A DNA stretch of 64,000 bases from positions 248,001-312,000 of the forward strand of contig JABDNH010000014.1 of assembly GCA_013001055.1 (NCBI GenBank), in the 5' to 3' direction. A program made the translations under genes and the position numbers. The DNA comes from Sphingomonas sp. (GTDB lineage Bacteria > Pseudomonadota > Alphaproteobacteria > Sphingomonadales > Sphingomonadaceae). The notes below the pieces were generated by a model. The model made no database searches. It saw nothing but the letters and a program-made list of their open reading frames with translations, and was not told where the DNA came from. Below are positions 1 to 64,000 of the stretch, piece after piece. Each line of letters begins with the position of its first letter. The first letter of the stretch is position 1.

Positions 1-1
1 C

Positions 2-124
2 GCGGCAGCCGAAAAGTTCGGGCTGCCCATTCATGCCATTGGCGTTGGCGAGAGTGTCAACGACCTCCGCCCCTTCGACCCGCGCGCAGTCGCACGCGCT
101 ATAGCAGGATTACCGCCCGAATGA
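2..124 (+). CDS. ftsY: FtsY, signal recognition particle receptor (C-terminal end only)
   Basis: This is the last 40 codons of a gene that begins left of the window. The visible protein reads AAEKFGLPIHAIGVGES, then NDLRPFDP and a final helix ending in LPPE, which is the standard end of the SRP54/FtsY GTPase G domain (the GIGE-type motif followed by DL.PF). FtsY docks signal recognition particle with its ribosome at the inner membrane for co-translational insertion. Its stop overlaps the next start as ATGA, so the four genes up to 2440 probably form one operon. The GTP-binding motifs lie outside the window, so the call rests on this tail alone. Confidence 0.85.
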   Translation, partial: AAAEKFGLPIHAIGVGESVNDLRPFDPRAVARAIAGLPPE

Positions 125-756
125 GTGACGTGAACCCCGGCCCCGCGATCGAGCAGGAAAAGCGAGCAGGCTTGTCGGCCGGCAAGCAGCTTTTGCTCGA
201 CCTCGGACCGCTCATCCTTTTCTTTCTCGCCAACAAGTTCGCGCCGGTCCCCGACCCGATCAAGATTTTTGCTGCGACCGGGGTTTTCATGGTGGCGATC
301 ATCGTCGCGATGGCGATCACCTACGCCGCCGTGCGCCATGTCACCACGTTGCAAATCTTCTCTGCGGTGCTCGTGCTGATCATGGGTGGATTGACGCTCT
401 ACCTGCAGAGCGAAATGTTCATCAAGATCAAGCCAACCCTGTTCTATGGCGCGGCAGCGATTGTTCTGATTGCGGGCCTTTTCACCGGCAGGCCCCTGCT
501 GAAAGCCTTGCTGGGGAGTGCCTATCCGGGCCTTTCGGAGCGGGGCTGGATGCTGCTCACCCGCAATTGGGCATTCTTCTTCGTGGCCATGGCGGTCGTG
601 AATGAATTCGTCTGGCGCAATTTCACCACCGACCAGTGGATCGGGTTCAAGATCTGGGGCATGCTGCCCCTCACCTTTATCTTTGCCGCGGCGAACGTGC
701 CGATGCTGGTGCGCCATGGATTGAACGTCGATACCGAGGCTAAGAAGGCCGAATGA
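121..756 (+). CDS. ispZ: YciB/IspZ inner-membrane septation protein
   Basis: The 211-residue protein has a short polar N-terminus and then five or six hydrophobic membrane segments spread over the whole chain. It carries family landmarks: [16 protein letters not shown] near residue 28, GGLTLYLQ near residue 90 and KIKPTLFYG just after it, and a [17 protein letters not shown]-like stretch (here [17 protein letters not shown]) near residue 153. YciB proteins are inner-membrane proteins linked to septation and envelope upkeep; their biochemical role is not settled. The gene overlaps ftsY by four bases and the next ABC gene by four bases. Length and motifs fit the family well. Confidence 0.9.
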
Positions 757-1682
757 GCGTGATCGCCATTGACGGCCTCAAAAAGGTCTATGGCGGCGGG
801 TTCGAGGCGCTCAAGGGGATCGATCTCGACATCGAAGAAGGCGAGATATTCGCGCTGCTTGGTCCCAATGGCGCCGGCAAGACGACGCTCATTTCGATTG
901 TCTGCGGGATCGTGACCAAGAGCGCAGGTACGGTCACCGTAGGCGGGCATGACATCGAGGCCGAGTACCGCGCCGCGCGCGACATGATCGGCCTCGTGCC
1001 GCAGGAGCTGACGACCGATGCCTTCGAAAGCGTCTGGGCCACCGTCAGCTTCAGTCGCGGCCTGTTCGGCAAGCCGCGCGACGATGCCTATCTCGAGGAC
1101 CTTCTCAAGCGTCTCAGCCTCTGGGACAAGCGCAACAATCTGATGATGGAATTGTCGGGCGGCATGAAACGGCGCGTCATGATTGCCAAGGCCCTGAGTC
1201 ACCAGCCTGCAATCCTGTTTCTCGACGAACCTACGGCCGGCGTCGACGTAGAGCTTCGGCGCGACATGTGGGCGCTGGTGCGCAAGATGCAGGCCGATGG
1301 TACCACCATCATCCTGACCACCCACTATATCGAGGAGGCCGAGGAGATGGCCGACCGGGTAGGCGTTATCCGCGGCGGCGAACTGATTTCGGTCGGAAAG
1401 AAGGATGAGCTGATGGCGCAGATGGGTCGCCGGACGCTCAAGGTCTTCCTCGAACAGCCGATGAATGCGCTACCGGCCGCACTCGATGATGGATCGATCA
1501 GCCTTGCCGATGAAGGCGCGACATTGTGCTACGATTTTGACGGTCATGCCGACGAGAATGGCATTCCGCGGCTGATGCGCACGCTCGACGAATTACAGAT
1601 CGGCTGGAAAGATTTGACCACGCGGCAATCAAGTCTCGAAGATATCTTCGTCAGCCTCGTAAACCAGGAAAGTTCGGCATGA
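753..1682 (+). CDS. ABC-2 type exporter, ATP-binding subunit
   Basis: This 309-residue protein is a single ABC ATPase domain with a C-terminal extension. Walker A is GPNGAGKT at residues 37-44, the signature is LSGGMKRR near 135, and Walker B is [12 protein letters not shown] just after it, with a switch histidine in TTHY. The C-terminal 80 residues resemble the extension of YadG/CcmA-type exporters. It powers export through the membrane subunit encoded next (1679-2440), whose start overlaps this stop. The substrate cannot be told from sequence. YadG/YadH-like pairs have been tied to drug, lipid or polysaccharide export, so a general exporter call is safest. Confidence 0.9.
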
Positions 1683-2440
1683 ACGGGCACGGCGTCTTTG
1701 CGATCTACAAGTTCGAAATGGCGCGCTGGCGCCGGACGCTTTGGCAAAGCCTCGTTGCGCCGGTCATCACCACCGCGCTCTATTTTCTTGTGTTCGGGTC
1801 GGCCATCGGAAGCCGGATGAGTGATATGGCAGGCATCGATTATGGCAGCTTCATCGTGCCGGGTCTGATCCTGCTTTCGGTCCTTACGCAAAGCATTTCG
1901 AATGCCAGCTTTGGTATCTATTTTCCGAAGTTTACGGGCACGATCTACGAAATCCTGTCGGCACCGATATCACCGCTGGAGACCGTTTCGGCATTTGTCG
2001 GCGCGGCAACGACCAAGAGCTTCATCCTGGCGCTGGTCACGCTGGCCACGGCGACCTTGTTCGTTGACGTGCACGTCGAACAGCCTTTCCTCATGCTGCT
2101 ATTCCTCGTGCTGATCGCAACCGGCTTTTGCCTGATTGGCTTTGTGATCGGGCTGCTGGCCAACAATTTCGAACAATTGCAGTTCGCGCCACTTCTGGTC
2201 GTCACGCCCCTCGCCTTCCTCGGCGGCATCTTCTACTCGGTCTCGGCGCTGGCCGAGCCGTGGCGTACGATCACGCTGATAAACCCGATCATCTACCTCG
2301 TTTCGGGATATCGCTGGACCTTCTTTGGCGTAGCGGATGTGCCCATTTGGTCGAGCGTGCTGGCGATGGCACTGTGCATCCTCGTGCCGCTTTGCGCCAT
2401 CGCGTGGATATTCAAGACAGGACATCGCCTCAAAAATTAA
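1679..2440 (+). CDS. ABC-2 type exporter, permease subunit
   Basis: The 253-residue protein has six predicted membrane helices and the ABC-2 permease pattern: an amphipathic N-terminus ([15 protein letters not shown]), a periplasmic loop after the first helix with [10 protein letters not shown], a [15 protein letters not shown] coupling segment near residue 85, and the conserved [12 protein letters not shown] near residue 180. It is the partner of the ATPase before it (4-base overlap). Together they form a YadG/YadH-like exporter in the inner membrane. It is the last gene of the ftsY-ispZ operon; the hairpin just after it faces the other way and serves sodB. Confidence 0.9.
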
Positions 2441-2464
2441 GGGCGGCACCCGAAGGCACCGCCC
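2430..2464 (-). terminator. Rho-independent terminator of sodB
   Basis: Read on the minus strand, this is a 10-base-pair stem (GGGCGGTGCC pairing with GGTGCCGCCC, including two G-T pairs) closed by a TTCG tetraloop, followed by TTAATTTTT. The U-run overlaps the stop codon of the ABC permease. It ends the sodB transcript; the plus-strand side lacks a T-run. Confidence 0.85.
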
Positions 2465-2488
2465 TAACTAACTAGATCGCAAATCCCG

Positions 2489-3118
2489 TCAGCCGTCCTG
2501 ATTGGCGCGGCTGATGCCGTTGCCGTCGAGGTTCTGGCTGACGAAATCCCAGTTCACAATATTGTTGAGCACGCTCTTCAGATAGTCGGGCCGCGCATTG
2601 CGATAGTCGATGTAGTAAGCGTGTTCCCACACATCGACAGTGAACAGCGGCGTCATGCCGTGGACCACCGGCGTGTCGGCATCGTGGAGGCTGGTGACTT
2701 CCAGCTTGCCGTTGTTGAGGATCAGCCAGCCCCAGCCCGAGGCAAAATGGTTCGCGCTCTCGGTCTGGAGAGCCTCGAGCAGCTTGTCGGTGGACCCGAA
2801 ATCGCTCTCGATCATCGACTGGAGCTTGTCCGACGGCTTGGTCGAGCCTTCAGGCGCAAGGCCCATCCAGAAGAAGCTGTGGTTCCACACCTGGGCGCTG
2901 TTGTTGAACAGTCCTTTTTCGCCATGTTCCTTGGCGTGCTTGATGACGCCGGTCAGGCTCTTGTCGGAGATGTCGTGCTTGTCGTCCTCGACCATGCCGT
3001 TCGTCTTGTCGACATAGGCCTTGTGGTGTTTGCCATGGTGGTAGTCGAGCGTTTCCGCCGACATGTTGTCGCCCAGCGCATCTTTGGCGAAGGGAAGGTC
3101 GGGAAGTACGAAGGCCAT
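2489..3118 (-). CDS. sodB: Superoxide dismutase, Fe type
   Basis: The 209-residue protein is a full-length Fe/Mn superoxide dismutase that turns superoxide into peroxide and oxygen in the cytoplasm. Metal ligands are visible: a histidine at residue 27 in DYHHGKHH, a histidine in WNHSFFW near residue 80, and Asp and His in VDVWEHAYYIDYRN near 160-164. The AQVWNH context, with Gln placed before the second ligand, favours iron over manganese. There is no signal peptide. It stands alone between the exporter and pspF and has its own strong terminator. The start at 3118 gives the usual short N-terminus (MAFVLPDLPF). Confidence 0.95.
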   Translation of the reverse strand: MAFVLPDLPFAKDALGDNMSAETLDYHHGKHHKAYVDKTNGMVEDDKHDISDKSLTGVIKHAKEHGEKGLFNNSAQVWNHSFFWMGLAPEGSTKPSDKLQSMIESDFGSTDKLLEALQTESANHFASGWGWLILNNGKLEVTSLHDADTPVVHGMTPLFTVDVWEHAYYIDYRNARPDYLKSVLNNIVNWDFVSQNLDGNGISRANQDG

Positions 3119-3212
3119 CTATCTGCTCCTGTCAGGATTTGCGTTCAGTTGGCCAACGCAGCTAACGCCGATGCGTTGCACGTCAACCGGCATCTACTCG
3201 GCAACGCGCAGC

Positions 3213-4265
3213 TCAGGTCGCCTCTGCATTGAGCTGGAGGCGCTTCATGGCATGCCGGAGCTGGTCATAGCTCAGCCCCAGCGCTTCTGCTGTTGCGCGC
3301 TGGTTATAGCGGTTCTTCTCCAGCGCGTGGGAGATCACCGCCTTCTCGTATTCGGCAATGCTGGCCTTGAAGTCGTCCGTGTCGAGTTTCGCGTGCTGCG
3401 TGGTCGCCGAGGGCGCGGCGATCTCGCTGTCTTCGTCTGCCGCATCCAGTTCGGCGGCCTCGACTTCGGAATCCATCTTGATGCGCGGGGCCCACGGCGA
3501 ACGGAATGGATCGAAATTGATCTTTTCGACTTCGCGCTCAGGGTCTTCGGCGCGGTAGACGGCACGTTCGACGACATTGCGCAATTCGCGCACATTGCCA
3601 GGCCAACGGTAACTTTCGAGCCGCTCCTTCGCCTTTTTCGAAAAACCGGGCCAGTTGGGCCAGTCGAGTTCGACCGCCATCCTGCGTCCGAAGAAATCGG
3701 CGAGCAATTCGATATCGCCCTCGCGATCGCGCAGCGGCGGTAGCGTGACCACCTCGAAGCTCAAACGATCGAGCAGGTCGGCACGGAAGCGGCCCTTCTG
3801 CACGAGGTTTGGCAAATGTTCGTTGGTCGCAGCAACGATGCGCACATCGACGGATATCGGCTTGGAAGCGCCGATTGGCGTCACTTCGCCATATTCGACC
3901 GCGCGCAACAGGCGATCCTGCGCCGCCGACGACAGCGTTGCCAGTTCATCTAGGAAAAGCGTGCCGCCATCGGCCTCTTCGAAGCGACCCTGGCGGTTCC
4001 TGGATGCGCCGGTGAAGCTCCCGGCTTCGTGACCGAACAGCTCGGCCTCGATCAGGTTTTCCGGAAGCGCCGCGCAATTCATGGTAACAAGCGGGCCGGA
4101 CCAGCGCTGCGACAAGTGGTGAAGCTTCTCCGCGATCAGCTCTTTGCCGGTGCCGCGCTCGCCGATAACAAGCACCGGACGATTGAGCGGTGCGGCACGG
4201 CTCGCTCGTTCGCTCGCGTCGAGAAATGCAAGGCTTTGGCCAATCAGTTGCTTGCCGCGATCCAT
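3213..4265 (-). CDS. pspF: PspF, sigma-54 enhancer-binding activator of psp genes
   Basis: The 350-residue protein starts directly with an AAA+ domain and has no N-terminal sensory domain, as in PspF. Walker A is GERGTGKE near residue 34, Walker B is GGTLFLDELAT near 100, and an R-finger region follows. The C-terminus has a Fis-type helix-turn-helix (NRYNQRATAEALGLSYDQLR). The sigma-54 contact loop reads GSFTGA where the usual form is GAFTGA. It is divergent from pspA, and its start lies ten bases from an 18-base palindrome that is probably its own binding site. By analogy with known PspF, it should be held inactive by PspA and drive the sigma-54 promoter at 4367 under envelope stress. Confidence 0.92.
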   Translation of the reverse strand: MDRGKQLIGQSLAFLDASERASRAAPLNRPVLVIGERGTGKELIAEKLHHLSQRWSGPLVTMNCAALPENLIEAELFGHEAGSFTGASRNRQGRFEEADGGTLFLDELATLSSAAQDRLLRAVEYGEVTPIGASKPISVDVRIVAATNEHLPNLVQKGRFRADLLDRLSFEVVTLPPLRDREGDIELLADFFGRRMAVELDWPNWPGFSKKAKERLESYRWPGNVRELRNVVERAVYRAEDPEREVEKINFDPFRSPWAPRIKMDSEVEAAELDAADEDSEIAAPSATTQHAKLDTDDFKASIAEYEKAVISHALEKNRYNQRATAEALGLSYDQLRHAMKRLQLNAEAT

Positions 4266-4274
4266 ACTATTCCT

Positions 4275-4292
4275 TGGTGGGAAATCCCACCA
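4275..4292. promoter_or_regulatory. Perfect 18-base palindrome, likely PspF binding site
   Basis: TGGTGGGAAATCCCACCA has 8-base arms that pair perfectly around AA. It sits 10 bases before the pspF start and about 90 bases before the sigma-54 promoter of pspA. That spacing fits an enhancer (UAS) that could also repress pspF. The protein that binds it is inferred from position. Confidence 0.65.
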
Positions 4293-4366
4293 TTTGGCAA
4301 GATTTTTCGAACTGCCGTTGGTCGAAAAAATGAAGAAACTTTACATTCAAGAGATATCTCGGTTTT

Positions 4367-4383
4367 TGGCATGTTTCTCGCAT
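4367..4383 (+). promoter_or_regulatory. Sigma-54 (RpoN) promoter of the psp operon
   Basis: TGGCATGTTTCTCGCAT matches the sigma-54 consensus (TGGCAC-N5-TTGCA). GG at 4368-4369 and GC at 4380-4381 are exactly ten bases apart. Transcription should start near 4392, just before pspA. The sequence between it and the palindrome is AT-rich, as needed for bending (possibly by IHF). Confidence 0.8.
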
Positions 4384-4418
4384 ATATTCTTCCGACAGGG
4401 TCCTAAATGGAGCACCAA

Positions 4419-5090
4419 ATGGCAGTTTTTTCACGCGTCAAAGATATTTTCGCGGCGAATATGACCGAAATTCTCGATCGCGCCGAAGATCCGGCGCGGA
4501 TGATCCGGATGATCATTCTTGAGATGGAAGAGACGTTGGTCGAAGTCAGGGCATCGGCTGCGCGTACGATTGCGGATGGCAAGGAAATGCGCCGCGCCCT
4601 CGCTCGCCTCGATGATTTGCAGGATAGTTGGACGGAAAAAGCCGAGCTAGCACTATCCAAGGATCGCGAAGACCTTGCCAAGCAAGCGCTTTTAGAACGC
4701 CAGAAGGCGGCGGATATGGCCGACGGGCTGCGCGAAGAGATTGCTGCTATCGATGAAACGCTCAAGCAATACGAAACTGACATTGCCAAGCTTCAGGCGA
4801 AGCTGCGCGAGGCACGCGCTCGTCAGGCCGCGATCCAGACCCGCCTCGAAAGCGCGATTACGCGCGCCAAAGCACGCGAAGTGCTCCATAGCAGCCGCAC
4901 GAAGGACGCCTTCTCGCGTTTCGAAATGCTAGAAAAGCGCGCCGACTTGGCGGAAGGCACGGCCGAGGCGCTTGGTCTCGAAGGTCCCAAGAGCTTGGAG
5001 CAGGAAATTTCGGACCTCCGCTCCTCGGACAAGGTCGATGCCGAGCTTGAGGCCATGAAAGCCGCCTTGAAGGCCAAGAAATCAAGTTAG
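4419..5090 (+). CDS. pspA: PspA, phage shock protein A
   Basis: The 223-residue protein is an almost continuous coiled coil of the PspA/IM30 (ESCRT-III-like) family and has the usual length. It opens with MAVFSRVKDIFAANM, has AEDPARMIRMIILEMEETL near residue 25, KAELALSKDREDLAKQAL near 75, and the basic ARARQAAIQTRL in the middle. PspA binds damaged inner membrane and holds PspF inactive. I chose the ATG at 4419 because the family starts this way and GGAG lies six bases before it; an in-frame ATG at 4407 would add four residues. It is the first gene after the sigma-54 promoter. Confidence 0.93.
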   Translation: MAVFSRVKDIFAANMTEILDRAEDPARMIRMIILEMEETLVEVRASAARTIADGKEMRRALARLDDLQDSWTEKAELALSKDREDLAKQALLERQKAADMADGLREEIAAIDETLKQYETDIAKLQAKLREARARQAAIQTRLESAITRAKAREVLHSSRTKDAFSRFEMLEKRADLAEGTAEALGLEGPKSLEQEISDLRSSDKVDAELEAMKAALKAKKSS

Positions 5091-5123
5091 GTCCGTCCTT
5101 GAGCGGGCAAAGGGGAAGACAAA

Positions 5124-5453
5124 GTGGACTATGAAATTCTAATCCCAATTCTCGGGATTTTCGGGCTCTTCATCGCGATGCCGTGGATCATTTTCCACTA
5201 CATCACAAAGTGGAAACAGCAGGCCACTCTGTCGGTGCCTGACGAGAAACTGCTCGATGAGCTTCACAGCGCAGCGAAACGCCTCAACGACCGTCTCGAG
5301 ACAATCGAGCGCATCATGAGCGCGGAAAATCCCGACTGGAAGCAGAAGACGCTGCCGATGGAGCGCTACAAGGAAGACGATGCCGGCCTGCTGGGCCGCG
5401 CTGACGAATTGCTTGCCGAACAGGAACGACTGTTGAGCCGGAAAGGACGCTGA
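5124..5453 (+). CDS. pspB: PspB, envelope stress response membrane protein
   Basis: The 109-residue protein has one N-terminal membrane helix (ILIPILGIFGLFIAMPWIIFHY split by a Pro), a basic stop (TKWK), and a cytoplasmic coiled coil containing LNDRLETIERIMSAENPDWK. This last part matches the end of classical PspB (RIQALESILDAEHPNWR). The chain then runs about 35 residues further than enterobacterial PspB. The start is GTG at 5124. With PspC it senses membrane stress and draws PspA to the membrane, freeing PspF. It stands 33 bases after pspA and 2 bases before pspC. The RLETIERI segment is the element repeated in the six small genes after pspC. Confidence 0.88.
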   Translation: MDYEILIPILGIFGLFIAMPWIIFHYITKWKQQATLSVPDEKLLDELHSAAKRLNDRLETIERIMSAENPDWKQKTLPMERYKEDDAGLLGRADELLAEQERLLSRKGR

Positions 5454-5455
5454 CC

Positions 5456-5860
5456 ATGGCACGCTCGCCCCATCATGAAGGCCCGCCGCGTCACACCAAA
5501 TTCTATCGCGACAAGAAAAATGCCAAGTTCCTCGGCGTGTGCGCTGGTATTGCCGACTATACCGGTTTCGACGTCGCGCTGGTCCGGCTCGGAATGGTAA
5601 TGACGTTCCTGATCCCGGGATCGCCAACCATCTTATTCTACCTGCTCGCCGGTTTCTTCGTGCCCGATCGCCCTTACGAACTTGAAGGGCAGACCGCGGA
5701 TGAACAGAAGTTCTGGCAGGGTGTGCGTGCATCGCCGCGCAAATCCGCTCGCCAGATACATTCGCAGTTCCGCGATATCGATCGCCGCCTTGCTGACATC
5801 GAAAGCTTTGTCACCAGCGAGAACCGCGTGCTGGCGCAGCAGATCGACGACTTGAAATAG
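5456..5860 (+). CDS. pspC: PspC, PspC-domain membrane protein
   Basis: The 134-residue protein carries a PspC domain at about residues 20-75: KFYRDKKNAKFLGVCAGIADY, then GFDVALVRLGMV and a hydrophobic helix ending LLAGFFVPDRP. The rest is a soluble helical tail with SARQIHSQFRDIDRRLADIE and FVTSENRVLAQQIDDL, which has the same heptad style as the small genes downstream. PspC works with PspB to relay envelope damage to PspA. It lies 2 bases after pspB and 11 bases before the next gene, so it is in the same transcript. Confidence 0.92.
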   Translation: MARSPHHEGPPRHTKFYRDKKNAKFLGVCAGIADYTGFDVALVRLGMVMTFLIPGSPTILFYLLAGFFVPDRPYELEGQTADEQKFWQGVRASPRKSARQIHSQFRDIDRRLADIESFVTSENRVLAQQIDDLK

Positions 5861-5871
5861 GAGCTGGACAC

Positions 5872-6132
5872 GTGGGCGATACACTTAGTTCGGCCTTGGC
5901 ACTTCTGTTGCCTTTCACCCTGGTCGTATATGTCCTTCGCTTTGCTTTCAGCCATGCGGAACGAAAGCAGGAAATTCAGGCAATCGTCGCGCAAAAGGAG
6001 TCATCCGATCTTGAAGAACGCGTCCGCGTCCTTGAGCAGATCGTGACCGATAACAGTCCGACGCTCGCGCACGAGATCGAGGGACTGCGCACCTTGCCTG
6101 ATCCAGGCTTGACGAAAGGGAAGACAGGCTAA
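5872..6132 (+). CDS. PspB-like small membrane coiled-coil protein, array copy 1
   Basis: The 86-residue protein has a single N-terminal membrane helix (residues about 5-27, with LLLPFTLVVYVLRFAF), a basic patch HAERKQE, and a coiled coil ERVRVLEQIVTDN followed by LAHEIEGLR. The RV.VLE.I core matches PspB (R-I-x-A-L-E-S-I), but the PspB ending PNWR is replaced by L-A-x-E-I-E-x-L-R. The start is GTG at 5872 after GGAG. It is the first of six tandem paralogues after pspC. The function is not known; a membrane adaptor role within the Psp system is an inference from homology and position. Confidence 0.8.
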   Translation: MGDTLSSALALLLPFTLVVYVLRFAFSHAERKQEIQAIVAQKESSDLEERVRVLEQIVTDNSPTLAHEIEGLRTLPDPGLTKGKTG

Positions 6133-6410
6133 TGGGCGCAACCGAATTCATTCTCGTTTTTGGCAGCATCATCCTTCCGCTGCTGCTCGGATTCTACGTC
6201 ATCCGGCGCTGGTTCAACATGAAGGAGCGGCGCATGGAGATCGAGGCGACCCAAGCCGCCGAAAAGGCGGCGCAATACGCTGTGCAGAACAAGGTTCTGG
6301 AAGATCGCGTCGCCGTGCTAGAACAACTTGCGATCGATAGTGGTGCGGAGACCGCGGCGCAGATCGAGGCATTGCGACAATTGCCTGAACGAAAGGAAAG
6401 CACGAACTGA
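6132..6410 (+). CDS. PspB-like small membrane coiled-coil protein, array copy 2
   Basis: This 92-residue protein has one membrane helix at about residues 5-25 (FILVFGSIILPLLLGFYVI), then RRWFNMKERRMEIEATQAA and a coiled coil LEDRVAVLEQLAIDSGAET with AAQIEALRQLPE. The core motif DRV.VLE.L and the following A.IEALR match copy 1 closely, including the LP after the last arginine. It starts one base inside the stop of copy 1 (TAATG), so the two are translationally coupled. No enzyme motif is present. It is most likely a single-pass inner-membrane protein with a cytoplasmic helical domain. Confidence 0.8.
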   Translation: MGATEFILVFGSIILPLLLGFYVIRRWFNMKERRMEIEATQAAEKAAQYAVQNKVLEDRVAVLEQLAIDSGAETAAQIEALRQLPERKESTN

Positions 6411-6679
6411 TGGAAGCGCTCGGATTCCCCTTCAATTTCGTCATTCTCATCATACTCATCACCACCATTGGCGGCGTGGCGAGAAGCTTCGCCAAAGCCA
6501 GGGGTCAGGCAGCCGGAAAAGTCGAAAGCCAGGGCGCCGATCCAAAGCTCGAGGCGGAAAACAAGGAATTGCGCAAGGAGATCGGCGATCTTCGCGAGCG
6601 ACTGCATGTCCTGGAACGAATTACAGTCGACAAGGAAAATAGTTTGGCCCGTGAGATCGAGGATTTGAGAAACAAATGA
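6410..6679 (+). CDS. PspB-like small membrane coiled-coil protein, array copy 3
   Basis: The 89-residue protein has an N-terminal membrane helix (FNFVILIILITTIGGVA, residues about 8-25), a basic linker RSFAKARGQAAGK, and a coiled coil that ends RERLHVLERITVDKENS, then LAREIEDLRNK. The helix is preceded by LEAENKELRKEIGDL, which gives a longer zipper than copies 1 and 2. The start overlaps the preceding stop (TGATG). It shares the R.-.LERI...LA.EIE.LR signature with its neighbours. The specific role is unknown. Confidence 0.8.
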   Translation: MEALGFPFNFVILIILITTIGGVARSFAKARGQAAGKVESQGADPKLEAENKELRKEIGDLRERLHVLERITVDKENSLAREIEDLRNK

Positions 6680-7008
6680 ACGAAGAGTATCGCTTGGCCA
6701 TCGACTTGGCGCCCTTTGTCGCCATGATCGTGGGACTGATGGTCGCCGGATCGGTCATCAACACTTGGCTACGCATTCGCAACGGCTATCCGCTCGAAGG
6801 AAGCTGGGGGAATGCGATTGGCCCGAAGACCGACAAGGAAAGCCAAGAACGCATCAAGCTGCTGACCAGCGAAAATGCCCAGCTGCGCGCGGAGATGGGG
6901 TCGATAAAGGATCGGCTGGAGACAGTCGAGCGTATTGTCACCGACGATTCACATGGTATTGCCAAAGAGATCGAGGCACTGCGCAGCGAACCCAAAAAGA
7001 TCCAGTAG
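6676..7008 (+). CDS. PspB-like small membrane coiled-coil protein, array copy 4 (NGYPL type)
   Basis: The 110-residue protein has a membrane helix at residues about 10-29 (LAPFVAMIVGLMVAGSVI), followed directly by WLRIRNGYPLEGSWG and a coiled coil TSENAQLRAEMGSIKDRLETVERIVTDD with IAKEIEALRSE. RLETVERI is nearly identical to RLETIERI in PspB of the same operon. The NGYPL motif right after the helix is shared with copy 5 only, so these two form a subtype. The start overlaps the stop of copy 3 by four bases (ATGA). Confidence 0.8.
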   Translation: MNEEYRLAIDLAPFVAMIVGLMVAGSVINTWLRIRNGYPLEGSWGNAIGPKTDKESQERIKLLTSENAQLRAEMGSIKDRLETVERIVTDDSHGIAKEIEALRSEPKKIQ

Positions 7009-7018
7009 GAGCAACAAG

Positions 7019-7348
7019 ATCATCGGGCTCTCCATCCCCATTCTCGGTATGTTGCTTGGCCTTGTGGCCATCGTCGGCTGGATCTTCCTTGATTATATGA
7101 AGATCAAGAACGGCTACCCGCTGTCCGACGACGACGGAAACCTGATCCACAAGAGCAATCCGGAAGACCTGGCCGAAATCAAGCAACTTACCGCAGAAAA
7201 TCGCGACTTGGTGAACCGTCTCGAAAAGATCAGCGAACGCGTGGAAACGCTTGAGCGTATCGCGACCGACAAACCGGCACGTCTCGCCGCTGAAATTGAC
7301 GCGCTCAGTGATCTGTCGTCAGACCTTTCGAAGGAACAGACCAAGTGA
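7019..7348 (+). CDS. PspB-like small membrane coiled-coil protein, array copy 5 (NGYPL type, unclear start)
   Basis: The reading frame encodes a membrane helix (PILGMLLGLVAIVGWIFLDYM), then KIKNGYPLSDDDGN and a coiled coil ERVETLERIATDKPAR with LAAEIDALSDL, clearly paralogous to copy 4. A strong AGGAG (7007-7011) overlaps the preceding stop and points at 7019, but the codon there is ATC, followed by another ATC. The first ATG in frame is at 7049, cuts into the membrane helix and has no ribosome site. An in-frame ATG at 6935 lies inside copy 4 and gives an unrelated basic leader. I list the frame from 7019, where length matches copy 4. A base error in ATC is also possible. Confidence 0.7.
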   Translation: MIGLSIPILGMLLGLVAIVGWIFLDYMKIKNGYPLSDDDGNLIHKSNPEDLAEIKQLTAENRDLVNRLEKISERVETLERIATDKPARLAAEIDALSDLSSDLSKEQTK

Positions 7349-7587
7349 ACGAATATGAAATGGTCGCCTTCATCGTCCTCATCGTGATGGTGACCATCAT
7401 GGTGACGGCACGCTGGAAATATAAATATAGCAACCAATCAGGGATCGACGATGGTGGCTCGGCTGTCGACCCACGGCTCGAGGCCGAGGTCGAACGGCTA
7501 CGCGACCGCGTCCAGACACTCGAACGCATCGCGGTCGAGAAAGAGGACAGCCTGACGCGCCAGATCGAACAATTGCGCGACCGTTAG
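7345..7587 (+). CDS. PspB-like small membrane coiled-coil protein, array copy 6
   Basis: The 80-residue protein is the shortest of the set. It has a membrane helix at residues about 5-23 (EMVAFIVLIVMVTIMVT), a basic border RWKYKY, a short polar linker SGIDDGGSA, and a coiled coil VERLRDRVQTLERIAVEKE with LTRQIEQLRDR. The segment DRVQTLERI is very close to ERIQALESI of classical PspB. The start is GTG at 7345, overlapping the previous stop. It is the last gene of the psp array; sufE follows 21 bases later and may be co-transcribed. Confidence 0.8.
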   Translation: MNEYEMVAFIVLIVMVTIMVTARWKYKYSNQSGIDDGGSAVDPRLEAEVERLRDRVQTLERIAVEKEDSLTRQIEQLRDR

Positions 7588-7608
7588 CGCGCAGCTATTG
7601 CCGCCAGC

Positions 7609-8016
7609 ATGAGCCTGCCTGCCCTGTCCGACCTTCAGGACGAATATGAATTCCTCGATAGCGAAGATCGCTATCGGCTGCTGATCGACCTTGGGCGCAA
7701 GCTCGAACCGATGCCCGACGCGTTGAAGACCGATGCCACAAAGGTCCGCGGTTGCTCGGCCAGTGTGTGGGTCTATCCCACCAACGAAGACGGGAAGCTG
7801 CATTTCCTGGCCGATAGCAATGCGGCAATTACGAAGGGGGTGGTCGCGCTTGTGTTGGCAGCAGTGCAGGATAAGCCTGCCGCAGAGGTTGCGGCGACAG
7901 ATATCGCCGCGGCGCTCGAACCGTTCGACCTGACGCGCGAGTTGTCATCAAACCGGACACAGGGCGTGCCCAATATGATCGCGCTCGTGCGCAAGACCGC
8001 CGAGCGTCTTGCATGA
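7609..8016 (+). CDS. sufE: SufE, cysteine desulfuration protein
   Basis: The 135-residue protein has the SufE fold throughout. The sulfur-accepting cysteine is C49 in the conserved VRGCSASVWV, and the C-terminal SSNRTQGVPNMI (near residue 115) is also family-specific. SufE takes persulfide sulfur from the desulfurase SufS and passes it to the SufBCD scaffold for Fe-S cluster assembly. The other suf genes are not in the window. It overlaps the thioesterase gene by four bases (ATGA). Confidence 0.93.
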   Translation: MSLPALSDLQDEYEFLDSEDRYRLLIDLGRKLEPMPDALKTDATKVRGCSASVWVYPTNEDGKLHFLADSNAAITKGVVALVLAAVQDKPAAEVAATDIAAALEPFDLTRELSSNRTQGVPNMIALVRKTAERLA

Positions 8017-8462
8017 ACGCCCATCCGGAAGATCACGCGCGCATCGCCGATGTTTTCGATCCGAAGAAGTTTCTCGATGTTGCGGAGCATTACGGGCATG
8101 GCGCCGCGCTTGGCTACAAATACCAGGATCATGGCGTTGACTGGGTCGAGATGTCGCTCCCTTTCCGGCCCGAAATTGTCGGCGTCCCGGAAACCGGAAT
8201 ATTGGCCAGCGGCGCGATCATCAGCTTGGTCGATGCGTGCGGTGGTGCTGCCGTCTGGCAGAAACTGGGCAAGTTCGAGCCGATCGCGACGGTGGACCTG
8301 AGACTCGACTATCTGCGTCCGGCCTTTGCCGGCGAAACGGTGCTGGCGCGATGCGAGTGCTACAAGATGACCAGATCCATCGCTTTCGTGCGCGGCAACG
8401 CTTTCATTGATGAACAACGCGTGGTCGCCAACGTGGTGGGGACCTATATCCGCAACCCCTAG
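8013..8462 (+). CDS. PaaI-family hotdog thioesterase
   Basis: The 149-residue protein is a single hotdog domain. SGAIISLVDACGGAAV near residue 70 matches the catalytic helix of the PaaI/YdiI group (Gly then Asp), and the strand with ATVDLRLDYLRPA follows at about residue 92. Such enzymes hydrolyse acyl-CoA thioesters; the acyl group cannot be inferred. It is coupled to sufE by a 4-base overlap. Its stop interlocks with that of the converging J-domain gene in CTAG (8459-8462). Confidence 0.85.
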   Translation: MNAHPEDHARIADVFDPKKFLDVAEHYGHGAALGYKYQDHGVDWVEMSLPFRPEIVGVPETGILASGAIISLVDACGGAAVWQKLGKFEPIATVDLRLDYLRPAFAGETVLARCECYKMTRSIAFVRGNAFIDEQRVVANVVGTYIRNP

Positions 8463-8995
8463 CCTAGCGCCTGGCGCGCGTTTTCGTTCGTCTTTAGTAC
8501 GTCATAGGCGGCCTTCACCTTCGCAAACTCATCGGCTGCCTCTTCATCGTCGGGGTTGCGATCGGGGTGGAATTGCTTGGCAAGCGCGCGGTAGGCTTTC
8601 TTCACCTCTTCGAAGTCAACATCGGGATCGAGGCCTAGAATGTCGAGCGCGCGCATCTCATCGCGGCTGCGACTACCATCGCCCGGGCCCGCCCACTGGT
8701 AATGCGCGCTTTGGCGAAAACCGGATGCATCGCGGCTCTCATCTTGCGCGCGCTTTTTCGCTTCGGCTTCGTCCAACCCCGCGAAATAATTCCAGTTCTT
8801 GTTATATTCGGCCGCGTGCTTTTCGCAAAAATACCAACGCTCGGGACTGTTGGGCGATTTGGGCGCCGGTCGATCGCCTACCTCGCGGCAATTCACGCGA
8901 TCGCATAGGCGCACTTTGGACGCCTCGCGGCCCTTCTCCCCGTAGGAGCGCCAGCGGGGAAACCCCCAGTCGTCAGATCGCTGTCTTCTCGGCAT
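8459..8995 (-). CDS. J-domain protein (C-terminal DnaJ domain)
   Basis: The 178-residue protein has its J domain at the C-terminus: DILGLDPDVDFEEVKKAYRA, then LAKQFHPDRNPDDEE with the HPD triad near residue 145. The N-terminal half holds a small Cys/His-containing region (CDRVNC and WYFCEKHAAEYN), which may bind a metal. It should stimulate an Hsp70 ATPase; the client is unknown. I start at the ATG at 8995 (MPRRQRSDDWGF) because the longer frame would run through a hairpin and into the RNase P RNA gene. This J-domain arrangement is common in alphaproteobacteria. Confidence 0.85.
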   Translation of the reverse strand: MPRRQRSDDWGFPRWRSYGEKGREASKVRLCDRVNCREVGDRPAPKSPNSPERWYFCEKHAAEYNKNWNYFAGLDEAEAKKRAQDESRDASGFRQSAHYQWAGPGDGSRSRDEMRALDILGLDPDVDFEEVKKAYRALAKQFHPDRNPDDEEAADEFAKVKAAYDVLKTNENARQALG

Positions 8996-9004
8996 AGCCC
9001 TTAA

Positions 9005-9035
9005 GCTTAAAGCGTGGCGAAAGGTTCCGCCACAA
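9005..9035 (-). terminator. Probable terminator after RNase P RNA
   Basis: On the minus strand a 6-base stem GTGGCG / CGCCAC with an 8-base loop is followed by GCTTTAAGCTT, a moderate T-rich stretch. It lies directly after the mature 3' end of rnpB and before the J-domain start at 8995. The stem is short, so termination may be partial. Confidence 0.5.
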
Positions 9036-9040
9036 AAGAG

Positions 9041-9400
9041 ATAAGCCAGGGGACCTGTAAGCCGGGTTCTGTCCACCTCGATAAGAGGATGGGCGACCAT
9101 TCATCTGGGGCGAGGGTCGCCCCTCACCTCTAGCGACCAACCCGGACGGCGCGGCGGGAAACCGCATTCGCCATCCCTATTCGGTCTTGCTCCCGGTGGG
9201 GTTTGCCGTGCCGGCGCCGTTGCCGGAGCCGCGGTGCGCTCTTACCGCACCCTTTCGCCCTTACCGCCCCGAAGAGCGGCGGAATGCTTTCTGTGGCACT
9301 ATCCCTGACCCCGAAGGGCCGCCGGGCGTTACCCGGCACCGTTTTCCCGTGGAGCCCGGACTTTCCTCGCTTGCGCGCGGCCGCCCGATCCCCTGGCAGG
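9041..9400 (-). ncRNA. rnpB: RNase P RNA (class A)
   Basis: Read on the minus strand, the region holds the conserved RNase P RNA blocks: GAGGAAAGTCCGGGCTCC near the 5' end (CR-I, P4 side), GGGTAACGCCCGGCGG, CAGGGATAGTGCCACAGAAA (CR-II/III), and ACAGAACCCGGCTTACAG near the 3' end (CR-V). GCCAGGGGA (9389-9397) pairs with TCCCCTGGC (9045-9053) to form P1 and closes the molecule at about 360 bases. The RNA is the catalytic subunit that trims the 5' leader of pre-tRNAs. Ends are estimated from P1 and the likely promoter and could move by a few bases. Confidence 0.95.
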
Positions 9401-9404
9401 CGGC

Positions 9405-9433
9405 GATATGGGTTATTGCGGGCGCGGGAGCAA
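9405..9433 (-). promoter_or_regulatory. Possible promoter of rnpB
   Basis: On the minus strand TTGCTC (9428-9433) and CATATC (9405-9410) are separated by 17 bases, and transcription would start about seven bases later, right at the P1 helix. The promoter overlaps the last codons of the amidase gene. The -10 match is modest, so this is a positional call. Confidence 0.45.
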
Positions 9434-10087
9434 GAGGGCGAGCAATTTGGCGCGACATTCGCCATCGACGATTCCATCGATCATGTCGGGCCGGAAGCGG
9501 CGCTGGAAGGCGATGACGGCTTTCTCGGGATCGGTCACATCGTAACCAAAACGTTCGAGCGCCAGCATGAAGCCGGCATCGGTCCAAAACGGGTCCATGA
9601 GGTCCTTGGTCGGGCTCGGCAGCGCAAGACGCCGCTTTGCCAGCTCCCACCAGGGAAAAAGTTCGCCCGGGTCTTCCTTGCGCGCAGGTGCGACATCGCT
9701 ATGTCCCACCACGTTGCCACGCGTGATACCGTGTCGATCCTTGATATCGGCCAATAGCGGCAACAGTGCCGCGATCTGCTCATCCGGAAATTCGCGATAG
9801 CCGAATTCATGGCCCGGATTGACCAGTTCGATGCCGACGCTGGCGCTGTTGATATCCGTTACCCCGCGCCAATAGCTTTTGCCTGCGTGCCAGGCGCGCT
9901 GTCGTTCTTCGACAAGTCGATAGGTCGTGCCATCCTCATCGATGCAATAATGGGCGCTCACTTGCGCATCGGGACTGGTGAGCCGATCCAGAGCCGCTCC
10001 GGCACTTTCCATGCCGGTATAATGCAGCACGATCATCGAGACCGGCAGCTTGCGCTCGTTATGATTTGGTGATGGCCGCTCGATCAT
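9413..10087 (-). CDS. N-acetylmuramoyl-L-alanine amidase, AmpD/AmiD type
   Basis: The 224-residue protein has an amidase_2 domain (residues about 1-150) and a C-terminal helical peptidoglycan-binding-like domain (DPFWTDAGFMLALERFGYD, then AVIAFQRRFRPD). Zinc ligands are visible in IVLHYTG, in the SAHYCIDEDGT-AWHAGKSYWRG stretch and in VGHSDVAP, followed by RKEDPGELFPW. The enzyme cuts the bond between muramic acid and the stem peptide. No clear signal peptide is seen, which favours a cytoplasmic recycling role (AmpD) over AmiD, but the two-domain layout is AmiD-like. I prefer the ATG at 10087 over one three codons upstream. Confidence 0.88.
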   Translation of the reverse strand: MIERPSPNHNERKLPVSMIVLHYTGMESAGAALDRLTSPDAQVSAHYCIDEDGTTYRLVEERQRAWHAGKSYWRGVTDINSASVGIELVNPGHEFGYREFPDEQIAALLPLLADIKDRHGITRGNVVGHSDVAPARKEDPGELFPWWELAKRRLALPSPTKDLMDPFWTDAGFMLALERFGYDVTDPEKAVIAFQRRFRPDMIDGIVDGECRAKLLALLLPRPQ

Positions 10088-10121
10088 GCAGCGCACTTTG
10101 CCACCATGAACAGCGGCCAGG

Positions 10122-10970
10122 TCAAGCCCTCATGGCGCGGTGATCGGCATTCTGGGCCTGCTGCAGGCGGTACAGGCCGCGGACGTTGCGGTCGGCAGCA
10201 AACAGCTCGGTCTGGCCGATGACCGTCTCCCCTGCTCCCAGCACCAATGCACCATCAGGTGCGATCACCGAGCCAATACGGTCAAATGCCTCGCTGCGGC
10301 GTTCCTGATTGAGGTAGAGAAGAACGTTGCGACACAAGACCAGATCGAACGGTCCGGCTGGAGGATCATCCAGCAGGTTGCGTGTATCGAAATTCACCAT
10401 CTGGCGCAGTTTATCGCTGACGACCCAGCCGTCCTCGTCCTCTTCGAACCAGCGGATGGTCTGCTGGATGCCCAGCCCGCGCTGGACTTCGAATTGTGAA
10501 TAGCGACCAGTGCGCGCCTTGCGGATGATGCTGCCGCTAATGTCACTCGCGTAAATCTCGATGTTCCAGCCAGCCCATCTTTGCGGTTCGTCCGCAAACA
10601 TCATGGCAAGGCTGTAGGGCTCCTGCCCGCTCGAGCAGCCTGCGGACCAGATACGGATGCGGCGCGTTGCCGCGCGCTTTTCTCGCAGGTCGGGCAAAAG
10701 CTGCTCGCGAATCGTGTCGAACGGCGCGCGATCGCGAAAGAAATAGGTCTCGTTGTTCAACAGCGCTTCGACGACTTCGTCGGCGAGCCCCGGATCATTG
10801 CCCATGACCAGCATCGTGATGAGCTCATCGAGTGTCGCGATCCGACGCGCGCGCAAAACGGAAGACAGCGCGGTTTCGATACGCCAGCGACGGCTGAGCG
10901 TCAGCTGCTGGCCGGTTCGCCCTTCAAGCAATCCTGCAAGGATTCGACTGGAGCTGTCGGACACTTCCAT
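10122..10970 (-). CDS. cheR: CheR, chemoreceptor glutamate methyltransferase
   Basis: The 282-residue protein has the CheR N-terminal helical domain (about 1-75, with NNETYFFRDRAPF at its end) and a Rossmann methyltransferase domain with SAGCSSGQEPYSLAM near residue 118 and CRNVLLYLN near 220. It methylates glutamates on chemoreceptors using SAM, opposing CheB. The start shares one base with the cheB stop. No chemoreceptor gene lies in the window. It is the last che gene of the operon. Confidence 0.95.
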   Translation of the reverse strand: MEVSDSSSRILAGLLEGRTGQQLTLSRRWRIETALSSVLRARRIATLDELITMLVMGNDPGLADEVVEALLNNETYFFRDRAPFDTIREQLLPDLREKRAATRRIRIWSAGCSSGQEPYSLAMMFADEPQRWAGWNIEIYASDISGSIIRKARTGRYSQFEVQRGLGIQQTIRWFEEDEDGWVVSDKLRQMVNFDTRNLLDDPPAGPFDLVLCRNVLLYLNQERRSEAFDRIGSVIAPDGALVLGAGETVIGQTELFAADRNVRGLYRLQQAQNADHRAMRA

Positions 10971-12073
10971 CAGTCACGTTCCAGACGTTGCGCTACCAGA
11001 TCGGCCAGTTCGCCCGGCGATCCGCTGGCGGCGATCAGACCTGCATCTGTGACCGCGCGCGGCATACCCCATACGGCGCTGCTGTCTTCGTCCTGTGCGA
11101 TCACCGCACCCCCGCATGCCACGAGCTTGGCGGCTCCATCGGCTCCGTCGCGACCCATGCCCGTCAGCACGACACCCAGTGCGCCAGCGCCGAATTCGCG
11201 GGCTGCGCTGTCGAACATCGGATCGACCGACGGGCAGCAGCCCGATCGCGCCGGCCGCGAAGAAAGGCGTGCGTAAGTTCCGTCCTCGCGGCGCTCGACG
11301 CTCAGATGTTTTTCGCCGGGCGCAACAAAGACCTGGTCCGCTTCGAGCTTCATGCCATTCTCCGCGACCCAGCATGGGCGAAGTGCAGCGCTGCCGAGTT
11401 GGCGTGCAAAAACCGACATGAATGCAGGCGGCAAATGCTGCGTCACCAGGATCGGCACACCGATTTTGGGCGGCAGCGAATGGAAGAACATCGACAACGC
11501 ATGAATCCCGCCGGTCGAGGCACCGATGGCGACGAGCTCGAGCGGGGTGTCCGGCATGCGGCGCAGCCCCGGCGTCGGCATCTCAGGAAGCGGTAACAGC
11601 CGCTGTTCACGCGGCTCGGCCATGGCGACGGTGCCGCTCGCAAGCTCGCTCAATTTGCCAAGCAGCACCTCGGAGAAGCGTCCGCGAAACTTGCCCGTCC
11701 CCGGCTTTGGAAGTGTATCGGCAGCACCCAGCGCAAGCGCCTGAACGGTGACTTCGGCGCCATCATCGGCAAGCGATGACACGATCAGGACTTGGGCTCC
11801 CCGCGCAACCTCGATGATCTGGGGCAGATGCTTGAGGCCCCCTGCCCCCGGCATTTCCAAGTCAAGCAAGATGATATCGACCCGCGTATATCGGAGCGCA
11901 GTAACGGCGTCCTCGGCAGTGCCGGCGACCGCAACGATCTCGAAACGTGGATCATTACTGACGATTCGCGACAGGACGGCACGCGCGACCATCGAATCAT
12001 CGACGATCATCAGCCGAACACGCTGTTCGTTGACAGGTCTGCGAATGTGATTGGAGGCGAGTGCGCCGGCCAT
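10970..12073 (-). CDS. cheB: CheB, chemotaxis response regulator methylesterase
   Basis: The 367-residue protein has a receiver domain (residues about 18-135, phosphorylated D71 in IILLDLEMPG) and a CheB methylesterase domain (about 170-365). The Ser-His-Asp triad is visible as AIGASTGG, LVTQHLPP and GMGRDGADG. It removes methyl groups from chemoreceptors, or deamidates Gln, after CheA phosphorylates it. The gene follows cheY by 10 bases. The N-terminus before the receiver (about 20 residues) is slightly long, so a shorter start is possible. Confidence 0.95.
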   Translation of the reverse strand: MAGALASNHIRRPVNEQRVRLMIVDDSMVARAVLSRIVSNDPRFEIVAVAGTAEDAVTALRYTRVDIILLDLEMPGAGGLKHLPQIIEVARGAQVLIVSSLADDGAEVTVQALALGAADTLPKPGTGKFRGRFSEVLLGKLSELASGTVAMAEPREQRLLPLPEMPTPGLRRMPDTPLELVAIGASTGGIHALSMFFHSLPPKIGVPILVTQHLPPAFMSVFARQLGSAALRPCWVAENGMKLEADQVFVAPGEKHLSVERREDGTYARLSSRPARSGCCPSVDPMFDSAAREFGAGALGVVLTGMGRDGADGAAKLVACGGAVIAQDEDSSAVWGMPRAVTDAGLIAASGSPGELADLVAQRLERD

Positions 12074-12083
12074 GGCGCTACTC

Positions 12084-12449
12084 TTAGGCTACACCGACGA
12101 GCTGGAGTTTCACGTGCAGCGTTTCGCGGTCAAAAGGCTTCATGACATATTCGTCCGCACCCGCCTCCAGCGCAGCGCGAATGTGGCTCATGTCATTTTC
12201 GGTGGTGCAAAATACGACCTTGGGCTGGTTTTCATGCCCGCCTTTGCGCAGCAATTGGAGAAACTCCATGCCGCTCATCACGGGCATATTCCAGTCGAGC
12301 AGGACGACGTCCGGCATCGTGTCTTCGCAAAACGACAGGGCTTCGCGGCCATCGCCAGCTTCTTCCACCTTGAATTCAAGCGTTTCAAGAATGTGGCGGG
12401 CGACCTTACGGATCACCTTGCTGTCGTCGACGATCAAACAGGTCTTCAT
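12084..12449 (-). CDS. cheY: CheY-type single-domain response regulator
   Basis: The 121-residue protein is one receiver domain: acidic pair D8-D9 in LIVDDSK, phospho-acceptor D52 in LLDWNMPVMSG, Thr in FCTTEND and Lys in MKPFDRE. In this operon it is the likely output to the flagellar motor or to another target. I chose MKTCLIVDDS at 12449 because it matches the family; the longer frame to 12500 adds an unrelated leader. The LLDWNMPVMSGMEFL sequence is typical of alphaproteobacterial CheY. Confidence 0.92.
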   Translation of the reverse strand: MKTCLIVDDSKVIRKVARHILETLEFKVEEAGDGREALSFCEDTMPDVVLLDWNMPVMSGMEFLQLLRKGGHENQPKVVFCTTENDMSHIRAALEAGADEYVMKPFDRETLHVKLQLVGVA

Positions 12450-12515
12450 ACTGACACTCGAGCCCTTCTTTTCGTGCTTCGCTACGGCTGTAGCGCGCAA
12501 ATGGTAACGATTAGT

Positions 12516-12971
12516 TTAAGCGACTTTACGATCTGCCCCGTCGTTTTCATCGCCTGCGATCAGCTTGGCGATATCGACAAGGAGGAGTGACCCTTGTTCA
12601 GTGTCGACCATGCCGCTGCCGACCCGCTCCCAGCCGGCGTCCATCGCGGCGAGAACAGGCGTCGGTTTGCCGAGCGCCTCGCAGACATCCTCGACGGCAT
12701 CGACGGAGAGCGCGTAGTGATGGCCTTCCAGCTCGACGACAGCAGCTTCCTGGATCGGACGAGTGAAATCGGTCTCACCCAGCCCCAGTGCGCGCTGGCA
12801 GTCGATCACCGTCAGGACGCGGCTACGCAGCGCCGACAGGCCGGCAATATGAGGCGGCGCACATGGCACGGGAATGAGCGAATCGAGTTCGATGACGCCT
12901 TCGACATCCGCCGCGGGCAGAGCGACGCGACTACCGGCGATCGAGGCTACGAGGAGCAGGGTGTCGTTCAT
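12516..12971 (-). CDS. cheW: CheW, chemotaxis coupling protein
   Basis: The 151-residue protein is a single CheW domain. Family marks include LVASIAGSRVALPAADVEGVIE near the start (in parts), PCAPPHIAGLSALRSRVLTVID near residue 40, and SVDAVEDVCEA near 95. It links chemoreceptors to CheA. It overlaps the cheA stop by four bases, so the two are produced together. The C-terminus ends in a short acidic and basic tail. Confidence 0.92.
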   Translation of the reverse strand: MNDTLLLVASIAGSRVALPAADVEGVIELDSLIPVPCAPPHIAGLSALRSRVLTVIDCQRALGLGETDFTRPIQEAAVVELEGHHYALSVDAVEDVCEALGKPTPVLAAMDAGWERVGSGMVDTEQGSLLLVDIAKLIAGDENDGADRKVA

Positions 12972-15286
12972 GCGGCGCCTCCTGCCGATTTGAGCGCCAG
13001 CATCAGGCCGGCGCGGTCGTAACGATAAATGGTGCTGTCATCGCCTTCCGGACGAGCCCGGATCACGAGGCACCGGGCGTTTTCATCAGCCTCCATGGTC
13101 TCGCCCTCGCCCTTGATGACAAGGTCGGCTTCGCCGCCCGTTACCACCTCATAGCCGACGGCTTCGACGATTGGACGAAGCATGTGTTGCATCCAGGGAT
13201 CGTCGGCAGGCAGGCGGCAGCGCCGCTTGATCCGGGCGGTTGCTTTGGCGGTCATGTTTGCGAACAGCCAGTGAATGTCGAGGATTTCGGCAGGCTCCGC
13301 GCCGACCAGGGCGACACCGGCAATCTCGCCGCTCGTATCAGCAGGTGTGACCTCATGCTCGAGCGCGCACTGATCGAGGACCTTGTCGAACGCGTAGGCG
13401 ATTTCATTCTCGCCATCGCTAAGTCGGAAGACGCGCACCTTGACCGGCAGATCGCCATCGAGACCCGCCAGCGGAAGGATGGATTCGCCGAGCTGCACGC
13501 GTTGGCGACCGGCGCTGTCGGCAACCGCCTCGGCTTTAACTTCCTCGATGCGGTCGACCAACCCCAGATGCAACGCGCGGCGCTTGCCATCGAGTGCCCG
13601 GAAGACGAGCAGGTCGGGCTCTGGCGCGGACGTGTCCTCGGTTTCGCCAACGGGTGCGTTATCGCGCTGTCCTTCGATTTTGACGCCGCCCGCCTCTGCA
13701 ACACCCGCTGCATCGAACAGGAGGATCGGGCTGCCATCGTCGGCAAGCGTAGTGCCGGCATAGATGCCCGTCGCCATGACCGAGGGCGCAGCAGGCTTGA
13801 CCACCAGCTCTTCGTGATCGTGGATGTGGTCGACGGCCAAGGCATAGGTTTCGCCGCCGGCGGGCTGGAGCACAATCAGGGTACGCTCCTCAGGCGCGAC
13901 GTCACTTTGAAGGCTCAACACGTCAGCGAGAACGATCTGGGGGATGCGACGATCGCGGATGGTCACGACGCCCGAGCCGCCAATCGTCTCCAGCGTGACG
14001 GCCTGGCTATTGGCGCGCACGATCTCATCGATCGCGCTGCGTGGGATCGCGAAGTGCTGCCCCGCGATGGTGACGGTCAAAGCCGGAATGATGGTCAACG
14101 TGAGCGGAACCCGCAATGTCATCCGCGTGCCCTGCCCCGGTTCGCTCTCGACGTCGACGACGCCGCCGATACGCTCGATATTGGATCGAACCACATCCAT
14201 CCCGACACCACGGCCCGATATGGAAGAGACTTCCTGCGCGGTCGAAAGTCCGGCGGCGAAGATCAGGTCGAGCTCCTGACGTCGGTCGAATGACTCCGCA
14301 AGCTTGGGATCGAGCGCACCGGCCTGGATCGCCTTGGCAACCAGCTTGTCGCCGTCGATGCCCTTGCCGTCGTCTTCGATGTGGATGAGGATCTGGTTGC
14401 CCGATTGACGTGCCGAGACCTTCAGCAAACCGATTTCGCGCTTGCCCGCGGCCAGGCGATCGGCGGGTGCTTCGATGCCATGATCGACCGCGTTGCGGAT
14501 GATATGCGTCAGCGGATCGCGGATCATTTCGATCATCTCGCGGTCCAGTTCCACGTCGCCGCCGTCGATATCTACCATGACCTGCTTATCAAGTTCCGCT
14601 GAAAGGTCGCGAACCATGCGCGGTAACATCACGAACAGGTTTTCGATGCGCTGCATGCGCGTTTGCGTGATGGCATCGCGCATCTCGGCGATAATTCCCG
14701 ACAAGCGTTCGAAGGCGCCGTCCACGTCGACGTCGGTGTCGGCTTCACGCAGGCGGCGGGCGAGTTCGTTGCGGGCCAAGACCATATCCGATACGCCGCT
14801 CATCACCCGGTCAAGCAGTTCCACCGACAAGCGGATCGTACGCGGCGCTGCCGCGGGTTTGTTCTCGGTATCGCTCGATGCCGGACGTACCGCGACGTTT
14901 GCGGGCGCAACTTCCTCTTGGGATGGCTCGAGCGCTTCAACGAGCGCATCGTCGTCGCCATCGGGAAGCTGTTCGCCGGCGTCGATCATCTCGATCATCT
15001 CGGCAATGCGGTCGATAATGGCGAGAACCGCCGTCACCAACGCGGCGTCGGGCGCACGGCGTCCGGCGCGCACATCCGCAAGCGCGTCTTCTGCGGCGTG
15101 GCTCAAGGCTTCGAGACGCGGCAATTCGAAGAAGCCGCAATTGCCCTTTACCGTGTGTACGAAGCGAAAAATGCTATCGAGACGCGCGCGATCGTCGGGC
15201 GCTGCCTCCCAGGCAACGATTTCGCCGCCCAGTGCTTCCAGCATTTCCCGGCATTCCGCCACGAAATCGGCAATCAGATCGTCCAT
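12968..15286 (-). CDS. cheA: CheA, chemotaxis histidine kinase with an extra C-terminal domain
   Basis: The 772-residue protein starts with an Hpt domain (H44 in FVHTVKGNCGFFE), lacks an obvious P2 domain, and continues with the dimerisation helices (VELLDRVMSGVSDMVLARNEL, in part, near residue 155), the ATPase domain (N box HIIRNAVDHGIE, G box GRGVGMDVVR) and a CheW-like regulatory domain (RVPLTLTIIPAL). After this comes a second CheW-like region and a last segment of about 80 residues (CRLPADDPWMQHML to the end) that looks like a receiver fold without the phospho-aspartate. The ATG at 15286 (MDDLIADFVAECREML) is preferred to 15298. A CtrA-like site lies about 52 bases upstream. Confidence 0.93.
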   Translation of the reverse strand: MDDLIADFVAECREMLEALGGEIVAWEAAPDDRARLDSIFRFVHTVKGNCGFFELPRLEALSHAAEDALADVRAGRRAPDAALVTAVLAIIDRIAEMIEMIDAGEQLPDGDDDALVEALEPSQEEVAPANVAVRPASSDTENKPAAAPRTIRLSVELLDRVMSGVSDMVLARNELARRLREADTDVDVDGAFERLSGIIAEMRDAITQTRMQRIENLFVMLPRMVRDLSAELDKQVMVDIDGGDVELDREMIEMIRDPLTHIIRNAVDHGIEAPADRLAAGKREIGLLKVSARQSGNQILIHIEDDGKGIDGDKLVAKAIQAGALDPKLAESFDRRQELDLIFAAGLSTAQEVSSISGRGVGMDVVRSNIERIGGVVDVESEPGQGTRMTLRVPLTLTIIPALTVTIAGQHFAIPRSAIDEIVRANSQAVTLETIGGSGVVTIRDRRIPQIVLADVLSLQSDVAPEERTLIVLQPAGGETYALAVDHIHDHEELVVKPAAPSVMATGIYAGTTLADDGSPILLFDAAGVAEAGGVKIEGQRDNAPVGETEDTSAPEPDLLVFRALDGKRRALHLGLVDRIEEVKAEAVADSAGRQRVQLGESILPLAGLDGDLPVKVRVFRLSDGENEIAYAFDKVLDQCALEHEVTPADTSGEIAGVALVGAEPAEILDIHWLFANMTAKATARIKRRCRLPADDPWMQHMLRPIVEAVGYEVVTGGEADLVIKGEGETMEADENARCLVIRARPEGDDSTIYRYDRAGLMLALKSAGGAA

Positions 15287-15337
15287 CCTTGGCCCCAACG
15301 AGACTGCAACAACAGCCTCCCCTATGGCGCATAGGAG

Positions 15338-15352
15338 TTAACGCCGCGTTAG
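15338..15352 (-). promoter_or_regulatory. CtrA-like binding site before cheA
   Basis: TTAACGCCGCGTTAG matches TTAA-N7-TTAA with one mismatch in the last base. It lies between chpT and cheA, about 52-66 bases before the cheA start. The window encodes CckA and ChpT, which feed CtrA in alphaproteobacteria, so control by CtrA is plausible but untested. Confidence 0.5.
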
Positions 15353-15359
15353 CTGCGAT

Positions 15360-15989
15360 TTATTCAGGAAGCGTCGCGCCGACGACGATGTGTTGATCGT
15401 CGGGTGCACTGATCTGGATGGTGCCCTCTTCCCGGGCAGCGAGGCTGTGCGCGAGATACGCGGCCGACGTGCGCGGTTCGACATCATCGGCGCCATTGGC
15501 GAGGACGTCACGGATCGCCGGATCGATCATCAATCGCGGCCCCTCGCCGCGAATGACCATTTCGAGCTTACCAGCGCCTTTTTCAGCGCCGACGTCGAGC
15601 CTACCGCCACGCACCAGCCCATCACCCACGATCATCGCGATGTTGAGCAGGAGTTTGACTGCATCCTTGGGCAATTTGGGCTCGGCGACCATCCAGCCAA
15701 GTTCGATCTTGCCTTCAGCACCGACCAGGCCCTCGAGCGCGGCCTTGGCCTCGGCTGTATCGATCTCCGCGCCATATCCACCGGCGGCACCGAAGGCCAA
15801 ACGGAAAAATTTGAGCTTCGATGCAGCGGCACGGGCGCTATCGTTCAACAGCTCGAGCACCTGTTCGCGCATTTCGGGGTCGGTCTCGTCAGCGAGCAGT
15901 TCAAGCCCGTTATTCATGGCCCCTACGGGCGACAGGAGATCGTGACACAAGCGGCTGCACAGCAGCGCGGAAAAGTCTAATTTGTCCAT
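15360..15989 (-). CDS. chpT: ChpT-type histidine phosphotransferase
   Basis: The 209-residue protein has the ChpT layout: an N-terminal helical hairpin with the phospho-histidine H16 in LCSRLCHDLLSPVGA and MNNGLELL after it, then a degenerate ATPase-like domain. ChpT passes phosphate from CckA to CtrA and CpdR in the cell-cycle relay. It is placed directly before cheA, 73 bases away, and is in the same direction. I chose MDKLDFSALL at 15989; in-frame ATGs further upstream add up to 18 residues of unlike sequence. CckA is encoded at 25883. Confidence 0.9.
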   Translation of the reverse strand: MDKLDFSALLCSRLCHDLLSPVGAMNNGLELLADETDPEMREQVLELLNDSARAAASKLKFFRLAFGAAGGYGAEIDTAEAKAALEGLVGAEGKIELGWMVAEPKLPKDAVKLLLNIAMIVGDGLVRGGRLDVGAEKGAGKLEMVIRGEGPRLMIDPAIRDVLANGADDVEPRTSAAYLAHSLAAREEGTIQISAPDDQHIVVGATLPE

Positions 15990-16062
15990 GCCTGTCGGCA
16001 TGGGCGAACCGTGGCCAAGCTTCAACCCTTGATACAGGCGCAAGAGCCGCCATATCGGCGCA

Positions 16063-17010
16063 ATGGCTGGGGGGCTTCACCGTATCACGCTCGGATCCGA
16101 GCATGCTGGATGGCGCGTCGATCGCGCCGTCACCGACGTGGTCGGCACGCTTTCGCGCGAACGCGTCAAAAAGCTCATCTGCGAAGGCGCGCTCGAAGGC
16201 GCCAAGGGTCCCCTGCGCGACCCGGCGACGAAGATGAAAGGCGGCGAAGCCTTTACGCTCATCGTGCCCGAACCGCGCCCGCATCATGCCGAGCCGCAGG
16301 ATATTCCACTCGAGATCGTATATGAAGACGAGCATCTCCTGGTCGTCGACAAGCCTGCGGGCATGGTGGTGCACCCGGCGGCAGGCAACCCCGATGGTAC
16401 GATGGTCAACGCGCTCCTCCACCATTGCGCTGGACGCCTGTCCGGCATTGGCGGGGTCGCCCGCCCCGGCATCGTTCATCGCATCGACAAGGACACGTCC
16501 GGCCTGCTGGTGGTCGCAAAGACCGATCCGGCGCATGAAGGCCTCGCCCGCCAATTCAGGGATCATTCAATCCACCGCCTGTACAAGGCAATTGTTTCCG
16601 GCATTCCGCTTGTCGGCGAAGGCACGGTAGAGGCCAACCTCGCCCGATCATCGCATAATCGCAAGAAGATGGCGGTGGTCGAGGCACCGCGCGGCAAACA
16701 TGCTATCACGCATTGGCGAAGGGTTGCGAACCTTAAGGAGGCGGCGCTCGTCGAATGTCGTCTCGAAACGGGGCGGACACATCAGGTCCGCGTCCATATG
16801 GCTTCGATCGGCCATCCGCTGGTCGGAGACCCCTTTTACGGACGGACGAGAAAGGCGCATCGCAACCTGTTGAAAGAGTTGGATTTTAACCGACAAGCAT
16901 TGCACGCGGCCGAGCTTGGTTTCATTCATCCCGCGAGCAGTGCCCGTTTGTCGTTCACATCCGCCCTTCCGTCGGATTTTTCGGAACTGTTGGAAGCACT
17001 TGGCGTATAA
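16063..17010 (+). CDS. rluD: RluD-type 23S rRNA pseudouridine synthase
   Basis: The 315-residue protein has an S4 RNA-binding domain (about residues 15-75, with RERVKKLICEGAL) and an RluA-family catalytic domain with HRIDKDTSGLLVVAKT near 145, where the Asp is the catalytic residue. The RTHQVRVHMASIGHPLVGDP block follows near 240 (in parts). RluD makes pseudouridines 1911, 1915 and 1917 in helix 69 of 23S rRNA. RluC is the other possibility, but length and S4 layout favour RluD. It is divergent from chpT and precedes rpoH by 67 bases. Confidence 0.9.
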   Translation: MAGGLHRITLGSEHAGWRVDRAVTDVVGTLSRERVKKLICEGALEGAKGPLRDPATKMKGGEAFTLIVPEPRPHHAEPQDIPLEIVYEDEHLLVVDKPAGMVVHPAAGNPDGTMVNALLHHCAGRLSGIGGVARPGIVHRIDKDTSGLLVVAKTDPAHEGLARQFRDHSIHRLYKAIVSGIPLVGEGTVEANLARSSHNRKKMAVVEAPRGKHAITHWRRVANLKEAALVECRLETGRTHQVRVHMASIGHPLVGDPFYGRTRKAHRNLLKELDFNRQALHAAELGFIHPASSARLSFTSALPSDFSELLEALGV

Positions 17011-17077
17011 TAGAAGACCGGCTAATACAGCTGACCCCACGCGCGGGAGGGTCCTTTCCGGCGCACCAGGAGACATC

Positions 17078-17986
17078 ATGGCCAAGCAAGCGATTTCCAT
17101 TCCTGCAACAGGCGGCGAGAACGGGCTCAACCGTTACCTCGCGGAAATCAAGAAGTTTCCCATCCTCGAGCCGGAGCAGGAATATATGCTCGCGAAGCGG
17201 TTCAAGGAGCATGGAGATACTGATGCTGCAGCACAGCTGGTCAATTCGCACCTGCGGCTCGTAGCCAAGATCGCCATGGGGTATCGCGGCTATGGTCTGC
17301 CCGTCAGCGAACTGATCAGCGAGGGCAATATCGGCCTGATGCAGGGCGTGAAGAAGTTCGAGCCCGACAAGGGCTTCCGCCTCGCCACCTATGCGATGTG
17401 GTGGATCCGCGCGTCGATACAGGAATTCATCCTGCGCAGCTGGAGCCTCGTCAAGATGGGAACGACCGCGGCGCAGAAGAAGCTGTTCTTCAACCTCCGC
17501 CGAATGAAGAACCAGATCGAAGCTTTCGAGGATGGTGACCTGCACCCCGACGACGTGAAAAAAATTGCCACCGAGCTGGGTGTCAACGAAGACGAGGTCG
17601 TCTCGATGAACCGCCGCATGATGCGTGGCGGCGACAGCTCGCTCAACGCGCCGATGCGCAGTGCTGACGATGATGGCGAAAGTCAGTGGATGGACATGCT
17701 GCGCGCCGAAGAGCCGCTGCAGGACGAGATCGTTGCCGATGAGGAAGAGGCACGCGTACGCCATGACCTCTTGGTGAAGGCGATGGATGCGCTTAACGAT
17801 CGCGAGAAGCACATTCTTACCGAACGTCGACTGACAGAAAATCCCAAGACGCTCGAGGACTTGTCACAGGTCTACGAAGTCAGTCGGGAGCGGATTCGCC
17901 AGATCGAAGTTCGCGCTTTTGAGAAATTGCAGGCTGCTCTCATCAAGATGGCCGAAGAGCAACGCTACCTCAGCGATGCCGCTTAA
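17078..17986 (+). CDS. rpoH: RpoH, heat-shock sigma factor sigma-32
   Basis: The 302-residue protein contains region 1.2 (LNRYLAEIKKFPILEPEQEY), region 2 (NSHLRLVAKIAMGYRGYG, then ISEGNIGLMQGVKKFEP and YAMWWIRASIQEFIL), the RpoH box QKKLFFNLRR near residue 132, and region 4 (LEDLSQVYEVSRERIRQIEVRA in part). The RpoH box separates it from other sigma-70 proteins. The ATG at 17078 has AGGAG seven bases ahead and gives the usual MAKQA start; the longer frame overlaps rluD. It directs RNA polymerase to chaperone and protease promoters. Confidence 0.96.
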   Translation: MAKQAISIPATGGENGLNRYLAEIKKFPILEPEQEYMLAKRFKEHGDTDAAAQLVNSHLRLVAKIAMGYRGYGLPVSELISEGNIGLMQGVKKFEPDKGFRLATYAMWWIRASIQEFILRSWSLVKMGTTAAQKKLFFNLRRMKNQIEAFEDGDLHPDDVKKIATELGVNEDEVVSMNRRMMRGGDSSLNAPMRSADDDGESQWMDMLRAEEPLQDEIVADEEEARVRHDLLVKAMDALNDREKHILTERRLTENPKTLEDLSQVYEVSRERIRQIEVRAFEKLQAALIKMAEEQRYLSDAA

Positions 17987-18107
17987 AAATTAGGGCCACC
18001 CCCTAGACAAAACAGCTGAACAGGCAGACGCTTTTCGTTTCGAGAAGCGCCTGCCGCTTCCTGTGCGACTCGCGCTTCGTGATTACGAAGTCAGGGGAGA
18101 TTACGCC

Positions 18108-20144
18108 ATGGGAAGAGCTGCAGGAGTTGAAAATGGCGCCAAGCTGATCGCACTCGTCGGACCGGCGGGTGCGGGTAAGACCAGCCTGGCGGAAGCCTTG
18201 TTGCATGCTGCGGGCGCGGTGAACCGGCAAGGTTGCGTCGATGACGGCAATACGGTCGGCGATGCCAGCGCCGAAGCACGCGCACGCGGCGGATCGACCG
18301 AAACGAACTTCATGCACTTCTCCTATCTTGGCGATGAATTCGCGATCGTGGATGCACCCGGCTCGGCGAGCTTTTCGGAAGACGCGGCACGCGCGGTCGC
18401 CGCGGCCGACTGCGCCATCGTTGTGGTCGACCCCGACCCTGCACGTGCGCCCTTGGCTGCCCCTGCTCTCAAGATGCTCGACGAGCTGGGCATGCCGCAC
18501 CTCATCTTCGTCAACCGTATCGATCAGGCCCGCGGCTCGATCCGCGAGTTGCTCGAAGCATTGCAGCCGATGAGCGTCTCCCCGCTGATCGCGCGGCAGC
18601 TACCGATCCGTGAGGATGACCAAGTGACCGGCTTCGTCGACTTGGCGCTCGAGCGGGCCTTCCACTATCGCCCGGGCCAGCCTTCGCAGCAGATCGACAT
18701 GCCCGAAGACATGGCCGATGCAGAGGCCAAGGCGCGTACCCACATGCTTGAACAACTCGCCGACCATGACGACACGCTGCTCGAACAATTGCTGGAAGAT
18801 CAGGAGCCCGATGACTCCACCATCTTCGCAGACCTCCACCATGAGACGGAGGATAATCTTGGCGTGTCCGTGTTATTCGGATCGGCAACGGGTGAGTGGG
18901 GCATCAGGCGGCTGCTGAAATCGCTACGACACGATGCGCCCGGGCCCGAGGTAACGGCGCGGCGGCTAGGGGTCGATGCGCCCGCGATATATGCGGCCAA
19001 GACGTATCACGGCAGTCCGATCGGCAGATTGACGATCGCCCGCGTCCTCGGCGGCAGGTTTGACGAAGGCAGCGAGGTTGTTACCGACACCGGCAAGGAG
19101 CTGCGGCTGGGCTCGATGCTCAAGCTGCAGGGTGGCGGGCAGGAAAAGATCGAGACGGCCTTAAACGGCGCGCTCATCGGAATTGCGAAAGCGGACGAAT
19201 TAAAGGCGGGTCACTGGGCCGGCGGTGACACGCTTCCTCCTCAGCCCGATATAGAGAAGCGTCCCAAGAACGCCGCGCTCGCGATCGAGCCGGTAAATCG
19301 CAAGGATGACGTGCGCCTTTCCTCGGCCCTGGCCAAGGTCATCGAAGAAGATGCGGGGCTCGCCATCGCACAGGAAGAAGGCGAACTCATCCTCAAGGGA
19401 AATAGCGAAGAACATCTCATGGTCGCGCTGCAGCGGCTCGACAATCGATATGGCGTAGCGATCAATTCGCGGCGGCCGAAAATCCCCTATCGCGAAAGCA
19501 TTCGCAAACCTGTCGAACAGCGCGGCAAGCACAAGAAGCAATCGGGCGGCCATGGCCAGTATGGGGACGTACTGATCGAGGTTCGCCCCCTTCCCCGTGG
19601 ATCGGGCTTCCAGTTCGACGAGCGGGTCAAAGGCGGAAACGTGCCCAAGCAATATATCCCTGCGGTCGAAGCCGGTGTGAAAGATGCGATGGTCAAGGGA
19701 CCGCTGGGCTTTCCCGTCGTCGACGTCGCGGTGACGCTGGTCGACGGCAGCTACCATAGCGTCGACAGCAGCGAGCTTGCCTTCCGCACCGCAGGCCGTA
19801 TCGCGATGCAGGAAGCACTGGCATCGGCAACACCGCATTTGCTCGAACCGGTACACAAGATCGACATCGTCGCGCCGACCAGCTCGGCGAGCCGGATCAG
19901 TTCTTCGCTATCCGCCAAGCGCGGGCAGATGCTCGGCATGACTCCACGCGAAGGCTGGAACCAGTGGGAACGAGTCGAAATGCTGCTGCCATCGAGCGAG
20001 CTGGACGGCTTGGAGGCAGAATTACGCGCGCAGAGCCAGGGCTTGGCCAGCTTCGAAGCGAATTACGATCACCTCGCCGAACTGAACGGCACGCTGGCGA
20101 ATCGCGTAGTCGAGCGCGAGCGGGGCGACGAAGTGCCGGCCTAG
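18108..20144 (+). CDS. EF-G-like translational GTPase (EF-G2 type)
   Basis: The 678-residue protein has the five-domain EF-G layout but diverges from canonical FusA. The P-loop is GPAGAGKTS, G3 is DAPG and G4 is NRID where EF-G normally has NKMD. The second half has the EF-G domain III-V pattern (GNSEEHLMVALQRL, RESIRKPVE, HKKQSGGHGQYGDV, and RTAGRIAMQEAL). Canonical EF-G is usually encoded next to tuf and rpsL; this copy stands alone. It is therefore more likely an EF-G2-type paralogue with an unsettled role. ATG at 18108 follows AGGGGAG. Its stop interlocks with the next gene at CTAG. Confidence 0.85.
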   Translation: MGRAAGVENGAKLIALVGPAGAGKTSLAEALLHAAGAVNRQGCVDDGNTVGDASAEARARGGSTETNFMHFSYLGDEFAIVDAPGSASFSEDAARAVAAADCAIVVVDPDPARAPLAAPALKMLDELGMPHLIFVNRIDQARGSIRELLEALQPMSVSPLIARQLPIREDDQVTGFVDLALERAFHYRPGQPSQQIDMPEDMADAEAKARTHMLEQLADHDDTLLEQLLEDQEPDDSTIFADLHHETEDNLGVSVLFGSATGEWGIRRLLKSLRHDAPGPEVTARRLGVDAPAIYAAKTYHGSPIGRLTIARVLGGRFDEGSEVVTDTGKELRLGSMLKLQGGGQEKIETALNGALIGIAKADELKAGHWAGGDTLPPQPDIEKRPKNAALAIEPVNRKDDVRLSSALAKVIEEDAGLAIAQEEGELILKGNSEEHLMVALQRLDNRYGVAINSRRPKIPYRESIRKPVEQRGKHKKQSGGHGQYGDVLIEVRPLPRGSGFQFDERVKGGNVPKQYIPAVEAGVKDAMVKGPLGFPVVDVAVTLVDGSYHSVDSSELAFRTAGRIAMQEALASATPHLLEPVHKIDIVAPTSSASRISSSLSAKRGQMLGMTPREGWNQWERVEMLLPSSELDGLEAELRAQSQGLASFEANYDHLAELNGTLANRVVERERGDEVPA

Positions 20145-20929
20145 AGTTCCGGAATAGTCATGATTGGGCGCCACCTTTCGAATTCGGCGCCCCATCGGTG
20201 GCCTTCGCCTTCGCTGATGCCGCCAGTCACGAAGATACCGTCGATCCCGGCACTTTTCGCGCCGAGCATGTCCGTGTGCGGGCCATCGCCAAGCATGACC
20301 ACACTGTCCCGGTCAGGATTTCCGGCGAGGCGAATGGCATGGTCGAAAATCGGCGCATTGGGCTTGCCGTACCAGATGACCTTGCCGCCCATCTTTTCAT
20401 ACGCGTCGGCCAATGCCCCCGCGCAGACCAGGCGTTGGCCGCGGTGCACGACGATGCGATCAGGATTGAAGCAATGTAGCAGCATGCCCCGCTCCAGCCA
20501 CGCCGCCAGATCCGCCTCATATTCGTCCGCGCTGTTACGATGTTCATCGAGGCCGATCAGCGCAATCTCGTCATGCGGCTCCTGTGCAGCTGCAAAGCGA
20601 ACGCCATGCGCCTCCAGGTCCGCGAAGTCTTCACGCGTTCCGCAAAAGCCGACGGGGCGCGGCGGATCGGTCACAGCTGCAATCCCCGCCTGGCCGCTGC
20701 TCGTCACTGCCGCATAGAGTTCGCGATCCAAACCGAGCAAATCGAGGTCGGCGATGACACGATCGGCGGGGCGCGGTGCGTTGGTGACGAGGATGACCGT
20801 GCGATCCTCGTTGCGCCAACGCTCAAAGCGACGCTCCACGCCGGGATACAGGCGCGCGCCGTCATGAATGACGCCCCACACATCGCACAGGATGGTCGTA
20901 TATCGCTTCGGTAGCTCGTCGAGCGTCAC
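20141..20929 (-). CDS. HAD-superfamily subclass IIA hydrolase
   Basis: The 262-residue protein has the HAD motifs: DVWGVIHDG near residue 16 (motif I, with both Asp replaced in spacing by D-x-W-G-x-x-x-D), TNAPRP near 50 (motif II), KPNAPIFDHA (motif III lysine) and MLGDGPHTDMLGAKSAG (motif IV). The order with the cap between motifs II and III places it in class IIA, like NagD. The substrate is not known. It overlaps the transporter gene upstream by four bases and so may be co-transcribed. Confidence 0.85.
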   Translation of the reverse strand: MTLDELPKRYTTILCDVWGVIHDGARLYPGVERRFERWRNEDRTVILVTNAPRPADRVIADLDLLGLDRELYAAVTSSGQAGIAAVTDPPRPVGFCGTREDFADLEAHGVRFAAAQEPHDEIALIGLDEHRNSADEYEADLAAWLERGMLLHCFNPDRIVVHRGQRLVCAGALADAYEKMGGKVIWYGKPNAPIFDHAIRLAGNPDRDSVVMLGDGPHTDMLGAKSAGIDGIFVTGGISEGEGHRWGAEFERWRPIMTIPEL

Positions 20930-22242
20930 GCGGCCTGTGCCATCGGCTCTGACGGCTCAGGTTCGGGCGCCCGCTCCTCGCCGCGGCTGACGACCGTTGC
21001 GCAGGCAAGATCGCCCGTAACGTTGAGCGTGGTGCGGCACATGTCGAGGAAACGATCGACGCCCAGTACGATGCCGATCCCTTCGGGCGGAACGCCGACC
21101 ATCGCGAGGATAAGTGCGACGACAGGTAGCGATCCTGCAGGGACGCCCGCCGTGCCAATACCGCCGAGGATGCACATCAAGAGAACGATCACCTGCTGTC
21201 CGATTGTCAGGTCAACTCCGAAGAATTGTGCCAGGAAGAGCACCGTAACGCCTTCGAAGATGGCGGTGCCATTCTGGTTGGCCGTCGCGCCGATCGTCAG
21301 CACGAAGCGCGCAGGGGCCCGGGGTAGCTTCAGGTTTTCGTCGGCGACCTTGAGTGCATAGGGCAGCGTGGCGTTGGAGCTGGCCGTCGAGAAGGCCATC
21401 ACCATCGCCTCCTGGATATTCTTGAAAAACCAGATCGGGCTGACGCCACCGGCAATACGCAACACCAGCGGGTAGACCACGAACATATGCGTGCCGAGCG
21501 CGAGCAGGACGACGCCGACATAGGCCGAGAGCCGGATCAGGATATCCCACCCAAAGACAGCTGCCAGGTTGAACATGAAGCAGGCGACGGCAAGCGGGGC
21601 GATGCGAATGACCCACATGATCAGCTTCATCGAAACATGGAAAACGCCTTCGATCGCGCTCTGGAGCGCATTGGCTGGCTTGGTGTCCGTGAACAGCAGA
21701 CCGATGCCGAAGAACAACGCGAAGAACATAACTGCAAGAATGTCGTTCGCGCCCATCGCGCCAATGACATTGGAGGGGATGATCGCAAGGACGGCATCGA
21801 GACCACTCGGCGTTTCGGCAGTGCGTTGGATTATGGCACCCGCGCCGTCGGCCGCGTCTTCGAGAAGTTGCGCCGCGAGGGCCCGGTCGACACCGGCGCC
21901 GGGTTTGAACACGTTTGCGACAAGTAGCGCCAATACAACCGCAATGCCGGACACCACGACCGTGAAGGCAAGCGTTTTCAACCCGACGCGTTTGAGTTGG
22001 CGGGCATCGCCCATCTCCGCGATACCGACGATGAGCGCGGACACGAGCAACGGAATAACCAGCATGAAGAGCAGCCGGAGGAACAATGAGCCGATGAAGC
22101 CCGTGACTGCGGTCACGTCGTCGATCCATTCCGCGCCCGCCGACGTCGCGTAGACGATCAGCCCCGCGATCAGACCGACCAGGAAACCGATCAGCATCTG
22201 CCATTGAAGGCCGATGCCGCCCTTTTTCTGCGCTACTTCCAT
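20926..22242 (-). CDS. Dicarboxylate/amino acid:cation symporter (DAACS family)
   Basis: The 438-residue protein has about eight membrane helices plus two re-entrant loops of the glutamate transporter fold. Marks are AFSTASSNATLP near residue 270 (the serine-rich hairpin), GATANQNGTAIFEG near 315 (NMDGT-like motif, here NQNGT) and GVPAGSLPVVALIL near 370. It takes up dicarboxylates, glutamate or aspartate together with cations in the inner membrane. GltP and DctA cannot be separated from sequence alone. The C-terminus is a short acidic tail. Confidence 0.9.
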   Translation of the reverse strand: MEVAQKKGGIGLQWQMLIGFLVGLIAGLIVYATSAGAEWIDDVTAVTGFIGSLFLRLLFMLVIPLLVSALIVGIAEMGDARQLKRVGLKTLAFTVVVSGIAVVLALLVANVFKPGAGVDRALAAQLLEDAADGAGAIIQRTAETPSGLDAVLAIIPSNVIGAMGANDILAVMFFALFFGIGLLFTDTKPANALQSAIEGVFHVSMKLIMWVIRIAPLAVACFMFNLAAVFGWDILIRLSAYVGVVLLALGTHMFVVYPLVLRIAGGVSPIWFFKNIQEAMVMAFSTASSNATLPYALKVADENLKLPRAPARFVLTIGATANQNGTAIFEGVTVLFLAQFFGVDLTIGQQVIVLLMCILGGIGTAGVPAGSLPVVALILAMVGVPPEGIGIVLGVDRFLDMCRTTLNVTGDLACATVVSRGEERAPEPEPSEPMAQAA

Positions 22243-22300
22243 GAAGGTCCCCCTCGCCTAAAACTTGCTGCCAACTGTGAAGCCCGATGCAGCGCTCACG

Positions 22301-22924
22301 TCAACCGGCATAGGCATATTCGCCGCCACGCTCGAGCCCGCGCCGGTAGGCGGGACGGTCATGGCAGCGTTTGAGCCACGCGATAATGTTTGGATAGCGG
22401 TCATCGAGCCCGGCGCGCGCCTGCGATGCTTCGAGCGGAAAGCTCATCATCATGTCCGCGGCAGTGAGGTCGGGACCGGCGAACCATTTACGGCTTGCCA
22501 GTTCGCGGTCGAGGAATCCGAAATGCTCTGCCAGCATGCCGCGCACGGGCTTTCGCGCCGGCATGCCCAGAAGGCCAAGTTTTTTCACGATCAGCATGCC
22601 GAAAAGCGGCGGCATGAGCGAGCCTTCGGCATAATGCATGTAGAAATGATAGTGCCGCGCCAGGATGGGATCTTCCGGCGCACCGAAACGACCGTGCCGG
22701 GCCACCAGATGCTCCATGATGGCGCCGCTCTCCGCCAGAACAACGGCGTCTTCCTCGATGAGCGGCGACTTGCCAAGCTGATGCACCTTTTTGAGTGCGC
22801 TGGGTGCGCGCATCGTCTTGGGGTCGCGCTCGTATCGCTTGATCTCATACTCGAGGCCCAGTTCTTCAAGCAGCCAAAGGATGCGCTGCGAGCGGCTGTC
22901 TTCGAGGTGGTGCACGGTTATCAT
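22301..22924 (-). CDS. Glutathione S-transferase
   Basis: The 207-residue protein has a thioredoxin-fold N-terminal domain (residues about 1-80: MITVHHLEDSRSQRILWLLE, cis-Pro in GKSPLIEED) and an all-helical C-terminal domain with FAGPDLTAADMMMSFPLE near residue 160, the family N-capping motif. It conjugates glutathione to electrophiles or reduces peroxides; the substrate is unknown. The ATG at 22924 has AAGGAG seven bases ahead on the minus strand. A longer frame upstream has no ribosome site. It is divergent from the MFS gene. Confidence 0.9.
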   Translation of the reverse strand: MITVHHLEDSRSQRILWLLEELGLEYEIKRYERDPKTMRAPSALKKVHQLGKSPLIEEDAVVLAESGAIMEHLVARHGRFGAPEDPILARHYHFYMHYAEGSLMPPLFGMLIVKKLGLLGMPARKPVRGMLAEHFGFLDRELASRKWFAGPDLTAADMMMSFPLEASQARAGLDDRYPNIIAWLKRCHDRPAYRRGLERGGEYAYAG

Positions 22925-22983
22925 GGATGATCTCCTTTGCGCCTCATGTTGCATGGGCCCGGCTTTTGCGCCAGTTGGCGTGG

Positions 22984-24249
22984 GTGAATCCGACAAGTCG
23001 CCCCATTCGCGCCGGCCAACGCGAGATCGTCCTGCTGCTGGCGGGCTTCATGGCGCTCAACGCCTTTGCCCTCGACACCATGTTGCCCGCGCTCCCGATG
23101 ATCGGCACCGATCTCGACGTCACCGAGGATAACCGCCGCCAGCTGGTCATTCTGGCCTATATTTTTGGCTTTGGTTCAAGCCAGATGCTGTGGGGACCAC
23201 TGGCCGACCGGTTCGGGCGCAAACGCATCTTGGCGAGCGGGGTCGCGCTCTACTTCATCTTCGCGCTCGTCGCGGCCGCTGCGCAGGATTTCACCCTGAT
23301 GATCGCAGCGCGTTTTTGCATGGGAGCATCGGGATCGGTCAGCCGGGTGCTGGTCAACGCGATCACTCGCGACCTCTACGAAGGCGAGGAAATGGCCAAG
23401 GTGATGAGCCTGACCATGATGGTCTTCATGGTGGTACCGGTGATCGCGCCGTCGATCGGCCAGTTGCTACTGTGGGCATTTGGTGATTGGCGCGTGATCT
23501 TCTACGGGCTCGCATTCTACGGGCTTGCCGTCCTGGTCTGGGGCTGGTTGCGCTTGCCGGAGACGCTCAAACCGGAGTTCAGGCGCAGCTTCGATGTGCG
23601 CTCCATAGTTGAGGCGAGCGCCATCGCGCTGCGCGATCGGTTGTCGCTGGGATACACCTTGGCGCTGACATTCGTGTTCAGCGCGCTGACAAGTTATCTG
23701 GCATCGATCCAGCAAATCGTCGGCGATACCTTCGGCCAGCCGGAAGCCATCGGCATCGTGTTTGCGATCATCGCGGCACCCATGAGCCTGGCGAGCTGGG
23801 GCAACAGCCTGATTGTCGAACGATACGGCCTGCGTACGGTGGGCCACATCGGCATGTTCGGCTTTGCGGGTGTCAGCGCGATCCATTTGTTCGTGGCAGC
23901 CACATTCGGCGAAAGCCTTTGGCTGTTTGCCGCGTTGCAGTCCGCGACCTTCGTATTCTTCGCCTTCACGACCGCCAATTTCGGGACGCTGGCGATGACT
24001 AACATGGCGTCCGTGGCCGGCACGGCCGCCTCGGTCCACGGCACCGTCGCGACGATCGGTGCAGGCACGCTCGGGCTCATTATCGGACAGCATTACGACG
24101 GCACGCAGATGCCATACCTCACATGGTTCGCAATCGCCGGCAGCATCGCGGTATTCATCGTGCTGGTAACCGAACGCGGCCGGCTGATGAGCCGGGGCAC
24201 CCCGCGGCGACACGCCGCGGAACATTGCCCGGCCCCTGACGGAAGCTGA
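22984..24249 (+). CDS. MFS multidrug exporter, Bcr/CflA type
   Basis: The protein (421 residues from this start) has 12 membrane helices. The first helix begins IVLLLAGFMALNAFALDT, and the loop after helix 2 carries GPLADRFGRKRILASG, the MFS motif A. FALDTMLPALPMIGTDL is typical of the Bcr/CflA drug-resistance group (14 to 12 helices with proton antiport). Substrate is not predictable. I prefer GTG at 22984 because the ATG at 22927 would lie two bases from the start of the divergent gst gene with no room for signals; the extra 19 residues are not family-like. The start is uncertain. Confidence 0.85.
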   Translation: MNPTSRPIRAGQREIVLLLAGFMALNAFALDTMLPALPMIGTDLDVTEDNRRQLVILAYIFGFGSSQMLWGPLADRFGRKRILASGVALYFIFALVAAAAQDFTLMIAARFCMGASGSVSRVLVNAITRDLYEGEEMAKVMSLTMMVFMVVPVIAPSIGQLLLWAFGDWRVIFYGLAFYGLAVLVWGWLRLPETLKPEFRRSFDVRSIVEASAIALRDRLSLGYTLALTFVFSALTSYLASIQQIVGDTFGQPEAIGIVFAIIAAPMSLASWGNSLIVERYGLRTVGHIGMFGFAGVSAIHLFVAATFGESLWLFAALQSATFVFFAFTTANFGTLAMTNMASVAGTAASVHGTVATIGAGTLGLIIGQHYDGTQMPYLTWFAIAGSIAVFIVLVTERGRLMSRGTPRRHAAEHCPAPDGS

Positions 24250-24253
24250 CATG

Positions 24254-24284
24254 AAAAAAGCGGGCCACGATGGACCCGCTTTTC
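24254..24284. terminator. Bidirectional terminator between the MFS gene and recA
   Basis: AAAAGCGGG and CCCGCTTTT form a 9-base stem around a 10-base loop. Each strand ends in a run of T after the G-C part of the stem, so the hairpin can stop both converging transcripts (MFS from the left and recA from the right). Confidence 0.85.
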
Positions 24285-24307
24285 CCGGTTGCAACTTTTA
24301 GCAGCGA

Positions 24308-25390
<1,083 letters not shown>

Positions 25391-25464
25391 GGCTAGTCCC
25401 CTACGTCAACGGATGGCGTGATTGCCGCCCTGATTGACTACGGCGTACCGCATTTGTTCTCAAA

Positions 25465-25479
25465 GAACAAGAGGGGAAC
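25465..25479 (-). promoter_or_regulatory. LexA box before recA
   Basis: On the minus strand this is GTTC-N7-GTTC (plus-strand GAAC-AAGAGGG-GAAC), the known alphaproteobacterial LexA operator. It sits 75-89 bases upstream of the recA start and just beyond the stop of the receiver gene, in the only space available for a recA promoter. Confidence 0.75.
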
Positions 25480-25480
25480 A

Positions 25481-25840
25481 TCAAGTGTCGGCGAACGCCT
25501 TGTTCAAGAGTGAACCGAGCATTTCGCGTGTATAGGGCTTGGCCAGCATCGGGCACCGTTCAAACGCCGACGGCGGCGGATCAATATGCCCACCACTGGC
25601 GACCAGGAAGGGCGTGCCTTGCCGCTGCAACACCTCCACCACGGGCCACACGTCCTCATCGCCCAAATGAATATCAAGGATCGCCAGGTCAAAGCCGCCG
25701 GCATCCACTGCCGCATGTGCATCGGCCAATGTGTCGCATACCCCTCCGACCTCATGACCGAGATCGGCGATCAGATCGCCCAGCATCATCGCAATGAGCG
25801 GCTCATCTTCCACAATCAGGATTCGGCGTGCGTGCCCCAT
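25481..25840 (-). CDS. Single-domain response regulator (receiver only)
   Basis: The 119-residue protein is one receiver domain. Acidic residues lie in LIVEDEPLIA near residue 10, the phospho-acceptor is D56 in LAILDIHLGDE, the Thr/Ser position is in VASGGHI and the lysine is in LAKPYTRE. There is no output domain. It follows cckA by 42 bases in the same direction, so it may be part of the same phosphorelay or act as a phosphate sink. It resembles many alphaproteobacterial receivers next to HWE or CckA kinases, and no specific partner can be named. Confidence 0.85.
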   Translation of the reverse strand: MGHARRILIVEDEPLIAMMLGDLIADLGHEVGGVCDTLADAHAAVDAGGFDLAILDIHLGDEDVWPVVEVLQRQGTPFLVASGGHIDPPPSAFERCPMLAKPYTREMLGSLLNKAFADT

Positions 25841-25882
25841 AACCTGTTCTTAAAACGCTCCCTTGCGCGAATCAAACCTCGA

Positions 25883-28276
25883 TCAACTTTCCGATAACGT
25901 CTTGCGAACCGCTTCGGCGAGTTCCTGCACCGAGAAGGGTTTGGGCAAGAAATTCACATTGTCGATGTCGATCGACTTTCGCAGCTGTTCTTCGGCGTAA
26001 CCAGACATGAAGAGGATCGGCAGTTCAGGCCGGTCCTTGCGCGCCTCGCGGCCCATGGTGGGGCCATCCATCAGCGGCATCACGACATCGGACACCAGCA
26101 AACTGATTTCTTCGCCCCGGCGCAGGATATCCAATGCTTCTTCGCCATTGTTGGCCGTTATCACTTCATAACCATGCCGCGACAACGCGCGTTCGGCGAC
26201 CTTACGGACCATGGGCTCGTCTTCCACGAGCAAGACCGTGCCCGACCCCCAGAGCTCGCTTTCTTCGGTCTTGACCGCAGCGCGTTCGGCTGACTCCGTC
26301 TCCGGCGTCTGGTGGACGGGAAAGTAGATGACGAAGTTCGTGCCCTCACCCACCTTGCTGTCGGCGAAGATATAGCCGCCGGACTGCTTGACGATGCCGT
26401 AGACCGTAGAGAGGCCAAGACCCGTCCCTTTGCCGATTTCCTTGGTCGTGAAGAACGGCTCGAATATCTTGCTGAGCACGGCGGGCGGGATGCCCGAACC
26501 GGTATCCTCGATAGAGATGGCGCTGTAATCGGCTACAGGCAGAATCTCGCTGCCAAGATTGGCAACTTCCTCGGCCCGGACCGAGAAGGTGCGAATGGTC
26601 AGCGTTCCCCCACCTTTCGACGCCATCGCATCGCGCGCATTCACCGACAGGTTGACGATGACCTGCTCCAATTGCCCGGGATCGGCGCGGACCGAGCCGA
26701 GGTCGCGGCCATGCTTGACTTTCAGTTGCACCGTTTCGCCCAACAGGCGCTTTAGAAGGTGGCTAACCTCGCTGATGACATCGGGGAGCTGGAGGACTTG
26801 CGGGCGCAGCGTCTGCTGGCGCGAGAAGGCAAGCAGCTGGCGTGTCAGGCCTGCGGCGCGGTTGGAATTCGACTTGATCTGCTGGATATCGTCATAGTCG
26901 CTATCGCCCGGCGTATGGCGCATCAGCATCAGATCGCAATGACCGAGAATGGCTGTCAGGATATTGTTGAAATCGTGCGCGACACCGCCTGCCAGCTGGC
27001 CAACTGCCTGCATCTTGGTAGCTTGCGCGATCTGGCGCTTGAGCTTGGCTTCCTCGCTATTGTCCTTGAGCAGGAGGAGAACGGCGGCATCACCGATCCC
27101 GCGTAACCCCGCGACCGTCAGGGCAACCGGTTCCTTGGGGTTGTGGCCCAGGCGTACCGCAAGATCGCTTGAGATGGCCGGACCGCGCGCGTGGCGACGC
27201 ACCGCGTCGGCAACCGCGCCCTTATCCTCCTTCACCACCAGGTCGCCCGGGTAAGACGGCTTTCCCTCGACATCGAGCCCGCCTGCGACGCGAAACGCGG
27301 TGTTCATGGTGAGAAAGCGGCCGTCGCGATCGACCAGCGCAAGGCCCAGCGGCAATAGTTCGAGCAGGACCTGGACATTGTCGCTGTTGGCAAGGCTCGC
27401 TTTTTCGGTTGCATCGAACAGCAGGAAGGTGCCTGCCCCGCTATCCTTTTCGGGATCGAAGGGAACATGCACGCCGCGCAATGCCGGGCCGCCTTCGCCT
27501 TCGCGCTTCAGGCGAAGAAGCCCCTCTTCAGTAGTCGTGACCAGGTCGGTAAAATGGACGGGTCCCTCGTGGTTTTCCTCGACAGCGCGGTCGCTGAAAG
27601 GCTGGTTGCCCGCAAGAAGGATCCCCTCTTCATTGATCAACGCCGCCATGACGCCGGCTGCGGCAAGACGATTGCCGGTCGTGCCCGCTATGCGCCCTGC
27701 CGCCACCTTGAGAAGGTTTGGCTTTGACGCCTTTGGAAAACTCCACAGGAGCGACGCGCCGCCACCTGCGCCCACCTTCAACAGATCCACGTTGATGGGC
27801 GTGCTAACGGTCGAGATACCGGAAGCCGAGCCGAGCCCGTCGCGCAAGGCGATCCGTCGCGCTGCGTCGAGCGCCTCAGCGCTGTCTTCGTCGTTGGCGA
27901 TGCCGAGCGGTGAGGTCGAAAGGCCGAACCTGTCGCGATACGCAGCGTTGGCCGACAGGAGCGCGCCAGATGCATCGGTTACGGCGGCAGCCTCCTTTTG
28001 GAGACTGAGCGCAGCGGCGACCAGCGATAGGTCCGGCTTGGTGATCGCCATGCCATCGCTTTTCGACACCGCGACGGTGCGACGATCGATGACGAATGCT
28101 GCGACCAGCATTGCCGCAAGGCCGGCCAGGAACAGTCCCGCCGCAAAAGGCTGGCCGAGCGCCCAGAACAGAACCGCGCCGGACAGTGCAGCCATTGCAA
28201 CGAGCGCAGGCACGAGCCAGCGCACGCCGCCTTCAAGGGGCCGAGGCTCCAATACGGCGGCGTGACGCTCGAGCAT
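25883..28276 (-). CDS. cckA: CckA-type hybrid histidine kinase
   Basis: The 797-residue protein has two N-terminal membrane helices (residues about 18-65), PAS-like regions (for example [22 protein letters not shown], in part, near 310), a HisKA domain with AGGVAHDFNNILTAILGHCD, an ATPase domain with LGLSTVYGIVKQSGGYI, and a C-terminal receiver (LLVEDEPMVRKV, LLVSDVVMPLMDG, KPFSVQEL). The layout is that of CckA, which sends phosphate through ChpT to CtrA and CpdR and controls the cell cycle. ChpT is encoded at 15360. The start shares one base with the stop of the M13 peptidase gene (TAATG). Confidence 0.93.
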   Translation of the reverse strand: MLERHAAVLEPRPLEGGVRWLVPALVAMAALSGAVLFWALGQPFAAGLFLAGLAAMLVAAFVIDRRTVAVSKSDGMAITKPDLSLVAAALSLQKEAAAVTDASGALLSANAAYRDRFGLSTSPLGIANDEDSAEALDAARRIALRDGLGSASGISTVSTPINVDLLKVGAGGGASLLWSFPKASKPNLLKVAAGRIAGTTGNRLAAAGVMAALINEEGILLAGNQPFSDRAVEENHEGPVHFTDLVTTTEEGLLRLKREGEGGPALRGVHVPFDPEKDSGAGTFLLFDATEKASLANSDNVQVLLELLPLGLALVDRDGRFLTMNTAFRVAGGLDVEGKPSYPGDLVVKEDKGAVADAVRRHARGPAISSDLAVRLGHNPKEPVALTVAGLRGIGDAAVLLLLKDNSEEAKLKRQIAQATKMQAVGQLAGGVAHDFNNILTAILGHCDLMLMRHTPGDSDYDDIQQIKSNSNRAAGLTRQLLAFSRQQTLRPQVLQLPDVISEVSHLLKRLLGETVQLKVKHGRDLGSVRADPGQLEQVIVNLSVNARDAMASKGGGTLTIRTFSVRAEEVANLGSEILPVADYSAISIEDTGSGIPPAVLSKIFEPFFTTKEIGKGTGLGLSTVYGIVKQSGGYIFADSKVGEGTNFVIYFPVHQTPETESAERAAVKTEESELWGSGTVLLVEDEPMVRKVAERALSRHGYEVITANNGEEALDILRRGEEISLLVSDVVMPLMDGPTMGREARKDRPELPILFMSGYAEEQLRKSIDIDNVNFLPKPFSVQELAEAVRKTLSES

Positions 28277-30327
28277 TACCAGACTTTGACGCGCTCGTCG
28301 GGCGGCAGGTACATGGCGTCGTCTTCGGTGACGTTAAACGCATCGTACCAGGCGTCGAAATTGCGGAGGACCCACACGCGCTGGATCGACGGCGAATGGC
28401 TATCGGTCTTCAGGCGGCGTTTCAATTCCTCATCGCGATAATTGCGGCGCCAGACCTGCGCCCAGCCGAGGAAAAACCGCTGGTCACCCGTGGTGCCGTC
28501 GATCACCGGCGCTTCTTCGCCGTTCAGCGAAGCCTTGTAGGCATCATAGGCGATGGCAAGACCCGCAAGGTCGCCGATGTTCTCGCCCAGCGTATATTCG
28601 CCGTTCACGAATTCGCCGTCGAAGATCTCATACTGGTTATACTGGTCGACCAGTCGTTTGCCCGCTGCGGTGAAAGCGGCGACGTCCGCGTCGGTCCACC
28701 AGCTGTCAAGCTCGCCGCGCTCGTTATATTTAGCACCCTGGTCATCGAAGTGATGGCTGATCTCGTGACCGATCACTGCGCCAATCGCACCATAATTGAT
28801 CGCAGGATCAGCATCCGGATCGAAAAAGGGCGGTTGCAGGATCGACGCCGGGAAAACGATCTCCTGCATGCCGAAATTGGCATAGGCGTTCACCGTCATC
28901 GGGGTCATGCCCCATTCCCAGCGACGGATCGGCCCGCCAAGCTTGGAAAGCGCATCGTTGTGCGCCCAGGCCGCCGCGCTCATCGAAGTTTCGATAAGGT
29001 CGCCTTCACTGACCTCGATATCGCTATAATCCTGCCACTGGCTGGGATAGCCGATCTTGGTCGTGAAGTTGAGCAGCTTCGCGCGAGCGCGTTGCTTGGT
29101 TTCAGGCTGCATCCACGCGACGCTATCGATACGCTTGCCCATCGCGTCGACGACATTGTCGACAAGCTTTTTCATCTCCGCCTCGGTTTCGGGTGGATAA
29201 TATCTGGCGACATAGGCCGCGCTGACCTCATCCGTTAGCGTGTTCACGGTGTAGGCCACCGCGCGCTTCCAGCGCCCCTGCTGCTCGGGCGTGCCCGACA
29301 GGGTGGTGCCATAGAAGGCGAACTGACGCTCGTCGAACTGGCTAGGCAGCATCGCCGCCGTGTTGGTCAGCGTCGACATCAGGATATGATCCTTCAGCAC
29401 CTGAATGTCGGAGTCGGCAACGATTTGACCCATTTTCTGGAAGGCATCAGGCTGCGCGACGATGACATCGCCTGTCGTCGGATAACCGGCGCGATCAAGC
29501 AACGTGACGATGTCGAAATCGCCAGTCACCGCCTGCAATTCGGCAACGCTCATCTTGTTATATCGCGCATTGCTGTCGCGGCTCTGGACGCGGCTCCAAT
29601 GCGCGTCGGCAAGCTTCGTTTCGAACGCGAGGAGGTCGGCAGCACGCTGCGCGGCGTTCTCCTCGCCCGCCATCGTCATCATGTCGGAAATGTAGGCAAG
29701 ATAGGCTTCGCGAAAGCCCTGCATTCGCTCATTGTCTTCGAGATAATAGTCACGGTCTGGCATGCCGAGACCGGCCTGCCAGAACTTCACCATATATTTG
29801 GTGGGATCCTTGTCATCCTGACCGACATAAGGTGCGAAGGTTGCGCTCACGCCATATTTGGTATTGTCCCCGAGAAAGGCAGCATATTCAGCAAGGCTCG
29901 AGACTTCGGCGAGACTGTCGCGGAACGCCTGGATGGGTTCGAGACCTTTTGCGTTGATCGCATCGACATCCATGTAGCTGCGATAGAGCGCGCCGATACG
30001 GCTGTCGGGGTCGGCAGCTTCTTCCTCGATGATGACGCGCGTGCGCTTCTGCGACAGGTCGTCGAGCGCGCCGAACATCGAATAGTTGGACTTGTCCGAG
30101 GGTATTTCGGTGTTCGCGGCCCAGGTGCCGTTGGCGTAGGCATAGAAGTCGTCGCCCGGATCTACGCTGAGGTCCATCCCGGTGGCATCGAAGCCGAAGC
30201 TGCCAAGTTCATGGCCGCGCTCTGCGGCGGCGGTGATCCGCGCTTCGGTGTCATTGACATCGTCCTGCGCCATGGCTGGCATTGCCAGCATGGTGGTGGC
30301 CAACAGGCCGGTAACAAACTTGTTCAT
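28276..30327 (-). CDS. M13-family zinc metallopeptidase (PepO/neprilysin type), exported
   Basis: The 683-residue protein has a signal peptide (MNKFVTGLLATTMLAMPAMA), the M13 N-terminal domain (DDFYAYANGTW near residue 60) and the peptidase domain: zinc motif IGHEISHHFDDQG, the conserved NAYAN (ligand-binding region) and ENIGDLAGL with the third ligand Glu. It should act in the periplasm or outside the cell on peptides. The family's C-terminal CxxW end is here RVKVW with no Cys. I chose the ATG at 30327 because GGGAGGG lies four bases ahead and the signal peptide starts there. It follows DUF2062 by 20 bases. Confidence 0.93.
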   Translation of the reverse strand: MNKFVTGLLATTMLAMPAMAQDDVNDTEARITAAAERGHELGSFGFDATGMDLSVDPGDDFYAYANGTWAANTEIPSDKSNYSMFGALDDLSQKRTRVIIEEEAADPDSRIGALYRSYMDVDAINAKGLEPIQAFRDSLAEVSSLAEYAAFLGDNTKYGVSATFAPYVGQDDKDPTKYMVKFWQAGLGMPDRDYYLEDNERMQGFREAYLAYISDMMTMAGEENAAQRAADLLAFETKLADAHWSRVQSRDSNARYNKMSVAELQAVTGDFDIVTLLDRAGYPTTGDVIVAQPDAFQKMGQIVADSDIQVLKDHILMSTLTNTAAMLPSQFDERQFAFYGTTLSGTPEQQGRWKRAVAYTVNTLTDEVSAAYVARYYPPETEAEMKKLVDNVVDAMGKRIDSVAWMQPETKQRARAKLLNFTTKIGYPSQWQDYSDIEVSEGDLIETSMSAAAWAHNDALSKLGGPIRRWEWGMTPMTVNAYANFGMQEIVFPASILQPPFFDPDADPAINYGAIGAVIGHEISHHFDDQGAKYNERGELDSWWTDADVAAFTAAGKRLVDQYNQYEIFDGEFVNGEYTLGENIGDLAGLAIAYDAYKASLNGEEAPVIDGTTGDQRFFLGWAQVWRRNYRDEELKRRLKTDSHSPSIQRVWVLRNFDAWYDAFNVTEDDAMYLPPDERVKVW

Positions 30328-30347
30328 GCATCCCTCCCTGGGAATAA

Positions 30348-30914
30348 TCAGAAAATCGTTCCTTCGCGCGCGAGACGCTGGCGCCAGCGGCGACCCACCC
30401 ACAAGCGCCATCCGACGAGTGAAACCCAATAAGCGACTAACGACAAGAGGATCGCGATCACCAACAGGCCAACGAGCATCGAAGGCGCGGCTGACGAGGC
30501 CAACCAGTCCGACCATTCGCGTAGGCTCGCCCCGCTGGAAAGCAATCGATTGAAAGCCGTGAAATCGGTCTGGAAGCCGAACAGGCTACCAACCTCGAGT
30601 GCTCCGATGAGAAAAACCGGCGTCGTGAACGGGTTGGAGATCCAGGTCATGGCAGCGGCAAGCGGGATGTTGGCGCGCATTGGGATCGCCATCATCGTCG
30701 CACCGATCATCTGCAGACCCGGTATCATCAGGAAGATACCGATGAAGGTTCCTGCCAGCACCGCGCGCGGCACGCTGCGGCGCGTAAATCGCCAATATTC
30801 GGACGCTACGATGTACTTCTTCACCGGCTTCAGCCAACGGCTTTCCGCCAATTCATGACGCGACGGGGCGTGGCGGTGCAAGAATCGCCGCAGGAATGAG
30901 GGTTGTCTACCCAT
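30348..30914 (-). CDS. DUF2062 membrane protein
   Basis: The 188-residue protein has a basic N-terminus ([22 protein letters not shown] in part) and then hydrophobic segments typical of DUF2062: [20 protein letters not shown] near residue 55 and [21 protein letters not shown] (in parts) near 85, with two more helices at the end. The function of the family is unknown. The ATG at 30914 lies 8 bases inside the end of smpB, with AGGAAG ahead of it, so translation is coupled to smpB. A longer frame would run far into smpB and is rejected. Confidence 0.85.
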
Positions 30915-31377
30915 GCTTCCTAAGTAAGCGTCCTTGCTCCCTTTTCCAATCGCGTTCCTTGATCGAGGCGCGCTTGTCGTGCGCCTTCTTGCCCTTGGCG
31001 AGCGCGATCTCGACTTTGGCGCGACCATCGCTGTTGAAGTAGATGGATAGCGGCACCAGCGTCATGCCCTGACGGTTGATGCCGCCGAACAGCTTGTTGA
31101 TCTCGCGCGCGTGGAGCAGCAATTTGCGGCGACGCTTGGGATCGTGGTTCATGCGATTGCCGTGGCTGTATTGGGGAATATTGGCGTTCACCAGCCACAC
31201 CTCCCCGTCTTCTACGGTCGCGTAGCTTTCCTTGATCGACCCTTCCCCGACACGCAGCGCCTTTACCTCTGTGCCCTGCAGCTCGATCCCTGCCTCGAAT
31301 CGCTCTTCGATGGCATAATCGTAATGCGCCTTGCGGTTATCCGCGACGACTTTGACCTTGTTGAACGGCTTGGCCAT
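30907..31377 (-). CDS. smpB: SmpB, tmRNA-binding protein
   Basis: The 156-residue protein has the SmpB core: [21 protein letters not shown] (in part), [28 protein letters not shown] near residue 75 and the basic C-terminal tail [18 protein letters not shown]. It delivers tmRNA to stalled ribosomes for rescue. The ATG at 31377 overlaps the dapA stop in ATGA; longer frames run into dapA. tmRNA itself is not in the window. Confidence 0.96.
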
Positions 31378-32252
31378 CAGATGAGTCCCGCATGCTCCAG
31401 CGCAGCATCGACGACATGCTTGGCCGAGCCCTTGGGTTCGGTCATCGGCAGGCGCACCTCGGTCGAGAAACCTTCGCGAACGCGCGACAACGCATATTTG
31501 CACGGCCCGGGCGAGGCATCGGCAAACATCGCGACATGCAGCGGATAGAGCCGATCCTGGTATTCGCGCGCCTTGTCCATGTCTCCGGCCGCGATGGCAT
31601 CCTGGAACTGCGCGCACAGCTTGGGCGCGACATTGCCGGTGACCGAAACGCAGCCCACCCCGCCCAGCGCGTTGAACGCCAGTGCCGTGGGATCATCGCC
31701 CGAAAGCTGAATAAAGTCCTCGCCGCAGGCAGCGCGTTGTTCGGTGACGCGGCCCAGATTGCCCGTCGCATCCTTGATCGCCACGATCTTGTCAAGCTTG
31801 GCAATCTCGCCAAGGCTTTCGACGCTGATGTCCGCCACGGTGCGCCCGGGCACGTTGTAGACCATGATCGGGATCGGCGACATTTCCGCAAGGTGTGTGA
31901 AGTGGGCGACCAGGCCTTCCTGGCTCGGCTTGTTATAATAGGGCACGACGCATAGCGCCGCATCGGCGCCTACCGATGCGACCATTTCGATATTGGCCGC
32001 GACCGCTCGCGTATCGTAGCCGCCACAGCCCGCAATCACGGGCACCCGCTTATTAGCTGTTTCGACGCAGGTCGCGACGACATCGCGATGCTCCTGAGCG
32101 TCCAAGGTGGCGACTTCACCCGTCGTGCCGCAGGGCACCAGGCCATGACTGCCTTCGCTGATTTGCCATTCGACATGGTCGGCAAATGCGACCAGATCGA
32201 CTTTGCCATCGGTGAATGGAGTCACAAGGGCGGGGATTGACCCGGTAAACAT
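31377..32252 (-). CDS. dapA: DapA, 4-hydroxy-tetrahydrodipicolinate synthase
   Basis: The 291-residue protein has the (beta/alpha)8 barrel of DapA. The Schiff-base lysine is in [10 protein letters not shown] near residue 160, the catalytic Tyr is in MVYNVPGRT near 132, and [10 protein letters not shown] near 43 holds the Thr pair of the active site. It condenses pyruvate with aspartate semialdehyde in lysine and meso-diaminopimelate synthesis. It is the first gene of the dapA-smpB-DUF2062-M13-cckA run. Length and motifs are standard. Confidence 0.96.
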
Positions 32253-32347
32253 GCAATAAGTCCTTAGCTAACGGCGCTTCCTAGGAAACTTGCAAACGCC
32301 TCATTTTGTTCAGCGCTTGATAAGGGCGTGTGTAGTAGAAAGCCAGT

Positions 32348-34330
32348 ATGCGAACGATTGCGATCCTTGGTGCCGTATGTCTTGCCGTCTCGGGTGCGGC
32401 GATAAGCCAATTCGAAAACGTGGCGGCCACACAGGCCGCAACAGGACAGGCGCCCAGTGTCGCGACCATCGACGCTGCGATCCGCGACTGGCGCGCGCTC
32501 AAGGACAACCGCAATCCCGATTTCCGCACCGCTGCGGTCTTTTCCGTCACCTACCCGGATTTCCCACGTGTATATTCGGAACGCGGCTTCGACTCTATCC
32601 GGCTGCGGGCCGAAAGCGCGCTCGACGGTAGCGCCCCGCCTGCCCTCGTGGCCGAATTCTTCCGCACGCGCCCGCCGCAAACGGGACATGGCTGGGCATG
32701 GTTGGCGATCAGCTACCAGCAACTTGGCCGCGGCGCCGAAGCCCTCTCGGCAGCACGCAGTGCCTGGGCGAACGCCAGCTTGCCCGCCGACGAAGAACGC
32801 TTGATCTACCAGCGCTTCGGCAGCCAGTTCACGCGCGCCGATCACGATGCGCGGGTCGACGCGCTGCTTTGGGACCGCGAGCCTAGCTCGGCGCTGCGCT
32901 GGTTGGAATCGGGCACGCCGGCGCGTCGCCAGATCGACGGCGCGCGGATCGCACTCCAGCGCGGCGACCAGGATGCCGAGCAGCGCTATGACGCGGTGCG
33001 GACCCTGGCGCTGTCCGATGCAGGCCTGATGATGGACCGCGCGCGGTACCTGCGCGCCCGCAACGACGATGCGGGGCTTCGCGCACTACTGGCCCAAACG
33101 CATGACTTCACGACCCGACCGGGCGATCCGGGACGTTGGTACGAGATGCTGCTTATTGGCGCGAACGGCGCTGCAGAGCGGGGCGATCACGCGGCCGCGT
33201 TCAATATCGCCCGCCAGCTCGACGACGCTTTCCCGGCTGGCGAGGACCTGACGCTGCAGCCCTATGAGGTGCGCGATCACTATACGAGCCTTGCCTGGCT
33301 CGCCGGGCAGACCGCCCTCACCCGCCTGAACCGCCCTGTCGATGCGGCTTCGATGTTCGATCGCTACGCCAATGGCGGGCGCTCGCTGCAGGTGGCATCG
33401 AAGGGCTATTATTGGGCCGGTCGGGCCCTGGAAGTCGCTGGCAATGGCGAAGGTGCGCGTGGCTACTGGGCGCGTGCGGCCGAAATGCCCGAATTATTCT
33501 ACGGCCAGCTGGCGCTTGAACGCCTTGGCCGCGAGATTCCGGTTCCGCAACCGATGCCCATCACCGAGGTAAATCCGCAAGTCCGCGCCGCCTTCAATGC
33601 CAGCGTGCTGCCTGCGGTTATTTCGCGGCTGGCCAATAGTCGCAGCGAACAGACCGACTTTGTGCGCGCGCTGTCTGCTGCCGTCGACAGCCGCGACGAG
33701 CGTATCATGGCGACGCAATTCGCAAGCAGAGTGGGACGTCCCGACCTTGCCGTTTGGGTGGCGCGCGGCGCCCGCAATAGCGGTAATGCCTTCTATTATC
33801 GCGAGGCTTTCCCCGTTCATGCCAGCGGAGCGCCTGGCGGCGAGCTGTGGAGCCTTGCCCACGGTATCACTCGCCAGGAATCAAGCTTTGACCAATATGT
33901 GCGTAGTCCGGCCGACGCTTATGGCATGATGCAACTCCTGCCCGGCACAGCGCGCGACCAGGCCCGCCGCGAAGGGATCGGCTACGATTTTGGGCGCCTG
34001 ACCAGCGACCCTGCCTACAACGTGCGTCTCGGCAGCAGCTATTTCGCGCTGCGGCTCCGCCAGTGGGATGGCAACGTGCCGCTGGCGCTCGCAAGCTATA
34101 ACGCGGGCTATGGCCGTGCTCGGCAGTGGATCGGCCGGTATGGTGATCCGCGATCGTCCTCGACCGATACGATCATGTGGATCGAGAGCATCCCCTTCTC
34201 CGAAACCCGTAGCTACGTCCAGCGGGTGATCGAGAATGCGGCGGTCTATGACAGGCTCAATCCCTATGTTCCCGCTTACGGCGCGGTGCATGTGTCGCGT
34301 CACATCGGCAAGCCGGGCCGTCCGGGTTGA
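32348..34330 (+). CDS. Soluble lytic transglycosylase (Slt70-like)
   Basis: The 660-residue protein has a signal peptide (MRTIAILGAVCLAVSGAA), a long helical region of TPR-like solenoid type (residues about 50-480) and a C-terminal SLT domain. The catalytic Glu is in ITRQESSFDQYVRSP near residue 517, followed by AYGMMQLLPGTARDQA and ALASYNAGYGRARQW. It cuts glycan strands of peptidoglycan and leaves 1,6-anhydro ends. Length is close to Slt70. It overlaps the greB TTG start by three bases. Confidence 0.93.
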   Translation: MRTIAILGAVCLAVSGAAISQFENVAATQAATGQAPSVATIDAAIRDWRALKDNRNPDFRTAAVFSVTYPDFPRVYSERGFDSIRLRAESALDGSAPPALVAEFFRTRPPQTGHGWAWLAISYQQLGRGAEALSAARSAWANASLPADEERLIYQRFGSQFTRADHDARVDALLWDREPSSALRWLESGTPARRQIDGARIALQRGDQDAEQRYDAVRTLALSDAGLMMDRARYLRARNDDAGLRALLAQTHDFTTRPGDPGRWYEMLLIGANGAAERGDHAAAFNIARQLDDAFPAGEDLTLQPYEVRDHYTSLAWLAGQTALTRLNRPVDAASMFDRYANGGRSLQVASKGYYWAGRALEVAGNGEGARGYWARAAEMPELFYGQLALERLGREIPVPQPMPITEVNPQVRAAFNASVLPAVISRLANSRSEQTDFVRALSAAVDSRDERIMATQFASRVGRPDLAVWVARGARNSGNAFYYREAFPVHASGAPGGELWSLAHGITRQESSFDQYVRSPADAYGMMQLLPGTARDQARREGIGYDFGRLTSDPAYNVRLGSSYFALRLRQWDGNVPLALASYNAGYGRARQWIGRYGDPRSSSTDTIMWIESIPFSETRSYVQRVIENAAVYDRLNPYVPAYGAVHVSRHIGKPGRPG

Positions 34331-34815
34331 GCGCCAAGCGTCCGCGCTACATCACGCCCGAAGGGTTCGCGGCGATCCGCGCCGAATATGACCGGCTATT
34401 CGGCAATGACCGGCCCGAACTGGTCGAGGTCATCAGCTGGGCCGCGGGAAATGGCGATCGCTCAGAAAACGGCGACTATATCTATGGCCGCAAGAAATTG
34501 CGCGAGATCGACCGACGGCTCGGCTATCTGTCCAAGGTGATGAAAGAGGCCAAGGTCATCGATCCGGCAAAGTCTGAACGCCGCGATGAAGTACGCTTCG
34601 GCGCAACACTGACGTTGGTGGACGAAGACGATGTCGAACGTATCGTGACGATCGTCGGCGACGACGAAACCGATGCAAGCAAGGGACGGATCGGCTGGTC
34701 CGCTCCCCTCACCCGGGCATTCATCGGCGCCAAGGTAGGTGATGAACGAGCGGTTCGGCTGCCAGCGGGTGAACGATACTACGAAGTACTGAAGATCAGC
34801 TACCCCGAAGCCTAG
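34327..34815 (+). CDS. greB: GreB, transcript cleavage factor
   Basis: The 162-residue protein has the Gre coiled coil ([20 protein letters not shown] near residue 42) with the acidic tip and the FKBP-like domain ([21 protein letters not shown]). [19 protein letters not shown] separates GreB from GreA. It binds paused RNA polymerase and stimulates RNA cleavage. The start is TTG at 34327, which overlaps the stop of the transglycosylase; no better start is near. Its stop interlocks with the DUF2256 gene at CTAG. Confidence 0.93.
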
Positions 34816-34964
34816 GCCTTGCGTCGATCATCGCGGCAGCGGTTCGAACAATATCTGACCTCGTCCCAGACCCTCTCCCACTTCTTACGCCACGTGAACG
34901 GGCGTCCGCATGTTGCGCAGACCTTGGTCGGAAGATCGCCCTTGCGACGCATCCGACCCGTCAT
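34812..34964 (-). CDS. DUF2256 small zinc-ribbon-like protein
   Basis: This is a complete 50-residue gene. The protein has a basic start ([12 protein letters not shown]), then [20 protein letters not shown] and [11 protein letters not shown]. The C-x2-C and C-x3-C pairs suggest one zinc site, and the LP.K.C..CGRPF.WRKKW pattern is the DUF2256 signature. No function is known for the family. The stop converges with greB and shares CTAG with it. aspS begins on the same strand on the far side of a short gap, so both may be separate units. Confidence 0.9.
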
Positions 34965-34969
34965 GACCT

Positions 34970-36793
34970 TCAGTCCTCGACGAGGTCGGCAACCGGCGCG
35001 CCGTCCGCAGCGTCGGCTTCCTCGGGCGGCAGGTCGAGCTGGATCGACAGTTCGTTCAGCTGGCGCTCGGAAACGAGGCTCGGCGCGCCCATCATCAGGT
35101 CCTGGGCACGCTGGTTCATCGGGAAGGCGATGACTTCGCGGATGTTGGGCTCGTCCGCGATCAGCATGACGATGCGGTCAATCCCCGGCGCCGAGCCACC
35201 ATGCGGCGGCGCGCCCAGCTTGAAAGCTTCGATCATGCCCGAGAAATTCTCGTCGACATCGGCCTTGCTGTAACCGGCGATTTCGAACGCCTTGTACATG
35301 ATGTCCGGGCGGTGGTTACGAATGGCGCCCGATGACAGCTCGTAGCCATTGCAGACAATGTCATATTGCCAGGCGAGGATGTCGAGCGGATCCTTGGTCT
35401 CCAGCGCTTCCATCTCGCCCTGCGGCATCGAGAAGGGGTTGTGCGAAAAGTCCACCTTCTGGCGTTCCTCATCGAACTCGAACATCGGGAAATCGACGAT
35501 CCAGCAGAATTTGAATTCACCTTCTGGAATGAGGTCGAGGCTCTGGCCGACGCGGGTGCGCGCGAGACCCGCCAGCTTGGCTGCATCCTTCTCGTCGCCG
35601 GCAGCGAAGAAAAGTCCGTCGTCGGGACCGAGGTCGAGTTCGTCGGCAAGCTTGTCCATGTTTTCGGGGCCGTGGTTCTTGGCAATGGGACCGCCCCATT
35701 CGCCGCCCTTGCGAGTGGCATAGCCGAGCCCCGGGAAGCCTTCGCCGCGCGCCCAGTCATTCATCTCGTCAAAGAACTTGCGGCTCTTCTGCGCGGTGCC
35801 CGGCGCAGGAATGGCGCGGACCTTCTTGCCCTGGCCGACGAGGTTCGCGAACAGACCGAAGCCCGAGCCTTCGAAATGGCTACCAACGTCGGCAATGACG
35901 ATAGGATTGCGAAGATCCGGCTTGTCGGTGCCGTACTTCAGCATTGCTTCCTTGTAGGGAATGCGCGGAAACTCGCCGGCGGGCGTGACGCTGCGTCCAT
36001 CGGCAAATTCCTCAAACACGCCGGCAAGCACGGGTTCGATCGCCTGGAAGACGTCTTCCTGCGTGACAAAGCTCATTTCAAAGTCGAGCTGGTAGAATTC
36101 GGGGCTGCGGTCGGCACGCAGGTCTTCATCGCGGAAGCAGGGCGCGATCTGGAAATAACGGTCGAAACCGGCAACCATCAGCAGCTGCTTGAACATCTGC
36201 GGCGCCTGCGGAAGCGCGTAGAAGCGGCCCGGATGCAGGCGGCTCGGCACCAGGTAATCGCGTGCGCCCTCGGGGCTCGAGGCACCTAGGATCGGCGTCT
36301 GGAATTCGGTGAAGCCCTGCTCTTCCATGCGGCGGCGCAGCGAGCTGATCACCTTGGAGCGCAGCACGATATTCCTGTGCATCGTGTCGCGGCGCAGATC
36401 GACGAAGCGATATTTAAGGCGAATATCCTCGGGATAATCCTGTTCGCCCGCCACCGGCATCGGCAGCTCGTTGGCTTCGGACTGGATCGTCACGCCCCGC
36501 GCAAAGACTTCGATTTCGCCCGTCGGCAGGTTCTTGTTCACGGTGCTTTCGCTACGCGCCTTCACATCGCCATCAATGGTGACGACGCTTTCCACACGCA
36601 GCTTTTCCAGGATGGGCAGCGCCGGCGAATCTTCGTCGGCGACAATCTGGGTGATGCCGTGATGGTCGCGCAGATCGACGAACAGCACACCACCATGATC
36701 ACGCTTGCGATGGATCCAGCCCGACAGTCGGACCGTGTCGCCAACATTGCTGGCGTTGAGGGCGGCGCAATGATGAGTGCGGTAGGCGTGCAT
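34970..36793 (-). CDS. aspS: AspS, aspartyl-tRNA synthetase
   Basis: The 607-residue protein has an OB anticodon-binding domain ([20 protein letters not shown] in part, residues 17-40), class II motif 1-3 ([39 protein letters not shown], and [13 protein letters not shown], in parts), and a bacterial GAD insertion between motifs 2 and 3. It charges tRNA-Asp. Whether it also charges tRNA-Asn cannot be told; many alphaproteobacteria lack AsnRS. It is divergent from rnd, with about 110 bases between them. Confidence 0.97.
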
Positions 36794-36906
36794 GAAAAAC
36801 TCGTCTGAAATGGTGATGTGCAGTTGCGAAAAAGTCGCGCGCGCCGCTCAACCGTTTCATCCCCCCTTTGTCAAGCGAAGGAAAGCGGCTAGAGCGGCTC
36901 GCAAGT

Positions 36907-38079
36907 ATGAAAATTCACAAGCTAATTACCAAAACCGAAGATCTGGACGCGCTGGTCGAACGCCTCGCTACCCATGAATTTGTCGCCGTGGACACCGAGT
37001 TCATGCGCGAGAATACCTACTGGCCTGAACTGTGCTTGATCCAGATCGCCTCTCTCGATGAGGCCGCCGCGATCGACCCGCTGGCCGACGGCATCGACAT
37101 GTCGAGCCTGCTCGACCTGCTCGTCGAGAACGAAGATGTGCTCAAGGTCTTCCACGCCGGCGGACAAGACCTCGAAATATTCCACAACCTTACCGAAAAG
37201 GTCCCCTTCCCGCTGTTCGACACGCAGATTGCCGGCATGGCCTTGGGTTATGGCGAGCAGATCGGATACGCGAACCTCGTTTCCGCTGTTCTTGGCATCC
37301 AGCTCGACAAGGGCGCGCGCTTTACCGACTGGTCGCGCCGACCGCTCGACAAGCGGCAAATCGATTATGCGATCGCCGATGTGACACACCTCGTCGAGAT
37401 GTTCCCCGTGCTTCTCGACAAGCTGGTCGAGCTGAAGCGCGGTCGCTGGCTAAACGAAGAGATGGAGCGGCTTGCCGACCCGTCCACTTTCGCGTTCGAA
37501 CCTGAAGATGCCTGGAAGCGCCTGCGACTGCCAGGACGCAACCCGGCAGTGCTTGGGCGGCTAAAGGCGCTTGCGGCATGGCGCGAACGCGAGGCGCGCG
37601 AAAAGAATCTGCCCCGCGGTCGCATCGTGAAGGACGATTCGCTTGGCGAGATAGCCAATCATCCGCCCAAGAAACAGGCCGATCTCGTCAAGATCCGCGG
37701 CCTTTCGAAGGGATGGCGTGACAATGATATCGGCGCGCGGCTGATGGAAGCCATCGAACATGCCGAACCGCTGACCCCCGAAGAAATGCCGCCCAAGAAG
37801 CCGCGCCGGCCCGGCCTTACCAAGGATGCTGCGCTGGTCAGCGACCTTCTTAAACTTTTGCTCAAGATCCGTTCAAAGGAAGCCAATGTCGCAGCGCGCC
37901 TGATTGCGCGAGCGAGCGATCTTGAGCTTCTGGCCGCGGGCGTGCGTGAGGACTTGGATATTCTCAAGGGCTGGCGCTATGAGGAATTTGGCCGCGATGC
38001 GCTGGATCTGGTGGAAGGCCGCCTCGCCTTTGCGACCGAAAACGGAAAGCTCAAGATGAGCCGGATCGGAGATGAGTAA
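36907..38079 (+). CDS. rnd: Rnd, ribonuclease D
   Basis: The 390-residue protein has a DEDDy 3'-exonuclease domain (residues about 1-170: VAVDTEFMRENTY, VFHAGGQDLEIFHN, and YAIADVTHLVEM) and an HRDC domain (LAAWREREAREKNLPRGRI in part, near 220) followed by a second HRDC-like helix set. RNase D trims 3' ends of tRNA and other small RNAs. I chose MKIHKLITKTEDL at 36907; an in-frame ATG 13 codons upstream adds unlike sequence. It is coupled to the I78 inhibitor gene by TAATG. Confidence 0.93.
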   Translation: MKIHKLITKTEDLDALVERLATHEFVAVDTEFMRENTYWPELCLIQIASLDEAAAIDPLADGIDMSSLLDLLVENEDVLKVFHAGGQDLEIFHNLTEKVPFPLFDTQIAGMALGYGEQIGYANLVSAVLGIQLDKGARFTDWSRRPLDKRQIDYAIADVTHLVEMFPVLLDKLVELKRGRWLNEEMERLADPSTFAFEPEDAWKRLRLPGRNPAVLGRLKALAAWREREAREKNLPRGRIVKDDSLGEIANHPPKKQADLVKIRGLSKGWRDNDIGARLMEAIEHAEPLTPEEMPPKKPRRPGLTKDAALVSDLLKLLLKIRSKEANVAARLIARASDLELLAAGVREDLDILKGWRYEEFGRDALDLVEGRLAFATENGKLKMSRIGDE

Positions 38080-38366
38080 TGCGCACCATGCTGTTTGCCC
38101 CGTTACTGCTGATCGCTTGCGCGCAGCCTGAAATGGACGAGCCTGAAGATCTTTCGGCAGGCGAACCTTGTGATCCCGCCATTTTCGCCGACTATATCGG
38201 CCGCCAAGCGACGCAGGAACTGGCGGCAGAGATGATGTCCCTGGCCGGCGCCGAAGCGATGCGCTGGATCAATCCCGACAGCGCGGTCACGATGGATTTT
38301 CGCCCCAACCGGCTCAACATCTATCTCGATGCCGAAGGCAAGATCGAACGCGCGAGCTGCGGCTAG
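38079..38366 (+). CDS. I78-type peptidase inhibitor lipoprotein
   Basis: The 95-residue protein begins with a lipoprotein signal (MRTMLFAPLLLIACAQ, lipobox L-I-A-C with Cys14). The mature part has CDPAIFADYIGRQA, then AEAMRWINPDSAVTMDFRPN and RLNIYLDAEGKIERASCG. This matches the inhibitor I78 family (elastase-type inhibitors) with two cysteines that may pair. It is probably anchored in the outer or inner membrane facing the periplasm. It shares one base with rnd and interlocks with ppx at CTAG. Target protease is unknown. Confidence 0.85.
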   Translation: MRTMLFAPLLLIACAQPEMDEPEDLSAGEPCDPAIFADYIGRQATQELAAEMMSLAGAEAMRWINPDSAVTMDFRPNRLNIYLDAEGKIERASCG

Positions 38367-39829
38367 GAAAAGCGGACCTCCAGGTCTTTACCCATCGCCT
38401 GGCCAAGCTGGTCGAAGCGCTTCATGACCGCGTTCGAATAAAGCGTGCGTTCGGTCTGCGGAAGCGTCAGGACAATGGTACCGTTGTCCAGTTCGAGGCG
38501 CGTTTTCTTCAAGATATTGGCCGTGCCTGCCGATAGGCGCTGCGCGAAGCGGATCGCTTTGCCCCATGCCTGCGCACGCCCAATGTCTTTCAGCGATAGC
38601 AGCGAGGATAACTTCTCGTCATACCCGCCGTCGCCACCAAACGCGGTATAGAGTGCCAGCCCGATCTTGGCCCGGCCATGCACGTTGATGCCAACCCAAT
38701 TGCCGTGGGTGGCCAGATCGACAGCGCGTTCGGCGCGAAAATCGGGATGCGCGTTCCACGCGATATCGCCAAGCAGGCAGGAGCACAGGCGCAGGCGCTG
38801 CGTCTTTGCCCCCTCTCCCGCGAAAAGCGGCGAGATATATTGATCGAGCAGTGCGCCATGATCGCCAAAACGGCCAAGGCGGCGCCCCACTTCAAGTGCA
38901 GCAGCAAGGAGCGGGTCCTCCGAACGCACCCTTTCCGAAAGATCCGCATAGAGCAGGCCTTCGCGCAGCCCATAGCTCGAGACAAGCACACGCGTGGGGC
39001 ATAGCTTCGCTGCCAGCTGCTTCAAAATGGCGATGGCTGCGGGCATATGCGGAATGCGATCGGTCGAAATACGCCCGAATTGCTTGATGTCCTTCTTGCG
39101 CGCGCGGTCAACGTAATCGGCCAGAGCATCGAGTTGGTCGACATCAAGCCTGTGCGCATGGACGATCGGTAGCGGATGGCCTGACAGCATCATCTCCAGC
39201 ATCGCGACCGAACGGAAACTGCCTCCGACCAGATACAGCTTCTTGCCCCGCGCGGCATCGCGAAGCCGACTGTCATCGAGCGCCGCATCGAGCGTCGCAG
39301 CGATGTGCCCGACATCGGGTTCCTCCCCGACACGCAGTACGCCCAACGGCAGACTGACAACGTTTCCGACCGCACCTCGTGCAACCCCCGCCAGTTCGAG
39401 GCTGCCCCCGCCAAGGTCTGCCACTATACCACCCGCGCGCGGGAAGGCGCTGAGGACGCCGTAAGCCGCGCCAACCGCTTCCTCTTCCCCCGAAATCAGT
39501 GCCGGCCGGATTCCGATCTTCGAACAGGCAGCGAGAAAATCGGGCCCGTTCCTGGCATCGCGCACGGCAGCAGTCGCAACGGTGCGAAGCCGGCGCATGC
39601 CGATGCGGCGCGTAACCTTGCGAAAACGCGCGAGCGCGCCGAGCGCCATCTCCATCGCCTCATCGCTCATATTGCCGTCAGCGCCGATAGTACGCCCGAG
39701 CCCGGCCATGACTTTTTCGTTGTAGAGGATGGAGGGTACACGTTCGGTGCCGCCATAGACGACCAGGCGTACCGAGTTTGAACCGATGTCGATGATGCCG
39801 ACAGGACCGAAGGGGACCTGCATGCTCAT
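38363..39829 (-). CDS. ppx: Exopolyphosphatase (Ppx/GppA family)
   Basis: The 488-residue protein has the ASKHA-type N-terminal phosphatase fold: IIDIGSNSVRLVVYGG near residue 12, SGEEEAVGAAYGVL near 115 and VADLGGGSLELAGV near 137. The C-terminal half is the helical domain of the Ppx/GppA family. It hydrolyses polyphosphate or pppGpp; the location next to ppk favours polyphosphate. It overlaps ppk by four bases. Confidence 0.93.
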   Translation of the reverse strand: MSMQVPFGPVGIIDIGSNSVRLVVYGGTERVPSILYNEKVMAGLGRTIGADGNMSDEAMEMALGALARFRKVTRRIGMRRLRTVATAAVRDARNGPDFLAACSKIGIRPALISGEEEAVGAAYGVLSAFPRAGGIVADLGGGSLELAGVARGAVGNVVSLPLGVLRVGEEPDVGHIAATLDAALDDSRLRDAARGKKLYLVGGSFRSVAMLEMMLSGHPLPIVHAHRLDVDQLDALADYVDRARKKDIKQFGRISTDRIPHMPAAIAILKQLAAKLCPTRVLVSSYGLREGLLYADLSERVRSEDPLLAAALEVGRRLGRFGDHGALLDQYISPLFAGEGAKTQRLRLCSCLLGDIAWNAHPDFRAERAVDLATHGNWVGINVHGRAKIGLALYTAFGGDGGYDEKLSSLLSLKDIGRAQAWGKAIRFAQRLSAGTANILKKTRLELDNGTIVLTLPQTERTLYSNAVMKRFDQLGQAMGKDLEVRFS

Positions 39830-41973
39830 CCGCCTCGCTGGATGAGTTTGAGCTTGGGCACACGCTTGCCCGCCAATGCCGCGCCGCGTCCCGACAATGA
39901 CGGATTGGTCATGAAATAATGATGCAGGTTGAAGCGCCGCTTGCCCGGCTGGAGCCGGTCATAGCTACCGTCGGCATTGAGGTTCCAGCTCTGCTCGTTG
40001 TCGATGAGGTTGGCGATCATGATCTGGTCGAGAACCTGTGCATGCACGGTGGGGTTTTCCAGCGGCATCATATATTCGACGCGGCGGTCGAAATTGCGCT
40101 GCATCCAGTCGGCGGAACTGATGAGCACGCGGGCCTTGCGATGCGGTAGCCGGTCGCCATTGGCGAACACGAAGATACGCGAATGTTCAAGGAACCGGCC
40201 AACGATCGATTTGACGCGGATGTTTTCCGATAGTCCCTCGATCCCCGGGCGCAAGCAGCAAATTCCGCGCACCACGAGGTCGATCGACACGCCAGCCTGG
40301 CTCGCTTCGTAGAGGCGGTTGATGACAGCCTCGTCGGTGAGCTGGTTCATCTTGGCCCAGATGGCGGCTGGCTTGCCTTCCTTCGAATTCTCGATCTCGC
40401 GGTCGATCAGCGTCATGATGCGATCACGCAGGCCATTGGGGCTCATCGTTACCATTTCGAGGCCCTTTGGCTGGACGAAACCGGTGACGAGGTTGAACAG
40501 CTTGGCCGCATCGCGCGCAGCGCGGGTCGAGGCGGTAAAATAGCTCAGATCGGTGTAAATTTTCGATGTTACCGGGTGGTAGTTGCCTGTGCCCCAATGC
40601 GTATAGGTCCGCATCTTGGCGCCTTCACGACGCACCACCATCGAGACCTTGGCATGGGTCTTCCAATCGAAAAAGCCGTAGACGACCTGTACGCCCGCCC
40701 GCTCGAGGCGCGCTGCCCAAAGCAAATTCTGCTCTTCATCGAAGCGCGCCTTGAGTTCGACCACCGCGGTCACCGATTTGCCCGCTTCGGCGGCAGCGGC
40801 GAGCGCATCGATGATCTCTGACTGCTTGCCGGCCCGGTACAGCGTCTGCTTGATCGCGACCACATCGGGATCTTCGGCCGCCTGGCGCAGGAAACTCACG
40901 ACCACATCGAAGGTCTCGTAGGGGTGCTGGACGATGATGTCCTTGGCCTTGATTGCAGCAAAGCAGTCCCCGCCATACTCCTTGATGCGTTCGGGAAAGC
41001 GCGGCGAATAGGGTTCGAACTTCAAATCGGGCCGCTCGACATCAACAACGCCGGCAAGGTCGGCGATACCAATGAAGCCCGCGCTTTCCACGATCAGGGC
41101 GTGATCGGCTTCCAACCCTTCGCGAATGATATGCTGCAGGCTTTCAGGGGTGTCGGCGGCCATTTCGAGGCGGATGACGCGACCGCGACGCCGACGCTTG
41201 ATCGCCGAGCGGAAGGTCATGACCAGATCTTCGGCTTCTTCCTCGATCTCGATATCGCTATCGCGCAGGACACGAAACGCGCCTGCTTCCAATCGCTCGA
41301 AATCGGGAAAGAGACGGTCGAAGAATTCGCGAATCACGCTTTCGATGGCAATGACGCGCTTTTTCCTGCCGCGGCAGGGCAAGGTGAAGAATCGCGGCAA
41401 TGCCTGCGGGATCATCAATAACTCGATGAAGTGCTCGCCCGACTTGTTATCGAACAGGTTGAAGATAAGCCCGAAGCCCGCATTGGGCACGAAGGGAAAC
41501 GGATTGACATTATCGACCGCCTGCGGGGTCAGTACCGGCAGGATCTCTGCATCGAAGCGGTTCGACAGATAGGTACGTTCGCGATCGGTCAGTTCCTGGC
41601 GATGAATGATATCGATGCCCGCGCGCTCCAGCGCATCGCTAAGTTCGCCCCATGTGGCCTGCGCTTCGGCGCCCAGCTGGTCGGCGACCTTGCTGATGGC
41701 GTCGAGCTGCTGCGTCGGCGTCATCCCGTCCATCGAGCGTTCCTCGATGCCCTGGACCTGCTGCTGCTTGAGGCCCGCGACGCGCACCATGAAGAACTCA
41801 TCGAGGTTGGAACCGGAAATCGACAGAAAGCGAAGGCGTTCGAGCAATGGGTGATTCTCGTTGCGCGCTTCCTCGAGGACGCGGCGGTTGAATTCCAGCC
41901 AGGAGAGCTCACGATTGGTAAAGCGCTCGGGGCCGACCGCGCTGGTTCCTTCGATGCTCGCCATCTCGTTCAT
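39826..41973 (-). CDS. ppk: Ppk, polyphosphate kinase 1
   Basis: The 715-residue protein has the four Ppk1 domains. It starts FTNRELSWLEFNRRVLEEA near residue 17, has RNEDPVVAIKQTLYR-like text (here PDVVAIKQTLYRAGKQS) near 370, and the autophosphorylated His in THWGTGNYHP near 430, with a second in the PHRKARVLISSADWMQRN stretch near 590. It makes polyphosphate from ATP and is membrane associated. It sits between ppx and hdaA, both with 4-base overlaps, so polymer synthesis, breakdown and replication control share a transcript. Confidence 0.95.
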   Translation of the reverse strand: MNEMASIEGTSAVGPERFTNRELSWLEFNRRVLEEARNENHPLLERLRFLSISGSNLDEFFMVRVAGLKQQQVQGIEERSMDGMTPTQQLDAISKVADQLGAEAQATWGELSDALERAGIDIIHRQELTDRERTYLSNRFDAEILPVLTPQAVDNVNPFPFVPNAGFGLIFNLFDNKSGEHFIELLMIPQALPRFFTLPCRGRKKRVIAIESVIREFFDRLFPDFERLEAGAFRVLRDSDIEIEEEAEDLVMTFRSAIKRRRRGRVIRLEMAADTPESLQHIIREGLEADHALIVESAGFIGIADLAGVVDVERPDLKFEPYSPRFPERIKEYGGDCFAAIKAKDIIVQHPYETFDVVVSFLRQAAEDPDVVAIKQTLYRAGKQSEIIDALAAAAEAGKSVTAVVELKARFDEEQNLLWAARLERAGVQVVYGFFDWKTHAKVSMVVRREGAKMRTYTHWGTGNYHPVTSKIYTDLSYFTASTRAARDAAKLFNLVTGFVQPKGLEMVTMSPNGLRDRIMTLIDREIENSKEGKPAAIWAKMNQLTDEAVINRLYEASQAGVSIDLVVRGICCLRPGIEGLSENIRVKSIVGRFLEHSRIFVFANGDRLPHRKARVLISSADWMQRNFDRRVEYMMPLENPTVHAQVLDQIMIANLIDNEQSWNLNADGSYDRLQPGKRRFNLHHYFMTNPSLSGRGAALAGKRVPKLKLIQRGG

Positions 41974-42581
41974 CGCGCACCCCCGTTCATCGCTTCCAGC
42001 GCGTTGCGGATGGTTGGAATCGTCAGTCGCGCCTTCTCGGCAATCGCGTGCCGGTCGATCATTTCCACAATGCGCTCGGCAGCAAAATAGGTCCTTTCGA
42101 CCCGAATTGCGATATAGCGCTGCGCTTCCTCGGACAAATGCAGCCCGCGATCGGCAAAATGGAGCGCGAGCAGCTGGCCGAACAAAGCGTCGTCGGGATC
42201 CTCTATCTCGGTCGTCGGCGTGACGGCAAGACGCGTGCGCAGGTCCGGCAGTTGCGCTTCCCAGGCAGGCGGCACGCGGTCCGCCACCATGATCATCGGA
42301 CGACCCGTCTCCTGCGCATGGTTCCAGGCGTGGAACAGCGATTCCTCATCGTGATTTTCGGCATCGTCGAAAAGACGCCCATGCACCCGGTCGACAAAGG
42401 TACGCGCGAGCAGCGAGCGACCCGAACGGCGCGGGCCGGTGATGATCGTCGCCTTGACCGGCCACTGCGCCCACCGTTCGAGATGATCGAGCGCCGCAGC
42501 ATTGGCAGCGCTGGCGATAAAGCGCGCCCCATCATCGTCCTGCGGCCAGTCGAGGGGAAGCGCGATCTGGTTGGACATCAC
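41970..42581 (-). CDS. hdaA: HdaA, DnaA-like regulator of replication initiation
   Basis: The 203-residue protein is a short DnaA-type AAA+ protein. It opens with the clamp-binding motif QIALPLDWP at residues 5-13, has a P-loop-like GPRRSGRSLLA near 53 with Arg where the Walker A lysine should be, and lacks the DNA-binding domain IV of DnaA. In alphaproteobacteria HdaA binds the sliding clamp and stimulates hydrolysis of DnaA-ATP. The degenerate P-loop is common in this family but would weaken ATP use. It overlaps both neighbours by four bases. Confidence 0.88.
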   Translation of the reverse strand: MMSNQIALPLDWPQDDDGARFIASAANAAALDHLERWAQWPVKATIITGPRRSGRSLLARTFVDRVHGRLFDDAENHDEESLFHAWNHAQETGRPMIMVADRVPPAWEAQLPDLRTRLAVTPTTEIEDPDDALFGQLLALHFADRGLHLSEEAQRYIAIRVERTYFAAERIVEMIDRHAIAEKARLTIPTIRNALEAMNGGAR

Positions 42582-43753
42582 GTCCCCGGGCGCGAAACCC
42601 GGAGCGCGCCGCCCGAATAATCCGCGCTCCAGCCTGCCGCGCTGATGGCGCTACGCAGTCCGTCGGCGGTGCCGCGATAGGTAATGACGAGATTGGACGT
42701 CCCGCCAATGGCGAGGCTGCTTTCAGTGACCGACGTGACCCCCGGGATGGCGCGCAGCAACGCAATTCCGGCGTCATAATCGGCCGCGGATGGCGAGACG
42801 AGCTGGATCTGGAACGGGATTTCCGCGAAAATCACTTCTTCGATCGGCGGCGGCGCTGCTTCCTGGATAATGAGATTGGGATCGGCCTTGATCGTGCCGG
42901 CGCGGAAGGCCGCGGCGAACAAGCCGTTCATGCGCTCGACGCCCGCACCCATCATCGCAGGTACGCCGTCTTCCCCTTCGCTTGTCAGCGTGAACCTGCC
43001 AAGCGGCTCGCGATCGAGCCCGTAAAATGCCGCAAAATGTCCGGTCGCCGGACCGCCCGGATAGCGATGATGCAATTGCACCTGTGCGATCAGGATATTG
43101 TTGGCGCCGTAGAAATCGGCCACCGACTTCCAGTAACGTTGGTTCTTGCGACGCACCGCAGCTGCGTTGACCAACAATGGATCGGAGCCGACGCCCGACA
43201 GGCGGACATAATCGATCGGCGTCGCGGCAGTGCGATATTGCGCCCATGCCGCCTGCCAAGGGTTCCGGCGCTCCATCGAATATTCCATGCCCGCGGTGGT
43301 GATAACCGGCACCAGCAACATCGGCGCGCTGCGCCGACGAGCGCCCGACAGCCCGACATACTGGCTTGCACGCTGGCGATCGAACTGGACCCCGAGCCGC
43401 GCAATGTAGCGCTTGGGACCGATGCGTTCTTCCTCGACCACGATAGCGCTGACGAGGCTGTCGAGCGTGGAATCGGACAGACGCGGCGCTTGGCTGGCCG
43501 GACGGCCGCTATTGCTCGCCCAGAGTTTCGCGAACCCTTCGCGCTGTGCGATGCGCCAGCCGGACAGGCGCGCCTCCTGCGCAGTTTCACCACCGACATC
43601 GACCTCGATCCCGCCGACATCGAGCAGGCCTTCGCTGGCGATCGGCGGAATGCCGCGATCGCCGCTTTCCATCTGCGCAAAGGCCGCTCCGCCCAAGATC
43701 ATCAGGAGAACCACCCAGGCAAAGGGCCGGAAGAAAGGATTGCATCCGCTCAT
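42578..43753 (-). CDS. DUF2066-like exported protein
   Basis: The 391-residue protein has an N-terminal hydrophobic signal segment (FFRPFAWVVLLMILGGAAFAQ in part). The first half resembles DUF2066 (IEVDVGGETAQEARLSGWRIA, then RYIARLGVQFDRQRASQYV), and the last 70 residues (FQIQLVSPSAADYDAGIALL, then IPGVTSVTESSLAIGG) look like a ferredoxin-like or heavy-metal-associated fold without its metal Cys. The function is not known. I used ATG 43753; a TTG at 43774 would add 7 residues. It starts the leftward operon with hdaA and is divergent from purM. Confidence 0.75.
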   Translation of the reverse strand: MSGCNPFFRPFAWVVLLMILGGAAFAQMESGDRGIPPIASEGLLDVGGIEVDVGGETAQEARLSGWRIAQREGFAKLWASNSGRPASQAPRLSDSTLDSLVSAIVVEEERIGPKRYIARLGVQFDRQRASQYVGLSGARRRSAPMLLVPVITTAGMEYSMERRNPWQAAWAQYRTAATPIDYVRLSGVGSDPLLVNAAAVRRKNQRYWKSVADFYGANNILIAQVQLHHRYPGGPATGHFAAFYGLDREPLGRFTLTSEGEDGVPAMMGAGVERMNGLFAAAFRAGTIKADPNLIIQEAAPPPIEEVIFAEIPFQIQLVSPSAADYDAGIALLRAIPGVTSVTESSLAIGGTSNLVITYRGTADGLRSAISAAGWSADYSGGALRVSRPGT

Positions 43754-43797
43754 GAGTGTTGCTTTTGGCGACAATGGCGTGGAAATCCAAGGCCGAT

Positions 43798-44886
43798 ATG
43801 GCTAGCACACCCGACATGAGCGAGAAAAAAGGCCTTACCTACGCCGATGCGGGCGTTTCCATCGACGCGGGTAACGAACTGGTCGGCCAGATCGGGCCGC
43901 ATGCCAAAAGTACCGCGCGTCCCGGCGCCAACGCGGAACTGGGCGGTTTCGGGGGCTTTTTCGATCTCAAGGCGGCAGGATACGAAGATCCGCTGCTGGT
44001 TGCGGCCAATGACGGGGTCGGTACCAAGCTGAAACTCGCGATCGAAGCTGGACGGCACGATGGCGTGGGGATCGATCTTGTGGCCATGTGCGTCAATGAT
44101 TTGATCGTGCAGGGCGCCGAGCCGCTCTTCTTCCTCGACTATTATGCCACCGGCAAACTCGACAATGACATCGCCGAAGCGGTTGTCGCCAGCATAGCCG
44201 CCGGGTGCCGCGAAGCAGGCTGCGCGCTGATCGGCGGCGAAACCGCGGAAATGCCGGGCATGTACGGACAAGGCGATTATGACCTTGCGGGCTTTTGTGT
44301 GGGCGCGGTGGAACGGGCCAGTGCGCTGGTCGGCAACGAAGCCAGCGAAGGCGATCTGCTGATCGCGCTTGAAAGCTCGGGCGTCCATTCGAATGGTTTT
44401 TCGCTGGTGCGACGCATCATCGAGCAAGAAGGCTGGAAGCTCGACGATCCGCTGCCCTACGATGCCGACAGGACGATCGGCGAAGCATTGCTCGAGCCGA
44501 CGCGCATCTATGTCCAGGCGCTGCTGCCGCTGGTGCGCGCGGGCGACATCAAGGCGCTGGCGCATATCACCGGCGGTGGCCTGCTCGAAAATATTCCGCG
44601 CATCCTTCCCGAGGGACTGCGCGCGCAGATCGCGCTCTCCGATCTCACACTCCCGCCGATCTTCGCCATGCTGCGAGAAGCCGGCAATATCGCCAATTCC
44701 GAAATGGTGCGCACCTTCAATTGCGGCATCGGAATGGTGGCGCTGGTCGATGCCGATCATGTCGGACCGGTGATCAAGGCGCTCGAAGATGCAGGCGAAA
44801 CGGTGATGCGAATTGGCAAGATCGTGAGCGACACGCGTGGATGCAGCGTGATAGGCGATGGCTGGTCGGCTGCCCACGATGCCTAG
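43798..44886 (+). CDS. purM: PurM, phosphoribosylformylglycinamidine cyclo-ligase (AIR synthetase)
   Basis: The 362-residue protein has the PurM/ThiL fold: [20 protein letters not shown] near residue 13 (in part), [11 protein letters not shown] near 75, [21 protein letters not shown]-like text (here [20 protein letters not shown]) near 95 and [10 protein letters not shown] near 195. It closes the imidazole ring in purine synthesis using ATP. ATG at 43798 has AAGG five bases ahead; a second ATG at 43816 is possible. It overlaps purN by a few bases. Confidence 0.95.
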
Positions 44887-45835
44887 GCGCACTCGCCTCG
44901 CCATCCTGATTTCGGGCCGCGGCAGCAACATGGCTGCGCTGATCTACGCCGCGAAGGCGGAGGACTGCCCCTACGAACCGGTATTGGTCAGCGGCAACAA
45001 GCCCGAGGCGCCGGGGCTCGATCTTGCCGAAGCCGAGGGCGTCGCTGTCGAACGGCTCGACGGAAAAGCCACGGGTTTCTGGGAAAAACTGCACGAAAAG
45101 CTGGAAGGGCACGGCGCCGAAATGATCGCGCTGGCGGGTTTCATGCGCATCATCCCGCGCGATTTCCTTCAGCGCTGGGACGGCAAGATCGTCAACATCC
45201 ACCCCTCGCTCCTACCCAGGCACAAAGGCATCGGCGCACACGAAGCGGTACTGGAGGCTGGCGAGAGCGTGACGGGCGCCAGCGTGCACAGGGTCATCCC
45301 CGAACTCGATTCAGGTGATGTTCTTGGCCAGGTCGAGGTCGCCGTGATGCCGGGCGACACTCCTGAGACACTCGCGGACAGGGTACTAATCGCCGAACAC
45401 CAGCTATATCCGAAGGTCCTGTCCGATTATCTTGGGCGCTTCTCCGATCCCGAATGGTTGACCGACCAAGTGTCGAAACGCGCCCTCGCCTTGCCCGAAA
45501 CATTGGCCAAGACCAGCCACGGCGCCCCCGCCTGGCGCGTCGGCAGCAAGAGCTCGGGCAAATTCTTCGCGATCATGTGGATCCGCCATCATGGCGAGGA
45601 GCATGTCGGCCTGCTTGTCAAATGCGCCGGGCAGGATGAAATGGCGGGCCTGATCGAGGCCGATCCCGATCTCTATTTCCGCCCGCAATATTACGGCCCG
45701 TCCAACTGGATCGGTATCCGCATCGACCGCCCCGACACCGACTGGGAGCATATCGAAAGCTGGCTCGAACGCAGCTGGACCGAATGCGCACCAGCACGGG
45801 TCGCCAAACTGCACAAGGCCGCAGCAGAATTTTAG
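44879..45835 (+). CDS. purN: PurN fused to a C-terminal MmcQ/YjbR domain
   Basis: The 318-residue protein is a full PurN (residues about 1-195) plus an extra domain. PurN parts are [13 protein letters not shown] near residue 8, [20 protein letters not shown] (catalytic Asn and His) and [19 protein letters not shown] (catalytic Asp). It transfers formyl from 10-formyl-THF to GAR in purine synthesis. From about residue 205 the chain ([20 protein letters not shown], then [20 protein letters not shown] and [11 protein letters not shown]) matches the MmcQ/YjbR family, which is usually a separate protein of about 115 residues. The frame is continuous and no internal start is evident. The role of the added domain is unknown. 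Confidence 0.92.
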
Positions 45836-45854
45836 AGAATGTGAGGAGTACGCC

Positions 45855-46751
45855 ATGCTGAAACGCTCGACCCTGCTGACCGCGCTCGGCGCGCTGGCGC
45901 TTTCCACGACAGCATCGGCGCAGGAAGCCCCGCCCCAGCCCGACATTTTCCTGTTCGCCTATGACGCCGACAATGAAGAAGACGTGCTGTCGGGCGGCAG
46001 GAATGTCACCGACCAGCCGCTCTACGACAACCAGCCATTCTTCACCGCAGGCAGCGACACCTTTCTCTATGTCCGCGACGATGGCGAACAGATCGATGTC
46101 TATGAATATGACATCGCCAACGCCACGCACACACGCATTACGCAGACGCCGGAGAATGAATATTCGCCGACGCCCTCGCCCGATAATCAGACCATTTCGA
46201 TGGTGTTCGAGCGCAACGGGTCGGTGTGGGAGATCGATCGTTCGGCCCCCGACGCGCCGCGCTGGGCGCTCGACGCGCCGGGCGTGGTCGAGCCGGTCGG
46301 CTATTTCGCGCGCAACTATGCGACGGGCGATGTGCTCTACTGGTCGCGCTTCGGCTTCCATGTCGCGTTTAGAGACGCGGAGGGCGCCGGCCATTTCGTG
46401 TCGGGCCACGCCGTTCCTTCGACCCCGCATCTGATCCCCGGCACCAACAGCTTCAGCTTCATCCACCGCCAGACCAACGAGCAGGTGTGGATCAAGGCGT
46501 TCGACCCTGAAACTAAGGCCGTGCGCCCGCTAACCCCCATCGTCGGCACCAACGCCAACTACACCTGGGCCCCGGACGGATCGATCCTGCAGATCGAGGA
46601 CAACAAGCTCCACCGCTGGCGCGAAGGCGGCGACAGCTGGGAAGAGATTTCGGACTTGGGCGCGCATGGTGTTGAAGGCGGATATCGCATTGCGGTGAGC
46701 CCGGATGGTGAGCGCATTGCCATTGTTGGGTTGGTGGCGACTGAGGACTAA
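45855..46751 (+). CDS. Exported PD40/TolB-like beta-propeller protein
   Basis: The 298-residue protein has a signal peptide (MLKRSTLLTALGALALSTTA, cut near ASA-QE) and repeated propeller-like blades. PD40-style segments are ENEYSPTPSPDNQTISMVFE, DQPLYDNQPFFTAG, and GYRIAVSPDGERIAIVGL. It should be periplasmic or secreted. No catalytic motif is seen and the partner is unknown. It stands 19 bases after purN with its own GGAG site and no terminator between them, so it may share the purM transcript. Confidence 0.8.
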   Translation: MLKRSTLLTALGALALSTTASAQEAPPQPDIFLFAYDADNEEDVLSGGRNVTDQPLYDNQPFFTAGSDTFLYVRDDGEQIDVYEYDIANATHTRITQTPENEYSPTPSPDNQTISMVFERNGSVWEIDRSAPDAPRWALDAPGVVEPVGYFARNYATGDVLYWSRFGFHVAFRDAEGAGHFVSGHAVPSTPHLIPGTNSFSFIHRQTNEQVWIKAFDPETKAVRPLTPIVGTNANYTWAPDGSILQIEDNKLHRWREGGDSWEEISDLGAHGVEGGYRIAVSPDGERIAIVGLVATED

Positions 46752-46822
46752 TGTCCGCCAACAACCCATTGCTGGCACTTAGCATAGGTTCACATTGCTA
46801 GCGTTCTTGATAATAGGTCTTC

Positions 46823-47911
46823 ATGAAACCCTGTCTTCATCCCCAGGAAGAGGAGCGCCTGAAGGAGCTTCGTCGCTACGGCGTTCTCGATACACCGCGT
46901 GAGACGAATTTCGATGAGTTGGTCGAAATCGCCTCGGATATCTGCGAGGTGCCGGTTTCCGTCGTGAACTTCATCGATGCGGGACGTCAGTGGTTCAAGG
47001 CCGAGGTCGGCCTTGGCGTGCGATCCACTCCGCTGGAGACGAGCTTGTGTGGCCACGTCATCCTTCAGGGCGACTTCGTGGAAATCCCCGATACACTCCA
47101 GGATGAACGGATGGCAGACAATCCGTTGTGCACGTCCGAGCCAGGATTTCGCTTTTATGCCGGAGCGGTTCTCAAGGGTACCAACGGTCTGCCCTTGGGT
47201 ACTTTATGTATTCTTGATTACAAACCGCGAACGCTCACCGATCGCCAGCGAAAGGTTCTCAAGGTTCTAGCGAAGCACGTAATGAGCGAGCTCAACCTTC
47301 GGCTTGCAATAGAAGAGGAGCGAGTACTTCGTAGAGAGGTAGACCATCGCGTGAAAAATTCATTGGCTTCCATCGGTGCGATGCTCTCGATGAAAGCCCG
47401 CCGCACGTCTAATGAGACGTTGAAAATGGAATTGGACGACGCGAGCACACGCGTTCGATCCCTGTCTTCGCTTCACGCCGAATTGCACGAGTTGCAAGCA
47501 GGTGGTCGTGTCGACCTCAAGTCATTGTTTGAGCGCGTGCAGGCCGACCTGCGAGCCCTCATGCCGGATGCAGTAAAGTTATCGATTGACGTGCAAGTCG
47601 AAGAAGCGGCGCCATCACTGGCCAATGCTATGCTCCTGATCGTGAACGAGTTTGTCTCAAACAGCGTGAAGCACGGTCTCGAGGACGGGCAAGGGACCAT
47701 CACAATAGTCATTGAAGGCAATGCCCAGTCATGGTCGATGGTATGCCGGGACGATGGCAATGCTACGGCGATCGATGCCGAACGAGCTATGTCGAAATCG
47801 GGATTGGGCACCAAGGTAATCCACTCACTCGCGAATTCTCTGAATGCCAATGCCAAATGGACCGCCTCGGGCGGAGGAATGGAGCTAAGAGTGACGCCAC
47901 AGCACGACTAG
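46823..47911 (+). CDS. GAF-domain sensor histidine kinase (HisKA_2/HWE type)
   Basis: The 362-residue protein has an N-terminal GAF domain (residues about 20-160: EIASDICEVPVSVVNFID, then SLCGHVILQGDFVEIPDTLQ in parts) and a kinase core with the His box REVDHRVKNSLASIGAML near 175, plus an ATPase N box IVNEFVSNSVKHGLED near 275. The H-R-V-K-N box places it in the HisKA_2/HWE group common in alphaproteobacteria. It is cytoplasmic. GAF in such proteins can sense light, redox or small molecules; no chromophore Cys is evident beyond C73-like SLCGH. Its GC content is lower than that of its neighbours. Confidence 0.88.
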   Translation: MKPCLHPQEEERLKELRRYGVLDTPRETNFDELVEIASDICEVPVSVVNFIDAGRQWFKAEVGLGVRSTPLETSLCGHVILQGDFVEIPDTLQDERMADNPLCTSEPGFRFYAGAVLKGTNGLPLGTLCILDYKPRTLTDRQRKVLKVLAKHVMSELNLRLAIEEERVLRREVDHRVKNSLASIGAMLSMKARRTSNETLKMELDDASTRVRSLSSLHAELHELQAGGRVDLKSLFERVQADLRALMPDAVKLSIDVQVEEAAPSLANAMLLIVNEFVSNSVKHGLEDGQGTITIVIEGNAQSWSMVCRDDGNATAIDAERAMSKSGLGTKVIHSLANSLNANAKWTASGGGMELRVTPQHD

Positions 47912-47937
47912 AGCGTCTGCTTATTACCCCTTCAGGG

Positions 47938-47973
47938 CAAAAAAAGGCCGCCAGGTTTCCCCGGCGGCCTTTC
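47938..47973. terminator. Bidirectional terminator between the GAF kinase gene and ndk
   Basis: GGCCGCC and GGCGGCC form a stem extended by AAA/TTT pairs around a 10-base loop. The plus strand ends in TTTCT and the minus strand in a run of seven T, so it is strongest for ndk and usable for the kinase gene. Confidence 0.88.
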
Positions 47974-47994
47974 TAATTCGCTACGCGAAATCGC

Positions 47995-48417
47995 TTAGCC
48001 GACAATCTCGTCTTCATCGAAGAAGAAGTCGATTTCGATCTTCGCGTTTTCGTCGCTGTCCGAACCGTGGACCGTGTTTTCGCCGATCGACAGCGCGTGT
48101 TCCTTGCGGATCGTGCCTTCGGCCGCTTCGGCCGGGTTGGTGGCACCCATGATGTCGCGGTTACGCTTCACGGCGTCTTCGCCTTCGAGCACCTGGACGA
48201 CGACCGGTTCGCTCATCATGAACTCGACCAGTTCGCCGAAGAAAGGACGGTCCTCATGGACCGCATAAAACCCTTCCGCCTGCTCGCGGGTCATGTGGAT
48301 GCGCTTGGAGGCGACGACGCGAAGGCCGGCGTCTTCCAGCATCTTGGTGACGGCGCCGGTGAGGTTGCGGCGTGTGGCGTCGGGCTTGATAATCGAAAAG
48401 GTGCGGGTGACCGCCAT
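47995..48417 (-). CDS. ndk: Ndk, nucleoside diphosphate kinase
   Basis: The 140-residue protein is a standard Ndk: [16 protein letters not shown] near residue 5, the catalytic His in [18 protein letters not shown] (H in the last NxxHGSDS) near 117, and the ATP-binding Arg residues between. It transfers phosphate among nucleoside di- and triphosphates. The C-terminal tail is acidic ([10 protein letters not shown]). It lies 62 bases after holC and has a strong terminator behind it. Confidence 0.97.
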
Positions 48418-48479
48418 GTCAGTTCTCCACTACTGCGGGGTTGTTTGGGCGCGCCCTTACAGAGGCACGCGGGGTAGCG

Positions 48480-48923
48480 CTAGCCCCTTTCGACCCACCT
48501 GCCGTCCTCACGCGCCCAATAGTGGCGCTCGACACCGTCGTTGGTGGCAAGGTCTTTCCATGCCGAACGCGCCGCATCGATCGTCTCGGGATCGAAGATG
48601 AAAAAGACGCGCTCGAAATTGAGCACCGCGGCGCGCCACACGCCGTCAGCCAGCGCGATATGGCGCGCGCGATTGGCCGCGACCGTGCGCGTCGACAGCA
48701 GGATGGGCTGGCGCTGGTCGGCGCCTTCGTCGACGATGCCGTGCGCAAGGAAGCTGCCCTTTCCGCCTTCCTCCCAAAGCTGCCGGTTGAGGCTGGCGAG
48801 TAACGTCTCGTCCTCGGCGACTACCAGCAGCCGCTCGCCATTGGCCGTCAGCTTTCCGGCGATGGCGGCGAGGACGCCCGCACGGGCAGCCTCACCGTCC
48901 AGCTGGTAGAAGTCGACGCGCAG
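48480..48923 (-). CDS. holC: HolC, DNA polymerase III chi subunit, CTG start
   Basis: This 147-residue frame is a typical chi subunit: RVDFYQLDGEAARAGVLAA at the start, ANGERLLVVAEDETLLASL near residue 30, GSFLAHG near 60, QPILLSTRTVAANRARHIAL near 73, and FERVFFIFDPETIDAARSAW near 100. Chi links the clamp loader to SSB. There is no ATG, GTG or TTG in frame between the pepA stop and residue 88, yet the conserved VDFYQL N-terminus is present. A GGAAGG (48931-48936) lies seven bases before CTG at 48921-48923, so CTG is the likely start, coupled to pepA. It is easy to miss in automatic annotation. Confidence 0.88.
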   Translation of the reverse strand: MRVDFYQLDGEAARAGVLAAIAGKLTANGERLLVVAEDETLLASLNRQLWEEGGKGSFLAHGIVDEGADQRQPILLSTRTVAANRARHIALADGVWRAAVLNFERVFFIFDPETIDAARSAWKDLATNDGVERHYWAREDGRWVERG

Positions 48924-48926
48924 CGC

Positions 48927-50390
48927 CTAGCCTTCCAACTTGTCGGCTACATATCGATCGAGCACCCGCACGCCAAAGCCCGTCGCGCCCTTGCCGAAGG
49001 TGGTCTTTTCCTTGTCGCTCCACGCCATGCCCGCGATGTCGAGGTGCGCCCACTTCACATCGTCATGAATAAAGCGGTGGAGGAATTGCGCTGCGGTAAT
49101 CGAACCCGCGCCGCGCGGCCCGACATTCTTCATGTCCGCGATGGGGCTATCGATCAGCTTGTCGTAGGCAGGGCCAATCGGAAGGCGCCACAGCGCATCG
49201 CCGCTATCCTTGCCCGCTTCGACCAGGTCACCAGCGAGATCATCGTCATTCGAGAAGATGCCGGCATGTTCGTGGCCGAGGCTGATGATCATCGCGCCGG
49301 TCAGTGTGGCAAGGTCGATCACCGTCTTGGGCGAATATTCGGTCTGCACATATTCGAGCGCATCGCACAGCACGAGGCGGCCTTCGGCATCGGTGTTGAT
49401 GACTTCGATCGTCTGCCCGTTCATCGAGGTCACGACGTCGCCCGGGCGCTGTGCGTTGCCATCGGGCATATTCTCCACAAGACCGCAAATGCCGATGACG
49501 TTGGCGTTGGCCTTGCGCGCAGCAAGCGCGACCATGGCGCCCGCGACCGCGCCGGCACCGCCCATGTCCCACTTCATCGCTTCCATGCCCGCGGCTGGCT
49601 TGATCGAAATGCCGCCCGTGTCGAAGGTCACGCCCTTGCCGACAAAAGCGGTGTCGAACTTGTCGCCGCTACCGCCCTTCCATTTCATGATCAGCAGGCG
49701 CGGTTCGCGGACCGAGCCCTGGTTGACGCCCAGCAACGCATTCATGCCGAGCTTTTCCATTTCTTTCTGGCCCAGCGTCTCGATGACAAGATCGGTGTCT
49801 TTGGCATGTTCGCGCACGCGTTCGACGAAGCTTTCGGGGTAGATGATGTTGGCCGGCTCGGTGACCAGTTCCTTGGTCAGCGCCACACCCTTGGCGACAC
49901 CTTCGAAGGTGCCCGTCCAGGCGTTTTCGGCGCCCTCTGCAGCACCGACGATCGTCAACGTCACGAAGGTCACCTTCTGATGCTCTTTCTGGGTCGTACG
50001 GTAGCGGTCGTAGCGCCATGCACGGAGCGATGCGCCAAATGCGATGCGCGCTGCATCGTCAGCGTCGAAATCGCTGCCCGTCAGGTCAAGCACCGCGTGC
50101 GTTTCGCCCGACGTCAGCAAGGTTGCGCTGATTTTTGCGCCAAGAGCCTCGGCCGCTTCGCCATCGCCTTTGCCTTCGCCAACGACGAGCAGGCGGCGAC
50201 CATTGTCGGCGGCCAACCAAGCGCTGGCGACCTGTCCCTTCTTGCCCTCGAAGCGCTGGCGGCGCATTGCGGCCTTGACGACCTCCAGATCGCTACCCAG
50301 CGTCTCCAGCTTTTCATCGCCCTGGCCCGATGCGGGAAGGACAAGGGCAAAATCCCCGGCGGGGCGATTGTCGGCGAAACGGATCTGCAT
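48927..50390 (-). CDS. pepA: PepA, leucyl aminopeptidase
   Basis: The 487-residue protein has an N-terminal macro-like domain and the M17 catalytic domain. FVGKGVTFDTGGISIKPA near residue 245 holds two metal ligands, NTDAEGRLVLCDALEY near 332 is the family signature, and the metal-binding MKWDMGGAGAV near 272 is clear. It removes N-terminal residues from peptides as a hexamer. It precedes holC, whose start is two sense bases beyond this stop. The start at 50390 gives the usual MQIRFADNRP leader. Confidence 0.96.
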   Translation of the reverse strand: MQIRFADNRPAGDFALVLPASGQGDEKLETLGSDLEVVKAAMRRQRFEGKKGQVASAWLAADNGRRLLVVGEGKGDGEAAEALGAKISATLLTSGETHAVLDLTGSDFDADDAARIAFGASLRAWRYDRYRTTQKEHQKVTFVTLTIVGAAEGAENAWTGTFEGVAKGVALTKELVTEPANIIYPESFVERVREHAKDTDLVIETLGQKEMEKLGMNALLGVNQGSVREPRLLIMKWKGGSGDKFDTAFVGKGVTFDTGGISIKPAAGMEAMKWDMGGAGAVAGAMVALAARKANANVIGICGLVENMPDGNAQRPGDVVTSMNGQTIEVINTDAEGRLVLCDALEYVQTEYSPKTVIDLATLTGAMIISLGHEHAGIFSNDDDLAGDLVEAGKDSGDALWRLPIGPAYDKLIDSPIADMKNVGPRGAGSITAAQFLHRFIHDDVKWAHLDIAGMAWSDKEKTTFGKGATGFGVRVLDRYVADKLEG

Positions 50391-50471
50391 GAATTATACC
50401 TCGGAATGTTCGATGATTTGTGCGCGACATAAGACGAGCGCGGGTCAAAAGGCAAAGGCGGATTGCCGCCC

Positions 50472-52721
50472 ATGCGCCAAGCTGCAATAGCGGGGGCGAT
50501 GAGCGGTGGTACAAATCGGTTGTTGAGCGGCGCGAGTCTGCTGGTTCTGGGGATGGCCTCCCCTGCCATTGCTGGCGTGCAGGATGCCTCCCCCCAAGCT
50601 GCAGCGCAGGAAGAAGTGATCGTCTTCAGCGCCGACGAGATCAGCTATGACGGTCCCGACCGGATCGTGACCGCAACCGGCCAGGTTCGGGCCAATCGCG
50701 ATGGCTATTATGTCGCGGCCGACCGCGTGACCTGGAATCGCAGCACCGGGCTTATCGTCGCCGAAGGCAACGTCGTCTTGCTGTCCCCGACAGGCGACCG
50801 AGTGATCGGTGATCGCGTCGAGCTCGACGAAGCCTTTTCCAATGGCATGAGCGAGAATTTACTGCTTGCGCTCGATACTGGCGGGCGAATTGCGGCCGAG
50901 CGCGCCACCAGCGTCGACGGTGATCTTACGCTGGAGAACGCCATCTATTCTCCCTGCACGATCAGCCCCGCTGCGGGATGCCCCGACAATCCCAGCTGGT
51001 CGATCCGCGCCGCCCAGGTGATCCGCGACGGGGAAACCGGCAATCTCATTTTCAAGGGCGGGCAATTCAGTTTCTTCGGCGTAGCGCTTCCGGCGATCCC
51101 GTCATTTTCGATCGGGCAGCCTGGGCCGGTCGGCGGCATTACCGGCTTCCTCGTCCCGGAGGTCGCGATTTCGGGCATCAACGGGCTGGAAATCAGCCAG
51201 CCATATTATTGGCGACTGGCACGTAACCGCGATTTCACGCTGACACCGACGGTCTACTCGGGCGCCTTTCCTTCGATCGAAGCCTTCTATCGCCAGCTGA
51301 CGACTACCGGCGCGGTGCAGGTCGGCGGCTTCCTTACCTATGGCGAGGTAGAAGACGACCTGCTGTCAGATCCGAATGCCGTGCTCGAACGCGATATTCG
51401 CGGCTATCTCGAAACCAACGGCCGTCTACAGTTCGATGAAAATTGGCGCCTGACCGGATCGGGCCGGGTCGCATCGGACAAGACGGTCACCCGCCGCTAC
51501 GACATCACACGCGATGATCGCCTGCGCAGTTTCCTCAATCTCGAGCGGTTCAGTGAAGACGCCTACATCTCGATCGCCGGTTGGGCATTCCAGGGCTTGC
51601 GGGTCGATGACGAACTTGCAACGACTCCCGTCGCCTTGCCGGCAATCGATGCGCGCTGGCGGCTGACCGACCTTCCCGTAGGAGGACGAGTGGAGTTGCA
51701 GGCCAACAGCCTCGCCATCCTGCGCGTCGACGGCCAGGACACGCAGCGCGCTTTTGCGGGTGCCAGATGGGATCGTCGTCTGCTCACTGATTACGGGCAG
51801 GAATTGACCTTCACTGCTTACGCACGCGGCGACGCTTATCACACCGACAATGTACTCAGCACCAATATCGAAGCCTATCGCGGCGAAGAGGGCTGGAATT
51901 TCCGCGGTATCGGGGCGCTGGCGGCAGATATGCGCTACCCCCTTATCGGCCCGGCATTCGGTGGCACCCAGCGCATCGTCCCGCGTATCCAGCTGGTCAT
52001 CACGCCGCGCACGGAAAATCTCGACATCCCCAACGAAGATGCGCGCGCGATCGACCTCGAGGATTCGAACCTCTTCGCGCTCAACCGTTTCCCGGGCTAC
52101 GATCGCTGGGACGATGGCAGCCGCGTCACCTACGGCGTGGAATATATGCTCGATATCCCGAACGTCTCGATCCGCAGCAATATCGGGCAGAGCTACCGCC
52201 TCAACCAGTCGCCCGACATTTTCCCCGACGGAACAGGTCTGACAGACCGCTTTTCTGATATCGTCGGACGTACGCGGGTGCGCTACGGACGCTTTTTAGA
52301 CTTCACCCACCGTTTCCGGATCGACAAGGACGACCTCAAGATCCGCCGCACCGAGCTCGACCTTACGCTCGGTACCATCGAGACCTATGCGCAAATCGGT
52401 TACCTGCTGCTCGACCGTGATATCGACATTTCGATCGAGGATTTGCGCGACAAGGAAGAGTTGCGTGGTGGCGGGCGCGTAAAAATCGATCGGAACTGGT
52501 CTGCCTTCGGATCGGTCGTTCTCGACCTCACCAACAGTGATGAAGACCCGTTAAGCCTCGCTGACGGCTTCGAACCGACTAGGCACCGCGTGGGTATTTC
52601 CTATGAAGATGACGCGCTGGAGGTTGGCTTGACGTGGAGACGCGACTATGAACGCGCAGGATTATTCGATCGCGGGTCCACATTCCAGATCCGCGTGATC
52701 TTGAAAGGGCTTGGCCGCTAA
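50472..52721 (+). CDS. lptD: LptD, LPS-assembly outer-membrane protein
   Basis: The 749-residue protein has a signal peptide (RLLSGASLLVLGMASPAIAG), a periplasmic OstA/LptA-like beta-jellyroll domain (residues about 45-150: VIVFSADEISYDGPDRIVTA, then GYYVAADRVTWNRSTGLIVA) and a C-terminal beta-barrel rich in short antiparallel strands. Two cysteines (SPCTISPAAGCPDNPSW) match the N-terminal disulfide region. LptD with LptE puts lipopolysaccharide on the cell surface. The start could also be 50463 or 50499. Surprisingly for sphingomonads, which often use glycosphingolipids in place of LPS, lptD is kept; this is known for the order. surA follows. Confidence 0.93.
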   Translation: MRQAAIAGAMSGGTNRLLSGASLLVLGMASPAIAGVQDASPQAAAQEEVIVFSADEISYDGPDRIVTATGQVRANRDGYYVAADRVTWNRSTGLIVAEGNVVLLSPTGDRVIGDRVELDEAFSNGMSENLLLALDTGGRIAAERATSVDGDLTLENAIYSPCTISPAAGCPDNPSWSIRAAQVIRDGETGNLIFKGGQFSFFGVALPAIPSFSIGQPGPVGGITGFLVPEVAISGINGLEISQPYYWRLARNRDFTLTPTVYSGAFPSIEAFYRQLTTTGAVQVGGFLTYGEVEDDLLSDPNAVLERDIRGYLETNGRLQFDENWRLTGSGRVASDKTVTRRYDITRDDRLRSFLNLERFSEDAYISIAGWAFQGLRVDDELATTPVALPAIDARWRLTDLPVGGRVELQANSLAILRVDGQDTQRAFAGARWDRRLLTDYGQELTFTAYARGDAYHTDNVLSTNIEAYRGEEGWNFRGIGALAADMRYPLIGPAFGGTQRIVPRIQLVITPRTENLDIPNEDARAIDLEDSNLFALNRFPGYDRWDDGSRVTYGVEYMLDIPNVSIRSNIGQSYRLNQSPDIFPDGTGLTDRFSDIVGRTRVRYGRFLDFTHRFRIDKDDLKIRRTELDLTLGTIETYAQIGYLLLDRDIDISIEDLRDKEELRGGGRVKIDRNWSAFGSVVLDLTNSDEDPLSLADGFEPTRHRVGISYEDDALEVGLTWRRDYERAGLFDRGSTFQIRVILKGLGR

Positions 52722-52781
52722 GCTGCCGTTCAGCTAGATGCCGCCAAGGAAAGAGCAAAAGATCAAAGGGTTACGACTATA

Positions 52782-54122
52782 ATGACAATTGCACGCAGGA
52801 TCGCGGTTTCGATGGCCGCAATGGCGCTTGCCGGTGGAGCGGCGATGGCCATGCAGGATCAGCCGGAACAGCAGGCCAACACGGCGCAGTCGCTGGCCTT
52901 GCCGGACAATCCCACTCTATTCGGCGCGGCATTGCCGCCGATCGTCAAGGCGACCGCAATCGTCAATGGTGAAGTCATCACCGCGACCGACGTCGAGCAG
53001 CGCCTTGCGCTTGTTGCGCTGTCGAACGATGGCCAGATCGATACCGCACAGCTTGACCGACTGCGCCAGCAGGTGCTGCGCAACCTGATCGACGAGACGC
53101 TTCAGGTCCAAGCCGCCGCTGCGGAAGAAATCGAACTGACGCCTGAGGAAATCAACGCCACCGTCGTGCGCGTCGCCGAGCAAAACGGTCGTACACCCGA
53201 CGAGCTGGCCGAGTATCTCGCCTCCAATGGCTCCTCGCTCCGCTCGATTCGCCGTCAGGTGCAGGGCGAAATGGCGTGGCAGCGGCTCCAGCAGGCCAAG
53301 ATCGAAAGCACCGTTTCGGTCGGCGACGAAGAAGTGCAGGCTGTCCTCGATCGCCTCGAAGCTTCCAAGGGTACGACCGAATATCGCGTCGCCGAGATCT
53401 ATCTCCCGGCAACCCCCGCGACCGACGCCGAAGTGAGAAAGACGGCGCAGAACATTCTTGAACAGCTGGGCCAGGGCGGCAGTTTCGCCGCTTATGCGCG
53501 CCAGTACAGTCAGGCGTCGACTGCCGCAGTCGGCGGCGATCTTGGCTGGGTGCAGCCGGAGCAGCTTCCCCCTGAATTGGCCCAGGCCGTCACCAGCCTG
53601 CGTCCGGGCGCGGTCAGCGTCCCCATCCCGATTGCAGGCGGTTATTCGATCATCGCGATCCAGGATTCGCGCACGATCCTGACGGCAGACCCGCGCGATG
53701 CGGTGTTGAGCCTCAAGCAGGTCACCATCGGCTTCGATCCGGGCATGAGCGAACAGGCCGCATTGGCGCGCGTGGAACGCTTCAGCGAGGCCGCGCAGAG
53801 TGTCGGCGGCTGCGGTGGCGCGGATACGATCGCCGCCAATTTTGGTGGTCAGGTCGTGCAGTCGGACGGCGTAAGCCTTCGCGATCTTCCCCCTGCTCTC
53901 CAGCAGATGATGATCCCGATGCAGGTCGGGCAGGCAACGCAACCGTTCGGTTCGCTCGATGAAGGTGTTCGGATCCTTGTCATTTGTGGCCGCGACGAAA
54001 GGCAGCCCGGGATGCCAAGCTTCGATCAGGTTTATAATCAGATGAACCAGCAGCGCGTTAATAGCCGCGCCCAGCGTTATCTGCGCGACCTTCGCCGCGA
54101 CGCCATTATCGAATTCCGCTAG
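52782..54122 (+). CDS. surA: SurA-type periplasmic peptidyl-prolyl isomerase
   Basis: The 446-residue protein has a signal peptide (MTIARRIAVSMAAMALAGGAAMA in part), the SurA N-terminal helical chaperone domain (VKATAIVNGEVITATDVEQR, then LRQQVLRNLIDETLQVQAA) and a parvulin domain at about residues 205-310 (VAEIYLPATP, GSFAAYARQYSQA, GGDLGWVQPEQLPPELAQAV). The second parvulin-like region is degenerate. It helps outer-membrane proteins, including LptD, to fold. It sits directly after lptD, as in many proteobacteria, and before pdxA and rsmA. Confidence 0.93.
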   Translation: MTIARRIAVSMAAMALAGGAAMAMQDQPEQQANTAQSLALPDNPTLFGAALPPIVKATAIVNGEVITATDVEQRLALVALSNDGQIDTAQLDRLRQQVLRNLIDETLQVQAAAAEEIELTPEEINATVVRVAEQNGRTPDELAEYLASNGSSLRSIRRQVQGEMAWQRLQQAKIESTVSVGDEEVQAVLDRLEASKGTTEYRVAEIYLPATPATDAEVRKTAQNILEQLGQGGSFAAYARQYSQASTAAVGGDLGWVQPEQLPPELAQAVTSLRPGAVSVPIPIAGGYSIIAIQDSRTILTADPRDAVLSLKQVTIGFDPGMSEQAALARVERFSEAAQSVGGCGGADTIAANFGGQVVQSDGVSLRDLPPALQQMMIPMQVGQATQPFGSLDEGVRILVICGRDERQPGMPSFDQVYNQMNQQRVNSRAQRYLRDLRRDAIIEFR

Positions 54123-54133
54123 GCGCTGGCGCG

Positions 54134-55156
54134 GTGCTGCCGCTATCCGTCAGCCTTGGTGACCCGGCCGGGATTGGTCCGGAGGTGGTCGCCAAGTGTT
54201 GGGAAAACCGTCACGTCGAAGGGCTCCCGCCCTTTGTGGCCATCGGCGACCCGCAATCCATCAGTGCGGTCTCGGCAACCCCGATCGCGGTAGTCGAGGA
54301 CCCCGAAGAAGGTGCCGAGGCATTTGCCAACGGCCTGCCGGTCATCGCCATCGAGTGCGACGGCGAGATCGTCCCGGGTAAGCCGACGAGCGATGGTGCG
54401 CGCTGCTCCTACGATTCGCTCGAACTGGCGGTTGGATTGGCGCGCTCGGGTTCTGTTGCTGCTGTCGTCACCGGCCCCGTATCGAAACAGCAGCTTTACC
54501 AAGTCGGCTTCACCCATCCCGGCCAGACCGAATTCGTCGCCGAGCGTTGCGGCGTTTCGCGCGACAATGTCGCGATGATGCTGGCGGGTCCAACGCTGCG
54601 CACGGTGCCTGTGACAACACATATTCCCTTGTCGGAAGCAGCAGCGGCATTAAGCGTCGAGATCGTGGCGTCACGCGGGCGGGCCGCACTGCGCGGACTG
54701 ATCCGCAATTTTGGCATCGACAATCCGCGCCTCGCTGTTTCCGGCCTCAACCCGCACGCTGGCGAAGGCGGTGCGCTTGGACGTGAGGATATCGACATTA
54801 TCGCACCCGCGATCGAGCTGCTGCGCAGCGAAGGTTGGTTCGTCACCGGCCCCCACCCTGCCGACACGATGTTTCATGAGCGCGCGCGCGCCCATTACGA
54901 TGCTGCATTGTGCATGTATCATGACCAGGCGCTGATCCCGCTGAAGGCGCTGCATTTCGATGAAGGCGTCAACGTTACGCTGGGTTTGCCCATTGTTCGT
55001 ACGTCACCCGATCACGGAACTGCGTTCGATATCGCCGGCCAGGACCTGGCGACCCCTACTGCAATGGCAACAGCCATGCACTGCGCCACCGAAGCTGCAA
55101 ACCACCGCCGCCGCCTCGCCGAGAAGGGACGCACCGGCATGGCCATCGGCAAGTGA
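54134..55156 (+). CDS. pdxA: PdxA, 4-hydroxythreonine-4-phosphate dehydrogenase
   Basis: The 340-residue protein starts with GTG at 54134 (MLPLSVSLGDPAGIGPEV). Metal-binding histidines are seen in QVGFTHPGQTEF near residue 126, in VSGLNPHAGEGGALG and in MYHDQALIPLKALHFDEGVN near 265. It oxidises 4-phosphohydroxy-L-threonine in vitamin B6 synthesis. Its stop overlaps the GTG start of rsmA, and it follows surA by 11 bases; the lptD-surA-pdxA-rsmA order is well known. Confidence 0.95.
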   Translation: MLPLSVSLGDPAGIGPEVVAKCWENRHVEGLPPFVAIGDPQSISAVSATPIAVVEDPEEGAEAFANGLPVIAIECDGEIVPGKPTSDGARCSYDSLELAVGLARSGSVAAVVTGPVSKQQLYQVGFTHPGQTEFVAERCGVSRDNVAMMLAGPTLRTVPVTTHIPLSEAAAALSVEIVASRGRAALRGLIRNFGIDNPRLAVSGLNPHAGEGGALGREDIDIIAPAIELLRSEGWFVTGPHPADTMFHERARAHYDAALCMYHDQALIPLKALHFDEGVNVTLGLPIVRTSPDHGTAFDIAGQDLATPTAMATAMHCATEAANHRRRLAEKGRTGMAIGK

Positions 55157-55965
55157 ACGTCGAACCGCTTCGCGAGGTCATCGCGCGGCACAACCTGTCT
55201 GCCAGCAAGGCGCTGGGCCAGAATTTCATTCTCGACCGACAGCTTCTGGCGCGCCTTGCAGCAATCCCGGGCGACCTGTCAGGCGAGACCGTCTTTGAAG
55301 TCGGTCCGGGTCCCGGCGGCCTTACCCGCGCCCTGCTCGACGCCGGTGCGCATGTCTTTGCAGTCGAACGCGACCCGCGCTGCATCCCAGCACTGGAGGA
55401 ACTGAAAAGCGAGTATGGCGACAAGCTGACGCTGATCGAGGGCGATGCCATGGCACTCGACGCGGAAGCGATTGTCGGGCGCGGTGCGCATATCGTTGCG
55501 AACCTGCCCTACAACGTCGGAACGGCCTTGTTGACGGGCTGGCTGGACAGCGAGGATTGGCCACCCTTTTGGACATCGCTCACTCTCATGTTCCAGCGAG
55601 AGGTTGCGCAGCGCATCGTCGCCGAACCCGGCACCAGCGCCTATGGTAGGCTTGCCGTGCTTGCGCAATGGAGATCCGAGCCGACCATCGCGCTCAAGGT
55701 TAGTCGTTCGGCGTTCGTGCCGGCGCCCAAGGTCGAGAGCGCCGTCGTCCACATCAGGCCCAATCCGGCACCGGAGGGGGTCGACCCGGGCGTTCTCGCG
55801 AAACTGACTGCGGCAGCTTTCGGACAGCGTCGCAAGATGTTGCGGCAAAGCCTCAAGAGTGTCGCCGGGGCGCTGGATGCGCTGGCGGCAATCGGAATTG
55901 ACGAAACGCGGCGCGCAGAAACGCTCAGCGTCGCCGAATGGATCGAACTGGCAAGGAAGCTCTAA
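55153..55965 (+). CDS. rsmA: RsmA/KsgA, 16S rRNA dimethyladenosine transferase
   Basis: The 270-residue protein has SKALGQNFILD near residue 17, the SAM motif VFEVGPGPGGLTRALL near 40 and the catalytic NLPYNVGT near 118. It dimethylates A1518 and A1519 in helix 45 of 16S rRNA, a late step of 30S assembly. GTG at 55153 overlaps the pdxA stop. Its stop interlocks with the stop of the converging TPR gene (CTAA). Confidence 0.96.
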   Translation: MNVEPLREVIARHNLSASKALGQNFILDRQLLARLAAIPGDLSGETVFEVGPGPGGLTRALLDAGAHVFAVERDPRCIPALEELKSEYGDKLTLIEGDAMALDAEAIVGRGAHIVANLPYNVGTALLTGWLDSEDWPPFWTSLTLMFQREVAQRIVAEPGTSAYGRLAVLAQWRSEPTIALKVSRSAFVPAPKVESAVVHIRPNPAPEGVDPGVLAKLTAAAFGQRRKMLRQSLKSVAGALDALAAIGIDETRRAETLSVAEWIELARKL

Positions 55966-56450
55966 TTGGGCTGGGGCGCGTCGGGCGTTTCGGCAGCTGC
56001 AAGCACCGGTCCACGGCGGATCGCCGCCGCGAGCTTGGTCCGCTCGGTGCAATCGTTACCGCACAGCTCTGCAAGCTTGGCGAGATTCTGGCGCGCGCGA
56101 TCAGTCGCACCGATCTGCACCAGCGCCTCCCCTTGTACCGCGAGTGCTTCGCGATCGGTCGGGTCGATAATCAGCGCCTTGCGGCCATAGCTGATCGCCT
56201 GCCCGTAGAGGCGCTGCTCGATCGCGACCTTGGCCATGGCGGTGAAGGCGTCTTCGTTCTTGGGATCGATAACGAGCGCGGCTTCAAGCGTATCGTCTGC
56301 TTCGACGAGCTTCCCTTGCTCCATCAGTTCCTCGGCCTGCTCGACCAAAGCGGCAGATGCCGGGTCAACGGGTTGGCGCTGCGCCAGGCCTGCGACCGAC
56401 ATGGTCGATGCGGTCACACCGAGAACAAGAACTAGCGGACTGATACGCAT
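55962..56450 (-). CDS. Exported TPR-repeat protein
   Basis: The 162-residue protein has a signal peptide (MRISPLVLVLGVTASTMSVA) and three TPR-like helix pairs: SAALVEQAEELMEQGKLVEA, TLEAALVIDPKNEDAFTAMA and SYGRKALIIDPTDREALAVQ. The C-terminus has a C-x3-C pair (LCGNDC). It should act in the periplasm as a protein-binding adaptor. The ATG at 56450 has GGAGAC ahead. The function is unknown; neighbours do not suggest a clear partner. Confidence 0.8.
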   Translation of the reverse strand: MRISPLVLVLGVTASTMSVAGLAQRQPVDPASAALVEQAEELMEQGKLVEADDTLEAALVIDPKNEDAFTAMAKVAIEQRLYGQAISYGRKALIIDPTDREALAVQGEALVQIGATDRARQNLAKLAELCGNDCTERTKLAAAIRRGPVLAAAETPDAPQPN

Positions 56451-56479
56451 CAAAGTCTCCCAGATATTACCGCGCGTTA

Positions 56480-57655
56480 TCACGACTTCAAACCAGTGGC
56501 GATAAAAAAGCCATCAGTGCCGTCATGGGCGGGTGTAAACAATCGTCCGGCTCCTGCCTTTCGACCGAAATCGAAACTGTCTTGCCACGACAAGCCTGAA
56601 TGGCGGCTTGCCGCAGCGGCCACCTGCGCCTCCCCCTCGACGGAAAAAAGCGAGCAGACCGCGTAAACCAGTTTCCCGCCGGGTTTAACCAGCGGCAAGG
56701 CAAGGTCGATCAGGCGGCTTTGCGTTTCGACAAGCCGGTCGAGGCGTTCGGGTGTCAGGCGCCAGCGCCCTTCCGGATTACGCCGCCACGTACCTGAACC
56801 CGAACAGGGCGCATCGATCAGGACGACATCGGCTTGGCCGTCGAGATCGGCGAGCATTTCCGCCTCTCGCGGCGTGTCGAGGAGACGCATATCGATATTG
56901 CTGGCACCAGCCCGTTCGGCGCGCGGCGGCAGCTGTGCCAGGCGCGCACGGCTGATATCGGCTGCAAGGATACGACTGTCTGGGGCTAGGGCAGCAAGCG
57001 CCAGCGCCTTGCCCCCCGCCCCTGCACACAGGTCGACAAGGAGCTGGTCATCGCGCGGATCGCAGACGTGCGCCACTAGCTGGCTAGCCTCGTCCTGCAC
57101 TTCGACCAGGCCATTGCGGTAAGCGGGATGCTGGTCGACGCGCGTGTCGGTATCGAGGCGAATACCATAAGGCGCAAGCGCGGTCGGCTCGCCGTCCGGG
57201 AAGGATTGCAATACGGCGTCGCGCGTCATGCGCGCAACATTGACGCGCAAATCGAGCGGAGCGCGCGCCAGCAAGGCGGGCCATTCGTCGCTCGCCACGA
57301 GCGGATGCAGCGCCGGCTCCAGCCATGCCGGCAGGAGCCGACCCTGGCATCTCGCTTCGCCAGCCTCGATGGGTGCGGGCGCATGCCCCTGCCCGTCGAA
57401 CAACGCAGCAAGCTGCGCATCATCTTTAGCCAGTCCGAGCATCGCGGAGCGTCCGGTTGCAGGCATCTCGCCGCAATGACGGATGGCAGCGAACACATGC
57501 TCGCGCACGGCACGTCGATCCTTGGATCCGGCGTATCGACGCTCACGGAAATATTGGCGCACAATGGCATCGGCGGGCGGACCGTTATCGCGCGCCGATG
57601 CGATCACCGTATCGAGTATCTCGATAGCCGCCTGAATGCGGGCGCCGGGTGTCAC
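56480..57655 (-). CDS. RsmB-like rRNA cytosine-C5 methyltransferase
   Basis: The 391-residue protein has an N-terminal NusB-like helical domain and a class I methyltransferase domain. The SAM-binding motif is [16 protein letters not shown] near residue 215, motif IV is [20 protein letters not shown] near 280 and the catalytic motif VI is [14 protein letters not shown] near 335. The two cysteines (PC and VCS) are the catalytic pair of RNA m5C enzymes. It probably methylates 16S rRNA (C967 in E. coli), though the target may differ. It overlaps alaS by four bases. Confidence 0.9.
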
Positions 57656-60306
57656 GCTCGTGAACTGGCCAGCGCGTCTTTCACCGCTGCTAGCGCCTGC
57701 TCCGCCTTCTCGCCATCGGGTCCGCCGCCTTGCGCCATGTCGGGACGGCCCCCGCCGCCCTTGCCGCCAAGCGCCTCCACCGCGACCTTGACCAAGTCGA
57801 CGGCGCTCGCTTCACCCGTTTTGTCGTCAGTGACACCTACCGCGACGCTGGCCTTGCCCTCGTTGACCGCGACCAGCGCGGCGATACCCGAGCCCAATTC
57901 CTTCTTCATGTCGTCGACCGTCGGGCGCAGCGCCTTGGGCTCCAGCCCTTCCACGACGCGGCCCATGAAGGCGAACCCGGCAATTTCTTCCGGCCCCGCC
58001 GCGGCCTTTCCGCCACCGCCGCCCATCGCCAATGCCTTCTTTGCATCGGCCAATTCACGTTCAAGCTGCTTCCGCTCGCTTACCAGCGCCGCGATACGCT
58101 CGGGCACTTCGTCCGGCGCCGCTTTCAGACTGTTGGCGGCATCGCGCAGCTTAGCATCGCGCTGGATCAGCCACATACGTGCGGCCTCGCCGGTCAGCGC
58201 TTCGATACGGCGAACGCCTGATGATACCGCGCTTTCGCTGATGATTTTAAACAGCTGGATGTCGCCAGTGGCGCGGACATGCGTGCCGCCGCACAGTTCG
58301 ACCGAATAGCTCTTGTCCGTCTTGCGTCCCATCGACAACACGCGGACTTCGTCACCATATTTTTCTCCGAACAGCGCGAGCGCACCGGCTTCGATGGCGT
58401 CGTCGGGTGTCATCAGCCGCGTATCGACGATCTCGTTGGCGCGAATTTCTTCATTCACCTCGCGCTCGATGTCGGCGATTTCGTCCGTCGTCAGCGCGCT
58501 GGGATGTGAAAAGTCGAAGCGAAGGCGGTCAGGCGCCACGAGGCTGCCTTTCTGCGTGACATGCTCGCCCAGCCGGTTGCGCAGCGCCGCGTGCACCAGG
58601 TGGGTCGCCGAATGGTTCGCGCGCGTTTGGTCGCGGCGCTCGACGTCGATTTCCTGGTGCAGGCTGTCGCCAATTCGCACTGTGCCCTTGGTTATCCTGC
58701 TGTGCAGGACATGAAGTTTGCCAAGCGGCTTCGATGTATCGCTGACGGTTGCTACAACCCCGTCTTGCGAGGACAGGCTGCCGGCATCACCGACCTGGCC
58801 GCCACTTTCCCCGTAAAACGGCGTCTGGTTGAGCACGAGCATCACCTCGTCACCCTCGCCCGCGCTATCGACGCGCGCGCCATCCTTGACGATGGCCTGC
58901 ACCACGCCTTCGCCTTCGCTCGACAGGTAGCCGGTAAATTCGGTCGCGCCGACTTCATCGGCAAGGTCGAACCAGAGCTCATCGCTCGCCTGCTCGCCCG
59001 AGCCTTTCCAGGCGGCACGTGCCTTGGCCTTTTGCTCGGCCATGGCGGCATCGAAGCCTTCGCGGTCGACGCCAAGACCTTCGCGGCGCAGCGCGTCTTC
59101 GGTGAGATCGTAGGGAAAGCCGTACGTGTCGTAGAGCTTGAAGGCGGTTTCGCCCGGAAGCGCATCGCCTTCGCCCATGCCCTTTGTCGCCTCGTCGAGC
59201 AGCTTGAGGCCATTGGCCAGCGTACGGCGGAAGCGCACCTCTTCATCGTGCAGTGTGGTTTCGATCAGCGTCTGCGCGCGCACCAGTTCGGGATAAGCGC
59301 CGCCCATCTCGGAGAGCAGCTCGGGCACGAGGCGATGCATCAGCGGCTCGGCGGCGCCAAGGATGTGCGCGTGGCGCATGGCACGGCGCATGATGCGGCG
59401 CAGCACATAGCCGCGCCCTTCGTTAGACGGCAATACGCCGTCGGCAATAAGGAAACCGGACGAGCGAAGGTGATCGGCAATAACGCGGTGGCTTGCCTGT
59501 TGCTCGCCCTCGGCCCTGGTCTTGGTGAGCTCTTCCGAAGCCGCGATCAGCGCCTTGAACTGGTCGGTGTCATAATTGTCGTGGACGCCCTGCATCACCG
59601 CCGCCAGGCGTTCCAGACCCATGCCGGTGTCGATGCTGGGCTTTGGCAGATCGCCGACGATTTCGTCGGCAGCCTGCGTGTACTGCATGAAGACAAGGTT
59701 CCAGATTTCCACGAAACGATCGCCGTCCTCGTTCGGACTCCCCGGCGGCCCGCCTTCGATATGATCGCCGTGATCGTAGAAAATCTCGCTGCACGGCCCG
59801 CACGGCCCATCCGAACCCATCGCCCAGAAATTATCCTTGGTCGCGATGCGGATGATACGCTCTTCGGGCAGGCCCGAAATCTTGCGCCACAGATCATACG
59901 CCTCGTCATCGGTGTGATAGACCGTGGCGGTCAGCTTGTCGGCCGGCAGACCCCATTCCTTGGTCAGCAGCGTCCACGCATGGCTGATCGCCTCGTCCTT
60001 GAAATAATCGCCGAACGAGAAATTTCCGAGCATCTCGAAGAAGGTGTGGTGGCGCGCGGTGTAGCCCACATTGTCGAGGTCATTATGCTTACCGCCCGCG
60101 CGCACGCACTTCTGGCTCGACGTCGCGGTCGAGTAAGCCACTTGCTCCAGCCCGGTGAACACATTCTTGAACGGCACCATGCCTGCATTCACAAACATCA
60201 GCGTCGGATCGTTATGCGGCACCAATGGCGCACTCGGGACCCGCTCATGGCCCTGACCCTCAAAATAGTCGAGAAAGCTGCGGCGAATATCGTTGGTTGA
60301 AGTCAT
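57652..60306 (-). CDS. alaS: AlaS, alanyl-tRNA synthetase
   Basis: The 884-residue protein has the class II catalytic core ([19 protein letters not shown], then [19 protein letters not shown] in parts), the editing domain with [14 protein letters not shown] and [11 protein letters not shown] (the zinc ligands of the HxxxH and CxxxH motifs), and the C-terminal domain with Gly-rich GGGGKAAAG and [15 protein letters not shown]. It charges tRNA-Ala and clears mischarged Ser and Gly. ATG 60306 ([11 protein letters not shown]) is preferred to 60333, which adds 9 residues. Confidence 0.97.
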
Positions 60307-60359
60307 GGAGGCGATGTAAGGCCCATGGTGCAATGCGGCAAGCGGCTAAGGAGGTCATA

Positions 60360-61256
60360 TTGGTTCGCAAGACCGTTAAATGGTTGTTCTGGACTCTATT
60401 CCTGCTCTTCCTGGGCAGCCTTGCCCTGGTCATCTTCTACCGCTGGGTCCCTGTGCCGATCACCGCGACCATGATCATGGATGACAACGGCATCACCAAG
60501 GATTGGGAGCCGCTGGAACGGATCGATCGCGACATGGTGCGTGCAGCCATCGCCGCAGAAGACAGCAAATTCTGCAGCCATGACGGGTTCGACTGGAAGG
60601 CGATCGATGACGCGCGTCGCCGCAACGCGCAGGGCGGTCGTATCAGGGGCGGCTCGACGATCAGCCAGCAGACCGCCAAGAATGTCTTCCTGTGGCAGGG
60701 TGGCGGCTATTTCCGCAAAGGCGTGGAGGCCTATTTCACCTTCATGATCGAGAAGATCTGGGGCAAGCGACGCATCATGGAAGTCTATCTCAACGTCGCC
60801 GAGACGGGCATTGGAACGTACGGTGTCAGTGAGGGTGCGCGTCGCTATTTCGACAAGGATGCATCCAGCTTGTCTCGGCGCGAGGCGGCTGCGATCGCGG
60901 CGGTGCTTCCGCTGCCCAAGGAGCGACCGGGGCGCAATCCGAGTGGTTTCACCGCACGCTACGGTTCAACCATCGCATCGCGCATGGGCGTCGTGGAACG
61001 CGATAGGCTAGACGCGTGTGTATATGCCGAAGGAGATGTACCCGTGAATGGTCCCGATCCATCGAACCCAACGCCGACCCCTACGCCAACGCCGCAGCCG
61101 CCCGAGATCGAGCCGGCCCCCGCACCGGACAGCGATCCGATGCCACAGGACGACCCTGCACCGCAGCCGATCGACCCGGACCCTCCGATTACGCCGGCCG
61201 ATCCAAATCCGGACGACGTCCCGCCAGCACAGCCGGATGTGCCGCAGCAACCCTAG
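60360..61256 (+). CDS. mtgA: MtgA, monofunctional peptidoglycan glycosyltransferase with Pro-rich tail
   Basis: The 298-residue protein has one N-terminal membrane helix (WLFWTLFLLFLGSLALVIF) and a GT51 domain: the catalytic Glu in AAEDSKFCSHDGFDW near residue 65, RGGSTISQQTAKNVFLW near 98, and IMEVYLNVAETG near 140. It polymerises lipid II into glycan strands. After residue about 225 comes a low-complexity tail rich in Pro, Asp and Thr (NPTPTPTPTPQPPEIEPAP in part). The start is TTG at 60360 with AAGGAGGT ahead; an ATG at 60333 lacks this. Its stop shares CTAG with dnaE. Confidence 0.9.
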   Translation: MVRKTVKWLFWTLFLLFLGSLALVIFYRWVPVPITATMIMDDNGITKDWEPLERIDRDMVRAAIAAEDSKFCSHDGFDWKAIDDARRRNAQGGRIRGGSTISQQTAKNVFLWQGGGYFRKGVEAYFTFMIEKIWGKRRIMEVYLNVAETGIGTYGVSEGARRYFDKDASSLSRREAAAIAAVLPLPKERPGRNPSGFTARYGSTIASRMGVVERDRLDACVYAEGDVPVNGPDPSNPTPTPTPTPQPPEIEPAPAPDSDPMPQDDPAPQPIDPDPPITPADPNPDDVPPAQPDVPQQP

Positions 61257-64000
61257 CCCGCGGCAGAATGCACCAGGCGTGGCCGCTCCGGAATATCCGC
61301 TGCAAGCATGACATTGGGTTCGCCCAGCAAGCGGGACAGGCGATCGGCAATATCCGCGTCCAGCTGGAAATCGCGGCCAATGAGCATCACCGCCGTGCGA
61401 CCGTCGGCAATCGGCACGTGCAGGCGTACGATCCCGCGGCCGCCGCGCTCCAGCGTGGATTGAACAATTGCGAGGCCCGCGGCACCGGGAATATGAATAT
61501 CGAGCTTCAGACGCTGGCTTTCCGATAGTTGCGATAGCGGCCTGAACATTTTCACCGCAACGCGCGGCTCTTCTTCGCCCGGGCGGCGATCGAGTTCTGC
61601 GGTGACAAGACCGGGCTCACCCGATTTCGCCGCTTCCTCGAGCGCGGCTGTTGCAGCATCATCGAACGCCATCGCGCTGAATTGGCCCGACGGATCGGAA
61701 AGCGTGCACATCATGTAGCGGCGCCCCTTCTGGCTCGTGCGCCAACGCGCCTCCTCGACCAGCCCCGCCATCATTGTCTGCGTCCGTCCGCCTTCGGCGG
61801 GCATTGGCAGCGAACCCAATTCCGCGAACGTCTTGACGCGATGCGCGGTGAGCAGGTGGCGCTGCGCATCAATCGGATGCGAGCTGAAATAGAAGCCAAA
61901 GGCGTCGCGTTCGGCGCCCATGCGCTCGGCGAGCGTCCATTCGGCTGTCGGCAGCCTGATCTCGGCGAGCTCGTTATCCGCATCGCCCGCTCCGCCGAAG
62001 AGCGCGGCCTGCCCGCTTTGGCGTTCGGATGCTGCCGATTGGGCATGACGCAGGATCGTTTCAGCGCCGGCGTGGATGCTGGCACGATCGTCGTTGAGCG
62101 CATCGAAGCTTCCCGCTGCGGCCAAACCCTCGAGCTGGCGGCGATTCAGGAGCCGTGGATCGATCCGGGCGGCGAAATCCTCGAGGCTCTTGAACGGACC
62201 CTTGGCCTCGCGTTCGGCAACGAGCTGCTCCATCGCTTTCTCGCCCACGCCCTTGAGCGCGCCGAGGGCATAGCGCACCTTGCCATCCTGCACGTCGAAC
62301 GTCGCCCGCGCCGCGTTGATCGAGGGGGCCAGCACTTCGACTCCCGTCTTGCGCGCGTCTTCGACGAAGTGGCCGAGCTTGTCGGTCAGGTTCATGTCAT
62401 ATGTCATCGACGCGGCGTAGAATTCGGCCGGGTAATGCGCCTTGAGGTACGCGGTATGGTAGGCAACCAGCGCATAGGCGGCAGCGTGCGACTTGTTGAA
62501 GCCGTAGCCTGCGAACTTGTCGATCAAGTCGAACAGTTCGTTGGCTTTTTCTGGACTGATGTCGTTCTTGGCTGCGCCCTCCACGAAGCGCTGGCGCTGC
62601 GTATCCATTTCGGCCTGGATTTTCTTGCCCATGGCGCGGCGGAGCAGATCGGCTTCCCCGAGACTGTAGCCCGCCAGCACCTGCGCGGCCTGCATGACCT
62701 GCTCCTGGTAGACGAAGATGCCGTAGGTTTCCTTGAGCACATCTTCGAGCATCGGGTGCGGATAGGCGATCTCGGCACGGCCATTCTTGCGATCGCCGAA
62801 CAGCGGGATGTTGTCCATCGGGCCCGGGCGATAGAGCGAGACGAGCGCGATGATGTCGCCGAAATTGGTCGGACGAACGGCCGCTAGCGTGCGGCGCATC
62901 CCTTCGGATTCCAGCTGGAACACGCCGACCGTGTCGCCGCGCTGCATCAGCTTGTAGACGTCCTCATCATCCCACGGCAGCGCTGCGTAATCGAGCTCGA
63001 TCCCGCGCTTCTCGAGGAGGCGCTGGCCTTCCTTCAGGACCGAAAGGGTCTTCAATCCGAGAAAGTCGAATTTGACGAGCCCCGCCTGCTCGACATGTTT
63101 CATGTCGAACTGGGTGACCGGCATGTCCGAGCGCGGATCGCGGTAGAGCGGGACGAGTTGGTCGAGGGGCCTGTCCCCGATGACCACGCCCGCAGCGTGG
63201 GTCGAACTATGGCGCGGCAGGCCTTCGAGCTTCATGGCAAGCTCGTAGAGCTTCTTGACCTCTGGATCGTTCTTCACTTCGGCGGCGAGCTCGCTGACGC
63301 CGTTGAGGGCACGTTTCAGGTCCCACGGATCGGCGGGAAGGTTGGGCACCAGCTTGGCCAGGCGATCGACCTGCCCGTAGCTCATCTGCAGGACACGCCC
63401 CGTATCCTTGAGCACCGCGCGGGCCTTCAAGCGTCCGAAAGTGATGATCTGCGCGACCTTGTCGCGGCCATATTTCTCCTGGACGTAGGCGATCACCTTG
63501 TCGCGATGCGTTTCGCAGAAATCGATGTCGAAGTCGGGCATCGACACGCGTTCGGGGTTGAGAAAGCGTTCGAACAGAAGGTCGAGCTCGAGCGGGTCGA
63601 GATCGGTGATGAGGAGGCTCCACGCCACCGCCGAGCCTGCGCCCGAACCACGCCCCGGCCCGACCGGGATATCGTTATCCTTGGCCCACTGGATGAAGTC
63701 GGCAACGATCAGGAAGTAGCCCGAAAACCCCATGTTGGCGATGATATCGAGCTCATAATCGAGCCGTTCACGATAGGGTGGCTTTTCGCTTTCGTCCTTG
63801 GCGGCGATGCGCTTTTCGAGACCCTCGTGCGCGGCCTTGCGTAGTGCATCGTCCTCGTCGTCGGACATGGTCGGCAGGATCGGCCGGCGCTTGGGGCTGC
63901 GAACCGCACAGCGCTGCGCGATCACGCCCGAATTATGGATCGCCTCGGGAAGATCGTCGAACAATTGTTCGATCACGCTGGCGGGCTTCAGCCACGCTTC
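61253..64000 (-). CDS. dnaE: DnaE, DNA polymerase III alpha subunit (5' end outside the window)
   Basis: The visible 915 residues are the polymerase core and C-terminal part of a C-family polymerase; the N-terminal PHP domain lies to the right of the window. Catalytic Asp residues are in RVSMPDFDIDFCETHRD near the front of the visible part, and VGPGRGSGAGSAVAWSLLIT precedes it. Further on are LYRPGPMDNIPLFGDRKNG, a helix-hairpin-helix region (ALKGVGEKAMEQLVAER) and an OB-fold (MMAGLVEEARWRTSQKGRRY, in part). It copies the chromosome. The frame continues past position 64000 with no start. Confidence 0.97.
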   Translation of the reverse strand, partial: EAWLKPASVIEQLFDDLPEAIHNSGVIAQRCAVRSPKRRPILPTMSDDEDDALRKAAHEGLEKRIAAKDESEKPPYRERLDYELDIIANMGFSGYFLIVADFIQWAKDNDIPVGPGRGSGAGSAVAWSLLITDLDPLELDLLFERFLNPERVSMPDFDIDFCETHRDKVIAYVQEKYGRDKVAQIITFGRLKARAVLKDTGRVLQMSYGQVDRLAKLVPNLPADPWDLKRALNGVSELAAEVKNDPEVKKLYELAMKLEGLPRHSSTHAAGVVIGDRPLDQLVPLYRDPRSDMPVTQFDMKHVEQAGLVKFDFLGLKTLSVLKEGQRLLEKRGIELDYAALPWDDEDVYKLMQRGDTVGVFQLESEGMRRTLAAVRPTNFGDIIALVSLYRPGPMDNIPLFGDRKNGRAEIAYPHPMLEDVLKETYGIFVYQEQVMQAAQVLAGYSLGEADLLRRAMGKKIQAEMDTQRQRFVEGAAKNDISPEKANELFDLIDKFAGYGFNKSHAAAYALVAYHTAYLKAHYPAEFYAASMTYDMNLTDKLGHFVEDARKTGVEVLAPSINAARATFDVQDGKVRYALGALKGVGEKAMEQLVAEREAKGPFKSLEDFAARIDPRLLNRRQLEGLAAAGSFDALNDDRASIHAGAETILRHAQSAASERQSGQAALFGGAGDADNELAEIRLPTAEWTLAERMGAERDAFGFYFSSHPIDAQRHLLTAHRVKTFAELGSLPMPAEGGRTQTMMAGLVEEARWRTSQKGRRYMMCTLSDPSGQFSAMAFDDAATAALEEAAKSGEPGLVTAELDRRPGEEEPRVAVKMFRPLSQLSESQRLKLDIHIPGAAGLAIVQSTLERGGRGIVRLHVPIADGRTAVMLIGRDFQLDADIADRLSRLLGEPNVMLAADIPERPRLVHSAAG

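What the first reader, a model, noticed from the sequence alone, without database searches (positions are those of the whole stretch)
5872..7587. Array of six tandem PspB-like membrane coiled-coil genes behind pspABC
Six small genes in a row (80-110 codons each) follow pspC with overlaps or gaps of about ten bases. Each encodes one N-terminal membrane helix and a short coiled coil with the core R-V/L-x-x-L/V-E-x-I/L, which aligns with the ERIQALESI element of classical PspB and with RLETIERI in the pspB of this operon. In all six the PspB ending (PNWR) is replaced by L-A/T-x-E/Q-I-E/D-x-L. They look like a family that arose from pspB by duplication and then diverged in the helix and linker. 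A set of single-pass proteins with matching zippers could form mixed oligomers and set the sensitivity of PspA and PspF to different membrane insults.
Basis: partly seen in the sequence, partly recalled or inferred. Interest (0 to 1): 0.8.

Follow-up and report, generated by a model that had tools for sequence, protein, structure and literature searches.

The report
Extra membrane-stress sensor genes behind pspABC
Behind the pspABC membrane-stress operon this sphingomonad carries six small membrane coiled-coil genes of one family that recurs, several at a time and in a kept order, behind pspABC in its relatives, so their stress sensor probably has more parts than the textbook pair PspB and PspC.

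Summary
The six genes are real, in one run with pspABC, and five could be tested and are under purifying selection. They do not look like copies of this operon's pspB: 22 PspB sequences form one strongly supported clade that excludes them, and homologs occur away from psp in other Proteobacteria. In the window's family (Sphingomonadaceae in the GTDB sense, inferred from named relatives) 68 of 70 psp operons read carry at least one such gene, 3-7 in 55 of the first 56, in a conserved class order (E-C-A-B-D). Eleven psp-less genomes of the family show no match. One genome that lacks PspB and the PspC tail keeps two array genes in its sigma-54-type psp operon. Best reading: a multi-part PspB/PspC-like membrane sensor that docks PspA through a shared helical tail while the membrane heads diverge. 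A 2024 paper mentions 'PspB duplicates' in psp operons in one line. PspA binding and mixed oligomers are inferred, not shown. New variant of a known kind.

The parts
3213..4265 (-). pspF, sigma-54 activator, divergent from the operon
   Evidence: TIGR02974 488.3 bits, cut-off 443.55
4366..4382 (+). sigma-54-type promoter TTGGCATGTTTCTCGCA before pspA
   Evidence: score 20.5 of 23; sites scoring 20-21 at like distance in the 4 other window-genus loci
4407..5090 (+). pspA
   Evidence: TIGR02977 250.3 bits, cut-off 242.95
5124..5453 (+). pspB (true PspB, GTG start)
   Evidence: PF06667 9.2e-26, TIGR02976 2.2e-22, both over cut-off
5456..5860 (+). pspC with a C-terminal helical tail that shares the array motif
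   Evidence: TIGR02978 2.4e-34, over cut-off; tail helix 94-133 in an AF2 model of low overall confidence
5872..6132 (+). array gene 1, class A
   Evidence: weak PspB (0.0051) and PspC (0.024) profile matches
6132..6410 (+). array gene 2, class A
   Evidence: no PspB or PspC match listed
6410..6679 (+). array gene 3, class B by clustering, unplaced in the tree
   Evidence: weak PspC match 0.052
6676..7008 (+). array gene 4, class C (linker NGYPLExSWG)
   Evidence: AF2: helices 3-36 and 53-103; weak PspC match 0.0066
7019..7348 (+). array gene 5, clustered with C but grouping with class E in the tree; possible AUC start at 7019 (else ATG 7049)
   Evidence: PspB match 4.9e-05, below cut-off
7345..7587 (+). 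array gene 6, class B
   Evidence: PspB match 4.1e-06, 27 bits against a cut-off of 51.7

Best explanation
The six genes encode accessory membrane subunits of the Psp response. Each puts one helix in the inner membrane (N terminus outside, C terminus in the cytoplasm) and shows the cytoplasm a long helix whose end is built like the tail of PspC, the part that has been reported to bind PspA. They are made with PspA from the PspF/sigma-54 promoter. The membrane heads differ from class to class and probably respond to, or sit with, different membrane states or partners; the common tail feeds them into one output, docking of PspA at the membrane and release of PspF, alone or as mixed coiled coils with PspB and PspC. 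Shown: the genes, the family, the class order, selection, co-occurrence with psp, likeness of tails. Inferred: one transcript, topology, docking, mixed oligomers, head-specific sensing.
For: At least one array gene in 68 of 70 f1 psp operons read. psp status was tested in 81 f1 genomes: 70 have pspA or pspC; 11 lack both, and none of the 11 matches the array profile. Conserved class order; ECABD exactly in 30 of 77 named loci. G045 keeps pspA, a tail-less pspC and array genes A and B behind a sigma-54-type site, with no PspB match in the genome. Class D sits beside a second pspA-pspC pair in 4 window-genus genomes, and a D-like gene does in G113. Between classes A, B, C, E, F tails are about 0.50 identical, heads 0.17. 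C-flank more positive than N-flank in 231 of 280. Tight packing (starts were picked nearest to the previous stop, which favours short gaps): 104 of 272 overlap, 123 within 30 bases, 45 farther. [quoted passage not shown] the PspC zipper is needed for PspA interaction (PMC3068692, abstract and passages).
Against: No interaction was tested; only monomer models were possible. No general sign that tails within a genome match each other or PspC better than between genomes (A-E z 2.5, E-pspC z 2.0, all classes z 1.9, but A-pspC z -1.9 and B-pspC -0.7), which a tightly co-evolving mixed oligomer might show. Class D lacks the PspC-like ending. Class E does not follow the charge rule (13 of 37). G691 has pspABC and no array gene. 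Homologs elsewhere mostly lack a sigma-54-like site (3 of 22 score 20 or more), so the family's original role may not be Psp. The psp-less genomes were found among genomes without an array match; psp was not tested in most array-bearing genomes.
Confidence: 0.5

Rival explanations
1. Simple pspB duplicates: recent copies of the operon's pspB that raise PspB dosage.
For: Weak PspB matches of g1, g4, g5, g6; profile relation 95%; a published line on 'PspB duplicates'.
Against: 22 PspB rows monophyletic at 100/99, array rows outside; no gene reaches a PspB cut-off; the P-x-W ending is missing; homologs exist away from psp (G004, G011).
Confidence: 0.08
2. Effectors rather than sensors: a small-protein scaffold that stabilises damaged membrane or PspA assemblies, with no part in signalling to PspF.
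For: Late position in the operon; varying copy number; a reference title calls Yersinia PspB and PspC regulators and effectors (seen, paper not read).
Against: Tail likeness to the PspC tail; G045, where they are the only PspB-like core and PspC-like tail found.
Confidence: 0.25
3. Silencing brakes: tails that hold PspB or PspC in the off state, or compete with the PspC tail for PspA, so more genes mean a higher threshold.
For: A reference title reports that PspB-PspC cytoplasmic domains silence the Yersinia response (seen in the reference list; paper not held).
Against: None specific; direction of effect cannot be read from sequence.
Confidence: 0.15

Closest known systems
PspB (PF06667, TIGR02976)
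   Same: One N-terminal membrane helix, cytoplasmic coiled coil with R-x-x-x-L/I-E-x-I, psp operon
   Different: Below both cut-offs; no P-x-W ending; outside the PspB clade; a true PspB is present beside them
PspC C-terminal tail (end of TIGR02978)
   Same: Helical tail with R-L-x-x-[IL]-E ... L-A-x-E-I-x-x-L at the very end
   Different: No PspC domain, one membrane helix only
'PspB duplicates in the operon' and 'divergent PspB fused to PspC' of Ravi et al. 2024 (PMC11237479)
   Same: Same kind of operon; recognises PspB-like domains in PspC
   Different: In the two sections and the passages read: one line with one accession, no copy number, classes, order, separate ancestry or PspC-like tail (supplements not readable)
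Homologs outside the window's family
   Same: Same architecture and a like ERVxVLERIVTD tail
   Different: One or two genes, not seen beside psp genes in the stretches read; neighbours shared only within a family

Membership tests
PspB (PF06667 / TIGR02976) | Profile score over curated cut-off | tested here: not met
   best 21.4 of 25.6 bits (Pfam) and 27.0 of 51.7 (TIGR02976) among the six
PspB (PF06667 / TIGR02976) | Falls inside the PspB clade | tested here: not met
   22 PspB rows one clade at 100/99; all sampled array rows outside, the window's six included (93 columns, bootstrap not fully settled)
PspB (PF06667 / TIGR02976) | N-terminal membrane helix plus cytoplasmic coiled coil | tested here: met
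   hydropathy and charge, AF2 for g4, profile-profile match
PspB (PF06667 / TIGR02976) | Terminal P-x-W element (recalled as a PspB trait; seen in the window's pspB) | tested here: not met
   absent from all six by reading
PspC (PF04024 / TIGR02978) | PspC domain | tested here: not met
   no PF04024 match listed for any of the six
PspC tail module | Similarity to the PspC C-terminal tail beyond coiled-coil background | tested here: met
   92% over 35 columns against PspC of the same family; only 60% (39% with the window's six alone) against PspC of other families; PspA coiled coils 0.6%
Psp regulon member | Same transcription unit as pspABC behind a PspF/sigma-54 promoter | tested here: inconclusive
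   gene spacing and promoter motif fit; no sigma-70-type site on the + strand between 4200 and 7800; no transcript data
Psp regulon member | Binds PspA, PspB or PspC | not testable with these tools
   only single-chain models were possible

The most novel reading that the evidence does not exclude
Sphingomonads run a combinatorial Psp sensor: an ordered set of separately evolving single-pass receptors with one interchangeable PspA-docking tail, which in one lineage has replaced PspB and the PspC tail, and in which recombination between neighbours makes new head-tail pairings.
Probability: 0.3. Interest if true: 0.75.

Novelty: new variant of a known kind. Interest (0 to 1): 0.55.

Why it matters
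How PspB and PspC sense membrane stress is, as far as I know, unsolved in the few enterobacteria where it is studied. A large family of bacteria keeps up to seven PspB/PspC-like parts in a fixed order, lacks them where PspA is lacking, and in one genome has two of them where PspB and the PspC tail are missing. That gives natural variants for asking which part senses, which part holds PspA, and whether several inputs share one output. It would also give a family to proteins that reach no Pfam or NCBIfam cut-off.

Tried and rejected
Duplication of pspB as the origin: opposed by the tree. Concerted evolution or co-evolution of tails within genomes: tested against shuffled genome labels, weak or absent (figures under evidence against). 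A helix-turn-helix tail, which I first suspected from the TD motif: the models show one continuous helix in both g4 and PspC. A sigma-54 promoter in front of the homologs outside f1: not general (3 of 22 score 20 or more; 1.3% of 157 control ORFs score 20.5 or more). A sigma-54 site before pspA was also not found at a steady distance in many other loci by my crude scan, so that evidence rests on the window genus, G045 and scattered others. A first iterated profile looked like strong PspC matches, but PspC tails had entered the profile. A stricter test gave f1 PspC median 11.1 bits (56 of 56 hit), other PspC 3.0 (13 of 25 hit), other PspB 15.8 (24 of 24 hit); its background set scored up to 18.5 and appears to have held true PspB genes of f1, so I replaced it. 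A solved-structure search gave only weak matches, best the KcsA potassium channel (E 0.0072); window PspC and PspB gave none. No fold search was run: the model is two helices and would match too much. No Rfam match at gathering score in 3000-9000.

Full report
OBSERVATION. The six genes exist as described. They follow pspF(-), pspA, pspB and pspC, each of which passes its NCBIfam cut-off, and are followed at 7609 by a gene that I recall as sufE-like. The window is G000:C8:248001-312000 of a 2.08 Mb genome. Substitutions against the nearest relative fetched, L007, show purifying selection on g2 to g6. In the whole window genome the array profile (alignment A2, which includes four of the six) has six matches at E 1e-4 and six at 1e-6 with all candidates scored; those listed lie in the array.

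WHAT THEY RESEMBLE. None of the six reaches a Pfam or NCBIfam cut-off. Below cut-off, g1, g5 and g6 match PspB in Pfam; g1, g4, g5 and g6 match TIGR02976 (PspB); and g1, g3, g4, g5 and g6 match TIGR02978 (PspC) in stretches that run to its last positions, from 71-84 on in g1, g3 and g4 and from 48 on in g5 and g6. Profile-profile comparison: array against PspB of other families 95% (22 columns), against PspB of the same family 77%, against PspC tails of the same family 92% (35 columns, to the last residue), against PspC tails of other families 60%, against two PspA coiled-coil segments 0.6% each. With the window's six alone the figures are 94.5, 73.6, 92.9, 38.9, 2.7 and 0.2. PspB against PspC directly gives only 2-7%. 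So the array proteins combine a PspB-like core with a PspC-like end.

DISTRIBUTION. In 118 genomes of the order, TIGR02978 matches 113, among them all 57 of the window's family, f1. I fetched 80 of these psp loci: 55 from f1 and 25 from six other families. With the window, all 56 f1 loci have 2-7 array genes (2:1, 3:4, 4:12, 5:20, 6:15, 7:4; a gene was counted if it matched the iterated profile or had the motif plus a hydrophobic stretch). Of the 25 others, 3 have a single homolog after pspC (all in f8, from which 5 loci were fetched), 1 has another PspB-like gene with a P-x-W ending, 21 have none. By title all 80 are sphingomonads or unplaced Alphaproteobacteria or Proteobacteria bins (Sphingomonas, Sphingopyxis, Sphingobium, Novosphingobium, Blastomonas, Sphingorhabdus, Tsuneonella and others). 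77 of the 80 hold pspC in the fetched stretch and 30 of these 77 have exactly the order E-C-A-B-D (these were selected for class C, and some stretches end early). Contig lengths identify window-genus genomes G088 and G092 with Sphingomonas edaphi and S. alba. That f1 is Sphingomonadaceae in the GTDB sense is inferred from these names.

Across 298 f1 genomes 284 match A2 at E 1e-6. I followed 24: the 14 without a match and 10 of those with one match. Eleven of the 14 lack both pspC and pspA; some of these are fragmented assemblies. Of the other three, G707 has a class D gene (A2 did not report it), G722 ends at the contig edge, and G691 has pspABC followed by a sufE-like gene with no array gene between. 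In total 70 f1 psp operons were read at DNA level (55 fetched, the window, G045, and 13) and 68 have at least one array gene; one has none, one cannot be told. The psp-less genomes were not searched for class D, and psp was not tested in the array-bearing genomes beyond the 57 and the 10.

STEPWISE GROWTH. Some f1 genomes show only B (G671, G732), only D (G707), or B then D (G719, G711, G681, G669, G706, G672) in the 1.5 kb seen past pspC; G677 shows one A-like and G664 one B-like gene there. Most of the others have E-C-A-B-D or a variant of it. New genes therefore seem to have been added between pspC and B. In the window genus the operon lacks D, but D sits elsewhere with a second pspA and pspC in 4 of 5 genomes (G000, G085, G088, G092; for G098 the stretch that I fetched held another PspC gene). 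A gene that reads as D-like sits with a second pspA-pspC in G113.

ORIGIN. Outside f1, 44 of 61 genomes of the order have a match at 1e-6, mostly one; in f5 genomes G004 and G011 it lies far from pspC. In a class-wide draw 13 of 289 match at 1e-4, 5 of them f1; in a phylum-wide draw 47 of 299, 16 of them f1. Several weak matches outside f1 read as PspB itself. I read 19 such stretches outside f1: no psp gene is recognisable by eye beside them; the four f133 stretches share neighbours that I recall as coaBC- and dut-like, two f164 stretches share a small lipoprotein-like gene, and nothing is shared across families. Three of the 19 carry two homologs side by side. The tree (95 rows: the window's genes, seven random members of each class, 20 rows from outside f1, 22 PspB cut to 75-78 residues) puts all PspB rows in one clade (100/99) and every array class, the f8 singles and the outside rows apart from it; one outside row, from L211, falls weakly on PspB's side (76/44). 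It has only 93 columns, the bootstrap had not settled, and relations among array classes and outside rows are poorly resolved. I read this as an old sister family of PspB, recruited to the psp operon and expanded there.

MECHANISM. Between classes A, B, C, E and F heads differ (0.17 identity) and tails are shared (0.49-0.50). C-flanks are more positive than N-flanks in 231 of 280, the orientation described for PspB; class E is an exception. AF2 gives g4 a membrane helix (3-36), a linker and one helix (53-103), mean pLDDT 79.5, pTM 0.34; PspC's tail is one helix (94-133) in a model of low overall confidence, pLDDT 60.9, pTM 0.29, with the tail at 70-83. Published work has the PspC C-terminal cytoplasmic domain binding PspA when the system is on (PMC5596341, passages) and a putative zipper of PspC required for PspA interaction; that same paper weighs two topologies for PspC (PMC3068692, abstract and passages). 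The most telling natural variant is G045: a sigma-54-type site (CTGGCACGGCTTCTGCA, 22 of 23), pspA, an 88-aa pspC that stops before the tail with the next gene 9 bases on, array A, array B. PF06667 finds no PspB in the genome and PF04024 only this one PspC; pspF is over its cut-off on another contig. It is one genome in about 40 contigs, the only one of its genus held. There the array pair is the only PspB-like core and PspC-like tail found.

RECOMBINATION. In L007 the first array gene joins the head of window g1 to the tail of window g2 in frame. Which state is older is not settled.

LITERATURE. Ravi et al. 2024 (PMC11237479; [quoted passage not shown] A 2022 survey (PMC9239133, passages) holds no word beginning with Alphaproteobacteria or Sphingo in its main text. 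The searches listed no paper whose title or shown abstract describes the array; one search listed only 10 of 1,080 papers, and subscription papers and supplements were not readable. I therefore call it a new variant of a known kind: an expanded, partly reported part of the Psp system with an anatomy and ancestry that I did not find described.

Noticed in passing
window 7006-7048: The fifth array gene has a TAGGAG ribosome site 7 bases before ATC (7019) and no ATG, GTG or TTG there; L007 has the same, and the nine codons compared between 7019 and the ATG at 7049 show 4 silent and 0 replacement changes. Possible AUC start.
   Followed up: partly
L230 (G045:C1): Psp operon without pspB and with a tail-less pspC, keeping two array genes; pspF on another contig.
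   Followed up: yes
L245 3639-5151 (G000:C23): Second locus in the window genome: pspA2, a divergent pspC2 and a class D gene, with no pspB among them.
   Followed up: partly
L240 2728-3117 (G027:C6): The array coiled coil and tail behind a zinc-ribbon-like N terminus (two CxxC pairs by eye) in a protein that looks soluble: the module may be portable.
   Followed up: no
array alignment A2: Weak profile match (E 0.0072) to the C-terminal part of the KcsA potassium channel, recalled to be a four-helix bundle; chance or a hint of tetramers.
   Followed up: no
L213, L214: In family f133 two stretches carry a second, shorter relative directly after the homolog.
   Followed up: no
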